Shown here piece after piece: positions 1-64,000 of a stretch of DNA of 64,000 bases. The stretch covers positions 248,001-312,000 of the forward strand of contig NZ_CP042829.1 of NCBI RefSeq assembly GCF_008838325.1. The letters run 5' to 3'. This DNA is from Tepidiforma bonchosmolovskayae. GTDB taxonomy: Bacteria > Chloroflexota > Dehalococcoidia > Tepidiformales > Tepidiformaceae. The stretch's first letter is position 1. The number at the start of each line of letters is the position of its first letter. The position numbers and the translations under genes are program-made. Under the pieces are notes generated by a model, which saw only the letters and a list, made by a program, of their open reading frames with translations, made no database searches and was not told the origin of the DNA.

Positions 1-853
1 CGAGGCGGACGGGTTCGATGCCGAGACGGGCGAGCTCCGCGGCAGGGCCGATGCCGGAGCGGAGCAGGATAGCCGGCGAATGGATCGCGCCGGCGCTGAG
101 GACGATGAGCCGGCCGCGCAGGGTCTCGACCGCGCCATCGCGTTCGACCTCGACTCCCACCGCCCGGCGGCCCTCGAAGAGGACCCGGCGGGTGAGCGCG
201 AGCGGGAGGATGCGGAAGTTCGGACGGGCGCGGGCAGGCGCCAGGTAGCCGATTGCGGTGGAGATGCGCAGCCTGCCGATTTTGTTCATCGGGTGGGGGC
301 CGGCGCCCCAGGAATCGGGCGCGTTGGCGTCGTCGCAGCGGGGATAGCCGAGCTCGTCGGCGGTTTCGAGCCACGCCTGGTGGACCTTCGTGAGTTCGTC
401 CCAGCGGTAGCGGCGGATGGTGATCGGTCCGGCGTCGCCGTGGTAGGGGCGGTCGCCGAAATCGAGGTCGCGCTCGAGGCGCCGAAACGCGGGAAGCACC
501 TTCTCCCAGGCCCATTCGGGATTGCCGGCGGCGGCCCAGCCGTCGTAGTCCTCGGGGACTCCGCGAAGGGCGATCGTGGTATTGACGGCGCTGGAGCCGC
601 CGGTCACGCGCCCGCGAGGGAAGGGCTGACTTCGCCCGGCGACGGTCGGCTGGTAGGTGAGGCCCCAGTCGTGGGCGGTGTAGGAGTTGTTGTGGCTGTT
701 GACGAGGTCGAACGGGAGCCGGGAGAGGTCCGGGTAATCGGGACCGGCCTCGATCAGGAGCACCGAACGGCGCGGGTCTTCGGCGGCGCGGGCGGCGATG
801 ACGGCCCCGGACGAGCCGGCGCCGACGACGATGATATCGAAGGGTTCATCCAT
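1..853 (-). CDS. GMC-family flavin oxidoreductase, N-terminal half (runs off the left edge)
   Basis: FAD-dependent oxidation of an alcohol or similar substrate is the family role; the substrate cannot be told. The reading frame opens at an ATG preceded by GGAGG and stays open to the window edge, so about 284 residues are visible out of the usual 500-560. Residues 6-16 form the Rossmann FAD motif (DIIVVGAGSSG), and residues 79-90 (RGRVTGGSSAVN) match the GMC signature. The catalytic His/Asn region lies outside the window. It is divergent from the CoA ligase pair on its right, about 100 bp between start codons. The family call is firm. Confidence 0.87.
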   Translation of the reverse strand, partial: MDEPFDIIVVGAGSSGAVIAARAAEDPRRSVLLIEAGPDYPDLSRLPFDLVNSHNNSYTAHDWGLTYQPTVAGRSQPFPRGRVTGGSSAVNTTIALRGVPEDYDGWAAAGNPEWAWEKVLPAFRRLERDLDFGDRPYHGDAGPITIRRYRWDELTKVHQAWLETADELGYPRCDDANAPDSWGAGPHPMNKIGRLRISTAIGYLAPARARPNFRILPLALTRRVLFEGRRAVGVEVERDGAVETLRGRLIVLSAGAIHSPAILLRSGIGPAAELARLGIEPVRL

Positions 854-951
854 GGCGGCCTCCTCGGCGAGGGACTGTACCGGCCGGGCGGGTGGGATGC
901 ACGGACCGGTTCCCGTACAATCCGCACACCATCCGTTTCCGCGAGGCGTTC

Positions 952-1650
952 ATGTCGTTCGAATCCGTGCTGGCGCAGGCGCGCGCCGAGGGGCGCACCC
1001 TGCTGACCGAAGTTGAGGCGAAGTCGCTGCTGGAGGAGGCGGGCGTGCCGGTGGCCACCACGACGCTGGCCCGCACCCGCGAGGAGGCCCAGGAGCAGGC
1101 CGAACGGCTTGGGTACCCGGTGGTGCTGAAGGTCGTCTCGCCAGACATCGCCCACAAGTCGGACGTCGGCGGCGTGAAGCTGAACCTGGCCAGCCGTGAA
1201 GCTGTCGGCCAGGCCTTCGATGAGATTCTCGCGAGCGCGGCCCAGGCTGTCCCCGGGGCGCGCATCACCGGGGTGGCGGTCCAGCACATGGCGCCCCAGG
1301 GCACCGAGGTGATCGTCGGCATGACGACTGACCCGCAATTCGGGCCGGTCATGATGTTCGGGCTGGGCGGCATCATGGTCGAAGTGCTGAAGGATGTCTC
1401 CTTCCGGCTGGTGCCGCTCGAGGAGAAGGATGCGCGGGAGATGATCGACGAGATCAAAGGGCGCCCGGTGCTTTCCGGGGTGCGCGGGCAGCCGCCGGCC
1501 GACATCGATGCGCTGACCCGGACGATCCTGAAGGTCTCGGAGTTCGTCGAGCAGCACCCGGAGGTGAAGGAGCTGGACCTCAACCCGGTGTTCGCCTACC
1601 CGGACGGGGCGCTCGCGGTGGACGCCCGCATCATCATCGGCGAGGCATAG
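952..1650 (+). CDS. ADP-forming acyl/acetate-CoA ligase, ATP-grasp (beta-type) subunit
   Basis: ATP-grasp subunit of an NDP-forming acyl-CoA synthetase, which interconverts acyl-CoA plus ADP and Pi with acid plus CoA and ATP. The 232-residue protein carries the conserved SPDIAHKSDVGGV segment at residues 63-75, whose His68 is the phospho-relay residue of this family, and ends in the metal/nucleotide-binding ELDLNPV motif near residue 210. ATG 952 is chosen because homology begins there; in-frame codons upstream look unrelated. The partner alpha subunit starts 31 bp downstream on the same strand, so the two should form one enzyme. The acyl substrate (acetate, propionate, aryl acid) is not readable. 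Confidence 0.88.
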   Translation: MSFESVLAQARAEGRTLLTEVEAKSLLEEAGVPVATTTLARTREEAQEQAERLGYPVVLKVVSPDIAHKSDVGGVKLNLASREAVGQAFDEILASAAQAVPGARITGVAVQHMAPQGTEVIVGMTTDPQFGPVMMFGLGGIMVEVLKDVSFRLVPLEEKDAREMIDEIKGRPVLSGVRGQPPADIDALTRTILKVSEFVEQHPEVKELDLNPVFAYPDGALAVDARIIIGEA

Positions 1651-1681
1651 GCAGGCAGGGGCCTGCCGGGAGGGCAGCAGC

Positions 1682-3136
1682 ATGGCGGTTCCGGGGCACC
1701 GGCTCGACCGGATGTTCAACCCGAAGGTCGTGGCCGTGATTGGCGATAAGGGGCCGGGCTACATGTGGCTCCACAACAACCTGCCGCTCAAGGAGCGCGG
1801 CGGTCGACTCTATTCGGTCCAGCTGGATGAGAAGGAGATCCCCGGGATTGAGGCGCTCGGGGTGCAGAACTTCAAATCGGTGCTGGAGGTCCCGGAGCCG
1901 ATTGACTATGCACTCGTCGCGGTTCCGCGGCAGGTTTCGCCGTACGTCTTGAAGGACCTCATCGCTGCAGGGGCGGGCGGCGCCGGGTTCTTCACCTCGG
2001 GGTTTGCCGAGACGGGCGAAGAGCTTGGCATCCGGCTCCAGGAGCAGCTGGCGAGCATGGCGCGGGAAGCCGGTTTCAACCTGGTTGGGCCGAACTGCAT
2101 GGGCCTCTACCTGCCGAAGGCCGGGGTGCGGTTCAACGTCGACGCGCCGGTCACCGACGCGGGCGAAATCGGCTTCCTGAGCCAGTCGGGGACCCACGGA
2201 ATTATGTTCAGTTTGGTGGCGGCGGCGAACGGGATGTACATCAGCAAGTGCGCCTCGTTCGGGAACGCCATCGTGCTCGATGTCTCGGATTACCTCGAGT
2301 ACCTGATGCTCGACGACGAGACAAAGGTCATCGGGATGTACGTCGAGGGGGTGAAGGACGGCCGGCGGTTCTTCGCGACGCTGAAGGAGGCTTGCCGGCG
2401 GAAGCCGGTGGTGGTCTGGAAGGGCGGACAGACGGAGGCCGGCGCCCGGGCGACGATGTCGCACACGGGCTCGCTGGCCGCGCCGCAGGCGGTGTGGGAC
2501 GGGATGATGCGCCAGTGCGGGGCCATCACCACGAACAACCTCGACGAGACGATTGATGCGATGAAGATGCTGCTGCGGTCGAAGACGCCGCGTGGCGACG
2601 GCATGGCGCTGCTGGCGCAGACCGGCGGTCAGTCCGTTTCGATGACCGACGCGTTCGCGAAGGCGGGCCTTCGGGTGCCGCGATTCACCGACGCCACGTA
2701 CGCCGCGCTCGGGGAGTTCTTCAACATCGTCGGGGGGAGCTACCAGAACCCGCTGGATATGGCCGGGACGATCCAGGGGAACATGGAGACGCTCGACCGC
2801 ATCCTGCGGATTGTGGATGCCGATCCGAACGTCGACGGCATGGCGATGGAGCTCTCGGCGCTGTTCGCCGCCCGGCAATGGAAAGCGAAGCCGGAGACGC
2901 TGGACCGCACGATCGCGACGCTGGCAGACCACATGGCACGCTCGGAGAAGCCGTTTGTGGCAGTGCTCCACCCGGCCCACGAAGCGGAGTACGTGGCGAG
3001 CATCATGCCGAAGTTCAACGACGCAGGCGTGCCGGTCTTCCAGAGCTTCGAGCGTGCGGCGGCTGCGTACCGCCGGGCGCTCGACTTCGCGCGAAGGCAG
3101 GGGCCGTCAGCTGTCGCCAGTTCCGCCGAGGTTTGA
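1682..3136 (+). CDS. ADP-forming acyl/acetate-CoA ligase, CoA-binding (alpha-type) subunit
   Basis: 484-residue partner of the preceding ATP-grasp gene. Residues about 10-145 are a Rossmann CoA-binding domain, 150-300 a succinyl-CoA-ligase-like domain, and the remainder the linking CoA-ligase domain of ADP-forming acetyl-CoA synthetases. The phosphorylated catalytic His is His261 in MSHTGSLAAP. The order beta then alpha, with separate polypeptides, differs from the fused protein found in many bacteria. The last 30 bp overlap the end of the convergent response-regulator gene. RBS GGAGGG precedes the ATG. Family firm, substrate unknown. Confidence 0.88.
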   Translation: MAVPGHRLDRMFNPKVVAVIGDKGPGYMWLHNNLPLKERGGRLYSVQLDEKEIPGIEALGVQNFKSVLEVPEPIDYALVAVPRQVSPYVLKDLIAAGAGGAGFFTSGFAETGEELGIRLQEQLASMAREAGFNLVGPNCMGLYLPKAGVRFNVDAPVTDAGEIGFLSQSGTHGIMFSLVAAANGMYISKCASFGNAIVLDVSDYLEYLMLDDETKVIGMYVEGVKDGRRFFATLKEACRRKPVVVWKGGQTEAGARATMSHTGSLAAPQAVWDGMMRQCGAITTNNLDETIDAMKMLLRSKTPRGDGMALLAQTGGQSVSMTDAFAKAGLRVPRFTDATYAALGEFFNIVGGSYQNPLDMAGTIQGNMETLDRILRIVDADPNVDGMAMELSALFAARQWKAKPETLDRTIATLADHMARSEKPFVAVLHPAHEAEYVASIMPKFNDAGVPVFQSFERAAAAYRRALDFARRQGPSAVASSAEV

Positions 3137-3865
3137 GAGGCTCCGCTCGGCTTCGTCGACGCTTTCGAGCTTCACAATCCCGCGCTTGAGGGCGTAGCGG
3201 ATCAGGTCGGTGCGGGACCGCGCCTTGAGCTTTTCCATGATGTGGGCCTTGTGCGCCTCGACCGTCTTCACGCTGACGACCAGCTCATCGGCAATCTGCT
3301 GGTTGGTGCGCCCCTCGGCGATGAGCTGGAGCACTTCGCGCTCGCGGGGCGTAAGGGTGTCGAGCGAGCTCTTCCGCTCGGGCCGGCGGGCCTGGAGCTG
3401 AAGCTCGGCGATATCGAACCCCTCGGAGAGGGCTGCGGAGTAGTACTGGTTGCCCCGGTGGACGGTCTGGATCGCAAGGATGAGCTCGGAGACGTCGGAG
3501 TTCTTGACGAGGTAGCCGGAGGCGCCGGCACGGATGGCGCCGGTGATTTGCTCTTCATCGACAAAGCCGGAGAGGATGACCACCTTCGTTGACGCCGATG
3601 CGCGCCTGACCTGGCGGGTCGCTTCGATACCGTTCAGCCCAGGCATGACAACGTCCATCAGGACGACGTCGGGGCGAAGCCGCTCGACAGCGAGGAGCGC
3701 TTCGCGGCCGTTTTCGCAATCGGCGACGACTTCGATGCCGGGGTGCGCTTCCAGCAGCATGCGGAGGCCCTGCCGGATGACGGCATGGTCATCGACGACG
3801 AGCACGCGTACAGGCCGCGAACCGCCGGCGGGGCTCCCCCTCCCGGTCGAGCGGTTGGTGCTCAT
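3107..3865 (-). CDS. NarL/LuxR-family response regulator
   Basis: Two-component transcription factor of 252 residues. The receiver domain (about 19-135) has acidic residues Asp25/26, phospho-acceptor Asp71 in LMDVVMP, Ser99 and Lys121; a LuxR-type helix-turn-helix (about 178-235) contains LTPREREVLQLIAEG and SVKTVEAHKAHI. The ATG at 3865 has GGAG 8 nt upstream; the longer frame upstream is low-complexity read-through of the maf region. It lies 50 bp after maf on the same strand. No histidine kinase is in the window, so the cognate sensor is elsewhere. The 3' end overlaps the CoA ligase gene tail to tail. Confidence 0.9.
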   Translation of the reverse strand: MSTNRSTGRGSPAGGSRPVRVLVVDDHAVIRQGLRMLLEAHPGIEVVADCENGREALLAVERLRPDVVLMDVVMPGLNGIEATRQVRRASASTKVVILSGFVDEEQITGAIRAGASGYLVKNSDVSELILAIQTVHRGNQYYSAALSEGFDIAELQLQARRPERKSSLDTLTPREREVLQLIAEGRTNQQIADELVVSVKTVEAHKAHIMEKLKARSRTDLIRYALKRGIVKLESVDEAERSLSNLGGTGDS

Positions 3866-3915
3866 GCGGGCGACTCCTTCGGGGCGGGAATACGCCCCGG
3901 GTGCAAAGCGCCAGT

Positions 3916-4566
3916 CTACTCCGTCTGTGTTGCCTGCCAAGGGGGCACAGCAGCGGGCCGGGCCGGACAGTCGGCGCAGCGGTCGAAGCGGCGGGTTGGC
4001 GGTGCGGGTGCGCAGCCGAAGAGGTCGAGGAGGCGGTACAGGGTCCAAAGGGGGAGGCCCATGACACCGCAGTAGCAGCCTTCGAGGCGGGCAACGGGCC
4101 GGACGTCCTCATGCTGGATGGCGTAGCCGCCGGCCTTGTCGAGGGTGCGGCCGGACGCTGCGTAGGCCTGGACGACGTCGTCGGGGAGGTCGGCCATGAA
4201 GACGGTCGAGATTTCGTGGTCGATGGCGGTGCCTTCGGGCGCTGCGACGGCGACGGCGGTGACGACCTGGTGAGGCCGGCCCCGGAGTTCGCGGAGCATG
4301 GCGACGGCTTCGGCGGTATCGGCGGGCTTGGCGTAGAGGTGCAGGCCGCGAAAGACGACGGTATCGCAGCCGATGACGACCGCATCGCGGTAGCGGCGGG
4401 CGACGGCCTCGGCCTTGGCGTACGCCAGCTGGCGGGCGCAATCGACAGCATCGCCGGCCAGGTCCTCGGCAATGTCGGCGGCATCGACGGTAAAGTCGTC
4501 GAGCAGGGCGGCAAGCAGCTCCCGGCGGCGCGGCGACGCGGACGCCAGGACGACGTTCCGGCTCAT
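3916..4566 (-). CDS. maf: Maf-family nucleotide pyrophosphatase
   Basis: House-cleaning pyrophosphatase acting on non-canonical or damaged nucleoside triphosphates (dTTP/UTP or m7GTP class by family). The 216-residue protein begins with the diagnostic SASPRRRELL loop (about residues 7-16) and has CDTVV and DKAGGYAIQ motifs. The ATG overlaps the stop of rlmD as ATGA, so the two are translationally coupled. After the Maf domain there is an extra tail of about 30 residues with cysteines in RCADC, which the catalytic domain does not require. Sub-class by substrate is not determined here. Confidence 0.9.
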   Translation of the reverse strand: MSRNVVLASASPRRRELLAALLDDFTVDAADIAEDLAGDAVDCARQLAYAKAEAVARRYRDAVVIGCDTVVFRGLHLYAKPADTAEAVAMLRELRGRPHQVVTAVAVAAPEGTAIDHEISTVFMADLPDDVVQAYAASGRTLDKAGGYAIQHEDVRPVARLEGCYCGVMGLPLWTLYRLLDLFGCAPAPPTRRFDRCADCPARPAAVPPWQATQTE

Positions 4567-5771
4567 GCGGCGGGCCACTCCAGCCGGCTGACGCATTCGA
4601 TGTGGCCGGTCTGGGGGAACATGTCGAGCGGGGTAACGTCGGTCAGGCGGTAGCCGCCATCGACGAGGACACGGAGGTCGCGGGCGAGGGTGGCCGGGTT
4701 GCACGAGACATAGACGACAACGCGCGGCCGGAAGGCAGTGATCGCTGCAAGGACCGGCGGGGCGCACCCCGGCCGGGGCGGGTCGAGGACGATGGCGTCG
4801 GGGTGGTCCTCGAACGCCGGGAGGATGTCCTCGACCTTGCCGATGCGGATGCGGGCGTTCTTCACGGGGCCGAGATTCACCTTCGCGTCGCGGGCGGCGC
4901 TGTTCGACTCCTCGATGGCGATCACCGAGTCGAAGCGGTCAGCGAAGATACGCGCAAAGGTGCCGACGCCGGCGAACGCATCCACCAGCAGGCGGCCCCG
5001 GGAGGGAAGGGCCTCGCCGACCAGGCGGACCATCTCTTCGGCCTGGGCGGTGTTGACCTGGAAAAACGCCGAGGCGCTGACGACGAAGTCGTGACCGGCG
5101 AGCCGCTCAAGATAGCTGGTTTGACCGGTGGGGAACGGGACGCCCGGGACCGCGGGGTTGACCAGGAACGAGCCGGTGGCTGCCGAGTGGCGGACCTGGA
5201 TTTGATGCAGACCAGCGCCGTGTCCCTGGAGCTGGGGGAGGATTTCGTTGACCCAGGGGTCGGCGATTGGGCAGTGCTCGACCTTCAGGAGGCCGTGACC
5301 GCGGCGGGAGATGAACCCGACATCGCCGAATTTCTTGCCGGTCGAGAAGCGGACGTGGTTGCGGTATCCCCAGGGTTCCCGCGCGCCGACGATGGGGCGC
5401 ACGACGTCGTCGTCGAGGCCGCCGATGCGCTGAAGCTGTTCCCGGACGACGGCCTCCTTCGCGCGGAGCTGGGCGGGGTAGGCCATGTGCTGGAGCTGGC
5501 AGCCGCCGCATTCGCCGAAGAGCGGGCAGCGGGGTTCGACCCGGTCGGGCGAGGGCGCGATAACGCGGGTGGTGACGGCCTCGAGGTAATCGGGGTACTC
5601 GCGTTCGACGACGGCTGCGACGAGTTCGCCCGGGGCTGCAAACCAGGTGAAGACGACCCGGCCATCGGGCGCGCGGGCGAGGGCAGCGCCGCCGAAGACG
5701 AGGCTTTCGGCACGCAACGTGAGCGTGGTCGGCTCCGGCGGTGTCTTCCAACGGTGACCGCGGCGAGGCAT
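4563..5771 (-). CDS. rlmD: RlmD/RumA-type 23S rRNA (uracil-5)-methyltransferase
   Basis: SAM-dependent m5U methyltransferase of the TrmA/RumA family, 402 residues. A short TRAM-like RNA-binding region lies at about 15-70. Cys82, Cys88 and Cys91 (CPLFGECGGC) plus a Cys near 167 supply the 4Fe-4S cluster ligands. The Rossmann methyltransferase part has VDAFAGVGTF, LDPPRPG and the catalytic Cys near residue 357 in SCNPATLARD, with the general-base Glu in HIECV near the end. Whether it modifies U1939, U747 or tRNA U54 cannot be decided from sequence alone. It heads the rlmD-maf-response regulator run. Confidence 0.87.
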   Translation of the reverse strand: MPRRGHRWKTPPEPTTLTLRAESLVFGGAALARAPDGRVVFTWFAAPGELVAAVVEREYPDYLEAVTTRVIAPSPDRVEPRCPLFGECGGCQLQHMAYPAQLRAKEAVVREQLQRIGGLDDDVVRPIVGAREPWGYRNHVRFSTGKKFGDVGFISRRGHGLLKVEHCPIADPWVNEILPQLQGHGAGLHQIQVRHSAATGSFLVNPAVPGVPFPTGQTSYLERLAGHDFVVSASAFFQVNTAQAEEMVRLVGEALPSRGRLLVDAFAGVGTFARIFADRFDSVIAIEESNSAARDAKVNLGPVKNARIRIGKVEDILPAFEDHPDAIVLDPPRPGCAPPVLAAITAFRPRVVVYVSCNPATLARDLRVLVDGGYRLTDVTPLDMFPQTGHIECVSRLEWPAA

Positions 5772-5853
5772 ATGGTCAGGGTAGGGGCCGCCGGGGACAC
5801 GCGCGAGGGCGGGCCGGGGCGGCGCCGGAGTGGCGCCGTGGCCGGTGCCGGCG

Positions 5854-5859
5854 TATGCT
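5854..5859 (+). promoter_or_regulatory. probable -10 box of tRNA-Val
   Basis: TATGCT lies 11 bp before the tRNA-Val 5' end, the right distance for a -10 element giving a short leader. A -35 at 17 bp (TGGCGC) is poor, so only the -10 is claimed. Confidence 0.4.
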
Positions 5860-5870
5860 ATCGGCAGCGT

Positions 5871-5947
5871 GGGCGGTTAGCTCAGATGGTTAGAGCGCTG
5901 CGTTGACATCGCAGAGGTCACTGGTTCGAATCCAGTATCGCCCACCA
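5871..5947 (+). tRNA. tRNA-Val (anticodon GAC)
   Basis: 77 nt including an encoded CCA. The acceptor stem GGGCGGT pairs with ATCGCCC, the T-arm reads GGTTCGAATCC, and the anticodon stem CTGCG/CGCAG encloses the loop TTGACAT, giving anticodon GAC (Val, codon GUC/GUU). It stands alone between rlmD and a secreted-protein gene and is followed by its own terminator hairpin. Confidence 0.97.
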
Positions 5948-5966
5948 GCCCACGCTCTCATCGCTT

Positions 5967-5993
5967 CGCCGGCGCCACACGCGCCGGCGTTTT
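5967..5993 (+). terminator. Rho-independent terminator of tRNA-Val
   Basis: Perfect 8-bp stem CGCCGGCG repeated in inverted orientation around a 7-nt loop (CCACACG), followed directly by TTTT, 20 bp after the tRNA 3' end. Confidence 0.8.
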
Positions 5994-6101
5994 GCTGAGC
6001 GGCGGCGGCCGCCCTGGGGCCCGGGCACCATCGGAGGGGTACGAGGTACGATGAGGCGTGCCCGGGGGCGCCTGACGGAGCGGCGCGGTAGACTCGGGGG
6101 C

Positions 6102-6896
6102 ATGCACCGGTTCGTTGTTCTGCTGATGCTCGCTGCAGTCATTGGCGCGCTCGCTGCGGCGCCCGGCGCGCCGTGGCGAACTGCCCGGGCCGAGGACGGC
6201 CCTGTTTCGATGGTGGTCGAGCCGCAGCTCGATGGCAGCCAGTTCGTCACCGTCGTGTTCCACGCGCTCGACCGGGACGGGTTCTGTCAGCCGCCCCCGG
6301 GCGCCGTCAGCCTGCACCCGGTCCTCAATATGCCGGTGGATTTCATCATCGAGGCGGGGGACGGGGTCATCATCGAGACCAGCTCGGGCGGGATTGCCCC
6401 GGGACGCCAGGCAACGGGCGTCCGCACCTTCTCGACTGCGGCGAACGCCGCGGCCGGGAGCCCGGTACGGAGCTTCCCGCCGCTGCGCGACGGCGTCGCC
6501 GATGAGTGCCAGGCGTGGGTGCGGATTTCGCAGAGCATTCCTGGCCCGCTCCGGGTGCTGGTCCTGGCGCCGGGCGACGGCGGCGGCCAGGTGGGCTGGG
6601 TGGCCGAGGCCGGCCGGGAGACCGCGACAACGGTGCCGCTCCAGTTCCGGTGGACGCTGGTGACCTGGACCGGCCCGGCGACAGCGCCCGCGCAGGCGCT
6701 CCAGGGCGTGAGCGGCGCGCAGGTGACCGCCATCTACGGATGGGAGACGGCGAGCCAGGCGTGGCTGGCGTACTTCCCGGCGGGGGCGAATGTGCCCGGG
6801 GCGAACACGCTCACGTCGCTCGAGCCGGGGAAGGCATACTGGGTCGCCATCGCAGGACCGGGAGGCGGCTCCTGGCGGATGCCCTCGGCCCGTTGA
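6102..6896 (+). CDS. secreted protein of unknown function
   Basis: 264 residues. I chose ATG 6102 because it opens a clear signal peptide: Arg at residue 3, a hydrophobic stretch to about residue 20, and an Ala-rich cleavage region before AEDGP. The frame upstream is Arg-rich and not convincing. The mature part is beta-rich with no recognised catalytic motif; two Cys (in the FCQPP and ADECQAW segments) could form a disulfide. The final 50 residues contain a Trp-rich repeat-like end (GWETASQAW, LEPGKAYWVAI) of a kind seen at the ends of surface proteins. Likely an extracytoplasmic binding or envelope protein; no function is claimed. Confidence 0.7.
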   Translation: MHRFVVLLMLAAVIGALAAAPGAPWRTARAEDGPVSMVVEPQLDGSQFVTVVFHALDRDGFCQPPPGAVSLHPVLNMPVDFIIEAGDGVIIETSSGGIAPGRQATGVRTFSTAANAAAGSPVRSFPPLRDGVADECQAWVRISQSIPGPLRVLVLAPGDGGGQVGWVAEAGRETATTVPLQFRWTLVTWTGPATAPAQALQGVSGAQVTAIYGWETASQAWLAYFPAGANVPGANTLTSLEPGKAYWVAIAGPGGGSWRMPSAR

Positions 6897-6953
6897 CGCT
6901 CGTGAGCGCCCGGAGGTAGCCTGCCCGGACGCCCTTGTGGGCCGGAGGTTTCC

Positions 6954-7367
6954 ATGCCCGGATACGGTGTGATTCCCGCGCTCCGGTTTCGCGACCTCGA
7001 GGAAGCGGTCCGGTTCTACGTCGATGTGCTCGGCTTCGAAATCCGGCGCGGAGACCTGGCGGAGGGCAATATCTCAGTACGCTTCGGCGCCGCGCAGCTG
7101 ATGCTGGAATCAGCAGCAGCAGAGTTCTACGGCACGGCGTACAACCAGGCGATCCGCCAGCGGGCAGGAACCGCGGGCCCGAACGCCCTTTACATCGAAG
7201 CGGAACAAATAGACACCCTGGCGCAACGGGCAGCCTCGGCAGGGGCGCGGATACTGGACCCGCTCGCTGAACGGCCGTGGGGACAGCGGGAGTTCACCGT
7301 GGAAGACCCGGCAGGGAACTGGCTGACGTTCTGGAAGTCCCTGGGCGGCGCGAATGGCGCGACCTAG
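6954..7367 (+). CDS. VOC-superfamily (glyoxalase/bleomycin-resistance-like) protein
   Basis: 137-residue single vicinal-oxygen-chelate domain: two beta-alpha-beta-beta-beta repeats, starting PALRFRDLEEAVRFYVDVLGFE and ending VEDPAGNWLTFWK, where the E-DPxGN-L-F pattern is typical. GGAGG precedes the ATG by about 5 nt. Small stand-alone VOC proteins include lyases, dioxygenases and drug-binding proteins, so the reaction is unknown. Its stop overlaps by 4 bp the stop of the convergent gene. Confidence 0.83.
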   Translation: MPGYGVIPALRFRDLEEAVRFYVDVLGFEIRRGDLAEGNISVRFGAAQLMLESAAAEFYGTAYNQAIRQRAGTAGPNALYIEAEQIDTLAQRAASAGARILDPLAERPWGQREFTVEDPAGNWLTFWKSLGGANGAT

Positions 7368-7747
7368 TCGAGCGCTTCCGGAAGTGACAGCCGGGCGAAG
7401 GCGAACTCGGCCTCCTGGCGTGCGGCGCGGGCGATCTCCCGGGTAAACCGCGCAAGGCGGGCGCGGTCGGCGAGCGCGTCGTCGGCGGCACGAAGAAGCT
7501 CCCACGCTTCGACGAGCACCGCCCGAAGGGATTGCTCAATTGCGCGGCCTGCCGGGAGGAGTTCCGGTTCGAGCACTCCGCCGGGTTCGAGTTCGCGCGC
7601 GAGCGTATCGAGACGGAACTCGATGGCGAGGGCGCAGTCGCGGACAGCTTCGCGGACGGCCCGGGGGTCGCGGGCCGATTCAAGCCGGCGCACGGCGCCG
7701 AGCAGCGAGTCGACGATGCGCGGGGCGGCAGATTCGGACGCAGCCAT
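7364..7747 (-). CDS. hypothetical alpha-helical protein
   Basis: 127 residues, almost wholly predicted helix, rich in Ala, Arg, Glu and Leu with heptad-like spacing; no signal peptide or membrane span. Not recognised. It follows sucD on the same strand but is separated by about 200 bp with no readable promoter consensus. It ends in a 4-bp tail-to-tail overlap with the VOC gene. The clean frame and charge pattern support a real gene, but shadow coding in this GC-rich DNA cannot be fully excluded. Confidence 0.55.
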   Translation of the reverse strand: MAASESAAPRIVDSLLGAVRRLESARDPRAVREAVRDCALAIEFRLDTLARELEPGGVLEPELLPAGRAIEQSLRAVLVEAWELLRAADDALADRARLARFTREIARAARQEAEFAFARLSLPEALD

Positions 7748-7945
7748 GGTGCCTCCTCGAAGACCGGAAGGCCCGGCCCCGGCGCCGGATAGGCCGGAGC
7801 GGGCCGGTACGGCGGGATGGCACGATGCTAGCCGACCGGGATGGCCAGCGTGTGAGCGGCAGGCGGCCGGCGGCGAAAACGTAACACAACTGGAACAAAC
7901 GGCCCCGTCGCGGGCGCCGCTTTCCGACGGAGAGCGCCGGAGACG

Positions 7946-8833
<888 letters not shown>

Positions 8834-8936
8834 GTGGCGAATTCCCGGGTGACGCGATTTCCGATTTCCGTCCGCGCGACGCGACGCCGGCTCAGGGTGG
8901 GTTCGGATGCCCGGGAAAGCATACCGACTGCCGCTG

Positions 8937-10550
8937 CTAGGAGCGACCGGCGGCTGCGGCCGGGGCCGCCTGAGGCGACGCCGGGCGCTGCGCTTCCATC
9001 AGGCGGAGCAGCTTCTTCCATTCCGGGCCGGCAAGCTGGCGGTAGACCGACGGGAACTTCGCGCGGAGCTCCTCGGCGTGGGCGCGATAGCGCTCGGCGA
9101 GCACGCCCATGGCCATCAGGGTGCCGGGTTCGAGGCGGCGGCCTGCACTGGCGGCAAGTTCTTCCAGCATCTCGATGGCCACGTACGCATCCTGGTGGAG
9201 GCCGAGCAGGTCCTGGAGCGCCGTCACGCGGGCGCTGAATTCGAGCGCTGGCTTGCCGTAGATGCCGTTGCCGACGAACTCGAGGGCGTAGCGGAGCTTC
9301 TTGGCTTCGATGCGGAGGAGGTGGTACGCCTCCGGCGGGGAGGTCTTCTTGATGCGGTCGCCAAGCTTGCGGACCTTCCGGTAGCGGCGCTCGACGAGGT
9401 CGGGCGCGACGGCAAGGACCGGCGTGCGGCCCGGGGCGAACGATTTCGGCGGCCCTGCGCGGAGGACAGCGGCGAACCGGGCGCAGAGCCGCTCGTAGCG
9501 GCGCGAATCGAGCACCTGCAGCATCCGGCGGCGGGCGGCGGCACGCCGCTTGCGGAGGAGCGCCTCGATGCCGTCGAGCAGGTGCACGCGGTCGGCCGGG
9601 AAGCTTGCGCGCCACTCTTCCATCCGTTCGAGCTGGACATCGAGGTCGCGGACCTCGCCGAGGGCGCGGGCGACCTGCCCGAATTCGTCGCGGAAGGCGA
9701 GCATGCGAGCGGTGAGGAACGGGCGGAAGACGGCCATTGCAGCGCGGAGTCGGCGGGTCGCGACGCGCATGTCATGGAGCGCCTCGATGTCCTCGCCGAG
9801 GCGGGTGCCGGGCTCGTTGAGCAGGAAGACGCGGAACTGGCGGCGCAGCACGGCATAGGCGACCTGTCCGACGGTCATCGACGGTTCGACCGTTTCCGGG
9901 CCGAAGGACGGCGGCTCAGGCGGGCGCTGGCCGGTCGCAACCAGTGCGGCTTCGAATTTGGAGGTCGCGGCAGGGCCAAGGCTGCACGCGGCGACGAGCG
10001 CATCGACGAACGGGCGGGCGCGGTCGAGAGCGGCGGCATCGACTTCGACCTCGACCCGGGCGAGGCGCACGGGCTCGTCGTCCGTCACGGGGATGGTGGT
10101 GTCGTCGAGGGCGATTTCACCGAGGGTTCCGTCGGCGTCGGCGAGGCTGAACCTCTGGCGCGTCGTGACGAGCCGGAAGAGCGGCGCAAGCGGCTGGCGG
10201 CCGCAGAGGGCGCGGAGGGCCTCGCCGGCTTCGCCGGGCGCCGCTTTCGGGTCAGCGTCGGGCGCGGGCAGCGCGGCGGTGATCTCGCGCCGGGTGCGGA
10301 TGCCATCGCGGGCTTCGGCCATCGATTTGAGCGTCAGCTCGGCGCCATCGCCCCTCGAGCGAACGCGGCAGGTATACCCGGCACGGTGGATGCGCCAGTC
10401 CGGGGTATCGAGGTAGGTGTCGTCGAGGGACTGGGTGCCGCGCGGCTCGACGGTGTAGCCGGGCGCGACGTGCGACTGGAGCCAGCGGAGCACCGGCCGG
10501 GTATCGAGGGCGGCGAACTGCCATTCGACTTCGAGGGACGAGGATGTCAC
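8937..10550 (-). CDS. CYTH-CHAD two-domain protein
   Basis: 537 residues with a GTG start. Residues about 5-205 are a CYTH (triphosphate tunnel metalloenzyme) domain and about 225-525 a CHAD domain, an all-helical polyphosphate-binding unit recognisable from [16 protein letters not shown] and [16 protein letters not shown]. The N-terminal CYTH signature ExExK appears as EVEWQ, so the final Lys is missing, which may weaken triphosphatase activity. Such proteins are tied to polyphosphate metabolism and granules. It sits between a short-chain dehydrogenase (42 bp upstream) and sucD. Confidence 0.88.
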
Positions 10551-10592
10551 CGGGCCATGATACCCGCGGGCCTGCGGAGGTGCGTCAACGGT

Positions 10593-11372
10593 TCAGGCGC
10601 GGCGGATGGACAGGCCGCCATCAACGGGAAGCGCGACACCGGTCACGAAGGATGCTGCGGGGAGTGCGAGCGAGAGGGTCATGTGCGCGACCTCTTCGGG
10701 CAGGCCGTAGCGCCGGAGGGCGGTGCGCTGGCGGGCGTACTTTTGTTTGTCCTCCTCGGGGATGGCTTCGGTCATGCCGGTGCGGATGGGACCCGGGCAA
10801 ATGCAGTTGACCGTGATGCCCTCTTTGCCGAACTCGAGGGCGAGCGAGCGGGTGAGCCCGACGACGCCGTGCTTGGCAGCGGTGTAGGCGCTGTGGCCGG
10901 GCGTGGCGCCGAGCCCCTCGGTGCTCGCGATGTTGATGATGCGCGGGCTGGACGACCGGCGCAGGTGGGGCAGGGCGGCGCGGATGGTGTACGTCATCGC
11001 GGTGAGGTCGACGGCGAGGGTGCGGGCCCAGACCTCGTCGTAGTTTTCTGCTTCGAACGGGACGGCTGCGGAGATGCCGGCGTTGTTGACGAGGATGTCG
11101 AGTCCGCCGAATTCGGCGGCGACATCGTCAACCAGGCGCTGGACGGCGGTGCGGTCCGCGACGTCGCAGGCCCACGCCCGGGCAGTGCCCCCGGCGGCGC
11201 AGATCTCGGCGGCAACGGCCTCGACCGGGGCCTCGTTGATGTCAACTGCGGCGACGCGTGCGCCTTCGTCGGCGAAGAGGATGGCGGTGGCGCGGCCCAT
11301 GCCGCTGCCGGCGCCGGTCACCAGGGCGACTTTGCCTTCGATGGAGCGGCTGAGCTGGCTGAGACGCGGCAT
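10593..11372 (-). CDS. short-chain dehydrogenase/reductase (SDR)
   Basis: 259-residue classical SDR. NAD(P)-binding TGAGSGMG near residues 19-26, NNAG in DILVNNAGIS, and catalytic Tyr/Lys in the YTAAKHG segment are present; the C-terminal PVDGG motif is typical. Asp in AAVDINE after the second beta strand favours NAD(H) over NADP(H). Substrate unknown. It heads a same-strand run with CYTH-CHAD and sucD. One of three SDRs in the window (others at 33419 and 39851), none of which are adjacent to each other. Confidence 0.9.
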   Translation of the reverse strand: MPRLSQLSRSIEGKVALVTGAGSGMGRATAILFADEGARVAAVDINEAPVEAVAAEICAAGGTARAWACDVADRTAVQRLVDDVAAEFGGLDILVNNAGISAAVPFEAENYDEVWARTLAVDLTAMTYTIRAALPHLRRSSSPRIINIASTEGLGATPGHSAYTAAKHGVVGLTRSLALEFGKEGITVNCICPGPIRTGMTEAIPEEDKQKYARQRTALRRYGLPEEVAHMTLSLALPAASFVTGVALPVDGGLSIRRA

Positions 11373-11500
11373 GACGGCCTCCGGGGCGGATTTACGCGAG
11401 GTCTACCCGCAGCGGAGCGCGGGTGCAAGCGGTTGCGCGGGCGGGCCGGCGCCAGCATGCTACCGGCACAGCTTTCGCCCCTGCAGGAGACAAACGACCC

Positions 11501-12688
11501 ATGGTGATGGCACTCGACGGCATCAAGGTGCTGGACCTTTCCCGGCTGGCGCCGGGCCCGCATTGTTCGATGCTGCTGGCGGATTTTGGCGCGGACGTGA
11601 CGCTGGTGGAGGCCGTGCCCGGCGCTTCAGCGAAGCTCGGCACGACGGGAGTTCGGCGGAGCGAGGCTGCGGAGCGCGCGGCGGCGTTCAATGCCCTCGG
11701 GCGCGGGAAGAAATCGATCGCGCTGAACCTGAAGGAAGAGGAGGCGCGAAAGATCTTCTACCGCATGGTCGAAGGCGCGGATGTGGTGATCGAGGGGTTT
11801 CGGCCCGGGGTGGTGAAGCGGCTTGGGGTCGACTACGACACGCTGTCGGCGATCAACCCGCGGATCATCTGCTGCTCAATTTCGGGGTTCGGCCAGACGG
11901 GGCCGTACGCGAACCTGGTCGGGCACGACATTAACTACATCGCGATTGGCGGGGCGCTTGGGGTGACGGGGCGGCCGGGGCAGCCCCCGGCGATCCCGGT
12001 GAACCTGCTGGCGGACTTCGCCGGAGGCGGCCTGACCGCCGCGTTCGCCATCTGCCTGGCGATTATCGCGCGGGAGAAGACCGGCCGCGGCCAGTACATC
12101 GACGTGGGCATGAGTGACGGGGTGCTGTCGCTGATGACGAGCGCCTTCAGCCACTACTTCTCGACGGGGCAGCCGATCCGGCCGGGCGAATACCTCCTGA
12201 ACGGCGCAGCGCCGTTCTACAACACGTACCGGTGCAGCGACGGACGGTGGTTTTCGATCGGGAGCATTGAACCGCACTTCTGGGAGAACCTTTGCCGCGT
12301 GCTCGGGACCGAGGACCTGCTGCCGCACCAGTTCGACCAGCCGAAGTGGCCCGAGATGATCGAGCGGTTCGCGGGGATCTTCGCGACGAAGACGGCCGAC
12401 GAGTGGATGGCGATTATGTCGCAGTACGACATCTGCGCGGCGCCGGTGCTCGAGATGGAGAACGTGGTAACCAACGAGCACAACCTCGCCCGGGGGATGG
12501 TCATCGAGCTGGACTCGCCCGTCGGGAAGGTGAAACAGATCGGCGTTGCGCCGAAGCTGAGCGATACGCCCGGGATGCCGCGTTCGACGGCGCCGCTCAT
12601 CGGGCAGCACACGGACGAAATCCTCGGCGGGCTCGGTTTCACGGCCGAGCAGATCGCCGACCTCCGCAGCCGCGGGGTGGTGGGGTAG
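11501..12688 (+). CDS. CaiB/BaiF-family CoA-transferase (class III)
   Basis: 395-residue class III CoA-transferase that moves CoA between acyl groups via an aspartyl-CoA thioester. The start ATG 11501 follows AGGAGA; translated sequence begins MVMALDGIKVLDLSRLAPGP, the family N-terminus. The catalytic Asp is the one in the VGHDINYIAIGG segment near residue 143. DGRWF and IGQHTDEIL at the C-terminus are also typical. The oxalyl-CoA decarboxylase-like gene at 44950 could use a product of such an enzyme (for instance formyl-CoA:oxalate transfer), but the genes are 32 kb apart, so that link is speculation. Confidence 0.9.
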   Translation: MVMALDGIKVLDLSRLAPGPHCSMLLADFGADVTLVEAVPGASAKLGTTGVRRSEAAERAAAFNALGRGKKSIALNLKEEEARKIFYRMVEGADVVIEGFRPGVVKRLGVDYDTLSAINPRIICCSISGFGQTGPYANLVGHDINYIAIGGALGVTGRPGQPPAIPVNLLADFAGGGLTAAFAICLAIIAREKTGRGQYIDVGMSDGVLSLMTSAFSHYFSTGQPIRPGEYLLNGAAPFYNTYRCSDGRWFSIGSIEPHFWENLCRVLGTEDLLPHQFDQPKWPEMIERFAGIFATKTADEWMAIMSQYDICAAPVLEMENVVTNEHNLARGMVIELDSPVGKVKQIGVAPKLSDTPGMPRSTAPLIGQHTDEILGGLGFTAEQIADLRSRGVVG

Positions 12689-12721
12689 GCACTCCGCCGG
12701 GTCCCGGGAACGACAGCGCGA

Positions 12722-12741
12722 CCGCTCCCGTGGGGGAGCGG
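12722..12741. terminator. hairpin between convergent CoA-transferase and arsM genes
   Basis: Perfect 8-bp stem CCGCTCCC/GGGAGCGG around a 4-nt loop in the gap between two convergent genes. There is no T-run on either side, so termination efficiency is uncertain. Confidence 0.4.
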
Positions 12742-12772
12742 CCGCGTGCCATCCCGGGTGCGTGCCGGAAGG

Positions 12773-13636
12773 TCAGCAGATGCCGCAGCCGCACCCGTCT
12801 TCGGACGCTGCGGGCTTGCGTGCGGTAACCGCCGCGGAGGCGATGCCTTTGCCGCCGGGGTACTCGGTGGCCACGGAGGCGACGTCGACGAAGCCGGCGG
12901 CACGGATGTGGTCGAGGTACTCCGATTCGAGCAGCGCCCCGGCGATGCAGCCGGCCCACTTTTCCATATCGGAGCGGATCTCCTCCGGGACGGGGCGGGT
13001 CCAGACGATGTCCGAGACCTGGAGGCGGCCGCCGGGCTTCAAAACGCGGAAGGCTTCGCGGAAGACCCGGGGTTTATCGGGCGAGAGGTTGATGACGCAG
13101 TTGGAGATGATGACATCGACCGACTCGTCGGCGACCGGGAGGTTTTCGATTTCACCGAGGCGGAACTCAACGTTGGACGCCCCGACCTTCTCGGCGTTCT
13201 TGCGGGCGAGGCGAATCATCTCGGGGGTCATGTCAACGCCGATGACGCGGCCGGCGGGGCCGACCATCTTCGCCGCGAGGAAGCAGTCGATGCCGCCGCC
13301 GGACCCGAGGTCGAGCACGACCTGGCCGGGTTCGAGGGCGGCGATAGCAGTCGGATTGCCGCAGCCGAAGGCGACATCGGTGACCGTTGCCGGCAGGTCG
13401 GAGATGTCGGCGTTCCTGTAGAGGTCGGCGATGCGGGAGATGACGACGTCATCCTGGGCGAGGCTTTCCTCGCCGCAGCAGGAATTCTCGGCGGGGGCAG
13501 CGGGGGAGCAGCAGGAGGCGGAATCGACGAGCGGGAGCTCCTCGACCGTCTCGGCGCGCTGGAGGACGGGCAGGACGCGGCTGGCGTAGGCGCGTGCGAC
13601 CTGTTCGCGGATTTCGTCGGGGCCGGGTGTGGACAC
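12773..13636 (-). CDS. arsM: arsenite S-adenosylmethionine methyltransferase
   Basis: Methylates As(III) to volatile or exported methylarsenicals. 287 residues with GTG start at 13636, GGAGG 6 nt upstream. The SAM motif LDLGSGGG lies at 108-115. Conserved arsenic-binding Cys are seen: the pairs Cys42/43 and Cys53/54 in the N-terminal loop, Cys180 in [12 protein letters not shown] and Cys230 in WAGCIAGAL. An unusual C-terminal tail ends DGCGCGIC with three more Cys. No arsR, arsB, acr3 or arsC is nearby. A strong sigma-70-like promoter overlapped by an inverted repeat lies directly upstream. Confidence 0.92.
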
Positions 13637-13658
13637 GGGGTGCCTCCAGAGAAGGATG

Positions 13659-13693
13659 GTGTTATCGTAATTTTTCGATGTCACCGCTGTCAA
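13659..13693 (-). promoter_or_regulatory. arsM promoter with embedded inverted-repeat operator
   Basis: On the minus strand there is TTGACA (13693-13688), an 18-bp spacer, then TACGAT (13669-13664), ending 27 bp before the arsM GTG. The spacer and -10 are covered by an imperfect inverted repeat (13659-13684): GTGACATCG, 8 bp AT-rich, CGATAACAC; 7 of 9 positions are symmetric. A repressor bound here would block RNA polymerase, as ArsR-type repressors do, but no regulator gene is nearby. The -35 overlaps the stop codon of the upstream uracil-DNA glycosylase gene. Confidence 0.6.
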
Positions 13694-14328
13694 CGGGAAT
13701 GTTCGATATCGGCAGCGGCAAGCGAGCGGACGAAGTCGCCGAGGGTGCGCCAGTCGTCGAGCTGCCGCTCGAGGGGGCGGTGGATCGCCGCGCGGGCGCC
13801 CGGGTGGTACAGCGGGAAGAGCACCAGGCCACCCCAGTCGCGCGGGCGGGCCACAGCGTCGCGGAGCCGCGCACCGTGGGGCCGGAGCTGTTCGAGCGCC
13901 GCGAGCGCGGTGGTTCCGAGCGGGACAATGACCGCAGGGCGGACGTGGTCGATGGCTGTCGCCAGCCAGGATGCGCAGGCGCGGATTTCGCCGGCTGAAG
14001 GCCGGCGGTTGCGGCCGCGCGAATCCAGCGGGAGGCAGAGGACCGCGTTCGTAACGGCGACGCCGGATGGGTCGAGGCCGGATGCCGCGAGGAGGGCAGC
14101 GAAGCGGGCGCCGGCGACATCTCCGACGAAGGGCCGCCCGCTGCGGGCCGCACCCAGCCGCCCGGGGGCCTCGCCGACGAAGAGGACGGGCCTCGGCCCG
14201 CCGGGGAGGTCGAGGACGGCCGAGCCCGGGACGACGCCGGGGCAGCGGCGGCACGCGCGGCAGGCAGCAAGGGCGGGCGGCAGCGCGGGCTGGCAGTGTT
14301 CACCGGGGGCGGCGTAGGATGCGGCCAT
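13690..14328 (-). CDS. family 4-type uracil-DNA glycosylase (Fe-S)
   Basis: Base-excision repair enzyme removing uracil from DNA. 212 residues starting at ATG 14328, chosen because it precedes the Cys-rich region. Cys12, Cys23, Cys26 and Cys29 and a downstream Cys can supply the 4Fe-4S ligands. Motif A is [10 protein letters not shown] (GEAPG is typical of family 4), motif B appears as [10 protein letters not shown] near the C-terminus. Thermophiles commonly use this family. The start codon is only 19 bp from the start of the divergent SMP-30 gene, so promoters must overlap coding DNA. Confidence 0.85.
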
Positions 14329-14347
14329 CTCGACGGAGGGTGCATGC

Positions 14348-15268
14348 GTGGAGCCTCGGATTGTGGCGACCGGCCTTGAATTCCCCGAAGGGCCGGTGGC
14401 GCTGTCGAACGGCGACGTCATCGTGACGGAGATTGCGGCGGGGCGGCTGAGCCGTGTCAAGCCGAACGGGACGGTCGAGGTGCTGGCCGTGACCGGCGGC
14501 GGGCCGAATGGCGCCGCACTCGGCCCCGACGGTGCGCTGTACGTCACGCAAAACGGCGGCTTCCAGTGGCACCGCCGGCCGCTGCCGGACGGCTCGATGG
14601 GGCTCTTCCCCGGGGAGCAGCCCGCGGACTACACGGGCGGGGCGATCCAGCGGGTGACGCTCGCCGGCGAGGTGAGCACGTTGTACACCGAGTGCAACGG
14701 CATCCCGCTCAAGGGGCCGAACGACCTCGTCTTCGACCGGGAGGGGAACTTCTACTTCACCGACCTTGGGAAGAACCGGCCCCGCGAGAAGGACCGGACC
14801 GGCGTGTACTACGCCTCGCCGGACGGGAAGTTCATCCGGGAAATTATCTTTCCGATGGAAGGGCCGAACGGCATCGGGCTGAGCCCCGACGAGAAGACGC
14901 TGTACGTGGCCGAGACGCCGACGGGGCGGGTGTGGGCGTACGACGTGCAGGCGCCGGGGCAGGTGGCGAACGGCCGGGTGATTGGGACGGTGCCGGGTGC
15001 GCCACCGTTCGGCTACTCGTTCTGCGACTCGATGTGCGTCGACGCGGAGGGCAATGTGATCGTGGCGACGATCCTGAACGGCGGGCTGACGATGTTTTCG
15101 CCCGATGGGTCAACGGTGCGGCATTTCCCTTGCCCCGACCTGCTGACGACGAACGCGTGTTTCGCCCCGAACCTGACGTCGCTGTACGTGACCCTGAGCT
15201 CGACCGGGCGGCTGGGCGTGTTCGATACCTGGCCGACGAGGGGCCTCAAGCTGAATTTTGCGATCTGA
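14348..15268 (+). CDS. SMP-30/gluconolactonase/LRE-family protein
   Basis: 306-residue six-bladed beta-propeller hydrolase, typically a lactonase or organophosphatase with a Ca2+ or Zn2+ at the channel. The metal Glu is in LEFPEGPVAL (about residue 14), the Asn in KGPNDLVFD and NGIGLSPDE, and an Asp in FCDSMCVDAEGN. GTG start at 14348 with GGAGGG 7 nt upstream. Substrate unknown; sugar lactones are the family default. It is divergent from the glycosylase gene and ends 130 bp before thyX. Confidence 0.85.
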   Translation: MEPRIVATGLEFPEGPVALSNGDVIVTEIAAGRLSRVKPNGTVEVLAVTGGGPNGAALGPDGALYVTQNGGFQWHRRPLPDGSMGLFPGEQPADYTGGAIQRVTLAGEVSTLYTECNGIPLKGPNDLVFDREGNFYFTDLGKNRPREKDRTGVYYASPDGKFIREIIFPMEGPNGIGLSPDEKTLYVAETPTGRVWAYDVQAPGQVANGRVIGTVPGAPPFGYSFCDSMCVDAEGNVIVATILNGGLTMFSPDGSTVRHFPCPDLLTTNACFAPNLTSLYVTLSSTGRLGVFDTWPTRGLKLNFAI

Positions 15269-15398
15269 CCGGCCGCTCGAAACGGGGAGCTCACGGGCGC
15301 TTTTATCTGCTTTTGCTATTCTGTTTGCGACGAAGCGTCCCACCCGACGATAACGGCTTCCGCCGGGGCGCGGCCTGCCGCACGATGCGTGTGCAACC

Positions 15399-16235
15399 AT
15401 GGCGATTGCCGTCACGCTCCTCTCGCACAGTCCCGACCCGATCCGGTCGCTGTACATGGCGTACCGGACGTGCTACTCGTCGCTGACGCCGCAGCAGGTG
15501 GCCGCGCGCATCGCCGACGAGCGGATTTCGAGGGAGACGATGCTCGCGTTTGTCGAGGAGCGGCTGAAGACCGGGCACACCTCGCCGCTCGAACAGGTAT
15601 GGTTCGAATTCGCCATCTCGGGTGTGAGCCGGGCGTTCTCGCACCAGTTTGTCCGCCACCGCGTGGGCATCAGCTTCGAACAGCAGTCGCAGCGGTACGT
15701 GACCTACAAGGGCGGCCGGTTCCCCTACACCGTGCCGGAGACGGTTGAAAAGGCCGGGCTGGCCGGCGAGATGGAGCGGCTGTTCGAAGAAGCGGGTGCG
15801 CTGTACGAGCGGATGGTCGCCGCCGGGGTGCCCGCCGAGGATGCCCGGTTTCTCCTGCCTAATGCGACGAACACGAACTTCAAGGTGACGGTCAATCTGC
15901 AGTCGCTGCTGCACATCTGCGACCTGCGGCTCTGCACCCGGGCACAGTGGGAGTTCCGCAAGGTTGCGGCCCTTATGCGGGCCGAGGTGATGAAGGTCGA
16001 GCCGGTGCTGGGGCGGATGCTCCAGCCGAAGTGCGGGGAGCGGCGGCTCGGCTACTGCGACGAGGAGTACGAGGCGTGGGAGGCCTGCCCGATTGGACGG
16101 GTCCGCCCGCACAAAGAGGTGCTGTTCAAGGTCTATGAGTCGTACCGGCGGGGCGAGCTTCAGCCGCTCAGGGATGAGGACTTCCGCACTATCGAGTCCG
16201 CCGCGGAGCCGCAGCCAGACCGGCCGCCCGGCTGA
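15399..16235 (+). CDS. thyX: FAD-dependent thymidylate synthase
   Basis: Makes dTMP from dUMP with methylene-tetrahydrofolate and FAD/NADPH, independent of ThyA. The 278-residue protein has the ThyX signature RHRVGISFEQQSQRY at about residues 85-99 and the nucleotide-binding LRLCTRAQWEFR segment near 172. Length is slightly long for the family because of an extended C-terminus. The region upstream is comparatively AT-rich (TTTTATCTGCTTTTGCTATT, 15300-15319), a plausible promoter, though no clean -35/-10 pair could be fixed. Confidence 0.93.
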   Translation: MAIAVTLLSHSPDPIRSLYMAYRTCYSSLTPQQVAARIADERISRETMLAFVEERLKTGHTSPLEQVWFEFAISGVSRAFSHQFVRHRVGISFEQQSQRYVTYKGGRFPYTVPETVEKAGLAGEMERLFEEAGALYERMVAAGVPAEDARFLLPNATNTNFKVTVNLQSLLHICDLRLCTRAQWEFRKVAALMRAEVMKVEPVLGRMLQPKCGERRLGYCDEEYEAWEACPIGRVRPHKEVLFKVYESYRRGELQPLRDEDFRTIESAAEPQPDRPPG

Positions 16236-16247
16236 CGGCGGGGGCGG

Positions 16248-16463
16248 GTGACCCGGGGGCCGCGGTTCGGGAGGCTGGGGCCGGTGGTGCTCGGGGTGCT
16301 CGGCGCGGTATCCGTCGGTGCCGGGCTCCTCGCCGGTCGGGAAGGCCTGGTCGTCATTGGCGTAGTGGCGCTGGCCGGTGCGGCGGTCGCCGGCGGGACC
16401 GGGAAGCTGGGGCGCCGGGCTGATGGCGGGGAAGAGGGCGGACCTGACGGCCCCGAGCGGTAG
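16248..16463 (+). CDS. small two-span membrane protein
   Basis: 71 residues from GTG 16248, starting 12 bp after thyX in the same direction. Two hydrophobic segments, about residues 11-27 and 33-49, are joined by a short charged turn (AGREG), then a charged tail. A purine-rich GGGGCGGG precedes the start. No family recognised. Gene reality rests on the membrane pattern and on tight spacing with thyX; the low complexity of the DNA makes a chance frame possible. Confidence 0.45.
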   Translation: MTRGPRFGRLGPVVLGVLGAVSVGAGLLAGREGLVVIGVVALAGAAVAGGTGKLGRRADGGEEGGPDGPER

Positions 16464-16609
16464 GGAATGCGCAACCGGACGGCAACAACATCGTCACGAC
16501 ACCGGCAGCAGCGCGGCGGCCGGCGCACGTAGGCGGCGGTGCGGGAGCGGCCGATCCTGAACACAGGGGGTCCGCAGCATGCGGGAGGTTGAGCCCCCGG
16601 GAGTGCCCT

Positions 16610-17767
16610 GTGGTCGCGCTCGTGGCTGTTCCAGACCTTGGACGCGAGATGGTCGGCGGGCTGGTCGCGGAGTGGTATCGGCCGGACGGCGCGGAGGTTG
16701 CGCCAGGCGAGCCGGTCTGCAGGCTGGAATGCGACTTCATCGCCTTCGACATCGAGGCCGAGGGCGCCGGGGTGCTGCGGCACCGCCGGCCGGCCGGGAG
16801 TATCGAGCGGAAGGGCACCATCCTCGGGGTGATCGTCTCCCGGGGCGAAGGGCTTCCGCCGGACGAGGAGCTGCGGGCGCTGGAGGCGCGTGCAACGGCG
16901 GCGGTCGAGGCGCCGCCCCCGCCTGCCGGCCGGGTCGCAGCGCCGTTCGAGCATGCGCCAGCATCGCCGGGGGCGGACCGGATGGCCGCCGCGGCAGGGC
17001 GAGGAGGCACGGCCGAGACCGAGCCGGCGGCCGTGGTGGTGCCGTTCCCGGCGCGTGGCGCGCGGAGTGAGACAGAAGCAGACGGGCGCGCCGAGCCGCT
17101 CGCAGAACCGGGCGGGGCGATCCCCGGCCTGCCGCTCTGGGAAGAGGAAGAAGCGACCGCGCGGGCCGATGCCGAGGCATCGACAGGGCGGGAGGAGGAC
17201 GGGATGCCGCCGGAGCCTGCCAGCCGGTTTGCGCGGATTGCCGAGGAGGCCGCCGCGACCGCAGAGGTGCTCAGCGCCCACGTGTGCGTTTCGTGGGCGC
17301 GTGCGCGCGAGGCGGCGGCAGCGCTCGCCGACGAGTGGCACCCGTTCGGGCCGAAGCCGACGGTCGAGGACCTGGCCGTCCGCGCGATTGCACGTGCGCT
17401 TGCCGAGGCGGGGCTCAACGCCGGGCCCGCCGGCGTGGTGGTGGTGGAGCCGAATGCGGACCGGTCGTTCGCGGTCGAGAACCCGCTTGACGAGGAGTTC
17501 CGACGGATGGTGCAGGCGCGGGCCGACGGCGGGGGCTCCTTTGAGCGGGCGGAGTGGGTGGTGGTCTCGTTGATGCCGCTGGGTGTCGAGCGGCTGGAAC
17601 CGCGACTTTCGGGCGGGCGGCTGGCGTTCGGGCTCGGCGCCGGCCCTGAGGGGCAGGGGACCATCACCATGCGCTACGACAGCATGCTCTTCGGGGAAGG
17701 AGACGCCGGACGTGTCCTTGCTCGGGTACGCTCACTGGTGGAAAACCCGTACCGGCTCTGGGGGTAG
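16610..17767 (+). CDS. degenerate E2-like protein: lipoyl-type domain plus acyltransferase-type domain
   Basis: About 385 residues from GTG 16610 (GGGAG 6 nt upstream; a TTG at 16589 sits too close to its own RBS). Residues 1-75 fold like a lipoyl domain of 2-oxoacid dehydrogenase E2, but the segment that should read ETDKA is ECDFIA, so the lipoylated Lys is missing. An acidic Ala/Glu-rich linker (about 85-205) leads to a region resembling the E2 acyltransferase core. Its end, YDSMLFGEGDAGRVLARV, aligns with YDHRxxDG, with His replaced by Ser358 and Asp by Gly362. Both active centres therefore appear lost. lipB follows 7 bp later. Likely a pseudoenzyme or scaffold. Confidence 0.7.
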   Translation: MVALVAVPDLGREMVGGLVAEWYRPDGAEVAPGEPVCRLECDFIAFDIEAEGAGVLRHRRPAGSIERKGTILGVIVSRGEGLPPDEELRALEARATAAVEAPPPPAGRVAAPFEHAPASPGADRMAAAAGRGGTAETEPAAVVVPFPARGARSETEADGRAEPLAEPGGAIPGLPLWEEEEATARADAEASTGREEDGMPPEPASRFARIAEEAAATAEVLSAHVCVSWARAREAAAALADEWHPFGPKPTVEDLAVRAIARALAEAGLNAGPAGVVVVEPNADRSFAVENPLDEEFRRMVQARADGGGSFERAEWVVVSLMPLGVERLEPRLSGGRLAFGLGAGPEGQGTITMRYDSMLFGEGDAGRVLARVRSLVENPYRLWG

Positions 17768-17774
17768 GAGAACC

Positions 17775-18482
17775 GTGGCAACCGCAGACCCACCGGGACG
17801 CAGCGTGGCGGTCTACCACCTCGGGACGACCAGCTATGGGGAAGTGCACCGGCTCCAGCAGCGGCTCCAGGCCGCCCGCAGGGCGGGGTCCGGGGTGGAT
17901 ACGCTGCTGCTGACCGAACACCGGCCGGTGTTTACGCTCGGCCGGAGCCACCCGGTGCCGAGCCTCCGCGTGGCGGAGGAGGTGGTGCGGCAGTACGGCA
18001 TCGAGATTGTGCCGACCGAGCGCGGCGGGGACATCACGTACCACGGGCCGGGGCAGCTGGTGGCGTACGGCATCATCGCGCTGAAGGGCTGGGGGATGGG
18101 CGTCACCGAGTACGTGAGCGGGCTCGAGGAGACCGTCATCGGCGTGCTGGCGGACTGGGGCCTCAGGGGCGAACGGTCGGAGCGCGGCCGGGGCGTCTGG
18201 GTCGAAGGCCGGAAGATTGCGTCGGTCGGGCTCAATGTCCGGGGCTGGGTCACGATGCACGGGATCGCGCTGAATGTGGATACCGACCTCGGGCATTTCG
18301 AGCTGATCAACCCCTGCGGGATGAACGACGTCGAGATGACGACCATGGCGGCAGAGGTCGGCCGCCAGGTAGCGCTTGACGACGTGGCGGAGGCGTTCGT
18401 CTTCCACTTCGGGCGGGTATTCGGGTGCGCTGCGAAGCTTCAGCCGATCCCGGGACGGGAAAAGGCGCAGCAGGGCAGGTAG
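17775..18482 (+). CDS. lipB: octanoyl-[ACP]:protein octanoyltransferase
   Basis: First step of endogenous lipoate synthesis: transfers octanoyl from ACP to lipoyl-domain Lys. 235 residues from GTG 17775 (GGAG 4 nt upstream, partly inside the previous stop). The signature RGGDITYHGPGQLVAYG lies at about 77-93; the catalytic Lys is in GRKIASVG and the catalytic Cys in LINPCGM near 177. It is coupled to the degenerate E2-like gene upstream. lipA and functional E1/E2/E3 genes are not in the window. Confidence 0.93.
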   Translation: MATADPPGRSVAVYHLGTTSYGEVHRLQQRLQAARRAGSGVDTLLLTEHRPVFTLGRSHPVPSLRVAEEVVRQYGIEIVPTERGGDITYHGPGQLVAYGIIALKGWGMGVTEYVSGLEETVIGVLADWGLRGERSERGRGVWVEGRKIASVGLNVRGWVTMHGIALNVDTDLGHFELINPCGMNDVEMTTMAAEVGRQVALDDVAEAFVFHFGRVFGCAAKLQPIPGREKAQQGR

Positions 18483-18593
18483 GAACGGCGGCCCGACTCC
18501 GGGGAGCGCCCAGGGGCATTCCCCGATTTCTCTGTGCCGCCAGGAACCTTCGGTCAGCTGCGGGCGTTTCCCTGTGCAGGAGGGCACAGTTCG

Positions 18594-18671
18594 ATGGCAC
18601 GGACCGTGAATGCGCTCGCGCTGTTCGCGACGCTCTACGCAGCGGTGATTCTCATGCGGGTGGTCGACTGA
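18594..18671 (+). CDS. possible 25-residue single-span membrane peptide
   Basis: ATG 18594 opens a 25-codon frame: a short polar start (MARTVN), then a continuous hydrophobic stretch of about 15 residues, and an Arg near the end, with TGA at 18671. GGAGGG lies 9 nt upstream. It is 111 bp after lipB and convergent with yebC. The strong RBS plus a complete membrane-span pattern in so short a frame make it plausible; no homologue is known to me. Confidence 0.4.
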   Translation: MARTVNALALFATLYAAVILMRVVD

Positions 18672-18683
18672 GCCGAGCCCGCA

Positions 18684-19433
18684 TCACCCGGCGTAGGAGG
18701 CGATGGCTTCGTCGCTGAAGTCGGCGTTGGAGTAGACGCGCTGGACGTCCTCGAGGTCCTCGAGGGCTTCGATGAGGCGGAGTGCCTGGTGCGCCGTTTT
18801 CTCGTCGAGCTCGATGGTCGTCTTTGGGATCATGGCGAAGTCGGCGTTTTCGACCTGGTAGCCGGCGGCCTCGAGCTGCCTGCGGACGGATTCGAGGGCA
18901 GCGGGGTCGGTACGGACCTCGATGACATCGCCCTGGACGTCGACGTCTTCGGCGCCGGCGTCGATTGCCTGGAGTGCGACCTCATCGGGGTCGCGGCCTT
19001 CGAGCGGGATGGTGATGATGCCGCGGGGTTCGAACTGCCAGGCGACGGAGCCGGTTTCGCCGAGGCTGCCGCCGGCCCGGCTGAACTGGTGGCGGACCTC
19101 GGAGACGGTGCGGTTGCGGTTATCGGTGAGGGCAGAGACGAGGATGGCGATACCGCCGGGGCCGTAGCCCTCGTAGGTGATCTCGTCGAGCTGGTCTTCG
19201 CTCGCGCTGCCGGTGGCCCTGGCGATGGCGCGTTCGATGTTGTCGTTCGGCATGTTGGCGGCGCGGGCGCGCTGGACCGCGAGCCGCAGCTTGAAGTTCG
19301 CGGCCGGGTCGGGGCCGCCCTGCCTGGCCGCCTGCATGATTTCGCGGGTGAGCTTGGTGAAGAGGGCGCCCCGCTTCTGGTCGTTGGCGCCCTTCTGGCG
19401 CTTGATCTGCGCCCACTTCGAATGGCCTGCCAT
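18684..19433 (-). CDS. yebC: YebC/TACO1-family translation/transcription factor
   Basis: 249 residues beginning MAGHSKWAQIKRQKGANDQKRG, the diagnostic N-terminus of YebC proteins, so the start at 19433 is secure even though the frame extends far upstream. Three domains are expected: N-terminal helical (1-80), then two alpha/beta domains containing YEGYGPGGIAI (about 86-96) and the TNRNRTVSEVRH-like segment. Family members relieve ribosome stalling at polyproline stretches or act as DNA-binding regulators. In many genomes yebC adjoins ruvC; not here. Confidence 0.94.
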   Translation of the reverse strand: MAGHSKWAQIKRQKGANDQKRGALFTKLTREIMQAARQGGPDPAANFKLRLAVQRARAANMPNDNIERAIARATGSASEDQLDEITYEGYGPGGIAILVSALTDNRNRTVSEVRHQFSRAGGSLGETGSVAWQFEPRGIITIPLEGRDPDEVALQAIDAGAEDVDVQGDVIEVRTDPAALESVRRQLEAAGYQVENADFAMIPKTTIELDEKTAHQALRLIEALEDLEDVQRVYSNADFSDEAIASYAG

Positions 19434-19543
19434 CGGTCGTGCTCCGGTGGTGGGGTGACGTGGTCTGCACCGAGTGTACCGAGGCGAGCAGGTTGCGGCG
19501 AAATCGGGCTGCGGGGAGCGGCGCCGGGCGCCGGGTCCGGAGC

Positions 19544-20086
19544 CTAGATCGAGCGAACGCCGTCGACAGCGAACCCGGCAGCGATGACCACCGCGAGCCC
19601 CGCCGCGAGGCGCGCGAGTCCGTCGGCGAGCTGACCTGCTGCGCCGAAGCGTGCCGCGGCGAGTGCAAGGGCGCCACCGACTGCGGCGAGCGCCCCGGCG
19701 ATTGCCCAGCCGGCGCTCTCTCGCGCAGCAATGACGAGGACGGCAGCCAGGCCTGCGGGGCCGAGCAGGACCGGCACGGTGAGGGGCACAAGGTCGGCGA
19801 AACGGGAGGCGGGGTCGAACGGGAGACGGAGGGGGCCGAACGCGATCGTGGCTGCGCCGGAGGCGGCGATGACGACCGCGGCTGCGACCAGAAACGACTC
19901 CGGTTCGACGGACAGCGCATCGAGGATGCTGTCGGCGAAGGCGGCAGCGAGGGCGTAGCAGGCGGCGGAAAGGGCGCCGGCAGCGATGAGCTGGCGGGGC
20001 GCGGGGCTTTCGCCGCCAAGGCGCGCGGCTGCGGCGAAGGGATTCAGGGCGGCGACAATTGCAATCACAGCGACAAAGGGAGTCAT
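19544..20086 (-). CDS. MarC-family-like integral membrane protein
   Basis: 180 residues with about six hydrophobic segments. The N-terminal span contains ALNPF, resembling the conserved NPxG of MarC proteins, and the middle has LTVPVLLGPAGLAAVL, resembling MarC PLAxPLLAGPG. MarC proteins were once linked to antibiotic resistance, a link later withdrawn; transport substrate is unknown. The start codon overlaps the stop of the upstream toroid protein by 4 bp, so the two are coupled. The assignment is by motif memory only. Confidence 0.6.
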   Translation of the reverse strand: MTPFVAVIAIVAALNPFAAAARLGGESPAPRQLIAAGALSAACYALAAAFADSILDALSVEPESFLVAAAVVIAASGAATIAFGPLRLPFDPASRFADLVPLTVPVLLGPAGLAAVLVIAARESAGWAIAGALAAVGGALALAAARFGAAGQLADGLARLAAGLAVVIAAGFAVDGVRSI

Positions 20087-21261
20087 GGCGGATCCTTGCC
20101 GGAGAGAACCAGGGATGCGAGGAGGAGCGCTGAGAGCGCGTGCTGCTGGTCGTCCATGCGGGTGACGCCTTCGGTGAACCAGGCGCCCGTCGCGCGGACG
20201 GAGTTGGGCGCTGCCGCGGCGCGAGTGCCGGCCACCTGGCGGTCGCGGAGCATCCCGGCGACGCAGGCGAGGCGTTCGTCGATGGCGGGACGGAGGCGGG
20301 CGAGGCGCGGGTCGGCGTCGGCGGCCTGGCGAAGGCCGGCGAGGCCTTCGCCCCAGGTTCCCATGCCGGCGGCGCGCGCCTGCCGGCCATGGAGGAGGCG
20401 GGAGAGGGCGGTGTCGCGGCGGGCCGATTCAGCGCGCACGAGGAGGCCGAACCGGGCTGCGAGCGATTCCAGGTAGCGAATCTCCGATTCGGCGAGGCCC
20501 CAGGACGCCATTTCGCCGAAGCCGTAGGCGGCCCACTGGTCGGCCCAGGGCGGGAATTCGAGGCCTTCGACGCGGTCGCGGTCTTCGGCGAGGTAGCGGG
20601 CCGTGCGGCGGGCGGCCGCATCCCATCCTTCGCCGGGGAACAGCCGGTGCATCAGCGTGAGCGCCCAGAATGCTTCGCCGGTGGCGTACTTCGAGCGCTC
20701 TCCCGGGACCGGCTGGAGGGTGCCGGGGTCCCAGCGGTTGAGAAAAGCGCCGTCGGGGAGCTGGAGGGCGAGCATCCCACGGGCGAGGTCGCGCATGAGG
20801 GCATCGTAGCCGGGATCCGCGGTGGCGATGCGGCGCTGCGCCAGGGCGGCCAGCATGAGCGCGGTAGCGCCAAGGGGAACGCTGCCGCCGGCCGGGTCCC
20901 GGAGGCCGGCCCAGTCGGCGTGGCGGTAGAGGTTGCGGAGCATCCAGCCGAGGCCGCGGTCGGCAGCAGGCAGGACGGAGGGGTCACCTGCCGCGGCGAG
21001 CTGGTAGAGGGACATCGTGACGCCTGCATGGCGGACGACGTTGTAGCCGAAAAGGTCGGTGTTTTCGGCGAGAGAGTATTCGTACACGTACGAGCCGTCG
21101 GGGTACTGGTTCGCCTCGATCCAGGCTGCGGCGGCCCGGGCCGACTCGAACGCTTCGGCGGGGGTGACCGGTGGGCAGTGCTGCGGCGCGAGGAGCGTCA
21201 GGCGGAGTACGGCAGCTCCCACAGCCCAGGCGGCGACGGTGAGGAGGAGCGGCCGCTTCAT
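20083..21261 (-). CDS. membrane-anchored or secreted alpha/alpha-toroid protein
   Basis: 392 residues. Residues about 5-25 are a signal or anchor segment. The rest has repeating helix pairs with GGSVPLGATALMLAAL, LPDGAFLNRW, YATGEAFWALTLM and GFGEMASW, the repeat style of (alpha/alpha)6 barrels such as prenyltransferase/terpene-cyclase-like or glycan-processing enzymes. Repeated DGS/DGA turns support this. The active site is not recognised, so function stays open. The stop overlaps the MarC-like start (ATGA). Confidence 0.6.
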   Translation of the reverse strand: MKRPLLLTVAAWAVGAAVLRLTLLAPQHCPPVTPAEAFESARAAAAWIEANQYPDGSYVYEYSLAENTDLFGYNVVRHAGVTMSLYQLAAAGDPSVLPAADRGLGWMLRNLYRHADWAGLRDPAGGSVPLGATALMLAALAQRRIATADPGYDALMRDLARGMLALQLPDGAFLNRWDPGTLQPVPGERSKYATGEAFWALTLMHRLFPGEGWDAAARRTARYLAEDRDRVEGLEFPPWADQWAAYGFGEMASWGLAESEIRYLESLAARFGLLVRAESARRDTALSRLLHGRQARAAGMGTWGEGLAGLRQAADADPRLARLRPAIDERLACVAGMLRDRQVAGTRAAAAPNSVRATGAWFTEGVTRMDDQQHALSALLLASLVLSGKDPP

Positions 21262-21297
21262 GGGCGGTGGAGGATACCAGCCGGAGCACGATGGGTG

Positions 21298-21855
21298 CTA
21301 CAGCGCGACAGCGGCTTCTGCGGCCCGGCACAGCCGGTCCATAACCGGAAAGAGTTCGAGTCCGCGAGGCGTGAGCCGGTAGAGCGAGGATGGCGGGTAG
21401 GTGTGTTCAACGGTGCGCTCGATGAGGCCGGCGGCCTGGAGGTCTTTCAGCGCGAGCGTGAGCGCCCGGGGGGTAATGCCGGGGAGTTCGGCCCGCAGCT
21501 GGTTGAAGCGGGATGCGCCGCGCCCGGCTGCAACGAGGACGAGCATCGGCCACTTCTTCAGGGCAAGCTGGACGAGGTCCATGGCGACGACGGCCTCAAC
21601 TGCTTCGATGCAGGAGGCGCCGACGGCCTGCCCGGCCGGCGTGAGCGAGCAGATAGCGCCGCGGGGCGCGGGTTCGCGGCAGAGGACGCCAGCCAGCTCC
21701 AGCCGGCGGATCGTATCGGCGAGGGTATCGCGCGCTGCGTTGAAGGCTTCCTGGAGCCGGGCGACCCGCTGGGGCCCATCGCGGTAGAGCCGCGCGACGG
21801 TCGGCACCGACCAGCGGTAGTGGAAGAGCTGGATGGCGGGGAGAAGCGATGACAA
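21298..21855 (-). CDS. tandem HxlR-type winged-helix regulator
   Basis: 185 residues, TTG start (tentative). Two HxlR-like winged-helix units occupy about 8-80 and 95-180. The second is canonical: ALKKWPMLVLV, FNQLRAELPGITPRALTLAL, LQAAGLIERTV, YRLTPRGLEL. The first is divergent but keeps the order RWSVPTVARL, LADTIRRLELAGVLCRE, CSLTPAGQ. HxlR proteins normally have one domain and act as dimers sensing aldehydes, oxidants or other electrophiles; a fused pair could form an internal pseudo-dimer. Its own promoter carries a matching dyad. Confidence 0.8.
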   Translation of the reverse strand: MSSLLPAIQLFHYRWSVPTVARLYRDGPQRVARLQEAFNAARDTLADTIRRLELAGVLCREPAPRGAICSLTPAGQAVGASCIEAVEAVVAMDLVQLALKKWPMLVLVAAGRGASRFNQLRAELPGITPRALTLALKDLQAAGLIERTVEHTYPPSSLYRLTPRGLELFPVMDRLCRAAEAAVAL

Positions 21856-21888
21856 CGAGCACCCTGCGGGAGGAGCTGCCTGCAGTCG

Positions 21889-21918
21889 GTTTGTACACCG
21901 GGTATACTAAAGCTGCAA
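21889..21918 (-). promoter_or_regulatory. promoter and dyad operator of the HxlR-type gene
   Basis: Minus strand: TTGCAG (21918-21913), a 17-bp spacer, TACAAA (21895-21890). Spacer and -10 contain an imperfect dyad whose arms, read outward, are TTTAGTATACC and TTT-GTACACC (one indel, one mismatch). This fits autoregulation by the downstream winged-helix protein, about 35 bp before its start. Confidence 0.5.
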
Positions 21919-21944
21919 GCCGGACCGGGAACCGGAGGGAAGGC

Positions 21945-21973
21945 TTGCCAATGGCCGGCGGCGGCATCATACT
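21945..21973 (+). promoter_or_regulatory. candidate promoter of the tRNA-tuf operon
   Basis: TTGCCA (21945-21950), 17-bp spacer, CATACT (21968-21973). The -35 matches the consensus at 5 of 6 and the -10 at 4 of 6. Predicted start near 21980, 60 bp before the first tRNA. A second -10-like TATACT lies at 21903-21908 without a good -35. Confidence 0.45.
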
Positions 21974-21981
21974 TAGAGCTT

Positions 21982-22005
21982 GATCCGCTGCGGCGGATCG
22001 TTTTT
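21982..22005 (+). terminator. terminator-like hairpin in the tRNA-tuf leader
   Basis: GATCCGC, 4-nt loop TGCG, GCGGATC, then GTTTTT. It is a perfect 7-bp stem plus a U-run, located upstream of the tRNAs rather than after a gene. It could end transcripts from the weaker upstream -10 at 21903, act as an attenuator, or protect the 5' end. Confidence 0.5.
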
Positions 22006-22039
22006 GTGTTGGAATCCGCTGGGGTTCCCGGGAGGATTC

Positions 22040-22114
22040 GCCCGGGTGGCGCAACGGCAGCGCATCCGATTTGTAATCGGACGGTTAGGGGTTCGAATCC
22101 CCTCTCGGGCTCCA
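22040..22114 (+). tRNA. tRNA-Thr (anticodon TGT)
   Basis: 75 nt including CCA. Acceptor GCCCGGG pairs with CTCGGGC (one G-U), T-arm GGTTCGAATCC, anticodon loop TTTGTAA in stem TCCGA/TCGGA gives TGT (Thr, ACA). First of three tRNAs leading into tuf. Confidence 0.97.
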
Positions 22115-22154
22115 ACACAGACGGCCCGGCGGCGCAAGCGGCCGGGGGTGCCAT

Positions 22155-22241
22155 GGAGAGATGGCCGAGTGGTTAATGGCAGCAGACTGTAAATCTGCCG
22201 CGCTTCGCGCTTCGTAGGTTCGAATCCTACTCTCTCCACCA
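22155..22241 (+). tRNA. tRNA-Tyr (anticodon GTA)
   Basis: 87 nt including CCA with the long variable arm of bacterial tRNA-Tyr (CCGCGCTTCGCGC region). Acceptor GGAGAGA pairs with TCTCTCC; anticodon loop CTGTAAA gives GTA. Second of the operon; flanked by 40-bp spacers that each contain a CCGG-core hairpin. Confidence 0.97.
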
Positions 22242-22281
22242 ACCAGCAACCTGCGACCGGCGGCACAACCGCCGGGTGTCT

Positions 22282-22357
22282 GCCCTCATAGCTCAGCAGG
22301 CAGAGCGCGTTCTTGGTAAGAACGAGGTCTCCGGTTCGAACCCGGATGAGGGCTCCA
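22282..22357 (+). tRNA. tRNA-Thr (anticodon GGT)
   Basis: 76 nt including CCA. Acceptor GCCCTCA pairs with TGAGGGC, anticodon loop TTGGTAA in stem CGTTC/GAACG gives GGT (Thr, ACC). It ends 61 bp before tuf. The order Thr(TGT)-Tyr-Thr(GGT)-tuf mirrors the enterobacterial tufB operon without its tRNA-Gly. Confidence 0.97.
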
Positions 22358-22418
22358 GTGTGGATTCCCGGCGGCGGCGCCGCCGTTCCAAACCAGGCCC
22401 GGAGGGCAAAAGGAACCC

Positions 22419-23618
22419 ATGGCGAAGGCGAAATTTGAGAGGACGAAACCGCACGTCAACGTAGGGACGATCGGGCACGTTGACCACGGGAAGACGTCGT
22501 TGACGGCGGCGATCACGAAGGTGCTCGCCCTGAAGGGGGAAGCGGAGTACCGGCCGTTCGACTCGATCGACAATGCGCCGGAGGAACGTGCGCGCGGCAT
22601 CACGATTGCGATTGCGCACGTGGAGTACGAGACGGACAAGCGGCACTACGCGCACGTCGACTGCCCGGGCCATGCGGACTACATCAAGAACATGATCACC
22701 GGTGCGGCCCAGATGGACGGGGCGATCCTGGTGGTGGCCGCGCCCGAGGGGCCGATGCCGCAGACGCGGGAGCACGTCCTCCTGGCGCGGCAGGTGGAAG
22801 TGCCGGCGCTGGTCGTCTTCCTGAACAAGGTGGACATGATGGAGGACCCGGAGCTCCTCGAGCTGGTCGAGCTGGAGCTGCGGGAGCTCCTGACCTCGCA
22901 GGGCTTCCCGGGCGATGAAGTGCCGATCATCCGCGGCTCGGCGCTGAAGGCGCTGGAGTCGACCTCGACCGACCCGAATGCGCCCGAGTACAAGTGCATC
23001 TGGGAGCTGATGGATGCGGTCGACAACTACATCCCGACGCCGGTGCGGCCGCTCGATAAGCCGTTCCTGATGCCGATCGAGGACGTTTTCGGCATCAAGG
23101 GGCGCGGCACGGTGGTGACCGGCCGGATCGAGCGCGGGGTGGTGAAGGTCGGCGACGAAGTGGAGATCGTCGGCCTGCGGGAGACGAAGAAGACGACCGT
23201 CACGGGCGTCGAGATGTTCAAGAAGATGCTGGACGAAGGCCAGGCGGGCGACAACGTCGGCTGCCTCCTGCGCGGCATCGAGCGGGATGAGGTGGAGCGC
23301 GGGCAGGTGCTCTGCAAGCCGGGGAGCATCAAGCCGCACACGAAGTTCGAGGCCCAGGTGTACGTCCTCTCCAAGGAAGAGGGCGGGCGCCACACCCCGT
23401 TCTTCAACGGCTACCGGCCCCAGTTCTACGTCCGCACCACCGACGTCACCGGCACCATCCACCTCCCCGAGGGCGTCGAAATGGTCATGCCCGGTGACAA
23501 CATCACCATGACCGTCGAACTCATCCAGCCCGTCGCCATCGAAGACGGCCTCCGCTTCGCCATCCGCGAAGGCGGCCGCACCGTCGGCGCCGGCGTCGTC
23601 ACCAAGATCCTCGCCTGA
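22419..23618 (+). CDS. tuf: elongation factor Tu
   Basis: GTPase that delivers aminoacyl-tRNA to the ribosome. 399 residues, full length. G1 GHVDHGKTS (about 19-27), G3 DCPGHADY, G4 NKVD, then the beta-barrel domains II and III ending [26 protein letters not shown] precedes the ATG. It follows three tRNAs and is followed by rpmG, secE and nusG. From about codon 334 (23418) to the stop, synonymous codons become almost uniformly C-ending (Thr ACC, Val GTC, Pro CCC, Leu CTC, Arg CGC), unlike the G/C mix before; the gene looks mosaic. Confidence 0.98.
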
Positions 23619-23650
23619 GGGCGGGCCTTCGGGCAGGAGGGAGAAGCCAC

Positions 23651-23818
23651 ATGGCGAAGAATAAGGGGGACCGGATCATCATCCACCTCCAGAGCACGGA
23701 GGGGCCGGTGTACCGGTACACGACCCAGAAGAACCGCCGGAACGATTCGGGCCGGCTTGAGCTCAAGAAGTACCACCCGGGGCTGCGGAAGCACGTCCTC
23801 TTTCGGGAGACGCGGTAA
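23651..23818 (+). CDS. rpmG: 50S ribosomal protein L33
   Basis: 55 residues, too short for routine frame lists. Sequence contains [19 protein letters not shown] and ends [10 protein letters not shown], the L33 core. It has no Cys, so this is the zinc-independent (C-minus) form. Located in the classic rpmG-secE-nusG order, 32 bp after tuf and 5 bp before secE. RBS GGAGGGAGAAG upstream of ATG 23651. Confidence 0.95.
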
Positions 23819-23823
23819 CGCCA

Positions 23824-24168
23824 ATGGCACGAGCACAACGCCGGCGCGCGGCGACCGTAGCGCCGGACGGTTCCCAGCCAGCCGAAGGCCCGCGCCCTGC
23901 GCGGACGTCGCTGCCGCGGCCCCCGGCAACGCCGGGGCCTATCGCGCGGCCCGAGGCGCCGAAGCGGAGCCCGTTCGGCTTCCTTAAGCGGCTCCAGCCG
24001 CGGTTCGTGGCGGATATCATCGCCGAGCTGCGGAAGGTGACCTGGCCGTCCTTCCAGGAGACGCGCTACCTGACCATCGTCGTGGCAATCGTCGCCGTGG
24101 CGATGGGGCTCTTCCTGGGGGCGGTGGACCTGCTCTTCGGCTGGATCATCGAGAGGCTGTTCTTCTAA
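23824..24168 (+). CDS. secE: preprotein translocase subunit SecE
   Basis: 114 residues. Residues about 1-50 are a Pro/Arg/Ala-rich extension absent from minimal SecE; then the conserved amphipathic helix ADIIAELRKVTWPSFQETR (about 63-81) and one membrane span (about 83-110). Single-span SecE is the usual form outside Enterobacteria. It stabilises SecY in the translocon. Starts 5 bp after rpmG and ends 2 bp before nusG. Confidence 0.95.
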   Translation: MARAQRRRAATVAPDGSQPAEGPRPARTSLPRPPATPGPIARPEAPKRSPFGFLKRLQPRFVADIIAELRKVTWPSFQETRYLTIVVAIVAVAMGLFLGAVDLLFGWIIERLFF

Positions 24169-24170
24169 CG

Positions 24171-24851
24171 ATGACCGACGAACAGAAGCCGATAACCGCG
24201 CTCTCCGGCATCAGCCCCGACCAGCCCAGTAAGCGCCCGGCGCGGCGCCGCAAGTCTGAGGACGAGCTCGAGCAGGAGCAGCTCACCGACGAGGAGATCA
24301 ACGCGCCCGGGCGGAAGTGGTACTTCGTGCACACGTACAGCGGGCACGAAAACAAGGTCCGCAATGCCATTAAGGCGACCGTGGAGCGGATGGACGCCGG
24401 CGACAAGATTTTCCACGTGGTGGTGCCCACGGAAGACGAGATTGAGATTCGCGACGGCCAGCGGCGGACCGTGAAGCGGAAGCTCTACCCCGGATATGTC
24501 CTGGTGCAGACCATCGAGCTGAAGGAGGGCGACCCCGTCTCCGACGCGGTGTGGCACCTCATTCGGAACACGACGGGGGTGACCGGGTTTGTGAGCTCAG
24601 GCACGCGGCCGGTGCCGCTGTCGCAGGACGAGGTGAACCATATCCTCCGTGCGATGCGGATGGAGCAGCCGCGCGTCCGGGTGGCGTTCCAGCCCGGGCA
24701 GTCGGTTCGCATCGTTGACGGCCCGTTCGAAGACTTCGTCGGCACGGTCGATGAAATCAACACCGAGAAGGGCCGCGTGAAGGTGATCGTGAACATGTTC
24801 GGCCGGGAGACGCCGGTCGAGCTGGACTTCCTCCAGGTGGAACGCGTCTAA
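24171..24851 (+). CDS. nusG: transcription termination/antitermination factor NusG
   Basis: 226 residues: a charged N-terminal extension (about 1-45), the NGN domain beginning RKWYFVHTYSGHENKV, with the RNA-polymerase-contacting core KRKLYPGYVLVQ near 104-115, and a C-terminal KOW domain (about 172-226) with GQSVRIVDGPFEDFVGTV. Standard NusG is about 180 residues; the extra length is the acidic N-terminus. A strong hairpin 50 bp downstream ends the unit, and rplK does not follow directly. Confidence 0.96.
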   Translation: MTDEQKPITALSGISPDQPSKRPARRRKSEDELEQEQLTDEEINAPGRKWYFVHTYSGHENKVRNAIKATVERMDAGDKIFHVVVPTEDEIEIRDGQRRTVKRKLYPGYVLVQTIELKEGDPVSDAVWHLIRNTTGVTGFVSSGTRPVPLSQDEVNHILRAMRMEQPRVRVAFQPGQSVRIVDGPFEDFVGTVDEINTEKGRVKVIVNMFGRETPVELDFLQVERV

Positions 24852-24901
24852 GGTACAACGGTGGGAGCCCTGGGGGCTGCCGACGCCAGAACGCAGCACC
24901 A

Positions 24902-24928
24902 CCGCCCCGGCCGAATCGGCCGGGGCGG
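24902..24928 (+). terminator. strong hairpin/terminator after nusG
   Basis: 11-bp perfect stem CCGCCCCGGCC/GGCCGGGGCGG with loop GAATC, followed by TTCGCTTCT. The T-content is weak but stem stability is high. It separates nusG from the convergent peptide-permease gene. Confidence 0.65.
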
Positions 24929-25048
24929 TTCGCTTCTGCCGTGTACGACCGCGCCAGGGTCGGGCGCCGCGGAGGGAGAGCCTGCGGTGACCCGGGAGCG
25001 CGCCGCGGCTTCCGCCGCCGGGGAGAGGCCACCGGGAGACAGCGCCTG

Positions 25049-26089
25049 CTAGAAGCCTGCGCGCCCTCCGCGGCCGCGCAGGCGCGGGTCGAGGACGTCG
25101 CGGAGTGCATCGCCCGCTAGGTTGAACCCGAGCACCACGAAGGTCAGCGCCATGCCGACGATGAAGGCCATCCAGGGGTCGGACGGCCCGTTGCGGCGGC
25201 CTTCTTCGACCATCTTGCCCCAGGAGATGCGCGTGGGGTCGCCGAGGCCGAGGAAGGCGAGGGTCGCCTCAACGAGGATGTAGATGCCGATGGAGCTCGT
25301 GAAGGTGACGATGATGGGCGCGGTGATGTTGGGGAAGATGTGGCGGAGCATGATGCGGAGGTCGCTTGCGCCGATGGTGCGGGCGGCGAGCACGTAGACC
25401 TCTTCGCGGACGGCGAGAACGGCGCTCCGCACGACGCGGGCGGAACTTGCGGTACCCAGAATGCCGAGCGCAATGGTGTTGACGGTGAGGGTGGGGTTGG
25501 CCACGACCTGTCCGAAGAGGAGCAGGAGGACGAGCGGCGGGAAGGCCTGGAGCGTATCGACGATGCGCTGGATGAAGAAGTCGGCGAAGCCGCCGAAGTA
25601 GGCGCTGGCGAGGCCGACGATGGTCCCGCTGATGGTGGCGATGAGGGCTGCGCCGAGACCGACGTAGAGCGCGGTGCGCGAGCCGTGGACGATGCGCGAG
25701 TAGAGGTCGCGGCCGAGACCGTCAGTGCCGAGCCAGTGGGCGGAGGAGGGACCGCCGAACCGGATGGGGAGGTCGCTCTTCTCAAACTTTTCGGGCGGGT
25801 ACTGGAGGCGGATGGTCGGGTCGACGAGGGCCTTTTCGGCGAGCTCGGGGTCGTAGGCGGGGTTCGTGGCCTTAAAGATGTCCTCGGGGTCGTACCGGTC
25901 GACCGCTTCGGCGAAGATGGCGGCGAAGACGCAGAGGCCGATGATGACCACGCCGACGCCGCCGAGGGGCTTATAGCGGAAGAAGCGGCCAATGTGGACC
26001 AGCGCCCGGACGAGCACCGGGCGATCGCTGAGGCTGCGCGGCACGCCAAGGGTGCCGGGACGATCGAGGATTGCCTGTTCCTGGGCCAT
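25049..26089 (-). CDS. peptide/nickel-type ABC transporter permease (DppC/OppC family)
   Basis: 346-residue inner-membrane permease with an N-terminal span (about 40-62), a long periplasmic segment, and five further spans forming the BPD_transp domain. The cytoplasmic EAA-like loop AARTIGASDLRIMLRHIFPNITAP contacts the ATPase. It is the last gene of a minus-strand operon with the binding protein and DppB-type permease; no OppD/OppF ATPase follows, since the next gene is the convergent nusG. The complex must borrow ATPases from elsewhere. Confidence 0.92.
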   Translation of the reverse strand: MAQEQAILDRPGTLGVPRSLSDRPVLVRALVHIGRFFRYKPLGGVGVVIIGLCVFAAIFAEAVDRYDPEDIFKATNPAYDPELAEKALVDPTIRLQYPPEKFEKSDLPIRFGGPSSAHWLGTDGLGRDLYSRIVHGSRTALYVGLGAALIATISGTIVGLASAYFGGFADFFIQRIVDTLQAFPPLVLLLLFGQVVANPTLTVNTIALGILGTASSARVVRSAVLAVREEVYVLAARTIGASDLRIMLRHIFPNITAPIIVTFTSSIGIYILVEATLAFLGLGDPTRISWGKMVEEGRRNGPSDPWMAFIVGMALTFVVLGFNLAGDALRDVLDPRLRGRGGRAGF

Positions 26090-26100
26090 GGCGCTTCTCC

Positions 26101-27072
26101 TTAGGAGTACCGGATGCGCGGATCGAGCACGCCGTAGAGGAGGTCGATCGCGAGATTCACGAAGACGATGAAGGTAGCGATGACGAGGACGAAGGCCTGC
26201 ACGACCGGCACGTCGCGGGCAACGATAGCGGCGAGGATGCGCCGGCCTACTCCGGGAATGGCGAACAGGTCTTCGAACACGACGTTGCCCGACAGGAGGC
26301 CGGCAAAGGAGAGGCCCAGGACGGTGACCACCGGCACGAGCGCGTTCTTCAGGGCGTGGCGGATGATGATGACGCGTTCACGCAGGCCCTTTGCCCAGGC
26401 GGTGCGGATGTAGTCCTGGCGGAGCACTTCAAGCATCTGCGAGCGGAGGAGGCGCATGACCCCCGCCCCGGAAGCGAGACCGCCGACAACCGCAGGAATA
26501 ATGAAGAGGCGCATACTGGCCCCCGGGTCTTCCCAGAGGAGCGGGGCCGAGCTGATGGGCACCTCCCAGAGGTTCCAGCGGACCACGTAGAGGAGGGCCA
26601 TCGTGGCGATCCAGAAGTTCGGCATGGCGAGTACGAGGATGGCGAAGACGCGCAGGACGTAGTCGATCAGTGAGTCCTGGCGGATGGCCGAGATGATGCC
26701 GATAGGGATGGAGGTGAGGATGGAGATGACCAGGGACATGAGCGCGAGCTGGAGCGAATACGGCAGGCCTTCCTTCATGCCCTGGAGGGCGGACTCGCGC
26801 GTCTGGTAGGAGATGCCGAAGTCGCCGCGGAGGAGGTTCCCGAGGTAGATGAAGTACCGCTGGACGACGGGCTTATCGAGGCCGAGGTCCTTGCGGACGG
26901 CGTCGATCTGGGCCTGCCGGAGGGCCGGGTCGGTGGAGGTCGGGTCCTGGGCGGCGATGCGCTGGGCGACGAAATCGCCGGGCAGCACGCTCGTAGCGAA
27001 GAAGACGAGCGTGGCGACGAGCCAGATGACCGGGATGTTGACCACTACCCGGCGAAGAATGTAGGTCCTCAC
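26101..27072 (-). CDS. peptide/nickel-type ABC transporter permease (DppB/OppB family)
   Basis: 323-residue permease with GTG start at 27072 and GGGGGA upstream. N-terminal span with RRVVVNIPVIWLVATLVFF, then the BPD_transp domain with about five spans and the EAA-like loop YIRTAWAKGLRERVIIIRHALKNALVP (given by its ends only: YIRTAWAKG at about residue 220, HALKNALVP at about 238). It ends 11 bp before the DppC-type gene. Pairs with it to form the channel. Confidence 0.92.
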   Translation of the reverse strand: MRTYILRRVVVNIPVIWLVATLVFFATSVLPGDFVAQRIAAQDPTSTDPALRQAQIDAVRKDLGLDKPVVQRYFIYLGNLLRGDFGISYQTRESALQGMKEGLPYSLQLALMSLVISILTSIPIGIISAIRQDSLIDYVLRVFAILVLAMPNFWIATMALLYVVRWNLWEVPISSAPLLWEDPGASMRLFIIPAVVGGLASGAGVMRLLRSQMLEVLRQDYIRTAWAKGLRERVIIIRHALKNALVPVVTVLGLSFAGLLSGNVVFEDLFAIPGVGRRILAAIVARDVPVVQAFVLVIATFIVFVNLAIDLLYGVLDPRIRYS

Positions 27073-27112
27073 TCTCGGTGTCCCCCTTCTCCTATCTCCC
27101 TGTGAACGTGCA

Positions 27113-27153
27113 CTGCGGGCCGAGCGCGGATTGTACCGCGTCTCGGCCCGCAG
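27113..27153 (-). other. large intercistronic hairpin between binding-protein and permease genes
   Basis: Perfect 12-bp arms CTGCGGGCCGAG/CTCGGCCCGCAG enclose a further CGCGG/CCGCG 5-bp stem and a 6-nt loop, with no U-run. Positioned after the binding-protein stop and before the DppB-type start. Such structures commonly protect binding-protein mRNA or partly end transcription, giving excess binding protein over permease. Confidence 0.75.
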
Positions 27154-27168
27154 CGGAGCACCAAGTTG

Positions 27169-28980
27169 CTAGGCCGGCCGGCCCTGCCAGGTCGGGTCCT
27201 TCTGGTCGAACCACCACTGGGTGCCGTACTGGTGCTGCTGGACGAAGGCGACGGCCTCCGGGTACTTGAGGTAGTTCCAGCGGAGGGACGAGTTCACAGC
27301 GACCAGGGTGTAGGGGATGCCGGCGCCGTAGTTCTTGACGAGCTCGCGCATGACCTCTTTCGAGAGCTCCTGGCGCTTGGCGATGTCGAATTCAACGACG
27401 GCCTGGGCGGTGAGCTGGTCGACCTTGTCGATCTTGACGCCGAACTGCTGGAACTGCGGCTGGCTGGAGTTGTACTGGAGGTAGTTCAGGAGCGTGGGCT
27501 CGGGGTCGGACACCTCGGTGATCCAGCCGAACCAGATGTTGTTCTTCCCGTTGCCGTACTCCTGCTTGACGATCTTGCCGGTGATGGTGGCGTAGGGCTC
27601 GATCTTGGCGACGAAGTTGTTGCCCAGCACCTTCTTGAGCTGGTTCGTGATGAGGGCGGCGCCGCCGGAGTAGACGCCCTCCCAGATGTCGGGGATGTCG
27701 ACGATGATGTCCCCGAGCGCGGGACCGCCGCCGGCTTCCCACATCTTCTTGGCCTCGGACTCTTCCTTGGCGCGGTCCTCGAGGTAGCCGGGGTAGGTGA
27801 TGAGCTCCTTCTCGGTGATCGCGAACGCCGCCTGGGTCGGCGGGACGTTGCCCGAGAGGACGGCCTTACCCTGGAGGAGGGACTGGATGAGGGCGCGGCG
27901 GTCGAAGGCGCGGAAGATGGCGCCGATGAGGTTCGGGTTGTTCCAGGGCGCTGCCCCGCCGTAGTAGGTGCCGGCCTGGGGGTTGCCGCTGAAGATTTTG
28001 ACCTCGTGGATCTTGCCTTCGTAGCGCTTCAGGAGGTCCTGGATGACCTGGTTCTGGGTCGGGGTGAAGGCATCGAGCTGCTTCTGCTCGAAGGCGGCCT
28101 GCTGGGCCGACTGGTCGGTGAAGAGCGGGAGCCACTTCACACCGTCCCAGTTGACCTGGGCGTGGAACTTCTCGTGCCGGACCCATTCGGAGTCGCCTTC
28201 AGCGGACCACTTCTTCAGGACGAAGGCGCCGGTCCCGATGACGAGCTCGGGCTTCATGTTGGCGTAGTCCTTTTCGAAGGCGCGGACGGCTTCGGGGGCC
28301 TGGACCTTGGCGTAGGAGCCGGCGAGGGTCGTGAGGAAGAAGGGGTCGGGCTTCGAGAAGGTCACCCGGACGGTCCGTGCATCGACGACCTCGACCTTGT
28401 CGACGTTCCGGAACGCCGACTTGCGGTAGAAGTTTGGGTCTTCGGTGCCGTCGAGGAGCTTGCCGTTCTTGTTGCGGTTGATGAAGAACGCGACGTCTTC
28501 GGCGTTCGCCTGGCGGCCGTTCACGGGCGGCTTGTCGTGCCAGAAGACGTTGGGGCGGATGGTAAAGACGATGGTATTGGGGTCGGGCTGCTCCCACTTC
28601 TCGGCGAGGCCGCCTTCGAGCTCGGCTTTGGTGAAGCTCTTCCACTGGGTGACGCCGAGGTTGGTCATGCCCATGAGCCAGGCGACCGGCGACAAGCGGC
28701 TGCGGTCGACGTCGAAGGTGTCCCAGGTGTTGTTGGCGGAGACGAAGCGGGCAACGCCACCCTTTTGCGGGGTCTGGGCTGCAGGCGTGGGGCTCGCGGC
28801 GGGCGACCCGGAACCGGCGGGCGCGGTCGAGGAGCCGCTGCCGGTATCGTCGTCATCGTCGCCGCAGCCGACAAGGCCGAGGGCGGCCGCGCCGATGCCG
28901 GCGGTTGCGGCGCCGCCGAGGACACGGCGCCGGCTAATGCCCTGGCGGGCCAGCTTTCTGGTCCAGTAGTTATCGGACAT
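27169..28980 (-). CDS. peptide-type ABC transporter substrate-binding lipoprotein
   Basis: 603-residue SBP_bac_5 family protein. The N-terminus has a Tat-type twin-arginine motif SRRRVLGG (about 16-23) followed by a hydrophobic region and a lipobox ending at Cys39 (LVGC), then an acidic DDDDD stretch and an Ala/Pro/Ser linker. It is therefore exported folded and lipid-anchored on the outer face. Ligand may be oligopeptide, dipeptide, nickel or another small solute; the ligand pocket cannot be read. First gene of the operon. Confidence 0.92.
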   Translation of the reverse strand: MSDNYWTRKLARQGISRRRVLGGAATAGIGAAALGLVGCGDDDDDTGSGSSTAPAGSGSPAASPTPAAQTPQKGGVARFVSANNTWDTFDVDRSRLSPVAWLMGMTNLGVTQWKSFTKAELEGGLAEKWEQPDPNTIVFTIRPNVFWHDKPPVNGRQANAEDVAFFINRNKNGKLLDGTEDPNFYRKSAFRNVDKVEVVDARTVRVTFSKPDPFFLTTLAGSYAKVQAPEAVRAFEKDYANMKPELVIGTGAFVLKKWSAEGDSEWVRHEKFHAQVNWDGVKWLPLFTDQSAQQAAFEQKQLDAFTPTQNQVIQDLLKRYEGKIHEVKIFSGNPQAGTYYGGAAPWNNPNLIGAIFRAFDRRALIQSLLQGKAVLSGNVPPTQAAFAITEKELITYPGYLEDRAKEESEAKKMWEAGGGPALGDIIVDIPDIWEGVYSGGAALITNQLKKVLGNNFVAKIEPYATITGKIVKQEYGNGKNNIWFGWITEVSDPEPTLLNYLQYNSSQPQFQQFGVKIDKVDQLTAQAVVEFDIAKRQELSKEVMRELVKNYGAGIPYTLVAVNSSLRWNYLKYPEAVAFVQQHQYGTQWWFDQKDPTWQGRPA

Positions 28981-29064
28981 CGAGATGTGAATTCCCCCCT
29001 TGCTGGTGTCGCCCCACCTCGATGGAGCCCATCGACTCCATCAACAGGGAGGGGCGATTCGGGG

Positions 29065-29070
29065 AGTATA
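29065..29070 (-). promoter_or_regulatory. possible -10 box of the peptide-transporter operon
   Basis: Minus-strand TATACT 85 bp before the binding-protein ATG. No convincing -35 at 16-18 bp, so positive control is possible; an inverted repeat at 29101-29124 would sit at about -40 to -65 relative to the start. Confidence 0.3.
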
Positions 29071-29100
29071 CGCACAGGGGCCGTTCGGGGAAGTCATCCT

Positions 29101-29140
29101 TCCGGTAAATCGAGGTTTACCGGAGGCGAAGGTTTTACCG
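29101..29140. repeat. inverted repeat plus third half-site between transporter and rplK
   Basis: Perfect 9-bp inverted repeat TCCGGTAAA (29101-29109), 6-bp spacer, TTTACCGGA (29116-29124). A third copy of TTTACCGG follows at about 29133-29140, as part of a 17-18-bp tandem repeat (TTTACCGG plus GGCGAAGG). The pattern looks like a protein-binding array in a divergent regulatory region. Confidence 0.6.
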
Positions 29141-29174
29141 GGGGCGAAGGATCTGCCGGGCGGCGGGACCGTGA

Positions 29175-29203
29175 TTGTTCGAGAGGCGGGGCGGCGCGAT
29201 ACT
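29175..29203 (+). promoter_or_regulatory. candidate rplK-rplA promoter
   Basis: TTGTTC (29175-29180), 17-bp spacer, GATACT (29198-29203), about 75 bp before the rplK start. Spacing is ideal. It gives the ribosomal protein pair its own promoter, now that it is separated from nusG. Confidence 0.5.
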
Positions 29204-29278
29204 TGGTAGTTGGCCCGCTCTTCAGGGGCGGGACTCGTGGAGGCGCGACCTGCGCCGCTTGGACACAAGGAGACTCCA

Positions 29279-29704
29279 TTGGCGAAGAAAGTCCGGGCAG
29301 TGTTGACACTGCAGCTGCCCGCCGGGAAGGCGAACCCGGCACCGCCGGTCGGCCCTGCGCTGGGCCAGCACGGCGTGAACATCATGGAGTTCTGCAAAGA
29401 GTACAACGCTCGGACGCAGGACAAGATCGGGCTGATCATCCCGGCCCAGCTGACGGTCTATGAGGACCGGTCGTTCACCTTCGTGCTGAAGACGCCGCCG
29501 GCGGCCGACCTGCTCCGGCGCGCGGCCGGCATCGAGAAGGGGAGCGGCAACCCGCGGCTCAACAAAGTGGGCCGGGTGACCGTCGAGGACATCCGCAAGA
29601 TTGCGGAGACCAAGCTGCCGGACCTGAATGCGAACACCGTCGAAGAGGCGATGCGCATCATCGAAGGGACGGCGCGGAGCATGGGGATCGAGGTGGTCGA
29701 CTAA
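29279..29704 (+). CDS. rplK: 50S ribosomal protein L11
   Basis: 141 residues. The real start is TTG 29279 (AAGGAG 6 nt upstream) giving [24 protein letters not shown] at its beginning; the frame upstream to 29210 is unrelated. [11 protein letters not shown] and the C-terminal rRNA-binding domain (about 70-141) with [11 protein letters not shown] and [11 protein letters not shown] are standard. L11 forms the GTPase-associated region of the large subunit. The stop TAA shares its last A with the rplA ATG. Confidence 0.96.
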
Positions 29705-30417
29705 TGCCGAAGCATGGGAAGCGGTACCGCGAAGCCGCCGCCAGGGTCGACAAGTCGCGGTTCTACGGTGTTGACGAAGCAATTGCGCTGGCGAAGGAGA
29801 TCCACCCGGCGCGGTTCGACGAGACGGTGGAGCTCCACATCAAGACGGGACTGGACCCGCGGCACGCGGAACAGCAGATCCGCGGGTCGACGGTGCTTCC
29901 GCACGGGCTTGGCAAGGTGATGCGCGTGCTCGTCTTCGCTGAAGGCGAGGCCGCCGCAGCCGCCCGCGAGGCCGGTGCGGACTATGTCGGGAGCGATGAC
30001 CTCATCAAGCAGATCGAGGGCGGGTTCCTCGATTTCGACGTGGCCATTGCCACGCGCGAGATGATGGGCAAGGTGGGCCGGCTGGGCCGCATCCTGGGCC
30101 CGCGCGGCCTCATGCCGAACCCGCGCTCCGGGACGGTTGTCGGCGCGGAGGACATCGCGAGGTCGGTCCAGGAAGCGAAGCAGGGCCGCGTCGAATTCCG
30201 GCTCGACCGCCTCGCGAACATTCACGTTCCGCTCGGCAAGGTGAGCTTCGAGGACCACAAGCTGAAAGAGAACATGGCTGCCCTGATCGAGGCGGTGAAT
30301 GCTGCCAAGCCGAAGGAGGCGAAGGGGCAGTACATCCGGAGCGCGACGCTTACGACGACAATGGGGCCGGGGATTCACCTCGACCTTGCGCAGACGCTGT
30401 CGCTGAAGCTCACGTAG
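29704..30417 (+). CDS. rplA: 50S ribosomal protein L1
   Basis: 237 residues. Conserved landmarks: KHGKRYREA start, [38 protein letters not shown] (about 132-150) and [11 protein letters not shown] near the end. L1 forms the mobile stalk at the E site and is often an autogenous repressor of rplK-rplA. It is followed by a strong terminator; the usual rplJ-rplL-rpoB genes are not downstream. Confidence 0.96.
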
Positions 30418-30459
30418 ACGGGAGGGCACCCCGGGCGGGAGCGCCTTCACCGACGAGGA

Positions 30460-30488
30460 GGCCCCGGCCATTCTGGCCGGGGCCTTTT
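30460..30488 (+). terminator. Rho-independent terminator of rplK-rplA
   Basis: Perfect 10-bp stem GGCCCCGGCC/GGCCGGGGCC with loop ATTCT, then TTTT, 43 bp after the rplA stop. Confidence 0.85.
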
Positions 30489-30512
30489 GCTTTGGCTACC
30501 GGGGGCGGCCCG

Positions 30513-30857
30513 TCAGTGCGCCGGAGCTGCGTGGCCGCCGTGGGCGTCGCCGTGGCCGTGGGAATCGTCATCGGCGGGCAGGTCGCGCGAGCGCATGATG
30601 GAGATCGGCGCAACCCATTCAGGGTTCTCGGGGAAGCCGCCGACCTGCCGCTTGAGGAGGTACAGCACCCCGAGCACCACCGCAAAGACGCCGACGCCGG
30701 CGAGGGACCACAGGATGGTGGGGAGGACATCGATCCCGCCGCCCGCCTGGGCCATGGGGTCCGGCGAACCGTGGCCGTCATCAGCGAAGGCCGGGGCAAC
30801 GAGCGCGAGGGCGAGGACGAAGGAGAGGAGGAATGCGGAGATGAGGCGCGTCTTCAT
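30513..30857 (-). CDS. small exported membrane protein with His-rich tail
   Basis: 114 residues from ATG 30857, which opens a signal peptide (KTR, then hydrophobic to about residue 25, cleavage near AFADDG). A second hydrophobic span lies at about 48-69, followed by a polar domain and a His-rich end (HGHGDAHGGHAAPAH). His/Asp/Gly tails of this type can bind metals. No family recognised. It is divergent from the universal stress protein, with 280 bp between them. Confidence 0.6.
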   Translation of the reverse strand: MKTRLISAFLLSFVLALALVAPAFADDGHGSPDPMAQAGGGIDVLPTILWSLAGVGVFAVVLGVLYLLKRQVGGFPENPEWVAPISIMRSRDLPADDDSHGHGDAHGGHAAPAH

Positions 30858-31136
30858 CGGTGTGGAGTGTAGCAGGGCGGGGAGTGTGGGCCAGCGCGCG
30901 GGGCATAAGAATAGGGCCGGTGGATGTGTGGAGCGGACACGACATCCAGCGCGACCCACCTATTGTTTAGCACCTGCTAAGCCCGGGACGCAAGGGCCCG
31001 GGCCGGAAAATTTCTGATGATAACGAAATGTTGATGTTTCGCGCCGCTCGGCCGCGGCTGCGGGGCCGAACGGCCGTCGGCAGGCATGCCGGCGACGGGC
31101 AGGATCGGCGCAGCCCGATTGGTGGAGGTATGGACG
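30858..31136. other. divergent intergenic region with two dyads
   Basis: 279 bp between divergent genes. It holds a near-perfect dyad at 30922-30947 (GGATGT-GTG against CACGACATCC, one bulge), a perfect palindrome TTAGCA-CC-TGCTAA at 30967-30980, and an AT-rich patch (31010-31040). These are probably regulatory, but a defined -35/-10 pair for either gene could not be fixed. Confidence 0.45.
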
Positions 31137-31634
31137 ATGCGCGCACTCGTTCCACTCGATGGCAGCGACACGGCGCTGGCGATTCTGCCGGCGGTGCGCC
31201 GGCTGGCGGAGATGGCGCCCGGGATCGAACTGCACCTGGTCACCGTGCTGGACCCCCAGGCCGTGCGGGGACGCATGGAGCGGCCGGTCACGGAGCCGCT
31301 CGGGGCGGCGGTTGGGACCGCAACCATCCGGATCCCGGCCCCGCGGCTCATTGAGAGCCACGGGGAAGCGATCGCCCGGAAGTCAACCGAATGGCGCGAG
31401 AAGCTTGAGGAGATTGCCAGGCGGGAGCTGCCCGGGACGGACACCCAGGTCCACGTCGAGTGGTCGCACCACACGGCGAAGGCGATCATCGAGCTGGCGA
31501 ACGAGCTGGACGTCGATGTGATCGCGATGGCCACCCACGGGCGTTCCGGGCTCTCGCACCTTCTTGCAGGGAGTGTTGCCGAGGAAGTGATCCGCGACGG
31601 CGGCCGGCCGGTCCTGGTGGTGCGGGGGAAGTAG
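31137..31634 (+). CDS. universal stress protein (UspA family)
   Basis: 165 residues from ATG 31137 (GGAGG 8 nt upstream; an earlier in-frame ATG at 31086 lacks an RBS). Starts RALVPLDGSD, with the ATP-binding G-2x-G-9x-G(S) motif in ATHGRSGLSHLLAGSVAEE near residues 131-147. ATP-binding UspA-type proteins respond to stress and energy state. A charged insert (about 45-90) is longer than in minimal Usp domains. Confidence 0.9.
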   Translation: MRALVPLDGSDTALAILPAVRRLAEMAPGIELHLVTVLDPQAVRGRMERPVTEPLGAAVGTATIRIPAPRLIESHGEAIARKSTEWREKLEEIARRELPGTDTQVHVEWSHHTAKAIIELANELDVDVIAMATHGRSGLSHLLAGSVAEEVIRDGGRPVLVVRGK

Positions 31635-31700
31635 GCGACCTCAGCCAAACTGGCGGGCGGCCGTTGTGCCGGAAACGCCGGCGACGGACGGAAGCCGGGG

Positions 31701-32435
31701 TCAGATGGTGCTGATGGCGCGCTCCCGGTCGAAGGCCCGCACGACGACCCGCCAGAGGGCGGCATCGATGGCCGCGAGGACACCAGCCATAGTCGCCCAG
31801 GCGGCGAGTGTGGGCTCGATGGTCCGGGTGACGACGAGGAGGATTGGGAGCATCGAGGGGAGGAGGATGAGGCCGCTGAGGTGCTCAGCGATGCGCACGT
31901 CCTTCGAGCGGGCGGAGAAGAAGAGCCCGGTCAGGGTCGAGAAGAGCGCGAGGAGCGGGGCCGAGAGGAGCATCCCGAGGGGCCAGGCCGGGTCGAGCGC
32001 CGGCCCGCGCACGGGAGGTTCGACGACCGCGGCCACGATGGCCATGTACAGGATGAAGATGCCGAAGGAGGCGGCGAGGGTCGGCACGAGGATGGCGACG
32101 ACCTTGCCGGCGAGCAGCTGCCGGTCGGAGAGGGGGAGAGTGAGGAGCGGTTCGAGCGTGCCCTGGTCGCGCTCGCCGATGATGCCGTAGGCGGCCATCG
32201 TGGCGGGCATGATGACCGGCGTGAGGAAGAAGCAGAACATCGCCTGTCCGACGGCGAAGTCGGGGCCGCCGATCGCCCGCGCGGGGTCGTAGAAGAGCAG
32301 GTTGAGCACGGGGAGCACGAGGAAGGCGACCGGCAGGATGGTGGCCGTCAGGACGATCATACGGTGGCGCCGGAGTTCGCGGAGCTCCTTGCGGGCGAGG
32401 GCGCGGACAGGCGGCTGGATGGTCAGCAGGCTCAT
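31701..32435 (-). CDS. ABC-2-type transporter permease
   Basis: 244 residues with six hydrophobic segments; N-terminal ARKELRELRRHR precedes the first span, the usual ABC-2 layout. The GIIGERDQGTLEPLLTLPLS segment (about 85-104) is the typical cytoplasmic loop of ABC-2/NatB-like permeases. ATG 32435 overlaps the ATPase stop by 4 bp. With the ATPase it forms an export pump; the cargo is unknown (Na+, drug or lipid in relatives). Confidence 0.88.
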   Translation of the reverse strand: MSLLTIQPPVRALARKELRELRRHRMIVLTATILPVAFLVLPVLNLLFYDPARAIGGPDFAVGQAMFCFFLTPVIMPATMAAYGIIGERDQGTLEPLLTLPLSDRQLLAGKVVAILVPTLAASFGIFILYMAIVAAVVEPPVRGPALDPAWPLGMLLSAPLLALFSTLTGLFFSARSKDVRIAEHLSGLILLPSMLPILLVVTRTIEPTLAAWATMAGVLAAIDAALWRVVVRAFDRERAISTI

Positions 32436-33382
32436 GCAGCGAGGCTCCCGGGGAGCGGCTGGCTCATCAGTTCGAGGTAGGCCCGTTCGAGGTCGCCGGC
32501 GGGGCGGACGGCGACAATCCGGGCACCGGCGCTGACGAGCCGGGCAACGAGGTCCGGGGTATCGCGCTCGGCGTCGAGCAGGCGGCAGCGGACGGCGGAA
32601 GCGCTCCACCAGACCTCGCGGACGGCCGGGAACGACTCAATGGCACGACGGACGGGGGCATCGACGACGCCGGCGAGTTCGACCTCAACGATGTGGCCGA
32701 GCAGGGCTGCACGCACCTGCCGGGGGGTGCCGACCTGGACAAGGCGGCCCTCGCGGAGGATGGCAACCCGGTCGCAGAGGCGCTCTGCCTCCGCCAGGCG
32801 GTGGGTGTTGAGGAGGATTGCGGTTCCCTCGCGGGCGAGGTCGCGGACCAGGCTCTCCATGGCCGCGGCCGCGGAGGGGTCGAGACCGCTCGAGGGCTCA
32901 TCAAGGAGCAGCACGGGAGGCCGGTGGACAATGGCACGGGCGAGGGCGACGCGCTGCTTGAGGCCCTTCGACAGGCTTCCGACGAGGTCGGCCTGCCTGT
33001 CGGCGACGCCTGCGAATGCGAGGGCGCGCGCAACGGCTGTTCCGGGGTCGGGAAGCTCATGGGCTTCGGCCCAGAAACGGACGTTGGCCTCAACGGTCTG
33101 GCGGTCGTAGAGGCTGGGCCGCTCGGGCATGACGCCGATGCTGCGCCGCACCTCCATCGGCTGGCGGGCGACATCCCACGAGAGGATGCGAGCGGCGCCG
33201 CCGTGGGGCTGGAGGAGGGTCGCGAGGATGCGGACGGTCGTGGTCTTGCCGGAGCCGTTCGGGCCGAGGAGGCCGAGGATTTCGCCGCGCTCGACCGTGA
33301 GCGTGAGGCGGTCGAGGGCGAGCCGCTCGCCGAACCGGCGGGAAACGGCGTCGCATTCGATAGCCGGTCCCGCGCCCTTCAC
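32432..33382 (-). CDS. ABC transporter ATPase (ABC-2/drug-export type)
   Basis: 316 residues. Walker A GPNGSGKTTT (about 40-49), Q-loop near VMPERPS, signature LSKGLKQRVALARA (about 139-152), Walker B VLLLDEPSSGLDP, and the switch His in LNTHRLAEAE. The LSKG form of the signature is normal for ABC-2 exporters. A C-terminal domain of about 100 residues follows. Coupled to the permease downstream. The annotated ATG gives the longest frame; the true start may be a few codons further in. Confidence 0.92.
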   Translation of the reverse strand: MKGAGPAIECDAVSRRFGERLALDRLTLTVERGEILGLLGPNGSGKTTTVRILATLLQPHGGAARILSWDVARQPMEVRRSIGVMPERPSLYDRQTVEANVRFWAEAHELPDPGTAVARALAFAGVADRQADLVGSLSKGLKQRVALARAIVHRPPVLLLDEPSSGLDPSAAAAMESLVRDLAREGTAILLNTHRLAEAERLCDRVAILREGRLVQVGTPRQVRAALLGHIVEVELAGVVDAPVRRAIESFPAVREVWWSASAVRCRLLDAERDTPDLVARLVSAGARIVAVRPAGDLERAYLELMSQPLPGSLAA

Positions 33383-33418
33383 ACCGGGAGAATCGGCAGT
33401 GCGGTGCCCGTTCTCCAG

Positions 33419-34195
33419 TCAGCGGGCCATGCGGCCGCCGTCGACGGGGATAATCGTCCCGGTGAGGTAGCTGGCGTCGCTGCTGCAGAGGAACGCGACG
33501 AGGGCAGCGACTTCGGAGGGCTCACCGTAGCGCCCGAGCGGGTTGGTGGCAGCGAGCTGCTGGTGCACCGACTCGGGTTCGTCCGGGTTGATGCCGCGTT
33601 CGAGGGCACGCATCATCCGCGTTTCAATCGGCGACGGACAGACGGCGCAGACCCGGATGCGCATCGGTGCCAGCTCGAGGGCGGCCGTCTTTGTCATGCC
33701 GACGACCGCGTGCTTGCTCGCCCCGTAGGCAATGATCCCTGGCGTGCCGCTCAGGCCGGCGACCGAGGCGGTATTGACGATGACGCCGCCGCCGCCCGCG
33801 GCCATGACCGGGGCGACGTACTTCATGCCGAGCCAGACGCCTTTGACGTTGACCGCGAGGACACGGTCGAACTGGTCCTCAGGGTAGTTCAGCATCGGCC
33901 CAATCCAGCCCTCGATGCCGGCGTTGTTGAAGAACGCATCGATGCGTCCGAAGCGGTCCCGGGCGGCAGCGACGTAGCGTTCGACATCGGCTGAACGGGT
34001 GACATCTGCGGGAACGGCGACAGCGCGGACGCCCGAGGCCTCGGCCTCGGCGACGGCTTCGTCGAGCGCGGTGCCGGGCAGGTCGACCGCGACAATGTTT
34101 GCGCCTTCCTGCGCGAAGCGTGCGACTGCGGCGCGGCCGATGCCGCCCGCGGCGCCGGTAATCACGGCGACCTTGCCTTCGAAACGGCGTTCCAT
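33419..34195 (-). CDS. short-chain dehydrogenase/reductase (SDR)
   Basis: 258-residue classical SDR: TGAAGGIG near residues 14-21, Asp in VAVDLPG (NAD preference), NNAG in AFFNNAGIEG, and Tyr/Lys in YGASKHAVVGM; ends TIIPVDGG. GGAGG precedes the ATG. Substrate unknown. It is followed on the other side by the ABC exporter (36 bp) and preceded by the MFS gene (15 bp), all on the minus strand, so it could be co-transcribed with both. Confidence 0.9.
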   Translation of the reverse strand: MERRFEGKVAVITGAAGGIGRAAVARFAQEGANIVAVDLPGTALDEAVAEAEASGVRAVAVPADVTRSADVERYVAAARDRFGRIDAFFNNAGIEGWIGPMLNYPEDQFDRVLAVNVKGVWLGMKYVAPVMAAGGGGVIVNTASVAGLSGTPGIIAYGASKHAVVGMTKTAALELAPMRIRVCAVCPSPIETRMMRALERGINPDEPESVHQQLAATNPLGRYGEPSEVAALVAFLCSSDASYLTGTIIPVDGGRMAR

Positions 34196-34210
34196 GGGAC
34201 CTCCAGTGCG

Positions 34211-35665
34211 TCAGGGTGCGGATTTCTCGAGCGGCTCACCGAGGGCGACGGCCGGCGATGCTGTCGGTGCGCGGCGCTCACTGCGGAAGAGGGATGCCGC
34301 AATCGCCGTCGCGGCTGCAGCCCCGGCGACGAGGAAGGCCGCCCGGACGCCATCGACGATGGCTGCGTCGGGGAGGTCGGCAAGACGCTCGGGGCGGTAG
34401 CCGGCGGAAGCCGTCGCGACCGCGACGAGAACCGCGCTGGCGAGCGCGAGGCCGACGGCATTGCCGATGTTGCGGGCCGTCGCGACACTTGCCGAGGCGG
34501 TGCCGAGCCGGTCAGGCGGCACGCTGTTCATGATGGTGGCGCTGTTCGGGGACATGAAGATGGACGTCCCGATGCCGACGATGGCGAGCCGCGCGACGAT
34601 GCCGAGCGCCGACGTCTCGGCGGTGATGGTTGCGAGCGAGAGCAGGCCGAGCGAGACGAGGGCGATGCCGAGCGTCGCCTGGTGGGTGAAGCGGTAGCGG
34701 TCACTCACCCGGCCGCTGACCGGGGAGAGCAGCAGCATCATCAGGGGCACGGTGGCGACGGTGAGTCCGACCCGGCCCGTGGAATAGCCCTTCACCTCCT
34801 GCAGATAGAACGGGAGGAGGAACGTCACGGCGGACTGGCCAGCGAAGTTGAGGGCGAGACTGGTGACCCCCACAGTGTAGGCCCGGGCCCGGAAGAGCGA
34901 GGGGGCGACGACCGGGCTGGGAGTGCGCGTTTCGATCCTGAGGAATGCGAGAAGGGCAACGAGCGCGGCCGCGAGGAGGCCGAGGATTGGGGCGGAGGTC
35001 CAGCCCCAGGCCTGACCGCGGTTGACGGCAAGGAGCAGCGCGCTGAGGGTGACGAAGAGGGCCAGGGCCCCGGGAATGTCCATCCGGCGCCCGTTCGGCG
35101 CAGGTGCGGGAGCGGAGGGGCGGATGACCAGCCATGCCAGCAGGAGCGCAACGATGCCGATGGGCACGCGGAGGGCGAAGATGGCGTGCCAGGAGAAGGC
35201 TTCGAGGATGAGGCCGCCGAGGATCGGGCCGGACATGAGGCCGGCGCCGACAACGGCGCCCGTTGTTCCGAGCGCCTGGCCCCGCTGCTCCGGGGGGAAA
35301 GCTTCGCTGACAATGGCGTTGCCGTTGGCAATGGCGAGGGCCACTCCGACGGACTGGATGAACCGCATTGCGACGAGCTGTTCGAAGGTCTGGGCGATAC
35401 TGGCGAGCGCCATGCCGACGGTGAAGATGGCCCAGCCCGCGATGTAGACCCGCTTGCGGCCGTAGAGGTCGCCGGCGCGCCCCGCGGTGAGCGTGAGGCC
35501 GGTGACGACGAGGCTGGACACGAGGGCGGCCCAGACGACGGTGTCGGGGGAGCGGTCGAACTCGCGGGCGAGGGTGGGAAGGGCGACGTTGACGATGGAG
35601 AAGTCCATCGTGGCCATGTAGGTGCCGAAGGCAACGGCAGCGAGGACGCGCCAGCGGTACTCCAC
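34211..35665 (-). CDS. MFS transporter, DHA2 (EmrB/QacA-like) type
   Basis: 484 residues from GTG 35665; the frame continues upstream but only as antisense of nth. About 14 membrane spans are expected, as in DHA2 drug:H+ antiporters. The N-terminus DFSIVNVALPTLAREF (motif D1 region of DHA2), the loop GRAGDLYGRKRVY (motif A) and the span-5 GPILGG motif C are visible. Likely exports a hydrophobic compound. It begins 11 bp after nth and ends 15 bp before the SDR gene. Confidence 0.88.
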   Translation of the reverse strand: MEYRWRVLAAVAFGTYMATMDFSIVNVALPTLAREFDRSPDTVVWAALVSSLVVTGLTLTAGRAGDLYGRKRVYIAGWAIFTVGMALASIAQTFEQLVAMRFIQSVGVALAIANGNAIVSEAFPPEQRGQALGTTGAVVGAGLMSGPILGGLILEAFSWHAIFALRVPIGIVALLLAWLVIRPSAPAPAPNGRRMDIPGALALFVTLSALLLAVNRGQAWGWTSAPILGLLAAALVALLAFLRIETRTPSPVVAPSLFRARAYTVGVTSLALNFAGQSAVTFLLPFYLQEVKGYSTGRVGLTVATVPLMMLLLSPVSGRVSDRYRFTHQATLGIALVSLGLLSLATITAETSALGIVARLAIVGIGTSIFMSPNSATIMNSVPPDRLGTASASVATARNIGNAVGLALASAVLVAVATASAGYRPERLADLPDAAIVDGVRAAFLVAGAAAATAIAASLFRSERRAPTASPAVALGEPLEKSAP

Positions 35666-35675
35666 GGGTGGGACT

Positions 35676-36344
35676 CTACGCGGACGCAGCCGGGCCCTCA
35701 ATGGCGGCCGTGCGCGCGGGGCATTCGACGAGCGGGCAGCGCTCACAGGCCGGCCGGCGGGCTGCGCAGGTGCGGCGGCCGTGTTTGATGAGCAGCATGT
35801 GGAAGGTGTAGTAATCGGCCGGGTCGACGAGCGCTTCGAGGAGGTCGTGGGCGCGGTCTGCGGTCGCAGCCGGAGGGACGAGGCCGAGGCGCTTGGCGAC
35901 GCGTTCGACGTGGGTATCGACGGGCAACGCCGGGCGGCCGAGCGCGAAGAGGAGGACGCAGGCGGCGGTCTTGGGGCCGACCCCCGGGAGGGCGCGAAGC
36001 CAGGCGCGGGCCTCTTCGAGCGGGAGGTCCCGGAGGAAGCCGAGGTCAAAATCGGGCGAGCGGGCTTCGACGGCGCGCAGGGCGGCCTGGATGCGGGGGG
36101 CCTTCTGGCGGGCGAGCCCGCCGGGCTGGATCGCCTGCACCACGTCCTCGAGCGGCGCTTCAGCGATGGCGTTCCAGGACGGGAAGCTGCGCATCAGGCT
36201 GATGAACGCGCGCCCGCTGTTGGTATCGGAGGTGTTCTGGCTGAGGATGGTGAGGACCAGCTCGGCGACGGGGTCGCCGCTGGGCTGGAGGACGGGCATG
36301 CCGTAGACCGGCGCGAGGCGAGCGATGATGCTGCGCGGGTCCAT
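35676..36344 (-). CDS. nth: endonuclease III-type DNA glycosylase/AP lyase
   Basis: 222 residues. The helix-hairpin-helix LPGVGPKTAACVLLFA (about 119-134) contains the catalytic Lys, and the catalytic Asp is in LPVDTHVERVAKRLG (about 140-154). A C-terminal 4Fe-4S cluster site Cys-6x-Cys-2x-Cys-5x-Cys is present. Removes oxidised pyrimidines and cuts the abasic strand. Some thermophile relatives are classified separately, so the symbol is by family. Its ATG overlaps by 1 bp the stop of the upstream reductase. Confidence 0.88.
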   Translation of the reverse strand: MDPRSIIARLAPVYGMPVLQPSGDPVAELVLTILSQNTSDTNSGRAFISLMRSFPSWNAIAEAPLEDVVQAIQPGGLARQKAPRIQAALRAVEARSPDFDLGFLRDLPLEEARAWLRALPGVGPKTAACVLLFALGRPALPVDTHVERVAKRLGLVPPAATADRAHDLLEALVDPADYYTFHMLLIKHGRRTCAARRPACERCPLVECPARTAAIEGPAASA

Positions 36345-37516
36345 CAGCCGGCAGAGTCCTGGCGGGCGAGGCGGCGCGCCGCGATCCCAGGGAGGAGCGG
36401 GACGCGGGCGGCTTCGCGGGCATAGGTGGATTCGCCGCGCTGGACGGCGAAGAACGCGTCCCAGAGGTACGGGATGGCGCGGGTGGCGCGCATCCAGGGG
36501 CCGGGGTATCGGCCGAGCATGCCGTAGAACATGTGGGCAATCACCCGGGCGGCGCGGAGCTCGGGCATGATTTCACGGTCGATGTCGTCCTGGTAGCCCT
36601 GAAGCGGTGCCCCCGAGGAGAGCGACCGGAGGGCGGCCCGGGCAGCGATGCGCCCGGACTCGATGGCGTAGTAGATCCCCTCCTGGGTGAACTCGTCGGC
36701 GAGGCCGGCGGCGTCGCCGGCGAGGAGTACCCGTTCGGACGCGATGGGCTCGCGGCCGCGCCGGAATCGGATCTTATGTCCGCGGGCGATATCGACGGGC
36801 GCGCCGTCGAGCCCGAGACGGCGGAGGTAGGCGGCGACGTGGGACTTCATCTCGCCGGCCTGCCCGGGGGGCAGGACGATGCCGATGGAGAGGAGTTCGG
36901 CCTTGGGGAAGAGCCACGCGTAGCCCCACGGGCGGTAGCCGAGGTCGATGAACGCGGTGCTGCGGTTGGCGCGGACCCGGGCTGCAGGTGCACGCACTTC
37001 GACCTCGTATGCGGCGCATTCGGCGAGGCCGGTCCCGAGGCCGGCCATCCGGCCGACCGGGGAATGGGCCCCGTCGGCGGCGATGAGCAGGGCAGACCGT
37101 GCGGTTCGGCCGCCTTCGGTGCGGACGGTCACGCCTGCGAGGTCGAGTTCGAGTGCGCGAACGGCTGCGCCGGGGCGGAATTCTGCGCCCGCCCGCCGCG
37201 CGTAGTCGAGGAGGAGGGTATCGAACCGCTCCCGCATGACCATCGCGGCGAACGGCTCGCCGGAGTCGCGGACGAACCGACAGCGGCCGTGGAGAGAGAT
37301 GTCGAGGAGGGCCACCTCGTCTTCGACGACGGGGTCGATGGGGAAGGGAAGGAGCCGGGCGGTCCGGCGGGGGATGCCCCCGCCGCAGGCCTTGTACCGG
37401 GGGAATTCGGCCTTATCGAGGACGAGCACCCGCGCGCCCGCGGCGGCGAGTTCGCGCGCAGCCGTGCTCCCGGCAGGCCCGGCACCGACAACGATGGCAT
37501 CGAACTGGGCTGGCAC
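36344..37516 (-). CDS. geranylgeranyl-reductase-family FAD oxidoreductase
   Basis: 390 residues. FAD Rossmann motif VVGAGPAGSTAARELA (about 9-24), CGGGIPRR (about 44-51) typical of geranylgeranyl reductases, a middle AADGAHSPVGR (DG motif), and GDAAGLADEFTQEGIYYAIESG (about 282-303, given by ends: GDAAGL and IYYAIESG). Members reduce isoprenoid chains of chlorophyll, archaeal lipids or menaquinone. In a non-phototroph, saturating a menaquinone side chain is a reasonable guess. 1-bp overlap with nth. Confidence 0.85.
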   Translation of the reverse strand: MPAQFDAIVVGAGPAGSTAARELAAAGARVLVLDKAEFPRYKACGGGIPRRTARLLPFPIDPVVEDEVALLDISLHGRCRFVRDSGEPFAAMVMRERFDTLLLDYARRAGAEFRPGAAVRALELDLAGVTVRTEGGRTARSALLIAADGAHSPVGRMAGLGTGLAECAAYEVEVRAPAARVRANRSTAFIDLGYRPWGYAWLFPKAELLSIGIVLPPGQAGEMKSHVAAYLRRLGLDGAPVDIARGHKIRFRRGREPIASERVLLAGDAAGLADEFTQEGIYYAIESGRIAARAALRSLSSGAPLQGYQDDIDREIMPELRAARVIAHMFYGMLGRYPGPWMRATRAIPYLWDAFFAVQRGESTYAREAARVPLLPGIAARRLARQDSAG

Positions 37517-37561
37517 ACATCGGACTGTACCGGGAGGAGAACCGGGCGAGAAGGATGGGGC

Positions 37562-39811
37562 TTACTCGGGGGTATTTTCCCAGTCGCGCCAGCTGCCGCG
37601 GCGCCCTTCGGCCTCGAGGTAGTGGCCCTTGCCGAGCGGTTTGACGGGCGGCGGCTGCTCGAGCCGCTTCAGGAGGACCCAGACGCCGAAACTGAGGGCC
37701 GCCATGACCGACGTGAGCAGCGCGAGCCGCTGAATGCCGCGCGCTGCGGCGCCATCCCACGTGTCGTAGGCCTCGCGGGCGAGTTCCAGGGCGCGGGTGC
37801 CGTCGCCGGCAGCGAGGGCGTCCTCGGCGGCACGCAGCTTCGCCTCGGGGTCGGTGAAGAGCATGCCGACGCGGCCAAAGAAACCAGGGCTGAAGGACGC
37901 CTGCTTCTCCTTCGCGAGGGCGATGAGCTTCGCAGCGGCATCGGCGTTGACGCGGCCGGTGACGCCCGCGGAAGCCGCGGCGCGTGCGCTGGTGAAGTCA
38001 CCCTGTTCGTACAACTCGCGGGCCTTCGCGATGCCCTGGCGGAAGGGCGAATCGGCGGGCTCGCCGGCGAGCTGGGCTTGTGCGGCCTGGATGGCGATGA
38101 CGGCCTGGCGCTGGTCCTCGACCAGGCGGGCGGTTTCGGAGAGGCGCGCCCGGCCCCAGGAGACGGCGACGGTTTCGGGGGTCGCCAGGCCAGCCCCGGC
38201 GGCGAGTTCAGTGGCGGAGCGGTAGGCGGCGATGATGGTATCGGCCTGGGCGACCTGGGCGGCGATCGGACCGAAGACCCAGGCGATCAGGTTGTTGTAG
38301 ATGTCCGAGGGGATGCCGGAGCCGAGCCCGGCCTCGGCTGCGCGGCTGCGGAGCCCGCGGACGAGGTCATGGGCGGCGCGGCGCTCGGCGAGCAGCGGCT
38401 TTGCTGTTTCAGGAACGAAGACCCAGTCGAGAAAGAGCTGGTCGAGGTTGCGGTCAGAGAGGAATTCGCCCTGGTCCATGAACCAGCCCTCTTTGAGGCG
38501 CCAGAGGGCGGGCTCGTCATCGATGCGGGAGAGGACGGCGGTCATATTCTGGCGGCCGCCGATCGCTTCTTCGTAGGCGAACCAGAAATCGCCGGAGCGG
38601 CCATACCAGTAGGCGGCCGGGCCGCCTATGGCGGTGGAGCCCCAGGTTGCGAGCGGCTCGTTGATGCCGAACGACTTCCAGTCGGTGGGCCTGACGGCGA
38701 CACCGAGCTGGGGCGCAACCGCGCGGGTCGCCCATTCGGCGAGCCCCTCCCAGAGGAAGGGGCGGGCGAGCTGGGTGTTGCCGGCCCACTGGTGGGCAAG
38801 CTCGTGGATGGTGACCTCGTCGTCGATGCCGCCGGTTTCGTGCGAGAGGAGCACCTGCCCGACGCCGGAGAAGGCGACACCCGCGATGCCGTACGCGGCG
38901 ATGTGGTAGGACTGCCGCATGGTGACGTCGGTGTAGGGGTACTTGAAGCCGAAGAGCGCTTCGAGGACGGGGAAGGCCTGCTTCGCGATGGCGAACTGCC
39001 GGGAAGCCCAGTCCGCATCGCGGCGGAAGAACTTCAGGGTCATGGTGACCTGGCGGCCATCGGGCATCGTCACCGGCGCGGAGAGGACGCCGCGGCGGGT
39101 CTCGTCGGTGACAGACAGGGCGAAGGCGGAGAAGACGCCGGGGTCGAACCGCTGGCGGCAGCGTTCGTCGAGGGCGGCGCAGCGCTCGAGGATGTCGGGG
39201 TCGTCGGCCGAGAGGGCGATGAGAAAGACGTTGCCGCAGACCCAGCGCTGGAGGCCGGCGTTCTTCACCTCGGACGGCTGGTCCTTCCCGACGAGGCAGC
39301 CGGGGTCGAGGACGTTGTCGCCGGATTTCGGGACATCGACGAAGACCCACGAACCCGGCCCCTGTCCGATGAACGGCACCTCGATGAGCCCGGGTTCGAG
39401 CGTCATCAGGGGACCGGAGGTATTGGGAAGGGTGTAGGCGGCTTCGAGGGTGAGGCGCCGTTTCGGCTGGAGGGGCTCCGGGAGTGTGACGGAGGCGACG
39501 GCGGTGCGTTTCGCCGCTTCGTCGCCCGGGTCGAGCGTGAACTGGACGGGAGCGCCGTCGCGGGTAATTGCAAGGTCGTGCGCGTGGGGGAGGATGTAGA
39601 CGGGGACGGTGGTGATGCCGTTCTGCGACTGGTTGAGGAACTCGACGCGGACGTGGACGCGGACCGTTCCGGCCGGCGTATCGAGGCGGTAGACCGTCTC
39701 GGAGGCGGACACGAGCCCCTGCCCCTGCTGGGCGGAGGCCGGGGCAGCGCCAGTGAGCGCGCCCGCGGCAGCCCACACGGCAACCAGCAGCGCGAGGACG
39801 CGAGTCTTCAC
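37562..39811 (-). CDS. membrane-anchored gluzincin-type metallopeptidase
   Basis: 749 residues: a signal peptide (about 1-28), a beta-rich N-terminal region, a zinc peptidase core with HELAHQW (HExxH, about residues 333-338) and the third ligand Glu in WEGLAEW about 19 residues on, a long helical C-terminal part, then a membrane span (about 698-716) and a short cytoplasmic tail. The layout recalls M1 aminopeptidases, but the GAMEN motif is not recognised. Acts outside the cytoplasm. Several Cys pairs in the N-terminal half could form disulfides. Confidence 0.8.
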   Translation of the reverse strand: MKTRVLALLVAVWAAAGALTGAAPASAQQGQGLVSASETVYRLDTPAGTVRVHVRVEFLNQSQNGITTVPVYILPHAHDLAITRDGAPVQFTLDPGDEAAKRTAVASVTLPEPLQPKRRLTLEAAYTLPNTSGPLMTLEPGLIEVPFIGQGPGSWVFVDVPKSGDNVLDPGCLVGKDQPSEVKNAGLQRWVCGNVFLIALSADDPDILERCAALDERCRQRFDPGVFSAFALSVTDETRRGVLSAPVTMPDGRQVTMTLKFFRRDADWASRQFAIAKQAFPVLEALFGFKYPYTDVTMRQSYHIAAYGIAGVAFSGVGQVLLSHETGGIDDEVTIHELAHQWAGNTQLARPFLWEGLAEWATRAVAPQLGVAVRPTDWKSFGINEPLATWGSTAIGGPAAYWYGRSGDFWFAYEEAIGGRQNMTAVLSRIDDEPALWRLKEGWFMDQGEFLSDRNLDQLFLDWVFVPETAKPLLAERRAAHDLVRGLRSRAAEAGLGSGIPSDIYNNLIAWVFGPIAAQVAQADTIIAAYRSATELAAGAGLATPETVAVSWGRARLSETARLVEDQRQAVIAIQAAQAQLAGEPADSPFRQGIAKARELYEQGDFTSARAAASAGVTGRVNADAAAKLIALAKEKQASFSPGFFGRVGMLFTDPEAKLRAAEDALAAGDGTRALELAREAYDTWDGAAARGIQRLALLTSVMAALSFGVWVLLKRLEQPPPVKPLGKGHYLEAEGRRGSWRDWENTPE

Positions 39812-39850
39812 ACCGGGAAGTTCGACCGGCGAACGACGACGCGCAGGGGG

Positions 39851-40621
39851 TCAGTTCACGAGAACGCCGCCATCGACCGGGAGGACGACCCCGGTGACCC
39901 ACCGGGCCTCATCGGAGGCGAGGTAGACGGCGGCCCAGGCGATATCCCAGGCGGTGCCTTCGATGCCGAGCGCGGTTGATTTGCGGCGGGCCTCGCGGAC
40001 GGATGCCGGCATGCCGCGGGCGGAAACCATGGGCGTGTAGGCGGGGCCGGGCGCGATGGCGTTGACGCGGATGCCGTCGCGGCCGTGGTCGGCAGCCATG
40101 GCGCGGGTCAGCGCCTCGACGGCGCCCTTGGAAGCGGCGTAGGGTGCGAGGCCGCGCCCGCGCTGCGAGGCGATCGAGGAGACGTTGACGATTGAACCGC
40201 CGCCGGCGGTATCGACCATCGCGGGGATGGCGTGCTTGCTGGCGAGGACCATGCTGGTCACGTTGACCCGCATCTGGAGCTCCCACTCTTCGAGCGTGAC
40301 CTCGGTGATGCGCTTTGCGATGCCGATGCCGACGTTGTTGACGAGGATGTCGAGGCGGCCCCAGCGCTCGAGGGCGCGTTCGACCATCGCCCGGCAGGCA
40401 GCTTCGCTGGTGACGTCGGCGGCAAAGGGCTCGGCGTCGCCGTGCTCATCGGCGATGAGGCGGGCCGTGAGCCCGGCAGCCTCGATGCGGCGGTCGACCA
40501 GGAGCACACGGGCGCCCTCGCGCGCGAAGAGCACGGCGGTGGCGCGTCCGTTGCCGATGCCTTCAGTCTGGGAGCCGGCGCCGGTGACAATGGCGACCCT
40601 GCCGTTCAGCCTGCCGGCCAT
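39851..40621 (-). CDS. short-chain dehydrogenase/reductase (SDR)
   Basis: 256 residues: NAD-binding TGAGSQTEGIGNGRA has an insertion of several residues relative to TGxxxGIG, NNVG in DILVNNVGIG, catalytic YAASKGAVEAL, ending VLPVDGG. Asp in LLVDRRIEAA suggests NAD(H) or dual use. Substrate unknown. It lies 40 bp downstream of no related gene; its 3' end is close to the metallopeptidase start on the same strand. Confidence 0.9.
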   Translation of the reverse strand: MAGRLNGRVAIVTGAGSQTEGIGNGRATAVLFAREGARVLLVDRRIEAAGLTARLIADEHGDAEPFAADVTSEAACRAMVERALERWGRLDILVNNVGIGIAKRITEVTLEEWELQMRVNVTSMVLASKHAIPAMVDTAGGGSIVNVSSIASQRGRGLAPYAASKGAVEALTRAMAADHGRDGIRVNAIAPGPAYTPMVSARGMPASVREARRKSTALGIEGTAWDIAWAAVYLASDEARWVTGVVLPVDGGVLVN

Positions 40622-40698
40622 GGGTACCTCCCGGGGAATGAGCTGACGGATTGTAGCAGGCGTGGCCTGGAAGCCCGCGGGCTCCTAGAGTCGTGGCG

Positions 40699-41331
40699 AT
40701 GACCACGTACCGGTGCGAGGCATGCGGCGAGCCGTTCACGCTTCCGGCCTCGGTCCGGGCGAAGTACCCGAACTGGCAGCCGCGGCGGTGCCTCGCGTGC
40801 CAAAAGCGCGCGGAGCGCGGGTCCGCGGCAGCGAGGAACGGTTCGGGAACGGCCACGGCGGCCTCCGCGGCTCCCGCGGCTGCACCCGAGGAAGACCCCC
40901 AGACGGGCATCTTTACCGACGGCGCCTGCCAGGGGAACCCGGGACCCGGCGGCTGGGCCGCGGTCTTCGTCCGCGACGGCAGGGTCATCGAGGAGCGGCA
41001 CGGCTTCGAACCCGCGACGACGAACAACCGGATGGAGTGGACCGCGATGATTGCGGGGCTGGAGATGGCGCCGCGGGACGAGCCGATCACGGTCTATTCG
41101 GACAGCCAGCTGGTGGTGCGGACGCTCAATGAGTGGGCGAAGGGGTGGGAGGCCCGCGGGTGGAAGCGGAAGGACGGGCCGGTGATGAACCTGGACCTCG
41201 TGCAGCGGGCGTGGGCGCTGAAGCAGCAGCTCCCGCTGGTGCGGGTGGCGTGGGTGCGCGGGCATGCGACGTCGCGCTGGAACGCCTACGCCGACGAGCT
41301 GGCGACCTCACACTTCCAGAAGGACGCCTGA
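40699..41331 (+). CDS. RNase HI-type ribonuclease with N-terminal zinc ribbon
   Basis: 210 residues (a GTG two codons earlier is also possible). Residues 5-36 hold two CxxC pairs (CEACG and CLACQ), a zinc ribbon; an Ala-rich linker leads to an RNase H domain from about residue 72. Catalytic carboxylates: Asp in IFTDGACQGNPGPGGW, Glu in NNRMEWTAM, Asp in VYSDSQLVV, and Asp in NAYADELA. Degrades the RNA of RNA:DNA hybrids. The zinc ribbon replaces the hybrid-binding domain found in eukaryotic-type enzymes. Confidence 0.88.
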   Translation: MTTYRCEACGEPFTLPASVRAKYPNWQPRRCLACQKRAERGSAAARNGSGTATAASAAPAAAPEEDPQTGIFTDGACQGNPGPGGWAAVFVRDGRVIEERHGFEPATTNNRMEWTAMIAGLEMAPRDEPITVYSDSQLVVRTLNEWAKGWEARGWKRKDGPVMNLDLVQRAWALKQQLPLVRVAWVRGHATSRWNAYADELATSHFQKDA

Positions 41332-41409
41332 GCGGGGAGCCGAAACCTCTACCGGGCCGTCACGGCTTCGGCCCTGTGCCGTTCGGCCGGGTGCGGTGAG
41401 ACTGGGGCC

Positions 41410-41604
41410 ATGGATGGCGGCATATTCGAGGGACCGGACGGACGGGAGGCCCTCCGCGAGATCGTGGCGGCGCTGGAGGCGATCGTGGTGGCGCTGCAGG
41501 CCGAGCGGACGGACGGCGAGCCCGGCTACGCGATGCGCGAGGCGGTGCGCCGGGTGGTTGCGCTGCGGCAGCGCCTGGGAGAGCGCTCAGGACGCGGCGG
41601 CTGA
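41410..41604 (+). CDS. small hypothetical helical protein
   Basis: 64 residues from ATG 41410, two amphipathic helices (about 12-34 and 40-58) and a Gly/Arg end. No clear RBS. It overlaps the 3' end of recN by 18 bp, tail to tail. No family recognised. Coding status rests only on composition. Confidence 0.4.
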   Translation: MDGGIFEGPDGREALREIVAALEAIVVALQAERTDGEPGYAMREAVRRVVALRQRLGERSGRGG

Positions 41605-43275
41605 GCCGAGGAGTTCGTCGGCAGCAGCAAGATTGGCAGCAGTAACGCCGCCGAGCATGGCAGCAAGCTCGGCCCGGCGGGCCTCCCCGGCAACCTCGCG
41701 GACCTCGGACCAGGTGTGGCGCCCATCAGTCCGCTTCTCGACGACGAAGTGGCGGTCGGCGGCCGCAGCCACCTGGGGGAGGTGGGTGATACAGAGGACC
41801 TGGTGCCGCCCGGCGAGGCGTCGCAGGGCGCGCCCGACGACCGCGCCGGTCCGGCCGCCGACGCCTTCGTCGACTTCGTCAAGGACTTCGAGCCGGCCTT
41901 CGGTGGCCTGGCCGAGGGCTACCGTGAGGGCGAGGAGGAACCGGGACGTTTCGCCGCCGCTGGCGACTGCGCCGAGGGGCCGCGGGGGCTCGCCGGGGTT
42001 GAAGGAGGCGAGGAACTCGACCCGGTCGACGCCGGCCTCGGTGAAGGCGCGAGGGGCCGGTTCTGGAGAGGGCGCGGCGGCTTCGTCCGCGGCGCCGGTG
42101 ACCACCTCGTAGTCGGGGAGGGCGACGAGCGGCCCGGCCGGGTCGTCATCGCAGGCGAACGCGACGGTCAGGCGGGCGCCGCCCATGCCGAGGAGCTCCA
42201 GCTCGCCAGCGATGGCGCGGACGAGCGCGCCAGCGGCGGCCCTGCGGCGGGCCGAAAGGTCCGCGGCCTGGCGGCCGAGGGTCTCGAGGAGCCGAGATTC
42301 GGCGGCCTCGAGCTCTTCGAGCGAAGCGCCGGCCCCGGTGAGGTCGGCGAGCTGGCGGGCTGCGCTGTCGCGGTAGGCGAGAACGGCGTCGATCGTGTCG
42401 CCATACTTCCGCTGGAGCCGGGCGAGGAGGTCGAGGCGCTCGGTAACGGCGGCCAGACGCTCCGGGTCTTCGTCGAGCGCATCGCGGTAGGCGCGGAGGG
42501 CACGCCGGAGGTCGACGCTGGCGGTTTCAAGGATGCCGGCGAGGTCGGCGAGGTCGGCCGCGCCGGGGTCGCGGCCGGCGATAGCGCGCACGGCGGCGAG
42601 CGCCTCGCCGATTGACGGTTCATCAAGGGCGGCGAGTGCGCGCTCGGCTTCCTCGCGCAGGCGGGCAGCGTTGCCGAGGCGCGCCTGCTCGGCGCGGAGC
42701 GACTCGTCGTCGCCGGGGACGGGCGCTGCGGCGTCGATCTCGGCGACCTCGAAGGAGAGGCGCTCGATGAGCCGCTCACGCTCGCGGGCATCGGAGCGGA
42801 GGGAGGCGAGCTTTCGGCGGACCTCGCGGAGCTCGCGAACGGTGGAGGCGAGCGCGGTGCGGTCGGCCTGGAGGCCGGCGAACTCATCAAGCGCGGCAAG
42901 CTGGACCGCCGGCCGGAGGATGGCGAGCTGCTCGGACTGGCCGTGGATATCGAGGAAGCCCTCGGCGAGGGCGCGGACGTCTTCGAAGCGGGCAGGCTGG
43001 CCGTCGATGCGGTAGGTCGAGCGCCCGCCGAGCGTGAGTGTGCGTTCGATGACCGTGGGGCGTCCGAGGCGGAGCACGGCGCGGACGGTCGCGCGGTCGG
43101 CGCCGGCGGCGATAACCTCGCGGCCCATCCGCGCGCCGAAGGCGAAGGCGACGGCATCGACGACCAGCGACTTGCCGGCCCCGGTTTCGCCAGTGAAGAC
43201 GGTCAGCCCGGGGCCGAGGTCGACGGCGACGTTGCGGGCAACAGCGAAGGAGGTGATTTCGAGCCGTTCAAGCAC
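41587..43275 (-). CDS. recN: DNA repair ATPase RecN
   Basis: 562-residue SMC-like protein with GTG start at 43275. Walker A FTGETGAGKSLVVDA lies at about 29-43; long coiled-coil arms (about 150-370) flank a short hinge; C-terminal ASGGETSRFLLAL signature and LDEVDEGVGG Walker B complete the split ATPase. Functions in double-strand-break repair. Its start overlaps nadK by 8 bp; the order tlyA-nadK-recN is conserved across many bacteria. Confidence 0.93.
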   Translation of the reverse strand: MLERLEITSFAVARNVAVDLGPGLTVFTGETGAGKSLVVDAVAFAFGARMGREVIAAGADRATVRAVLRLGRPTVIERTLTLGGRSTYRIDGQPARFEDVRALAEGFLDIHGQSEQLAILRPAVQLAALDEFAGLQADRTALASTVRELREVRRKLASLRSDARERERLIERLSFEVAEIDAAAPVPGDDESLRAEQARLGNAARLREEAERALAALDEPSIGEALAAVRAIAGRDPGAADLADLAGILETASVDLRRALRAYRDALDEDPERLAAVTERLDLLARLQRKYGDTIDAVLAYRDSAARQLADLTGAGASLEELEAAESRLLETLGRQAADLSARRRAAAGALVRAIAGELELLGMGGARLTVAFACDDDPAGPLVALPDYEVVTGAADEAAAPSPEPAPRAFTEAGVDRVEFLASFNPGEPPRPLGAVASGGETSRFLLALTVALGQATEGRLEVLDEVDEGVGGRTGAVVGRALRRLAGRHQVLCITHLPQVAAAADRHFVVEKRTDGRHTWSEVREVAGEARRAELAAMLGGVTAANLAAADELLGSAAAS

Positions 43276-44122
43276 TGGGGTTCATGGTGCTGGAGAGCTG
43301 CATTTCGAGCTTTTCGGCGAGTTCGGCGTAGAAGCTGGAGGGCTCGCGGAAGCGCACGAAGCGGGTGACGTGCGGGCTCTGCCGGACGACGATGCGCACG
43401 CCAGCGGCGACCGGCTCGTCCTCCTGGCCGTCGATGCTGAGGATGGCGCCCTGTTCGCTGGTGACGGCCATCTCGATGGTTGAATCGGGCTGGAGGACGA
43501 GGGAGCGGCCGAGGGCGAGGTGGGCCGAGACGGGGGTGAGCACCAGGTGGTGCTCCGTCGGGGCAAGGATGGGACCGCCTGCGCTCAGCGAGTAGCCGGT
43601 GGAGCCCGTGGGCGTGGCGACGATGATGCCGTCGCAGCGGAAGATGGCGAGGCGGGCGCCGTCGATGTGCACGTCAACGTAGACCGGGCGCCCGGGCGAG
43701 CGGCGGCTGACGACGATGTCGTTCAGGCCATCGAAGGAGTGGAGGGCGGCGCCGTCGGCCATGACGTCGGCGTGGACCATGATGCGCTCTTCGAGGCGCC
43801 AGTCGGCAGCGACGACGCGTTCGATGGCGTTGAAGAAGTCGCGCGGGCTCATGTCGGTGAGGAAGCCGAGGCGGCCCATATTGACGCCGAGAATCGGCGT
43901 GGCGTGCGGGATGGCGATGCGGGCGGTGCGCAGGACAGTGCCGTCGCCGCCGACGCACACGATCAGGTCGGAGGCGGCGATGGCATCGGAGGGGGGCGGG
44001 CCCCAGGCATCGAAGACGGCGGCATCGATGCTGCGGCGGCCGAACTCCTGCGCAACCTGGCGGGCGAAGGCGAGCGCGCCTTCGCTCCGGGGTGCATGGA
44101 AGATCACGGCGCGGCGCAGCAT
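43268..44122 (-). CDS. nadK: NAD kinase
   Basis: 284 residues. GGDGTVLRTAR (about 58-68) is the diagnostic NAD kinase motif; NMGRLGFLTD (about 80-89) and TPTGSTGYSLSAGGP (about 171-185) complete the active site. Produces NADP+. ATG 44122 shares a base with the tlyA stop. A long frame upstream of it is antisense read-through. Confidence 0.94.
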   Translation of the reverse strand: MLRRAVIFHAPRSEGALAFARQVAQEFGRRSIDAAVFDAWGPPPSDAIAASDLIVCVGGDGTVLRTARIAIPHATPILGVNMGRLGFLTDMSPRDFFNAIERVVAADWRLEERIMVHADVMADGAALHSFDGLNDIVVSRRSPGRPVYVDVHIDGARLAIFRCDGIIVATPTGSTGYSLSAGGPILAPTEHHLVLTPVSAHLALGRSLVLQPDSTIEMAVTSEQGAILSIDGQEDEPVAAGVRIVVRQSPHVTRFVRFREPSSFYAELAEKLEMQLSSTMNPSA

Positions 44123-44859
44123 CAGGCGTCTCCGGCGGGCGGGGTGCGCAGCAGGACAAGGAATTCGGTGTTGCCGTCGCCCCCGCGGATGGGCGATGGA
44201 ATGATGCCACAGGTTGCCCAGCCGTGGGCGGCCACCCAGGCCAGGAAGCGCTCGCGGACGCGGTCGAGCACGGCCGGGTCGCGGATGACGCCGCCGGCGG
44301 GAACGTCTGCGGGGCCGGCTTCGAACTGGGGCTTGAGGAGGGCGATCACGGGGGTGCCCGACGGAACGCGCGCCGCCACTGAAGGGAGAACCTTTTCGAG
44401 GGAGATGAAGGAGAGGTCGGCGACGACCAGGTCGACTGGCGGGAGCGGCGGGAGGTCGCGCGCGTTCACGCCTTCGAGGAGGGTGACTCGCGGGTCTTCG
44501 CGGAGCCGCCGGTGGAGCTGACCGCGCCCGACATCGACGGCGATGACGCGGGCGGCGCCGTGCTGGAGGAGGCAGTCGGTGAAGCCGCCGGTCGAGGCGC
44601 CGAGGTCGAGGCAGGTGCAGCCGGAGGGGTCGATTCCGAATTCCCTTAGGGCTGCGTCGAGCTTGAGGCCGCCGCGGGAGACGTAGCGGAGCGGTTCGAC
44701 CACCTCGAGCGGCGCGGCAGGGTCGAGCGGTTCGGCGGGCTTGACGAGCGTGCGGGTGCCGGTGCGGACCTGGCCGGCCATGATGAGCTGGCGGGCCTGC
44801 TCGCGGGATTCGGCGAGGCCGCGCTGGACGAGGAGGAGGTCGGCACGGACGCGGGCCAT
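44122..44859 (-). CDS. tlyA: TlyA-family rRNA 2'-O-methyltransferase
   Basis: 245 residues: an S4 RNA-binding domain (about 3-62) and an FtsJ/RrmJ-like methyltransferase with LDLGASTGGFTD (about 85-96). The K-D-K-E catalytic tetrad is readable as Lys in GGLKLDAA, Asp in VADLSFIS, Lys in LLKPQFE and Glu in NTEFLVL. Orthologs methylate 16S C1409 and/or 23S C1920 and affect capreomycin sensitivity. First gene of tlyA-nadK-recN. Confidence 0.92.
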   Translation of the reverse strand: MARVRADLLLVQRGLAESREQARQLIMAGQVRTGTRTLVKPAEPLDPAAPLEVVEPLRYVSRGGLKLDAALREFGIDPSGCTCLDLGASTGGFTDCLLQHGAARVIAVDVGRGQLHRRLREDPRVTLLEGVNARDLPPLPPVDLVVADLSFISLEKVLPSVAARVPSGTPVIALLKPQFEAGPADVPAGGVIRDPAVLDRVRERFLAWVAAHGWATCGIIPSPIRGGDGNTEFLVLLRTPPAGDA

Positions 44860-44949
44860 GCCCAGAGGCTACACCGCGGCGGCGTGTACGGTGGGAGCGG
44901 GTTCCCGTAGAGTTGCCGGCACGAAGTTCGAACACGAGGTGAGGTTGCG

Positions 44950-46605
44950 ATGGCCGAGCTGACAGGGGCCCAGATCGTGGCGAAGGCGCTGAAGCAGCAG
45001 GGCGTGGAGTACATGTTCGGAGTAGTCGGCATCCCGGTGGTGCCGATCGCGGTCCATGCACAGCGCGAAGGCATCAAGTTCTTCGGGTTCCGGAACGAGC
45101 AGGCTGCGAGCTATGCGGCGGCGGCCATCGGCTACCTGACCGGGCGGCCAGGCGTCTGCCTCGCGGTGTCGGGGCCGGGGATGGTGCACGGCATCGCGGG
45201 GATGGCGAACGCCTGGGCGAACTGCTGGCCGATGATCCTGATCGGCGGGGCGAACGATTCGTACCAGAACGGGCAGGGCGCCTTCCAGGAGGCGCCGCAG
45301 ATCGAGACGGCGCGGCCGTACGCGAAGTACGCGGCCCGGCCGGACAGCACGCGCCGGATTCCGTTCTTCGTCGAGCAGGCAGTCCGCGCGACCATCTACG
45401 GACGGCCGGGCGCGGCGTACCTCGACCTGCCGGGGGACCTGATTACCGGGACCGTCGACGAGAGCGAGGTGCATTTCCCGCCGCGCTGCCCGGACCCGCC
45501 GCGGACCCTGGCGCCGTGGGAGAACATCGAGCGGGCGCTCGACGCGCTGAAGTCGGCCGAGCGGCCGCTGGTCATCGTGGGCAAGGGAGCGGCCTACGCG
45601 CGGGCCGAGGAGGAGGTGCGGACGTTCATCGATATGACGCAGCTACCGTTCCTGCCGACGCCGATGGGCAAGGGCGTGGTCCCGGACGACCACCCGCTAG
45701 CGATTTCGCCGGCGCGGTCGTTCGCACTGCAGAATGCCGACGTGGTGCTCCTGCTCGGTGCGCGGCTGAACTGGATCCTGCACTTCGGCCTGCCGCCACG
45801 ATTCGACCCAAAGGTGCGCGTCATCCAGGTCGACATCGCTGCGGAGGAGATCGGGAATAACGTACCGGCGGAGGTTGCGCTGGTCGGCGATGCGAAGGCG
45901 ATTGTGGAGCAGATGAACGAGGCGCTGAGCCGAGCGCCGTGGCAGTACCCGGCGGAGACCACATGGTGGACCGGCCTGCGGAAGAAGATCGAGGAGAACG
46001 CGGCCACGGTGGCGGAGATGATGGCCGACGAATCGGTGCCGATGGGGTACTACCGGGTGTACCGGGATATCCGCGAGTACATCCCGCGCGATGCAATCAT
46101 CGTGAACGAGGGCGCGAGCACGATGGACATCGGGCGGACGCTGATGCCGAACTTCTTCCCGCGGCACCGGCTGGATGCCGGGTCATTCGGGACGATGGGC
46201 GTCGGGCTCGGGCAGGCGATTGCCGCTGCAGCGGTCCATCCCGACAAGCGGGTGTTCTGCATCGAAGGCGACTCGGCGTTCGGCTTCAGCGGGATGGAGG
46301 TTGAGACGGCGGCGCGTTACGGGCTGAACAACATTGTGTTCATCATTATCAACAACAACGGCATCGGCGGCGGGCCGGACGAGCTCGACCCGACGCGGGT
46401 GCCGCCGAGCGCGTATACGCCGAACGCCCATTACGAAAAGATGGCCGAGATCTACGGGGGTAAGGGCTTTTTCGTTACCCAGCCCTCGGAGCTCCGGCCT
46501 GCGCTGGAGGCCGCGCTCGCCTGCGACAAGCCGGCAATTGTGAACATCATGATCAGCGCGCGGAGCCAGCGGAAGCCGCAGCAGTTCGCGTGGCTGACCC
46601 GGTAG
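44950..46605 (+). CDS. thiamine-diphosphate enzyme, oxalyl-CoA decarboxylase / 2-hydroxyacyl-CoA lyase type
   Basis: 551 residues. N-terminal PYR domain with GVVGIPV and catalytic Glu in FRNEQAASYAAAA (about 45-57), a central domain with VGKGAAYARAEEEV, and a C-terminal PP domain with GDSAFGFSGMEVET (about 440-453) and NNNGIGGG, the ThDP/Mg motif. Similarity to E. coli Oxc extends across the chain from memory (GVVGIPV, GKGAAY, INEGAxTxD-type segments). It could decarboxylate oxalyl-CoA or cleave 2-hydroxyacyl-CoA. Followed 7 bp later by the M3 peptidase. Confidence 0.85.
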   Translation: MAELTGAQIVAKALKQQGVEYMFGVVGIPVVPIAVHAQREGIKFFGFRNEQAASYAAAAIGYLTGRPGVCLAVSGPGMVHGIAGMANAWANCWPMILIGGANDSYQNGQGAFQEAPQIETARPYAKYAARPDSTRRIPFFVEQAVRATIYGRPGAAYLDLPGDLITGTVDESEVHFPPRCPDPPRTLAPWENIERALDALKSAERPLVIVGKGAAYARAEEEVRTFIDMTQLPFLPTPMGKGVVPDDHPLAISPARSFALQNADVVLLLGARLNWILHFGLPPRFDPKVRVIQVDIAAEEIGNNVPAEVALVGDAKAIVEQMNEALSRAPWQYPAETTWWTGLRKKIEENAATVAEMMADESVPMGYYRVYRDIREYIPRDAIIVNEGASTMDIGRTLMPNFFPRHRLDAGSFGTMGVGLGQAIAAAAVHPDKRVFCIEGDSAFGFSGMEVETAARYGLNNIVFIIINNNGIGGGPDELDPTRVPPSAYTPNAHYEKMAEIYGGKGFFVTQPSELRPALEAALACDKPAIVNIMISARSQRKPQQFAWLTR

Positions 46606-46612
46606 GACAGCG

Positions 46613-48589
46613 ATGGGAAGCGACCTCGACCTCGTGGACTGGGAGCGGCTGACACCGGAGGAGCTGGGAGCAGCCTGCCAGCAGGCGATTGACGCCTGCG
46701 AAGCGGGGGTCGGCGACATCGTCCGACTCGGGCCGGGCGAGCGCACCTATGCCAACACGATGCTGGCGCTCGAAGACGCCGTCGAACCGGTCTCGCTGGC
46801 GTCCGGTGCGTATGCATTCCTCGCGTACGTTTCGGCCGACGACGGCCTGCGGGCGGCGGCGCGCGGGTGGGACGAACGGCTCGACCGGTACCTCGTCGGG
46901 CTCGCCTTCCGGGAAGACCTTTACGAGGCGGTCCGCCAGTTCGCGGAGAGCGACGGGGCGAAATCGCTGACGGGCGAGGACGCACGGTACCTCGCGTTCG
47001 AGCTGCGCGACTACCGGCGGAACGGCTTCGGGCTGCCGAAGGAGCAGCGGGAGCGGGTCCGGGCGCTGATGGACGAGCTGGCGGTCCTCGGCATCCAGTT
47101 CCGGAACAACATCGACGATTACGACGACGGCATCGAAGTGACGCGGGAGCAGCTCGCGGGCATGCCGGAGGCGTGGATCGAAAGGCTCCGGACGGTGGAG
47201 CGGGACGGGGTTGTGTACTACCGGGTTTCGCTGGACTACCCGGAGATTCAGCCGTTCATGGCGAACTGCCCGGACAGCGAGCTGCGGAGGCAGCTCTTCG
47301 AGAAGGACCAGCGGAAGGGCGGGCGCCAAAACGTCGAGCTGCTGGAGCGGGCGCTCCGCCTGCGCCAGGAGGCGGCGGAGCTGCTGGGCTATGCCTCATG
47401 GGCCGACTACCGGACGGAGACGCGGATGGCCGGCACCCGGCAGGCGGTGGAGGAGTTTCTCGCGGACCTGCGCGCGAAGGTGGCGGTAAAGGCGGAGCGC
47501 GACCTCGCGGAGATGCGGGCGTTCGCGAAGGAGCGGACGGGCTCGGACCGGGTCGAGATTTGGGACTGGCGGTACTGGCACAACGAACAGCTGAAGGCCC
47601 GGTACGCGGTCGACGACTTCGAGGTCGCGCAGTACTTCCCGCTTGATGCCGTGATCGACGGGCTGTTCGGGGTGTACCAGCAGGTACTCGGCGTGCGGTT
47701 TGCGGAGAACACAACGGCGCCGCGCTGGCACCCGGACGTGCGGGCGTTCGACATCAGCGACGCGGAGGGCGGGCCGCCGTTTGCGCGGTTCTACATGGAC
47801 CTGTTCCCGCGGCCGAACAAGTACGGGCATGCGGCGGCATTTACCCTGCGGCGGGGCCGGCGACTGCGGGACGGGAGCTACCAGAAGCCGGTCAGCGCGA
47901 TTGTGGCGAACTTCACGAAGCCATCGGCGACGCAGCCGTCCCTGTTGCGGCACAGCGAGGTGGTCACGTTCTTCCACGAGTTCGGGCACATCATGCACCA
48001 GACGCTCACGCGGGCCGAGCGGGCGCGGTTCAGCGGGACGCAGACGGAGCGGGATTTCGTCGAGGCCCCGAGCCAGATGCTGGAGCACTGGTGCTGGGAG
48101 CCGGAGGTGCTGGCCTCGTTTTCGCGGCACTGGCAGACGGGCGAGCCTCTCCCACGGCACCTGGTCGACGCCATGGTGGCCGCGAAGAACCTGAACAGCG
48201 GGATTATGACGCTCCGGCAGATCTTTTTCGCCACGCTCGACCTGCGGTACCACTCGCCGGGGTTCGATGGCGACTCGACGAAGCTGGTGGAGGAGCTGCA
48301 CCCGATTACGGGATTCCCGTACACGCCGGGGACGCACTTCCAGTCGGGGTTCGGGCACCTGTTCGGCTACGACGCGGGGTACTACGGCTACCTCTGGTCG
48401 CATGTGTTCGGCGACGACATGTACACGCTGTTCGAGGCGGCAGGCCCGTTGAGCGCCGAGGTCGGAAGGCGGTACCGGAGGACGATCCTCGAACGCGGCG
48501 GCTCGGTGGACGGGCAGGAGCTCGTACGGGAGTTCCTCGGGCGTGAGCCGAGCAACGAGGCGTTCCTGCGGGGACTCGGACTCACGTGA
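46613..48589 (+). CDS. M3-family oligopeptidase (thimet/neurolysin-like)
   Basis: 658-residue zinc peptidase without signal peptide, so cytosolic. HEFGHIMH (about 456-463) supplies two His ligands and the catalytic Glu; the third ligand Glu is in DFVEAPSQMLEHW. The C-terminal YDAGYYGYLWSHVFGDDMY segment is characteristic of M3 enzymes with the Tyr that stabilises the transition state. Degrades short peptides. Co-directional with, and 7 bp after, the ThDP enzyme, though no metabolic link is evident. Confidence 0.93.
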   Translation: MGSDLDLVDWERLTPEELGAACQQAIDACEAGVGDIVRLGPGERTYANTMLALEDAVEPVSLASGAYAFLAYVSADDGLRAAARGWDERLDRYLVGLAFREDLYEAVRQFAESDGAKSLTGEDARYLAFELRDYRRNGFGLPKEQRERVRALMDELAVLGIQFRNNIDDYDDGIEVTREQLAGMPEAWIERLRTVERDGVVYYRVSLDYPEIQPFMANCPDSELRRQLFEKDQRKGGRQNVELLERALRLRQEAAELLGYASWADYRTETRMAGTRQAVEEFLADLRAKVAVKAERDLAEMRAFAKERTGSDRVEIWDWRYWHNEQLKARYAVDDFEVAQYFPLDAVIDGLFGVYQQVLGVRFAENTTAPRWHPDVRAFDISDAEGGPPFARFYMDLFPRPNKYGHAAAFTLRRGRRLRDGSYQKPVSAIVANFTKPSATQPSLLRHSEVVTFFHEFGHIMHQTLTRAERARFSGTQTERDFVEAPSQMLEHWCWEPEVLASFSRHWQTGEPLPRHLVDAMVAAKNLNSGIMTLRQIFFATLDLRYHSPGFDGDSTKLVEELHPITGFPYTPGTHFQSGFGHLFGYDAGYYGYLWSHVFGDDMYTLFEAAGPLSAEVGRRYRRTILERGGSVDGQELVREFLGREPSNEAFLRGLGLT

Positions 48590-48614
48590 GCGGGCGCCGG
48601 GGCGGAGGCCCGGG

Positions 48615-48751
48615 CGGCAGCGCAAAGAGGGGGCGAAGGCGGCAAACGTCAGCGACCGGCGCCGCGCCCGGGCGACAAGCGCGAGAATGACCGCGGGCGG
48701 CAGAAGGTAGGCGGCGAAGCCGATGTAGAAGAGCGTTTCTTCCGGGCTCAC
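48615..48751 (-). other. possible coupled single-span membrane protein, end not defined
   Basis: GTG at 48751 overlaps the stop of the preceding cytochrome-like gene as GTGA and opens with VSPEETLFYIGFAAYLLPP, then a hydrophobic helix and a basic RARRRS stop-transfer. The frame has no stop until 47396, running antisense through the whole 3' part of the M3 peptidase. Either a short gene whose end is altered or chance read-through; only the first 45 codons look natural. Confidence 0.25.
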
Positions 48752-49395
48752 TGCATGTGCTGGCGCGGAACGTGGCGGGCGCGGTGGGCGGCGACCCAGT
48801 CGCGGGCGAGGAAGCGGAGGTAGGCCGCGCCGAGGAGCGAGCCGACCGAAGCAGTGTAGACGACGTGGGTGACCCAGTGTTCGGTGTCGCTGCCCGCGGC
48901 GACGCCGGGGGCGAGCCCGAGCGCGAACGCGGCGTAGCCGAAGCGGTGAAGGCGTTGCCAGACCGTCCGCGGGATTAAGCCTGCGAGCCAGGTCGAGAGC
49001 ACGACCGCGGCTAAGAGCCAAGCTGCGATGACGCCCGCCGCAACCGCGACCGGGCGGTAGGGCGCGGTGAGGGGTACAAGAGCATCCCATGGGGCGAAGC
49101 CGATGTACGGGTCGAGGACGAGGGCGCCGGCGTGGGCAACGGTGTAGGCGAGCCCGAGCGACCCGGCCACGCGATGCAGTTCGAGGGCCGGGACCCGGCC
49201 TTCAATCCCGGGGTGGTACCTCAGACTCACGCCGATGCCGGTGAAGACGGCAGCCCAGAGCAACACGAAGGCGGCCCAGGCGGAGGCCCGGGCGGCATCC
49301 CAGGTCGTGGTCTCGCTGCCGAACCCGGCCTCGCGGGCCAGGAACACCGCAGCAGCGAGAACGACTGCCAGCGTGACGGTTATCCAGCGCGTCAT
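48748..49395 (-). CDS. ferric-reductase-like transmembrane cytochrome b protein (copy B)
   Basis: 215 residues, about six spans, ferric reductase-like/MsrQ-type fold. Candidate haem ligands are His74 (LELHRVAG), His88 (VAHAG) and His150 (RLHRFGY). At the fourth position, equivalent to His164 of copy A, it has Pro163 (LAPGVAAGSD). It is a paralogue of the gene at 49778, sharing the pattern ELHRV, DP-I-F-P, LTAPYRP, LHR, AAGSDT. Its ATG overlaps the upstream linker-protein stop by 1 bp. Confidence 0.8.
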   Translation of the reverse strand: MTRWITVTLAVVLAAAVFLAREAGFGSETTTWDAARASAWAAFVLLWAAVFTGIGVSLRYHPGIEGRVPALELHRVAGSLGLAYTVAHAGALVLDPYIGFAPWDALVPLTAPYRPVAVAAGVIAAWLLAAVVLSTWLAGLIPRTVWQRLHRFGYAAFALGLAPGVAAGSDTEHWVTHVVYTASVGSLLGAAYLRFLARDWVAAHRARHVPRQHMQ

Positions 49396-49694
49396 CAGCT
49401 CGATCTCGACCGACGTGTTGGGGCGGCGGTCGGCGTCGCGTCGGCGCCGCCCGACGGCGGGGTAGTCCCGGCGGCGAGCGGGGTCGGCGACGGCGTGGAC
49501 GCCGCAGGGCCGCCGGGGACAGCGGTGGCTGCGGTCGGGGGAGGGCCCGGGTCTTCGTTCTTGCCGGTCTCACCGGTCCAGGTGCCGTATGCGGCCCAGC
49601 CGATTGCGAACGCAGCGACCGAAAGAGCGGAAGCGGTGAGGGTCAGCCAGCTCTGGTGTTCGCGTGCGAAGGGGGGCGAGCGGCGATTTGGCAT
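49395..49694 (-). CDS. single-span membrane protein with Pro/Ala/Thr-rich tail (linker B)
   Basis: 99 residues from ATG 49694 (MPNRRSPPF); an upstream ATG at 49715 would add seven. One membrane span (about 18-40) is followed by about 60 residues of low-complexity Pro/Thr/Ala/Gly, likely extracytoplasmic and disordered. Same plan as the protein at 50410. It precedes a ferric-reductase-like gene with a 1-bp overlap, so the pair forms one module. Confidence 0.6.
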   Translation of the reverse strand: MPNRRSPPFAREHQSWLTLTASALSVAAFAIGWAAYGTWTGETGKNEDPGPPPTAATAVPGGPAASTPSPTPLAAGTTPPSGGADATPTAAPTRRSRSS

Positions 49695-49777
49695 GGGAAG
49701 ATGGTAGCGGCGCAAGGTCTCTGGCCGAACGGCCAGGCGGGGCAGAAAGGACCGCCGTTCGTCGGGAGCCTCGCCGG

Positions 49778-50413
49778 TCAGCGGCCGGCAACAGCGGCGG
49801 CGCCCTCAGGCCGGATGCGGCCCGGCAGCCGAAGCATGAGCATCCCGGCGATGCAACCCGCGCTCAGTCCGTACCAGGCGAGGAAGAGCGGTCGGCCGGT
49901 ATCGCTGCCGGCGGCCATCGCGTGGAGGAGAGCGAGGAGGTACCCCGGGAATGCCAGGCGGTGAAGATTGAGCCAGGTGGCGTAGAGGAAGCGCCCGGCA
50001 AACGCGGTCGTGAGCGTGACGATGCCCAGGGCCCAGGCAGCGAGGGCACCGGCGAAGAGCGCGAGCGGCCGGTAGGGTGCGGTGAGGCCGGTGACGATAT
50101 CGAGCGGGCCGAAGCGTATCCAGGGGTCGACGAGGACGGCGGCAAGGTGCCCGGCGAGGAAAGCTGCGGCCAGGACGCCGGTGACGCGGTGCAGCTCAAA
50201 AAGCCCGGACTGCCTGAGCCCGGGGGCGCCGAGGCGCAGGTAGAAGGCCATCCCGGAGAGAGCGGAAAGCCAGAAGAGCACGTAGGTGACTATCCCGGCG
50301 GCGCGGAGCAGGTGCCAGGTTTGCGCCGAGGACGCAGCCGGGCCATAGCGGGTGAGCGCAACCGCTGCGAGCAGTGCGGCGACGGCGTACGCGCCGAGCT
50401 TCCAGGAGGTCAT
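49778..50413 (-). CDS. ferric-reductase-like transmembrane cytochrome b protein (copy A)
   Basis: 211 residues from ATG 50413; the frame upstream is unrelated. About six spans. Four candidate haem ligands: His75 (FELHRVTG), His89 (LAGHLA), His151 (NLHRLAF) and His164 (LLHAMAAGSD). The layout matches ferric reductase-like/YedZ-MsrQ membrane proteins that pass electrons from quinol or flavin across the membrane. No msrP or FAD/NAD domain gene adjoins. The ATG overlaps the stop of the upstream linker gene. Confidence 0.82.
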   Translation of the reverse strand: MTSWKLGAYAVAALLAAVALTRYGPAASSAQTWHLLRAAGIVTYVLFWLSALSGMAFYLRLGAPGLRQSGLFELHRVTGVLAAAFLAGHLAAVLVDPWIRFGPLDIVTGLTAPYRPLALFAGALAAWALGIVTLTTAFAGRFLYATWLNLHRLAFPGYLLALLHAMAAGSDTGRPLFLAWYGLSAGCIAGMLMLRLPGRIRPEGAAAVAGR

Positions 50414-50784
50414 GAGCCGCGCGACCTCCGCTGCACGGGAACGGTGCCCGGCCGGGTTGACGGGGCGCTGCTCGAGGTGACAGTCGGCGTTGGGGTAGCG
50501 GGGGGCGGCGGGGCTCCGCCGTCGGAGGATGGCGGGGCAGCCGGAACCGGGGTGCGGGAGGGAGGCGGGGCATTCGGAACGGGGGTGCGGGCAGCGGACG
50601 GAGCGGTCGGGTTGGCGGCAGGGGCGGCGAGGGCGGGCGAGGCGGCTGGCTGGCTGCCGCTCGCATCGGTCGCCAGCGCAAAACCGCCCCAGACCGCCGC
50701 GAACGTCGCGAACGCGGCAACGGCCGCACCGAGTTTCAGCAGGGGGTGCCGCTCTGCGGCGAATCGGCGAGGGGGGCTGGACAT
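50410..50784 (-). CDS. single-span membrane protein with Pro/Ala-rich tail (linker A)
   Basis: 124 residues: a basic start (PPRRFAAERHP), one membrane span (about 18-40), then about 80 residues of Pro/Ala/Ser/Thr with repeated RTPVPNAPPPS and RTPVPAAPPSS units. First gene of the four-gene minus-strand cassette. Paralogous in plan to the gene at 49395. Function unknown; a flexible extracytoplasmic tether for a redox partner is one idea. Confidence 0.6.
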   Translation of the reverse strand: MSSPPRRFAAERHPLLKLGAAVAAFATFAAVWGGFALATDASGSQPAASPALAAPAANPTAPSAARTPVPNAPPPSRTPVPAAPPSSDGGAPPPPATPTPTVTSSSAPSTRPGTVPVQRRSRGS

Positions 50785-50950
50785 TCGTCGACTCCTTCAC
50801 CAGCAGGATGGCGCAATGAGCGGCAGAAGTGACGCCGGAGCAGCGCCCCGGAGGGCATTTTGGTAAACCCCGGGGAAGGGCGTCACCTGGGCGGGCGCCT
50901 GGGCCATGGGAAGTGCAGAATTTCCGCAGTATCCGAGGAGGTGATGGCGC

Positions 50951-52561
50951 GTGGTCGACGAGGGCGAACGGGCAGTGCTGGACCCGACGGAGCGTCACAG
51001 CCGGCGGAAGCTTCGCCGGCGGGCATTCCTCGCAGCTGCCGGGGGCGTTGCTGCCGGGGGGCTGACCATCGGCACTGCGACGCTGATGAGCGGCGGAACC
51101 GGGAAGCGCAGGGAGCCGGGGGGCAGCCCACCGGAGGGCGAGGCCACGGCGGCGGAGGCCGGCACAGGACCGATCGCCGACCCGTTACGGCGGGCCGCGC
51201 ATCTGCTGCGCCGCGCCGGCTTCGGCGGGACGCCGGGCGAAATCGCGGAGTTTGCATCGCTGACGCCGGAGGAAGCTGCCGATCGCCTCGTCGACTTCGA
51301 AGAAACGGACAACGCTGCACTCGAGCAGCGGATCACGCGGGCGAACTTCAACCTGACCCGGCTGCGGGGCGGAGACGGCCGGCCAGGAATGGCCTCGGAT
51401 ATGCGGGCCTGGTGGCTCACCCGGATGGCCTACACCTCGAGGCCGCTCGAGGAGCGGATGACCCTCATTTGGCACGGGCTGCTGACATCAGAGCTCGGGA
51501 AGCTCGGCATCCCCCGGACCAAATTCATGCTTATCCAGAATGAGCTGTTCCGGCGCATGGCGCTGCCGCGGTATGACGACCTGCTCAAGGCCATCAGCCG
51601 CGACCCGGCCATGATGGTCTATCTCGACACCATTCAGTCCTCTGCGGCCCACCCGAATGAGAACTACGCCCGGGAGCTGATGGAGCTGTTCTCGATGGGA
51701 GTGGGCAACTACACCGAGCAGGATGTGCGGGAGGCGGCGCGGGCCTTCACCGGATGGCGGCTGACGGCGCCGCCGCGGGTGCAGCTCCCGGAGGGTGCGA
51801 GCGAGGCGGAACGCCGGGCGGCGCAGGACGCGGCGGCGGAGGCGTATGAGCCGGAGTTTGTCATCCAGCCCCGCCTCCAGGACCGCGGGATGAAGACATT
51901 CCTGGGGAAGACCGGGCCGTTCGGGGGCGATGAGATTATCGACATCATCATGTCGCATGATGCGCCGTCGCGGTTCATCCCGGTCCGGCTCTTCCGGGAG
52001 TTCGCGCACGCCAACCCGGGGCCCGAAACCGTGACGTGGCTGGCTGAGGTTTGGAACGGGAGCGGCCACGACATCCGCGAAGTCGTTCGGGCCATCCTGA
52101 AGAGTGCAGAGTTCAATTCGGAGGCTGCCTACCGGGCGAAGATCAAGAGCCCGGTCGAGTTCGTGGTCGGCGCGGTGCGAGGACTGGAGCTGGAGACGGA
52201 TTTCCGGGCGACGCTCCGATTCTGGGGACCGATGGGGCAGACCCTGTTCCAGCCGCCCAATGTGGCCGGCTGGCCCGGGGGGCCGGCCTGGCTGGCCTCG
52301 GCAACGTTCTTCGCGCGGCTCAATTTCCTCGATGCGTTCCTCTTCCCGCGAGGACGCCCGCTTCGTATCGAGGCGCTGCTTGCGCGGGAGGATGCGTCGG
52401 GCATGGTCGACGAGGCGCTCAGGCGGCTGGTCGACGGTGTGATGAGCGATGGCGCGCGGGGGGCCCTGGTTGCGCATGCGGAGAGCATCCGGGACCCGGT
52501 GGAGCGCGTCGCGACAGTGGCCTACCTGGTGCTGGCCAGCCCCGAGTATCAGCTGGCCTAG
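50951..52561 (+). CDS. Tat-exported DUF1800-family protein
   Basis: 536 residues from GTG 50951, AGGAGG 9 nt upstream. The N-terminus has RRKLRRRAFLAAAGGVAAGG, a twin-arginine signal (about 19-38), so the protein is exported folded. The rest matches DUF1800: DPLRRAAHLLRRAGFG, LIWHGLLTSELGKL, HPNENYARELMELFSMG and the LFQPPNVAGWPGG end region. Function unknown in the family, which almost always occurs with a DUF1501 partner, here 36 bp downstream. Confidence 0.9.
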   Translation: MVDEGERAVLDPTERHSRRKLRRRAFLAAAGGVAAGGLTIGTATLMSGGTGKRREPGGSPPEGEATAAEAGTGPIADPLRRAAHLLRRAGFGGTPGEIAEFASLTPEEAADRLVDFEETDNAALEQRITRANFNLTRLRGGDGRPGMASDMRAWWLTRMAYTSRPLEERMTLIWHGLLTSELGKLGIPRTKFMLIQNELFRRMALPRYDDLLKAISRDPAMMVYLDTIQSSAAHPNENYARELMELFSMGVGNYTEQDVREAARAFTGWRLTAPPRVQLPEGASEAERRAAQDAAAEAYEPEFVIQPRLQDRGMKTFLGKTGPFGGDEIIDIIMSHDAPSRFIPVRLFREFAHANPGPETVTWLAEVWNGSGHDIREVVRAILKSAEFNSEAAYRAKIKSPVEFVVGAVRGLELETDFRATLRFWGPMGQTLFQPPNVAGWPGGPAWLASATFFARLNFLDAFLFPRGRPLRIEALLAREDASGMVDEALRRLVDGVMSDGARGALVAHAESIRDPVERVATVAYLVLASPEYQLA

Positions 52562-52597
52562 GGAAACCACCTGGCCCAGGGGAAAGGAGTTCGGGCG

Positions 52598-53845
52598 ATG
52601 CTCAGTCGAAGGGATTTCATCAAGGGCGGGGTCGCGCTGGTCAGCATCGGGACGACGGCGCAGTCGCTGCTCAAGGGCGCGGTGGCGTTTGCGGCGCAGC
52701 ACGAAGACGCCACGAACCCGGCAGCGGCGGGGCGCATTTTGATTCTTGTGCAGCTTGCAGGAGGCAACGACGGCCTCAACACCGTCGTCCCGGCGGGCTC
52801 CGGCGCGTACCGCTCGGCGCGAAAGACCCTCGCGATTCCCGAGGAAGCGGTGCTGCCGCTGGCGGAGGGCTACGGGCTCCACCCGAACCTTGCGGGGCTG
52901 AAGCGGGCCTGGGATGAGGGCAAGCTGGCGGTCGTGCGCGGGGTGGGTTACCCGAACCAGGATTACAGCCACTTCAAGTCGATGGCGATCTGGCAGGCGG
53001 GCGACCCGGAACTGAAGCTGGACCATGGGTGGCTCGGGCGAACCCTGGAGAAGCTCGAGAGCGAGCAACACGACCCGTTCCTCGGCTTCAACATCGGCAG
53101 TTCGACACCGGCCGAGCTGGAAACGCCGGCGGTGAGCATCCCCTCTGTCCAGGACCCTGCCGACTACGGATTCAAGGTGCGGGGCAAGCCGGCAGACGCT
53201 TCGGAGCCGAGGACGCGGACGTTGCTCAAGCTGTACGAGCAGTACCCGGCACAGTCCCCGTACGGCGTGCTGCTGGAGACCACCGTAGAGGCGGCGGTGG
53301 CGAGCAGTGCAGCGCTGGCGGAGGCGGCGCGCCGTTACCGGCCGGCTGTCGCTTACCCTGAAACCTCGTTCGGCGGGGGGCTGTCGTTGCTCGCAGAGGC
53401 GATTGTCGGGGGGCTGGGGGTCCGGGTCGGGCACATCACCCTCGGCGGGTTCGACACGCACGCGAACCAGGCTGCGGACCACGGGGAGCTGATGCAGGTG
53501 CTTGATGAAGGGCTGACGGCGTTCCAGGCGGACCTGGAAGCGCACGGCCGGGCGGATGACGTGCTGGTTCTCACGTGGAGCGAGTTCGGGCGGAGGGTGG
53601 CCGAGAACGCGAACGGGGGAACCGACCACGGCGCCAGCAGCGTGATGTTTGCGCTGGGGAGCCGCGTGCGCGGGGGGCTCTTTGGTGACCCGCCGAGCCT
53701 CGAGCGACTGGTCGACAACGGGAACCTCGGCTACACGACCGACTTCCGGCGGGTATATGCGACGGTCATCGAAGGCTGGCTCGGGGTGCCGCACGAGGAG
53801 CTGCTCGGCGCGCGCTGGGAGCAGCTGGGGTTCGTCGCGGGATAG
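52598..53845 (+). CDS. Tat-exported DUF1501-family protein
   Basis: 415 residues. Starts MLSRRDFIKGGVALVSIG, a clear twin-arginine signal. The mature protein resembles the alkaline-phosphatase/sulfatase-like superfamily to which DUF1501 belongs: LVQLAGGNDGLNTVVP (about 49-64), NYSHFKSM-type segment, TLGGFDTHANQ and VLTWSEFGRRVAENANGGTDHG (given by its ends), with His/Asp positions that could bind metals. Works with the DUF1800 protein by association; activity is not established. apt begins 23 bp after it. Confidence 0.9.
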   Translation: MLSRRDFIKGGVALVSIGTTAQSLLKGAVAFAAQHEDATNPAAAGRILILVQLAGGNDGLNTVVPAGSGAYRSARKTLAIPEEAVLPLAEGYGLHPNLAGLKRAWDEGKLAVVRGVGYPNQDYSHFKSMAIWQAGDPELKLDHGWLGRTLEKLESEQHDPFLGFNIGSSTPAELETPAVSIPSVQDPADYGFKVRGKPADASEPRTRTLLKLYEQYPAQSPYGVLLETTVEAAVASSAALAEAARRYRPAVAYPETSFGGGLSLLAEAIVGGLGVRVGHITLGGFDTHANQAADHGELMQVLDEGLTAFQADLEAHGRADDVLVLTWSEFGRRVAENANGGTDHGASSVMFALGSRVRGGLFGDPPSLERLVDNGNLGYTTDFRRVYATVIEGWLGVPHEELLGARWEQLGFVAG

Positions 53846-53868
53846 GCGGCGCGGCGGGCCGGAGTACA

Positions 53869-54399
53869 ATGCGGCCCGTGGAGCTGCAGCGCTACATCCG
53901 CACCATCCCGGACTTTCCGCGGCCGGGGATCCTGTTCCGCGACATCACGCCCCTGCTGGGGAACGCCGCAGCGTTCCGCGCAGCGATCGATGCGATGGCA
54001 GCGGCAGCGGAGGCCGTTCGGCCGGGGGCAATCGTCGGGATCGAGTCGAGGGGGTTTCTCTTCGGAGCACCGCTGGCCGATCGGCTGGGGCTGCCGTTCG
54101 TTCCCATCCGGAAGGAGGGGAAGCTGCCGGCCGCACGGCTGACCGTCGAGTATGCGCTGGAATACGGTGAGTCGCGGCTGGACATCCACCAGGACGCGCT
54201 CGAGCCGGGCACCGCGGCGTACATCGTCGACGACGTGCTGGCAACCGGGGGAACGGCGCTGGCAGCGGCGAAGCTGGTCGAATTGCTGGGCGCGAACGTG
54301 GCCGGGGCAGGGTTCCTCATCGAACTTGCCGGGCTGGGCGGGCGGGAGCGGCTCGCCGGGTACCGTGTCGATACGCTGATGACGTTCGAGGAAGCGTGA
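53869..54399 (+). CDS. apt: adenine phosphoribosyltransferase
   Basis: Converts adenine plus PRPP to AMP. 176 residues; IPDFPRPGILFRDITPLL (about 14-31) and the PRPP loop VDDVLATGGTALAA (about 119-132) are diagnostic. ATG 53869; a GTG three codons later is an alternative. Its stop is followed after 1 bp by the mtnA start, making it the first gene of the SAM by-product salvage operon, where it would reclaim adenine released by MtnP. Confidence 0.94.
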   Translation: MRPVELQRYIRTIPDFPRPGILFRDITPLLGNAAAFRAAIDAMAAAAEAVRPGAIVGIESRGFLFGAPLADRLGLPFVPIRKEGKLPAARLTVEYALEYGESRLDIHQDALEPGTAAYIVDDVLATGGTALAAAKLVELLGANVAGAGFLIELAGLGGRERLAGYRVDTLMTFEEA

Positions 54400-54400
54400 G

Positions 54401-55438
54401 GTGGCTGCGCCATTTCCGGTTATCGCGCTGGAGCGACCGGCGCTGCGGGTGCTCGACCAGTCGCGCCTGCCGCACGAGGAGCACTGGCTGACGATCGGGG
54501 ACCTCGAGACGCTGGAGGAGGCGATCCGGAGCCTGCGTGTGCGGGGAGCGCCCCTGCTGGGGCTGTGCGGGGCGGCCGGGGTGGCGATTGCAGCCGAGCG
54601 GGACCCCGGCGAGGCGGCGATCCGGGAGGCGGCAGCGCGCATTGGGCGGGTCAGGCCCACCGCGGTTGAGCTGGCAACGGGTGCGGCGTGCTGCGCGGCA
54701 GCGGTGCTGGGCCAGGCGGCGGAAGAGCGCGCGGCAGCAGCCTGGGCGTTTTGCGCGGCGTACCTGGCCCGGCGGCAGGCCGAAGACGAGGCGATTGCGC
54801 GGAACGGGCTGACAGTCCTCCCGCCGGGCGACGTGCTCACCCACTGCAACACCGGGACGCTCGCCACCGGAGGCATCGGAACGGCGCTGGGCGTGGTCAG
54901 GGCAGCCTTTGCTGCGGGGCGGCTGGCGCGCTGCTACGTGACGGAGACGCGTCCGCTGCTCCAGGGTGCGCGCCTGACGACGTGGGAGCTTGTGAAGTCC
55001 GGCATCCCGGCCGTGCTGCTGCCGGATACGGCGGCCGCTGCGCTGGCGGCCTCGGGGAGGGTGTCGGCTGTCGTGACCGGTGCGGACCGGATTGCGCTGA
55101 ACGGTGACACAGCGAACAAGGTCGGCACGCTCGGGCTGGCGCTGGCGGCTGCGCACGCAGGGGTCCCGTTTTTCATCGCGGCGCCGGTGAGCACGATCGA
55201 CCCGGGGTGCGCGGATGGTTCGGCCATCCCGATCGAGTTCCGCAGCGCGGAGGAGGTCGGGGGATTCGGGGGCCAGCGCTGGAGCCCGGACGGGGTCGAT
55301 GCGTGGAACCCCGCGTTCGACGTGACGCCGGCGAGTCTGATCGCGGCGATCATCACCGAGCGGGGCGTCGTCCGGCCGCCGTACGGCCCCGGGCTCCAGG
55401 CGCTGGTCGCACACACACCTGCGGGGTTTGGCACATGA
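54401..55438 (+). CDS. mtnA: S-methyl-5-thioribose-1-phosphate isomerase
   Basis: 345 residues, GTG start. Aldose-ketose isomerase of methylthioadenosine salvage, related to eIF2B. RGAPLLGLCGAAGVA (about 47-61), catalytic Cys in THCNTGTLATGG (about 147-158) and Asp in VTGADRIALNGD (about 225-236). Some relatives act on ribose 1-phosphate or 5-deoxyribose 1-phosphate; next to mtnP the methylthio role is most likely. Stop overlaps the mtnP start (ATGA). Confidence 0.92.
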   Translation: MAAPFPVIALERPALRVLDQSRLPHEEHWLTIGDLETLEEAIRSLRVRGAPLLGLCGAAGVAIAAERDPGEAAIREAAARIGRVRPTAVELATGAACCAAAVLGQAAEERAAAAWAFCAAYLARRQAEDEAIARNGLTVLPPGDVLTHCNTGTLATGGIGTALGVVRAAFAAGRLARCYVTETRPLLQGARLTTWELVKSGIPAVLLPDTAAAALAASGRVSAVVTGADRIALNGDTANKVGTLGLALAAAHAGVPFFIAAPVSTIDPGCADGSAIPIEFRSAEEVGGFGGQRWSPDGVDAWNPAFDVTPASLIAAIITERGVVRPPYGPGLQALVAHTPAGFGT

Positions 55439-56313
55439 CCGCGGAACGGATACCGCTGGCGGTGATCGGCGGGTCCGGCTTCTACGAGATGCCGGGGCTG
55501 ACGGACATCGAGGAGGTGGAGGTCGAGACGCCGTACGGTGCGCCGAGCGACCGGATTCGCATCGGCACGCTGGAGGGCACGCGGGTCGCGTTCCTGGCCC
55601 GGCACGGCCGACGGCACACGATCCTGCCTTCGGAGCTGCCGCAGCGGGCGAATTTCTGGGCGCTGAAGTCGCTCGGTGTGGAGCGGGTGATTTCAGTGTC
55701 GGCGGTCGGGAGCCTGCGGGAGTGGCTGGCCCCGGGGCACCTGGTGGTGCCGTCGCAGCTCATCGACCGGACGTGGGGCCGGCCCTCGACGTTCTTCGGC
55801 GACGGACTGGTCGCGCACATCAGCTTCGCGGAACCGTTCTGTGCGCGGATGCGGGCCGCCGCGCTGGAGGCCGCGCTGGCGGCCGGGGCGACGGTCCACG
55901 ACGGCGGCGTGTACGTGGTGATGCAGGGTCCGGCGTTCTCGACACGGGCGGAGAGCGAGCTGCACCGGGCATGGGGCGCAGACCTCATCGGCATGACGGC
56001 GCTGCCGGAGGCGAAGCTGGCGCGCGAGGCGGAGCTCTGCTACGCGACGCTCGCCTGTGTGACGGATTACGATTGCTGGCATGAGACCGAGGAGGCGGTC
56101 GATGCCGCGACCGTGTTCGCGACACTGCAGAGGAACGTTGCGGTGAGCCAGCACGCGGTCCGCCAGCTGGTGCAGCGGCTGCCCGAGCGGAGCGGCTGCC
56201 CGTGCGCAACGGCGCTCGATGCGGCCATCGTGGGCGGGCGTGAGGCGGTGCCTGCGGAGGTGCGCGAGCGGCTGGCGCCGATCCTTGCGCGGTGGCTCGG
56301 GGGCAGCAGATGA
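55435..56313 (+). CDS. mtnP: S-methyl-5'-thioadenosine phosphorylase
   Basis: 292 residues from ATG 55435. Phosphorolyses MTA to adenine and methylthioribose 1-phosphate. VIGGSGFYEMPGL (about 9-21), ARHGRRHTILPSE (phosphate and base contacts) and QGPAFSTRAESELHRAWGADLIGMT (given by ends) fit the MTAP group of PNP family II; ATLACVTDYDCW with Asp contacts purine N7 and favours 6-amino purines. Upstream frame extension is not real. Confidence 0.92.
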   Translation: MTAERIPLAVIGGSGFYEMPGLTDIEEVEVETPYGAPSDRIRIGTLEGTRVAFLARHGRRHTILPSELPQRANFWALKSLGVERVISVSAVGSLREWLAPGHLVVPSQLIDRTWGRPSTFFGDGLVAHISFAEPFCARMRAAALEAALAAGATVHDGGVYVVMQGPAFSTRAESELHRAWGADLIGMTALPEAKLAREAELCYATLACVTDYDCWHETEEAVDAATVFATLQRNVAVSQHAVRQLVQRLPERSGCPCATALDAAIVGGREAVPAEVRERLAPILARWLGGSR

Positions 56314-57223
56314 GCCTCCTTGTCGCGGGATGGGTGGCGATCGACGAGATCGAGACGCCCTTCGAGCGGCGGGAGGGCTCGCTCGGCGGGTCGGCGACGT
56401 GCGCGGCGCTCGCGGCATCGCTTTTCACCGAGGTCCGGCTCCTGGCGGCGGTCGGCGAGGACTTCCCGGACGCAATGCGGAAGGCGCTCGAGCGGCCGGG
56501 CATCGACCTTGCCGGGCTGGAGGTCGTGGCGGGCGGCGAGACGAGCCGGTGGGGCGGCCGCTACCACTACGACATGAACAGCCGCGACACGCTGTACACC
56601 GTGCTGGGCGTGAACGCGAACTGGGAGCCGAAGCTGCCGGCGGGGTGGGAGGATTCGACTGCGCTGTTCGCAGCGGCCGGCGACCCGGTGCTGCAGCAGC
56701 GGCTGATGGCGATGGTTCCAGGCGCCCGGGCGCGGATGGTGGACACCATCAAGTTCTTCATCGACGGCGCGCGGGATGAGCTGATGAAGGCGATCCGGGC
56801 GGCCGATTTCGTGTCTATCAACGAGAGCGAGGCGCGGGAGCTGGCCGGCGTGCCGAGTATCGCCAGAGCAGGGCGGGCGCTTCTCGACGGAGGCACCAGG
56901 GCGGTGATTATTAAGCTCGGCGAATACGGCGCGGCGTACATCAGCGGCGAAGACTACTTTGTGGCCCCGGGCTACCCCCTCGAGGAGGTCGTCGACCCGA
57001 CCGGGGCGGGCGATGCGTTTGCCGGCGGCTTCCTGGGCTACCTCGATTCGGTGGCGACCGTGAACCAGCGGGAGATTCGGAGGGCGATCATCTACGGGTC
57101 GACCGTGGCGTCATTCTGCGTCGAAGGATTCGGGCCGTCGCGCCTGCTGACGCTCGAGCGGGACGAGGTGGAGCAGCGGTACCGCCAGTTCCGCGCGCTG
57201 ACGCACTTCGAGGTCGACGGCTG

Positions 57224-57224
<1 letters not shown>
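56310..57224 (+). CDS. PfkB-family carbohydrate/nucleoside kinase
   Basis: 304 residues from ATG 56310, overlapping mtnP by 4 bp (ATGA). Family N-terminal GG motif in REGSLGGSATCAALAA (about 22-37), and the C-terminal catalytic DPTGAGDAFAGGF (about 229-241) with the base Asp. Middle segment GRYHYDMNSRDTLYT is unlike well-known members. Substrate unknown. PfkB includes adenosine kinase, and within an operon that contains ahcY and apt, phosphorylation of adenosine is an attractive inference; methylthioribose or another sugar is the alternative. Confidence 0.85.
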
Positions 57225-60291
<3,067 letters not shown>

Positions 60292-60317
<26 letters not shown>

Positions 60318-61095
60318 CGGCGTTCATCCGCGACATGCGTTCGAGCGCCTCGTCGGAGAGGAGGAGGTCGAGGAAGAGGGTGCGTTCGAGGGCGAGCCCT
60401 TCGTCGCGGGGGACGGCGCCGGCCGCGCGCACCAGCCGCTTGATATGGCCGACGGCGCGCGGCGGCAGGGCAGCGATTTCGGCGGCGAGCTGGTGTGCCC
60501 GCTCGAGGGCGCGGCCCGGCGGAACGAGTTCGTGGACGAGCCCAAGGCGGTGCGCCTCGGCCGGGCCGACGGTGCGGCCGCGGAGGGTCATTTCGAGGGC
60601 GCGGGCTGTCCCGACGAGCGCGGGGAGCTTCTGGGTGCCGCCGGCGCCGGGGAGGATGCCGAGGCGCACCTCCGGCAGGCCGAGCTCGTACTGGCCTTCT
60701 TCGGCGATGCGCAGGTCACATGAGAGTGCGAGTTCAAAGCCGCCGCCCATGGCGAAACCGTTGATGGCCGCGATGACGGGCCGGGGCGTGGTCTCGAGGC
60801 GGCCGAAGACGCGGTCGATGTCGCGCGGGGGGACCGGCCGGGCGGGGTCGACGGCGACGCCGCGTTCGCGGAGCTGGCGGGCGAGCGTTTCCAGCTCGCG
60901 GACGGAGTAGTGGCGGATGAAGACGCCGGGGACGCCGCCGGTGATCACGATGGCGCGGACCGCCGGGTCGGCGTCGAGTTCAGCGGTTGCGGCATCGAGC
61001 TCGGCGACGGTCGCGGCGTCCATGAACCCGTGCGGCGGGTTCGTGATGGTGATCGTGGCGACGTTGCCGGAGCGTTCGACGGAAATCTGCGGCAC
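60292..61095 (-). CDS. enoyl-CoA hydratase/isomerase family protein
   Basis: 267-residue crotonase with GTG start 61095. Oxyanion-hole segments are ITGGVPGVFIRHYSV and INGFAMGGGFELALSCD (about 110-126); catalytic-type Glu in LGLPEVRLGILPGAGGTQKLPAL (given by ends, Glu near 140). A 20-residue insert after the first oxyanion segment (ELETLARQLRERGVAVDP) is longer than in FadB-type enzymes. Starts 1 bp after the acidic-tailed gene. 26-bp overlap with mutY. Confidence 0.88.
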
Positions 61096-61096
61096 G

Positions 61097-61858
61097 CTAC
61101 TCCTCCTCGTCGTCGTCCTCGTCCTCCTCGTGGTTGTGCCCGCCGATCAGCGAGGGGACGAGGGCGACCTGGGTCGAATCGGTGCGCGGCCTGCGGGGCG
61201 GCGGGACGGCGCGGAGACGCTCGTTGAGGGCGGCGAGGTCGGCCGGGCTCGCGCCTTCCGGTGCGACCACGGCGACGACGCCGGAGTCGCGGAGGACGCG
61301 CAGGTCGGCGGCCGAGGCGGCGAGATCGACGGTGACGACGAGTCCGGTATTCGAGAACGAGGAAAGGCGGACGAGGCCGAGCTGCTCGGAGAGCTTCATG
61401 GGGCCGTGGGCGCGCTGGACGAAAAGGCCGTCGAGGCCGAGGGGGCCGAGGGCGCGGAGGGTGTTGTCTTCGATGGACTCGCCGGCGGCGACGAGATGGC
61501 CCATCTTCTCGACGTCGACGGCGGCGGAGTCGGTCGTTTCGAGCGGGCTGATGACGAAATCGCAGCCGGCCTCGCGGAGCGTTTCCGCGTCGGCGACGGA
61601 GAGGACGGGGAGCGAGACGCCGGCGGCGACCCTTGGACCAGCAACCTCGCGCAGCTGCGCGGCTGCAAGGGCAGCCGACCCGGCCTGGAAGATGACGGCA
61701 TCGGCGCCGGCATCGAGGGCAGTCCGGGCCTCGGCGGCGGTGCGGACGGCTGCGACGAGGGCCATGGCGCGGGGCTGTTCGCGCGAGACGCGCCCAAAAC
61801 CGATGGACGGGCCTTCGCGGCGCTGGATGCGGGCGAGGATTTTCTGGAACTGGCTCAT
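61097..61858 (-). CDS. hypothetical alpha/beta-barrel-like protein with acidic tail
   Basis: 253 residues. Alternating beta-alpha units (MALVAAVRTAAEARTAL, ADAVIFQAG, LPVLSVADAETLREAGCDFVI, LDGLFVQ, LVVTVDLAA, GVVAVVA) suggest a TIM-barrel-type fold of the phosphate-binding class, but no catalytic motif is recognised. The end is highly acidic (EEDEDDDEEE). ATG overlaps the amidohydrolase stop by 4 bp and its stop adjoins the enoyl-CoA hydratase. Cytosolic; unknown function. Confidence 0.6.
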   Translation of the reverse strand: MSQFQKILARIQRREGPSIGFGRVSREQPRAMALVAAVRTAAEARTALDAGADAVIFQAGSAALAAAQLREVAGPRVAAGVSLPVLSVADAETLREAGCDFVISPLETTDSAAVDVEKMGHLVAAGESIEDNTLRALGPLGLDGLFVQRAHGPMKLSEQLGLVRLSSFSNTGLVVTVDLAASAADLRVLRDSGVVAVVAPEGASPADLAALNERLRAVPPPRRPRTDSTQVALVPSLIGGHNHEEDEDDDEEE

Positions 61859-63099
61859 GGGGCCTCCGGTTCGGGGGTGGTTACGGGAAGGGTGGTGCAG
61901 ATGATCTTGCCGCGGGCGAGGACGGCACGGATGGCTGCAGGTTCTGCCAGTACGGCGATATCGGCGAGCGGGTCGCGGTCGAGCAGGAGGAGGTCGGCAT
62001 CGAGCCCCTCGCGGATGCGGCCGGTGCGGTCGGCGAGACGGAGGAGGTCAGCGGCCCAGGCGGTTGCGGCGAGAAGGGCGGCGGCATTCGAGAGTCCGAG
62101 CTGGACCATGCGGAGGAGCTCCTGGGCGTTTTCGCCGGGGCGATTGAACGGCGTGCCCTGGTCGGTGCCCATGGCGATGCGGACGCCGGCGCGGACGGCC
62201 GCGCGGAAGCTCTGCTCGTGGGCTTCGAGGACCTGCCAGCCCTTCTCGACCATGTAGGCCGGGACGCCGGCTTCGACGCCGCGGTGGGCGATCTGCCAGG
62301 GGGCGGTAAGGGTCGCAACAAGGCAGGTGCCGCGCTCAACCATCATGGCGATGGCTTCTTCATCGAGCCAGACCCCGTGCTCGATGGAGTCGACCCCGGC
62401 GAGGATGGCGTTCTTGATGCCCTCGGTGGCCTGGGCATGGGCGCCGACGACGCGGAAGGCCTTGTGCGCCTCTTCGACGCCGGCGCGGAGCTCTTCGACG
62501 GTGAAGCTCGGCGAACGGGGGTCGACCCCTGGGGTCATGACGCCGCCGCTGGCGAACAGCTTGATGGCCGCGGCGCCTGCGCGGAGCTGCTCGCGGACTT
62601 TCTTCCGGACCTCATCGGGGCCGTCGGCTTCGACGGCGATGAAGCCATGCCCGTGGCCTCCGGTCATGGTCACGCCGTACCCGGCGGCAAGGATGCGGGG
62701 CCCTTCGAGCAGGCCGGCATCGACGGCGCGCGCGAGGTGGATGTTCAGGTGGTCAGCTGCACCGAGGTCGCGGACGGTCGTCACACCGGCGCGGACGGTG
62801 GCCGCGGCGTTGCGCTCGGCCTTCCAGGCGCGGACGGCCAGGGGCTCGGCGCGCATGGCAGCCAGTTCGTTGGGGTCGCCGCCCGAGGTGAGGTGGACAT
62901 GGCAGTCGATGAGGCCCGGGACGAGGAAGCGGCCCTGCCCGTCGATGACGCGTGCTCCCGCGGGGATATCTGGAAGCGGTTCGGCGAGGATGCGGTCGAT
63001 GCGGCCGTCACGGCAAAGGACGGACAGGCCCGGCCGGAACGTGCGGGCCGCGTCATCGAAGACGGCGACGTTGCGAAGGAGGATGGGCTGGAGGGCCAC
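61855..63099 (-). CDS. metal-dependent amidohydrolase (imidazolonepropionase/prolidase-like)
   Basis: 414 residues with GTG start 63099. Metal site elements in order: DCHVHLT (His-x-His, about 64-70), carboxylated Lys in AIKLFASGGV (about 177), His in VGAHAQATEG (about 217), His in DSIEHGVW (about 236) and Asp in AMGTDQGTPF (about 317). N- and C-terminal beta-sandwich parts are present. Substrates of such proteins include dipeptides, cyclic amides and hydantoins; not determinable. Confidence 0.9.
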   Translation of the reverse strand: MALQPILLRNVAVFDDAARTFRPGLSVLCRDGRIDRILAEPLPDIPAGARVIDGQGRFLVPGLIDCHVHLTSGGDPNELAAMRAEPLAVRAWKAERNAAATVRAGVTTVRDLGAADHLNIHLARAVDAGLLEGPRILAAGYGVTMTGGHGHGFIAVEADGPDEVRKKVREQLRAGAAAIKLFASGGVMTPGVDPRSPSFTVEELRAGVEEAHKAFRVVGAHAQATEGIKNAILAGVDSIEHGVWLDEEAIAMMVERGTCLVATLTAPWQIAHRGVEAGVPAYMVEKGWQVLEAHEQSFRAAVRAGVRIAMGTDQGTPFNRPGENAQELLRMVQLGLSNAAALLAATAWAADLLRLADRTGRIREGLDADLLLLDRDPLADIAVLAEPAAIRAVLARGKIICTTLPVTTPEPEAP

Positions 63100-63188
63100 G
63101 CCGGCAATTGTTCCACGGACGGTGGGCGGAGGCGAACTGGCAGCCGCGGGCGGGGGCCGGTAGAGTCCGGAGCCGGGAGGAACGACGA

Positions 63189-63782
63189 ATGAACATGCGC
63201 GTCCAGCTCGTCATCGACGAGTTCAACCGGCACCGCCGGCAGTTCGAGCACCTGTGCCGCCAGCTCACCGAGGAGGAGCTTCGCAGCGGCATCCCGGGCA
63301 GCCACTGGACGGTGAAGGACTACATCGCCCATCTGTGCACCATCGACGGACTGATCGTGCCGCGGTTTGCAGCGATGGTGGGGCAGCAGGCGCCGCTGCC
63401 AGACACGCCGATTCCGAACCCGTTCGATATCGACGACTGGAACGAGGCGGCCGTGCGGTCGCGGGCGGAGCGGACCATCGAGGAGCTGCTGGCCGAGGCC
63501 GCGACGCACCGGGAGCGGCTGCTGCGGGCGGTGGCAGAGTTCACTGATGCCCATCTCGACCAGGAGATCCTGTACGGGGGCGACCGTAAGGCGCTCGACA
63601 TCCCGCCCTCGAAGGTGCGGTTCGGCGGGCTGCTCTGGGGGGTGGCAATCCACGACCCGACCCACACCCGGGACATCCTCCGGGCGCTGCCCCACCGGGC
63701 AGAGGAGCCCTGGATCCGGGAGTGGCTGGCGAGCGTGAGCGACGCGCTCGTACCGCAGGGCGTGCGGGAGCAGCGGGTCTGA
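63189..63782 (+). CDS. DinB-like four-helix protein
   Basis: 197 residues, GGAGG 8 nt before ATG 63189. Begins as a helix bundle with HWTVKDYIAHL (about 39-49) and has HDPTHTRDI (about 153-161); these His are in positions that bind Ni2+/Zn2+ in DinB/maleylpyruvate-isomerase-N-type proteins. Members include thiol-dependent transferases for mycothiol or bacillithiol; the cofactor used here is unknown. Divergent from the amidohydrolase. Confidence 0.75.
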   Translation: MNMRVQLVIDEFNRHRRQFEHLCRQLTEEELRSGIPGSHWTVKDYIAHLCTIDGLIVPRFAAMVGQQAPLPDTPIPNPFDIDDWNEAAVRSRAERTIEELLAEAATHRERLLRAVAEFTDAHLDQEILYGGDRKALDIPPSKVRFGGLLWGVAIHDPTHTRDILRALPHRAEEPWIREWLASVSDALVPQGVREQRV

Positions 63783-63792
63783 GGGCCGCTCT

Positions 63793-64000
63793 TCAGCCGC
63801 ACACGAAGCGGTAGATGCCCGCGGCCGCGCGGCCGGCCTGGACATCGAAGGCTGCGTAGAGGCTGGCGGCCATCATCGCGAGGATGATGACCGCCAGCGC
63901 AGCGCGGTAGGCGAAGGTGCCGGGCTCAGGCCGCACGGCGCTCGCCCGCCAGAGCCAGCGGAACCGGCTGGGCCGAGGTGCCGAGCCGGAACATCCCGAC
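63793..64000 (-). CDS. C-terminal part of a membrane protein (runs off the right edge)
   Basis: Minus-strand frame with TGA at 63795-63793 and open to the window end, giving 69 codons. It contains one hydrophobic segment (ALAVIILAMMAASLYAAF) preceded by a basic region and followed by a short tail ending FVCG. Converges on the DinB-like gene with 10 bp between stops. The start and most of the protein are outside the window, so no identity is possible. Confidence 0.5.
   Translation of the reverse strand, partial: SGCSGSAPRPSRFRWLWRASAVRPEPGTFAYRAALAVIILAMMAASLYAAFDVQAGRAAAGIYRFVCG

What the first reader, a model, noticed from the sequence alone, without database searches (positions are those of the whole stretch)
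48748..50784. Tandemly duplicated two-gene membrane redox module
Two copies of the same pair lie head to tail with 1-4-bp overlaps within each: a single-span protein with a Pro/Ala-rich, probably disordered extracytoplasmic tail, then a six-span ferric-reductase-like protein. Both reductase-like proteins share ELHRV, LTAPYRP, LHR and AAGSD landmarks. I know of no described system with this linker plus cytochrome-b plan. No FAD/NAD domain or MsrP-type partner is adjacent; the divergent Tat-exported DUF1800/DUF1501 pair are the nearest extracytoplasmic candidates.
Basis: partly seen in the sequence, partly recalled or inferred. Interest (0 to 1): 0.75.

Follow-up and report, generated by a model that had tools for sequence, protein, structure and literature searches.

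The report
Cytochrome with tethered flavin-arm partner
Two neighbouring copies of a membrane cytochrome, each with a floppy partner protein whose last few residues look like a flavin-attachment tag, point to a previously undescribed way for bacteria to pass electrons out of the cell on a flavin fixed to the tip of a flexible arm.

Summary
Two head-to-tail gene pairs (one-span Pro/Ala-rich protein plus six-span Ferric_reductase-like cytochrome b) lie at 48748-50784, in a close relative of Tepidiforma (Chloroflexota). The "linker" is the novel part. In about 80 distinct ORFs across Chloroflexota, and one record titled Solirubrobacterales, it is the same one-span, disordered, N-in/C-out protein. 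It ends at or within three residues of a conserved [S/T]-(R/K)-(G/A/S)-Ser. The strict form is in 58 of 81 tails against 0.11 expected by shuffling.

This resembles the ApbE flavin-attachment motif [S/T]-G-A-[S/T]. Outside the window's family the usual gene order is tether-ApbE-cytochrome. In the class, 37 of 38 cytochrome-bearing genomes have ApbE, and 32 of those lack the usual substrate domain FMN_bind. The window's genome has one ApbE, beside a third tether-cytochrome pair, and no FMN_bind, DUF2271 or DUF3570.

Best reading: ApbE attaches FMN near the tether's C-terminus, making a swinging flavin arm that takes electrons from the di-haem cytochrome to extracytoplasmic acceptors. Flavinylation is inferred, not shown. 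The two cytochromes are not each other's closest relatives; copy B has lost one haem histidine and its third gene is frameshifted. A new variant of the ApbE/MsrQ-like system.

The parts
50410..50784 (-). Tether (linker) A: one N-terminal span, Pro/Ala-rich tail, C-terminus VQRRSRGS
   Evidence: no Pfam family
50413..50424 (-). C-terminal tag S-R-G-S of tether A (candidate FMN attachment on the last Ser)
49778..50413 (-). Reductase A: six-span di-haem cytochrome b, Ferric_reduct PF01794; His75, His89, His151, His164 all present
49395..49694 (-). Tether (linker) B: one span, Pro/Ala-rich tail, C-terminus TRRSRSS (a TTG start at 49715 is also possible)
49398..49409 (-). C-terminal tag S-R-S-S of tether B
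48748..49395 (-). Reductase B: paralogue of A, 39% identical
48907..48909 (-). Codon for Pro163 of reductase B, at the position of the fourth haem-ligand His that all 26 other aligned homologues keep
   Evidence: alignment
48590..48751 (-). Remnant of a third small gene (about 67 aa, two spans in Tepidiforma relatives), 4-bp overlap with reductase B; homology ends after about 40 codons
   Evidence: 162 bp from its start to the M3-peptidase stop here, about 200 bp in T. flava
50951..52561 (+). Divergent DUF1800 protein, conserved neighbour (candidate extracytoplasmic partner)
52598..53845 (+). DUF1501 protein with a Tat-like signal, conserved neighbour

Best explanation
Each pair is a transmembrane electron exporter with a flavin on a flexible arm. 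The six-span cytochrome carries two haems b (His75/His151 near the cytoplasm, His89/His164 near the outside) and moves electrons outward, probably from menaquinol or a soluble reductase. The one-span partner is anchored N-in/C-out. Its tail of about 40-240 residues is a disordered tether ending in [S/T]-[R/K]-[G/A/S]-Ser. ApbE (FMN transferase), encoded here at a third copy of the module elsewhere in the genome, attaches FMN to that Ser. The tethered FMN swings between the outer haem and extracytoplasmic acceptors such as ferric iron, acidic/His-rich partner proteins or the DUF1800/DUF1501 proteins. Shown by sequence: the pairs, the four His, topology by charge, the conserved C-terminal tag, and the genetic linkage with ApbE in the absence of the usual substrate. 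Inferred: flavinylation, the modified residue, direction of electron flow, and the acceptor.
For: (1) Tag: 81 one-span, low-complexity ORFs directly upstream of ApbE or the cytochrome carry a C-terminal [S/T]-x-x-S (0-3 residues after it); 65 end exactly in Ser (10.5 expected from shuffled tails). Strict [ST][RK][GAS]S: 58 against 0.11 expected; in the window only the two linkers have it among 569 ORFs. (2) Linkage: tether-ApbE-cytochrome order in most class and phylum loci. (3) Co-occurrence: order, ApbE in 23 of 26 genomes with the cytochrome and 0 of 12 without; class, 37 of 38 against 33 of 256 (Fisher, not corrected for relatedness). (4) Missing substrate: of 37 class genomes with ApbE and cytochrome only 5 have FMN_bind, whereas 30 of 33 with ApbE but no cytochrome do. 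The window's genome has no FMN_bind, DUF2271 or DUF3570. (5) ApbE catalytic signatures are kept. (6) The tag resembles the published motif [S/T]-G-A-[S/T]; four tethers carry Gly at the -2 position, e.g. ending SGGS. FMN tags at a C-terminus work well (PMC12052999). (7) Topology: the N flank is the more positive one in 79 of 81. (8) Fold nearest STEAP1/2 and SpNOX by Foldseek probability.
Against: No flavin has been seen on any such protein. The tag lacks the Asp of D-x-x-[S/T]-G-A-[S/T] and nearly always has Arg/Lys where Gly is canonical; the published Gly-to-Ala change alone halves flavinylation (PMC12052999). None of the 85 ApbEs examined has an evident signal peptide, which fits poorly with an exported C-terminus. 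Four FMN_bind proteins of the same phylum that carry an N-terminal span are also next to leaderless ApbEs, so this does not single out the tether. In the window itself ApbE is not adjacent. Window reductase B has lost one haem ligand. Foldseek E-values for the model are weak (best 0.1) and its pLDDT is 77.
Confidence: 0.62

Rival explanations
1. The tail is flavinylated but cytoplasmic: the FMN-bearing arm takes electrons from cytosolic reductants and feeds the inner haem, replacing the missing FAD/NAD domain.
For: All 85 ApbEs of this clade look leaderless, and the cytochromes lack an FAD/NAD domain.
Against: The N flank is more positive in 79 of 81 tethers (mean +3.6 against -1.0), so C-out is predicted. 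FMN_bind proteins with the same anchor are also next to leaderless ApbEs.
Confidence: 0.13
2. The tether is a scaffold or docking subunit; its C-terminal Arg/Ser tag is a peptide ligand for the cytochrome or for ApbE, and ApbE modifies some other, unidentified protein.
For: The tag is Arg-rich and differs from the canonical motif at the Gly position. A few genomes with the cytochrome have no ApbE hit (mostly incomplete ones).
Against: No other known ApbE substrate family searched for is present in the window's genome. The conserved spacing S/T-x-small-S at the extreme C-terminus fits the acceptor motif better than a docking motif.
Confidence: 0.18
3. An ordinary ferric-reductase-like cytochrome with an unrelated small membrane gene, tandemly copied; nothing special.
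For: PF01794 cytochromes near ApbE are already known (PMC8238504). Copy B shows signs of decay.
Against: The small gene and its C-terminal tag are conserved with the cytochrome across Chloroflexota.
Confidence: 0.05

Closest known systems
ApbE-associated 'MsrQ-like' flavinylation systems (Meheust et al. 2021, PMC8238504)
   Same: PF01794 six-span cytochrome with four His, clustered with apbE; the flavin carrier is an extracytoplasmic partner
   Different: The carrier there has an FMN_bind domain with [S/T]GA[S/T], often plus an NAD-binding domain on the cytochrome. Here there is no folded domain: a disordered tether with a C-terminal [S/T]-[R/K]-[G/A/S]-S, no NAD domain, and a leaderless ApbE
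DUF2271 / DUF3570 / flavodoxin-like ApbE substrates (PMC8238504, PMC11334425)
   Same: Non-FMN_bind substrates found through genomic context of apbE genes
   Different: Those are folded domains with the canonical motif; DUF2271 and DUF3570 are absent from this order
MsrPQ (YedYZ)
   Same: Related membrane cytochrome
   Different: No NCBIfam MsrQ-type match; no MsrP gene next to the pairs
NOX / STEAP / SpNOX
   Same: Nearest solved folds for the reductase model; sequence profile matches SpNOX at 8e-7; two His pairs for haem
   Different: No FAD/NAD dehydrogenase domain

Membership tests
ApbE-associated MsrQ-like system | PF01794 six-span cytochrome with bis-His haem sites | tested here: met
   A above, B below the Pfam cut-off; four His; B lacks one; six helices
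ApbE-associated MsrQ-like system | apbE in the gene cluster | tested here: inconclusive
   Not at the window pairs; present at the third copy in the same genome (L064) and adjacent in most class/phylum loci
ApbE-associated MsrQ-like system | FMN_bind (or DUF2271/DUF3570) substrate | tested here: not met
   none in G000
Canonical ApbE substrate | D-x-x-[S/T]-G-A-[S/T] motif | tested here: not met
   Tags are SRGS and SRSS; across tethers the -2 position is R/K in 65 of 81 and G in 4
Canonical ApbE substrate | Covalent FMN on the final S/T | not testable with these tools
   Needs mass spectrometry or in-gel fluorescence
MsrPQ | MsrQ family match and MsrP partner | tested here: not met
   No NCBIfam match to an MsrQ model; no MsrP-type gene adjacent. 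MsrP was not searched for genome-wide
NOX/FRE | FAD- and NAD(P)H-binding domain | tested here: not met
   PF01794 is the only domain over its cut-off in the 211/215 aa

The most novel reading that the evidence does not exclude
A new class of flavoprotein with no flavin-binding fold: FMN carried on a Ser at or near the tip of a disordered membrane-anchored tether, attached by an ApbE subclass with a relaxed, Arg-tolerant C-terminal motif, acting as a swinging electron arm for a di-haem cytochrome across Chloroflexota and probably some Actinomycetota.
Probability: 0.58. Interest if true: 0.85.

Novelty: new variant of a known kind. Interest (0 to 1): 0.74.

Why it matters
Meheust et al. (PMC8238504) state that 670 orphan-apbE genomes remain and that less prevalent ApbE substrates must still be unidentified. 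The tether with its C-terminal tag is a concrete, widespread candidate. It would be missed by domain-based searches because it has no domain, and by signal-peptide filters because its ApbE is leaderless. If right, it shows that covalent flavin carriers need no fold, widens the ApbE motif, gives a covalent flavin counterpart of swinging-arm cofactors, and assigns a role to many 'hypothetical' Pro/Ala-rich proteins. One co-expression test would decide it.

Tried and rejected
The search for related loci with the full 27-row alignment failed for lack of conserved stretches; a 7-row subset worked. A recent A/B duplication was tested with a tree and not supported. Known ApbE substrates were looked for and not found in the order, apart from FMN_bind in five genomes, where it lies beside a second, higher-scoring ApbE in four. 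A Tat-motif explanation for export of a cytosol-modified tether was checked: RR before the span in 27 of 81, a Tat-like pattern in only 1. A clade-specific acidic pocket in ApbE to receive the Arg was looked for and not found. A Trp (226 in the alignment numbering) is invariant in tether-linked ApbEs and absent from five FMN_bind-linked ones, but too few of the latter were compared to lean on it. Promoter/terminator scans gave nothing clear. Literature searches found no description of C-terminal or tether-type ApbE substrates, in an open-access library only.

Full report
Observation. The four genes are real and correctly placed on the minus strand: linker A 50410-50784, reductase A 49778-50413 (4-bp overlap), linker B 49395-49694 (ATG), reductase B 48748-49395 (1-bp overlap). 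The reductases are 39% identical and match Pfam Ferric_reduct (A 2.9e-7; B 0.0015, below the curated cut-off). The linkers have no family in Pfam or NCBIfam above a cut-off.

Origin. The window is G000:C1:248001-312000 of a 2.75-Mb single-contig genome. The nearest named relatives with the same cluster are Tepidiforma flava and Tepidiforma MAGs, so this is Chloroflexota. The genome has a third reductase at C1:759179-759754.

What the linker is. In relatives across the order, nearly every reductase homologue is preceded by a one-span protein with a variable Pro/Ala-rich tail and a constant C-terminus: RRSRGS, RRTRGS, ARTSRGS, QRASRGS and so on. The class and phylum loci extend this: VTRTRGS, GRTRAS, FRTRGS, VRTRSS, and forms with Gly such as SSGGS and QSGGS, or with one to three residues after the Ser, such as ITRSSR. 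Of 90 one-span, low-complexity ORFs found directly upstream of an ApbE or reductase, 81 end this way (a few of these look like out-of-frame or dubious ORFs). The nine others include four FMN_bind proteins, two PepSY-like acidic proteins and probable ORF artefacts. Note that the 81 were selected by the broad pattern [S/T]-x-x-S. The stricter test is the tail shuffle: [ST][RK][GAS]S at the end is seen in 58 and expected in 0.11; a terminal Ser is seen in 65 and expected in 10.5. Among 569 ORFs of the window only the two linkers have the strict tag. The tail is 22% Ala, 18% Pro, 10% Thr, 10% Ser and has almost no Cys. The flank before the span is more positive than that after it in 79 of 81, predicting N-in/C-out.

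The missing enzyme. ApbE, the FMN transferase, occurs in 23 of 26 order genomes with the reductase and in none of 12 without; the three misses are 72-81% complete. In the class it occurs in 37 of 38 genomes with the reductase (the exception, G040, is a partial hit) and in 33 of 256 others. These counts are not corrected for relatedness, but the class-level positives come from about ten families. In most phylum loci ApbE sits directly before the reductase and the tether directly before ApbE. In G000 the single ApbE is at C1:762421-763215, about 3 kb from the third reductase. Between them lie an Asp/His-rich protein, a second tagged protein ending APKKSKGS, and tether C ending QRASRGS. The window pairs therefore depend on an ApbE encoded elsewhere, if on any.

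The missing substrate. Canonical ApbE targets carry [S/T]-G-A-[S/T] in FMN_bind, DUF2271, DUF3570 or flavodoxin-like domains (PMC8238504, PMC11334425). G000 has no FMN_bind, DUF2271 or DUF3570. Of 37 class genomes with ApbE and reductase only 5 have FMN_bind; of 33 with ApbE but no reductase, 30 do. So the tether is the one protein consistently beside these orphan ApbEs, and its tag has Ser/Thr at -3, usually a small residue at -1, and Ser at 0, where the ApbE motif has them; the Gly at -2 is replaced, mostly by Arg. ApbE in this clade keeps the conserved HHLIDPRTG, GGD and DLGGIVKG stretches. Engineered flavin tags work best at protein termini (PMC12052999), so a C-terminal site is feasible. 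Four FMN_bind proteins in this order have the same layout (span, low-complexity linker, then FMN_bind domain), as if the tether were that protein with the domain shrunk to its tag; this last point is inference.

The cytochrome. His75, His89 and His151 are invariant and His164 is present in all but window reductase B. The AlphaFold model (pLDDT 77) has helices 3-23, 29-58, 68-95, 116-137, 144-168 and 175-195. Foldseek places it nearest STEAP1/2 and the bacterial NADPH oxidase SpNOX with probability about 1 but weak E-values, and the sequence profile finds SpNOX at 8e-7. It has no FAD/NAD domain. The assignment of which His pair binds the inner and outer haem follows from the predicted N-in topology and is inferred.

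A and B. The tree puts A with single-copy orthologues of other genera and B on its own long branch; an A+B clade is neither favoured nor rejected (AU p = 0.077). Among the Tepidiforma-genus genomes, the two with the tandem besides G000 are G022 and G024; only A was found in G023 (72% complete), and B without A in G025 and G026. In G000 reductase B has Pro in place of His164, and the small third gene that follows it in relatives is shortened by about 38 bp, hence frameshifted. Copy B may be decaying or turning into a one-haem form here.

Partners. DUF1800/DUF1501 lies divergently beside A-type pairs in G000, G003, G004, G007, G009, G013, G019 and G023 (DUF1501 checked in the longer loci only), and in a distant family (G105, L158) DUF1800-DUF1501-tether-ApbE-cytochrome run in one direction. 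In other phylum loci a PepSY-like protein with an Asp/Glu/His-rich tail precedes the tether; the PepSY label is from inspection, not a family search. These are the candidate acceptors; an iron-related role is a guess.

Weak points. There is no experimental evidence of flavin. ApbE lacks an evident signal peptide in all 85 cases although the tag is predicted to be outside; the FMN_bind proteins of the same order share this puzzle, so flavinylation before export is the simplest assumption. The tag departs from the canonical motif at one position where a published substitution (Gly to Ala) halves activity.

Verdict. A real and widely conserved module; new as a variant of the ApbE/MsrQ-like electron-transfer systems, with an unusually testable prediction.

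Noticed in passing
window 48590-48751 (-): Remnant of a small two-span gene that follows reductase B in Tepidiforma relatives (MSPEEALFYLGAAAFFLPP...); frameshifted or truncated here.
   Followed up: partly
window 48907-48909: Reductase B has Pro at the position of the fourth haem-ligand His, unlike all 26 other aligned homologues, including B copies of sister species.
   Followed up: partly
L064:8434-9033 (-) (G000:C1 near 760.4 kb): A second kind of C-terminally tagged protein (199 aa, ...APKKSKGS) beside ApbE; similar SKGS/TKGS/SKAS tails in G006, G009, G022, G037 and others.
   Followed up: partly
L064:9033-9725 (-): Asp/His-rich exported protein between ApbE and the tagged proteins, possibly metal-binding; several phylum loci instead have a PepSY-like protein with an acidic tail.
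   Followed up: no
L021:1457-2365 (+) (G016:C100): Reductase ORF running without a stop into an extra span and a tail ending RTSRGS: a natural reductase-tether fusion, or a lost stop codon on a MAG contig.
   Followed up: no
L122:4785-6537: Tether (...PMTTSQS), ApbE and cytochrome in a record titled Solirubrobacterales (Actinomycetota), next to a two-component system: the module may extend beyond Chloroflexota.
   Followed up: partly
   Followed up: no
L032, L033, L035, L036: Second, higher-scoring ApbE type paired with an FMN_bind protein that has an N-terminal span and Thr/Ala-rich linker; these ApbEs also look leaderless.
   Followed up: partly
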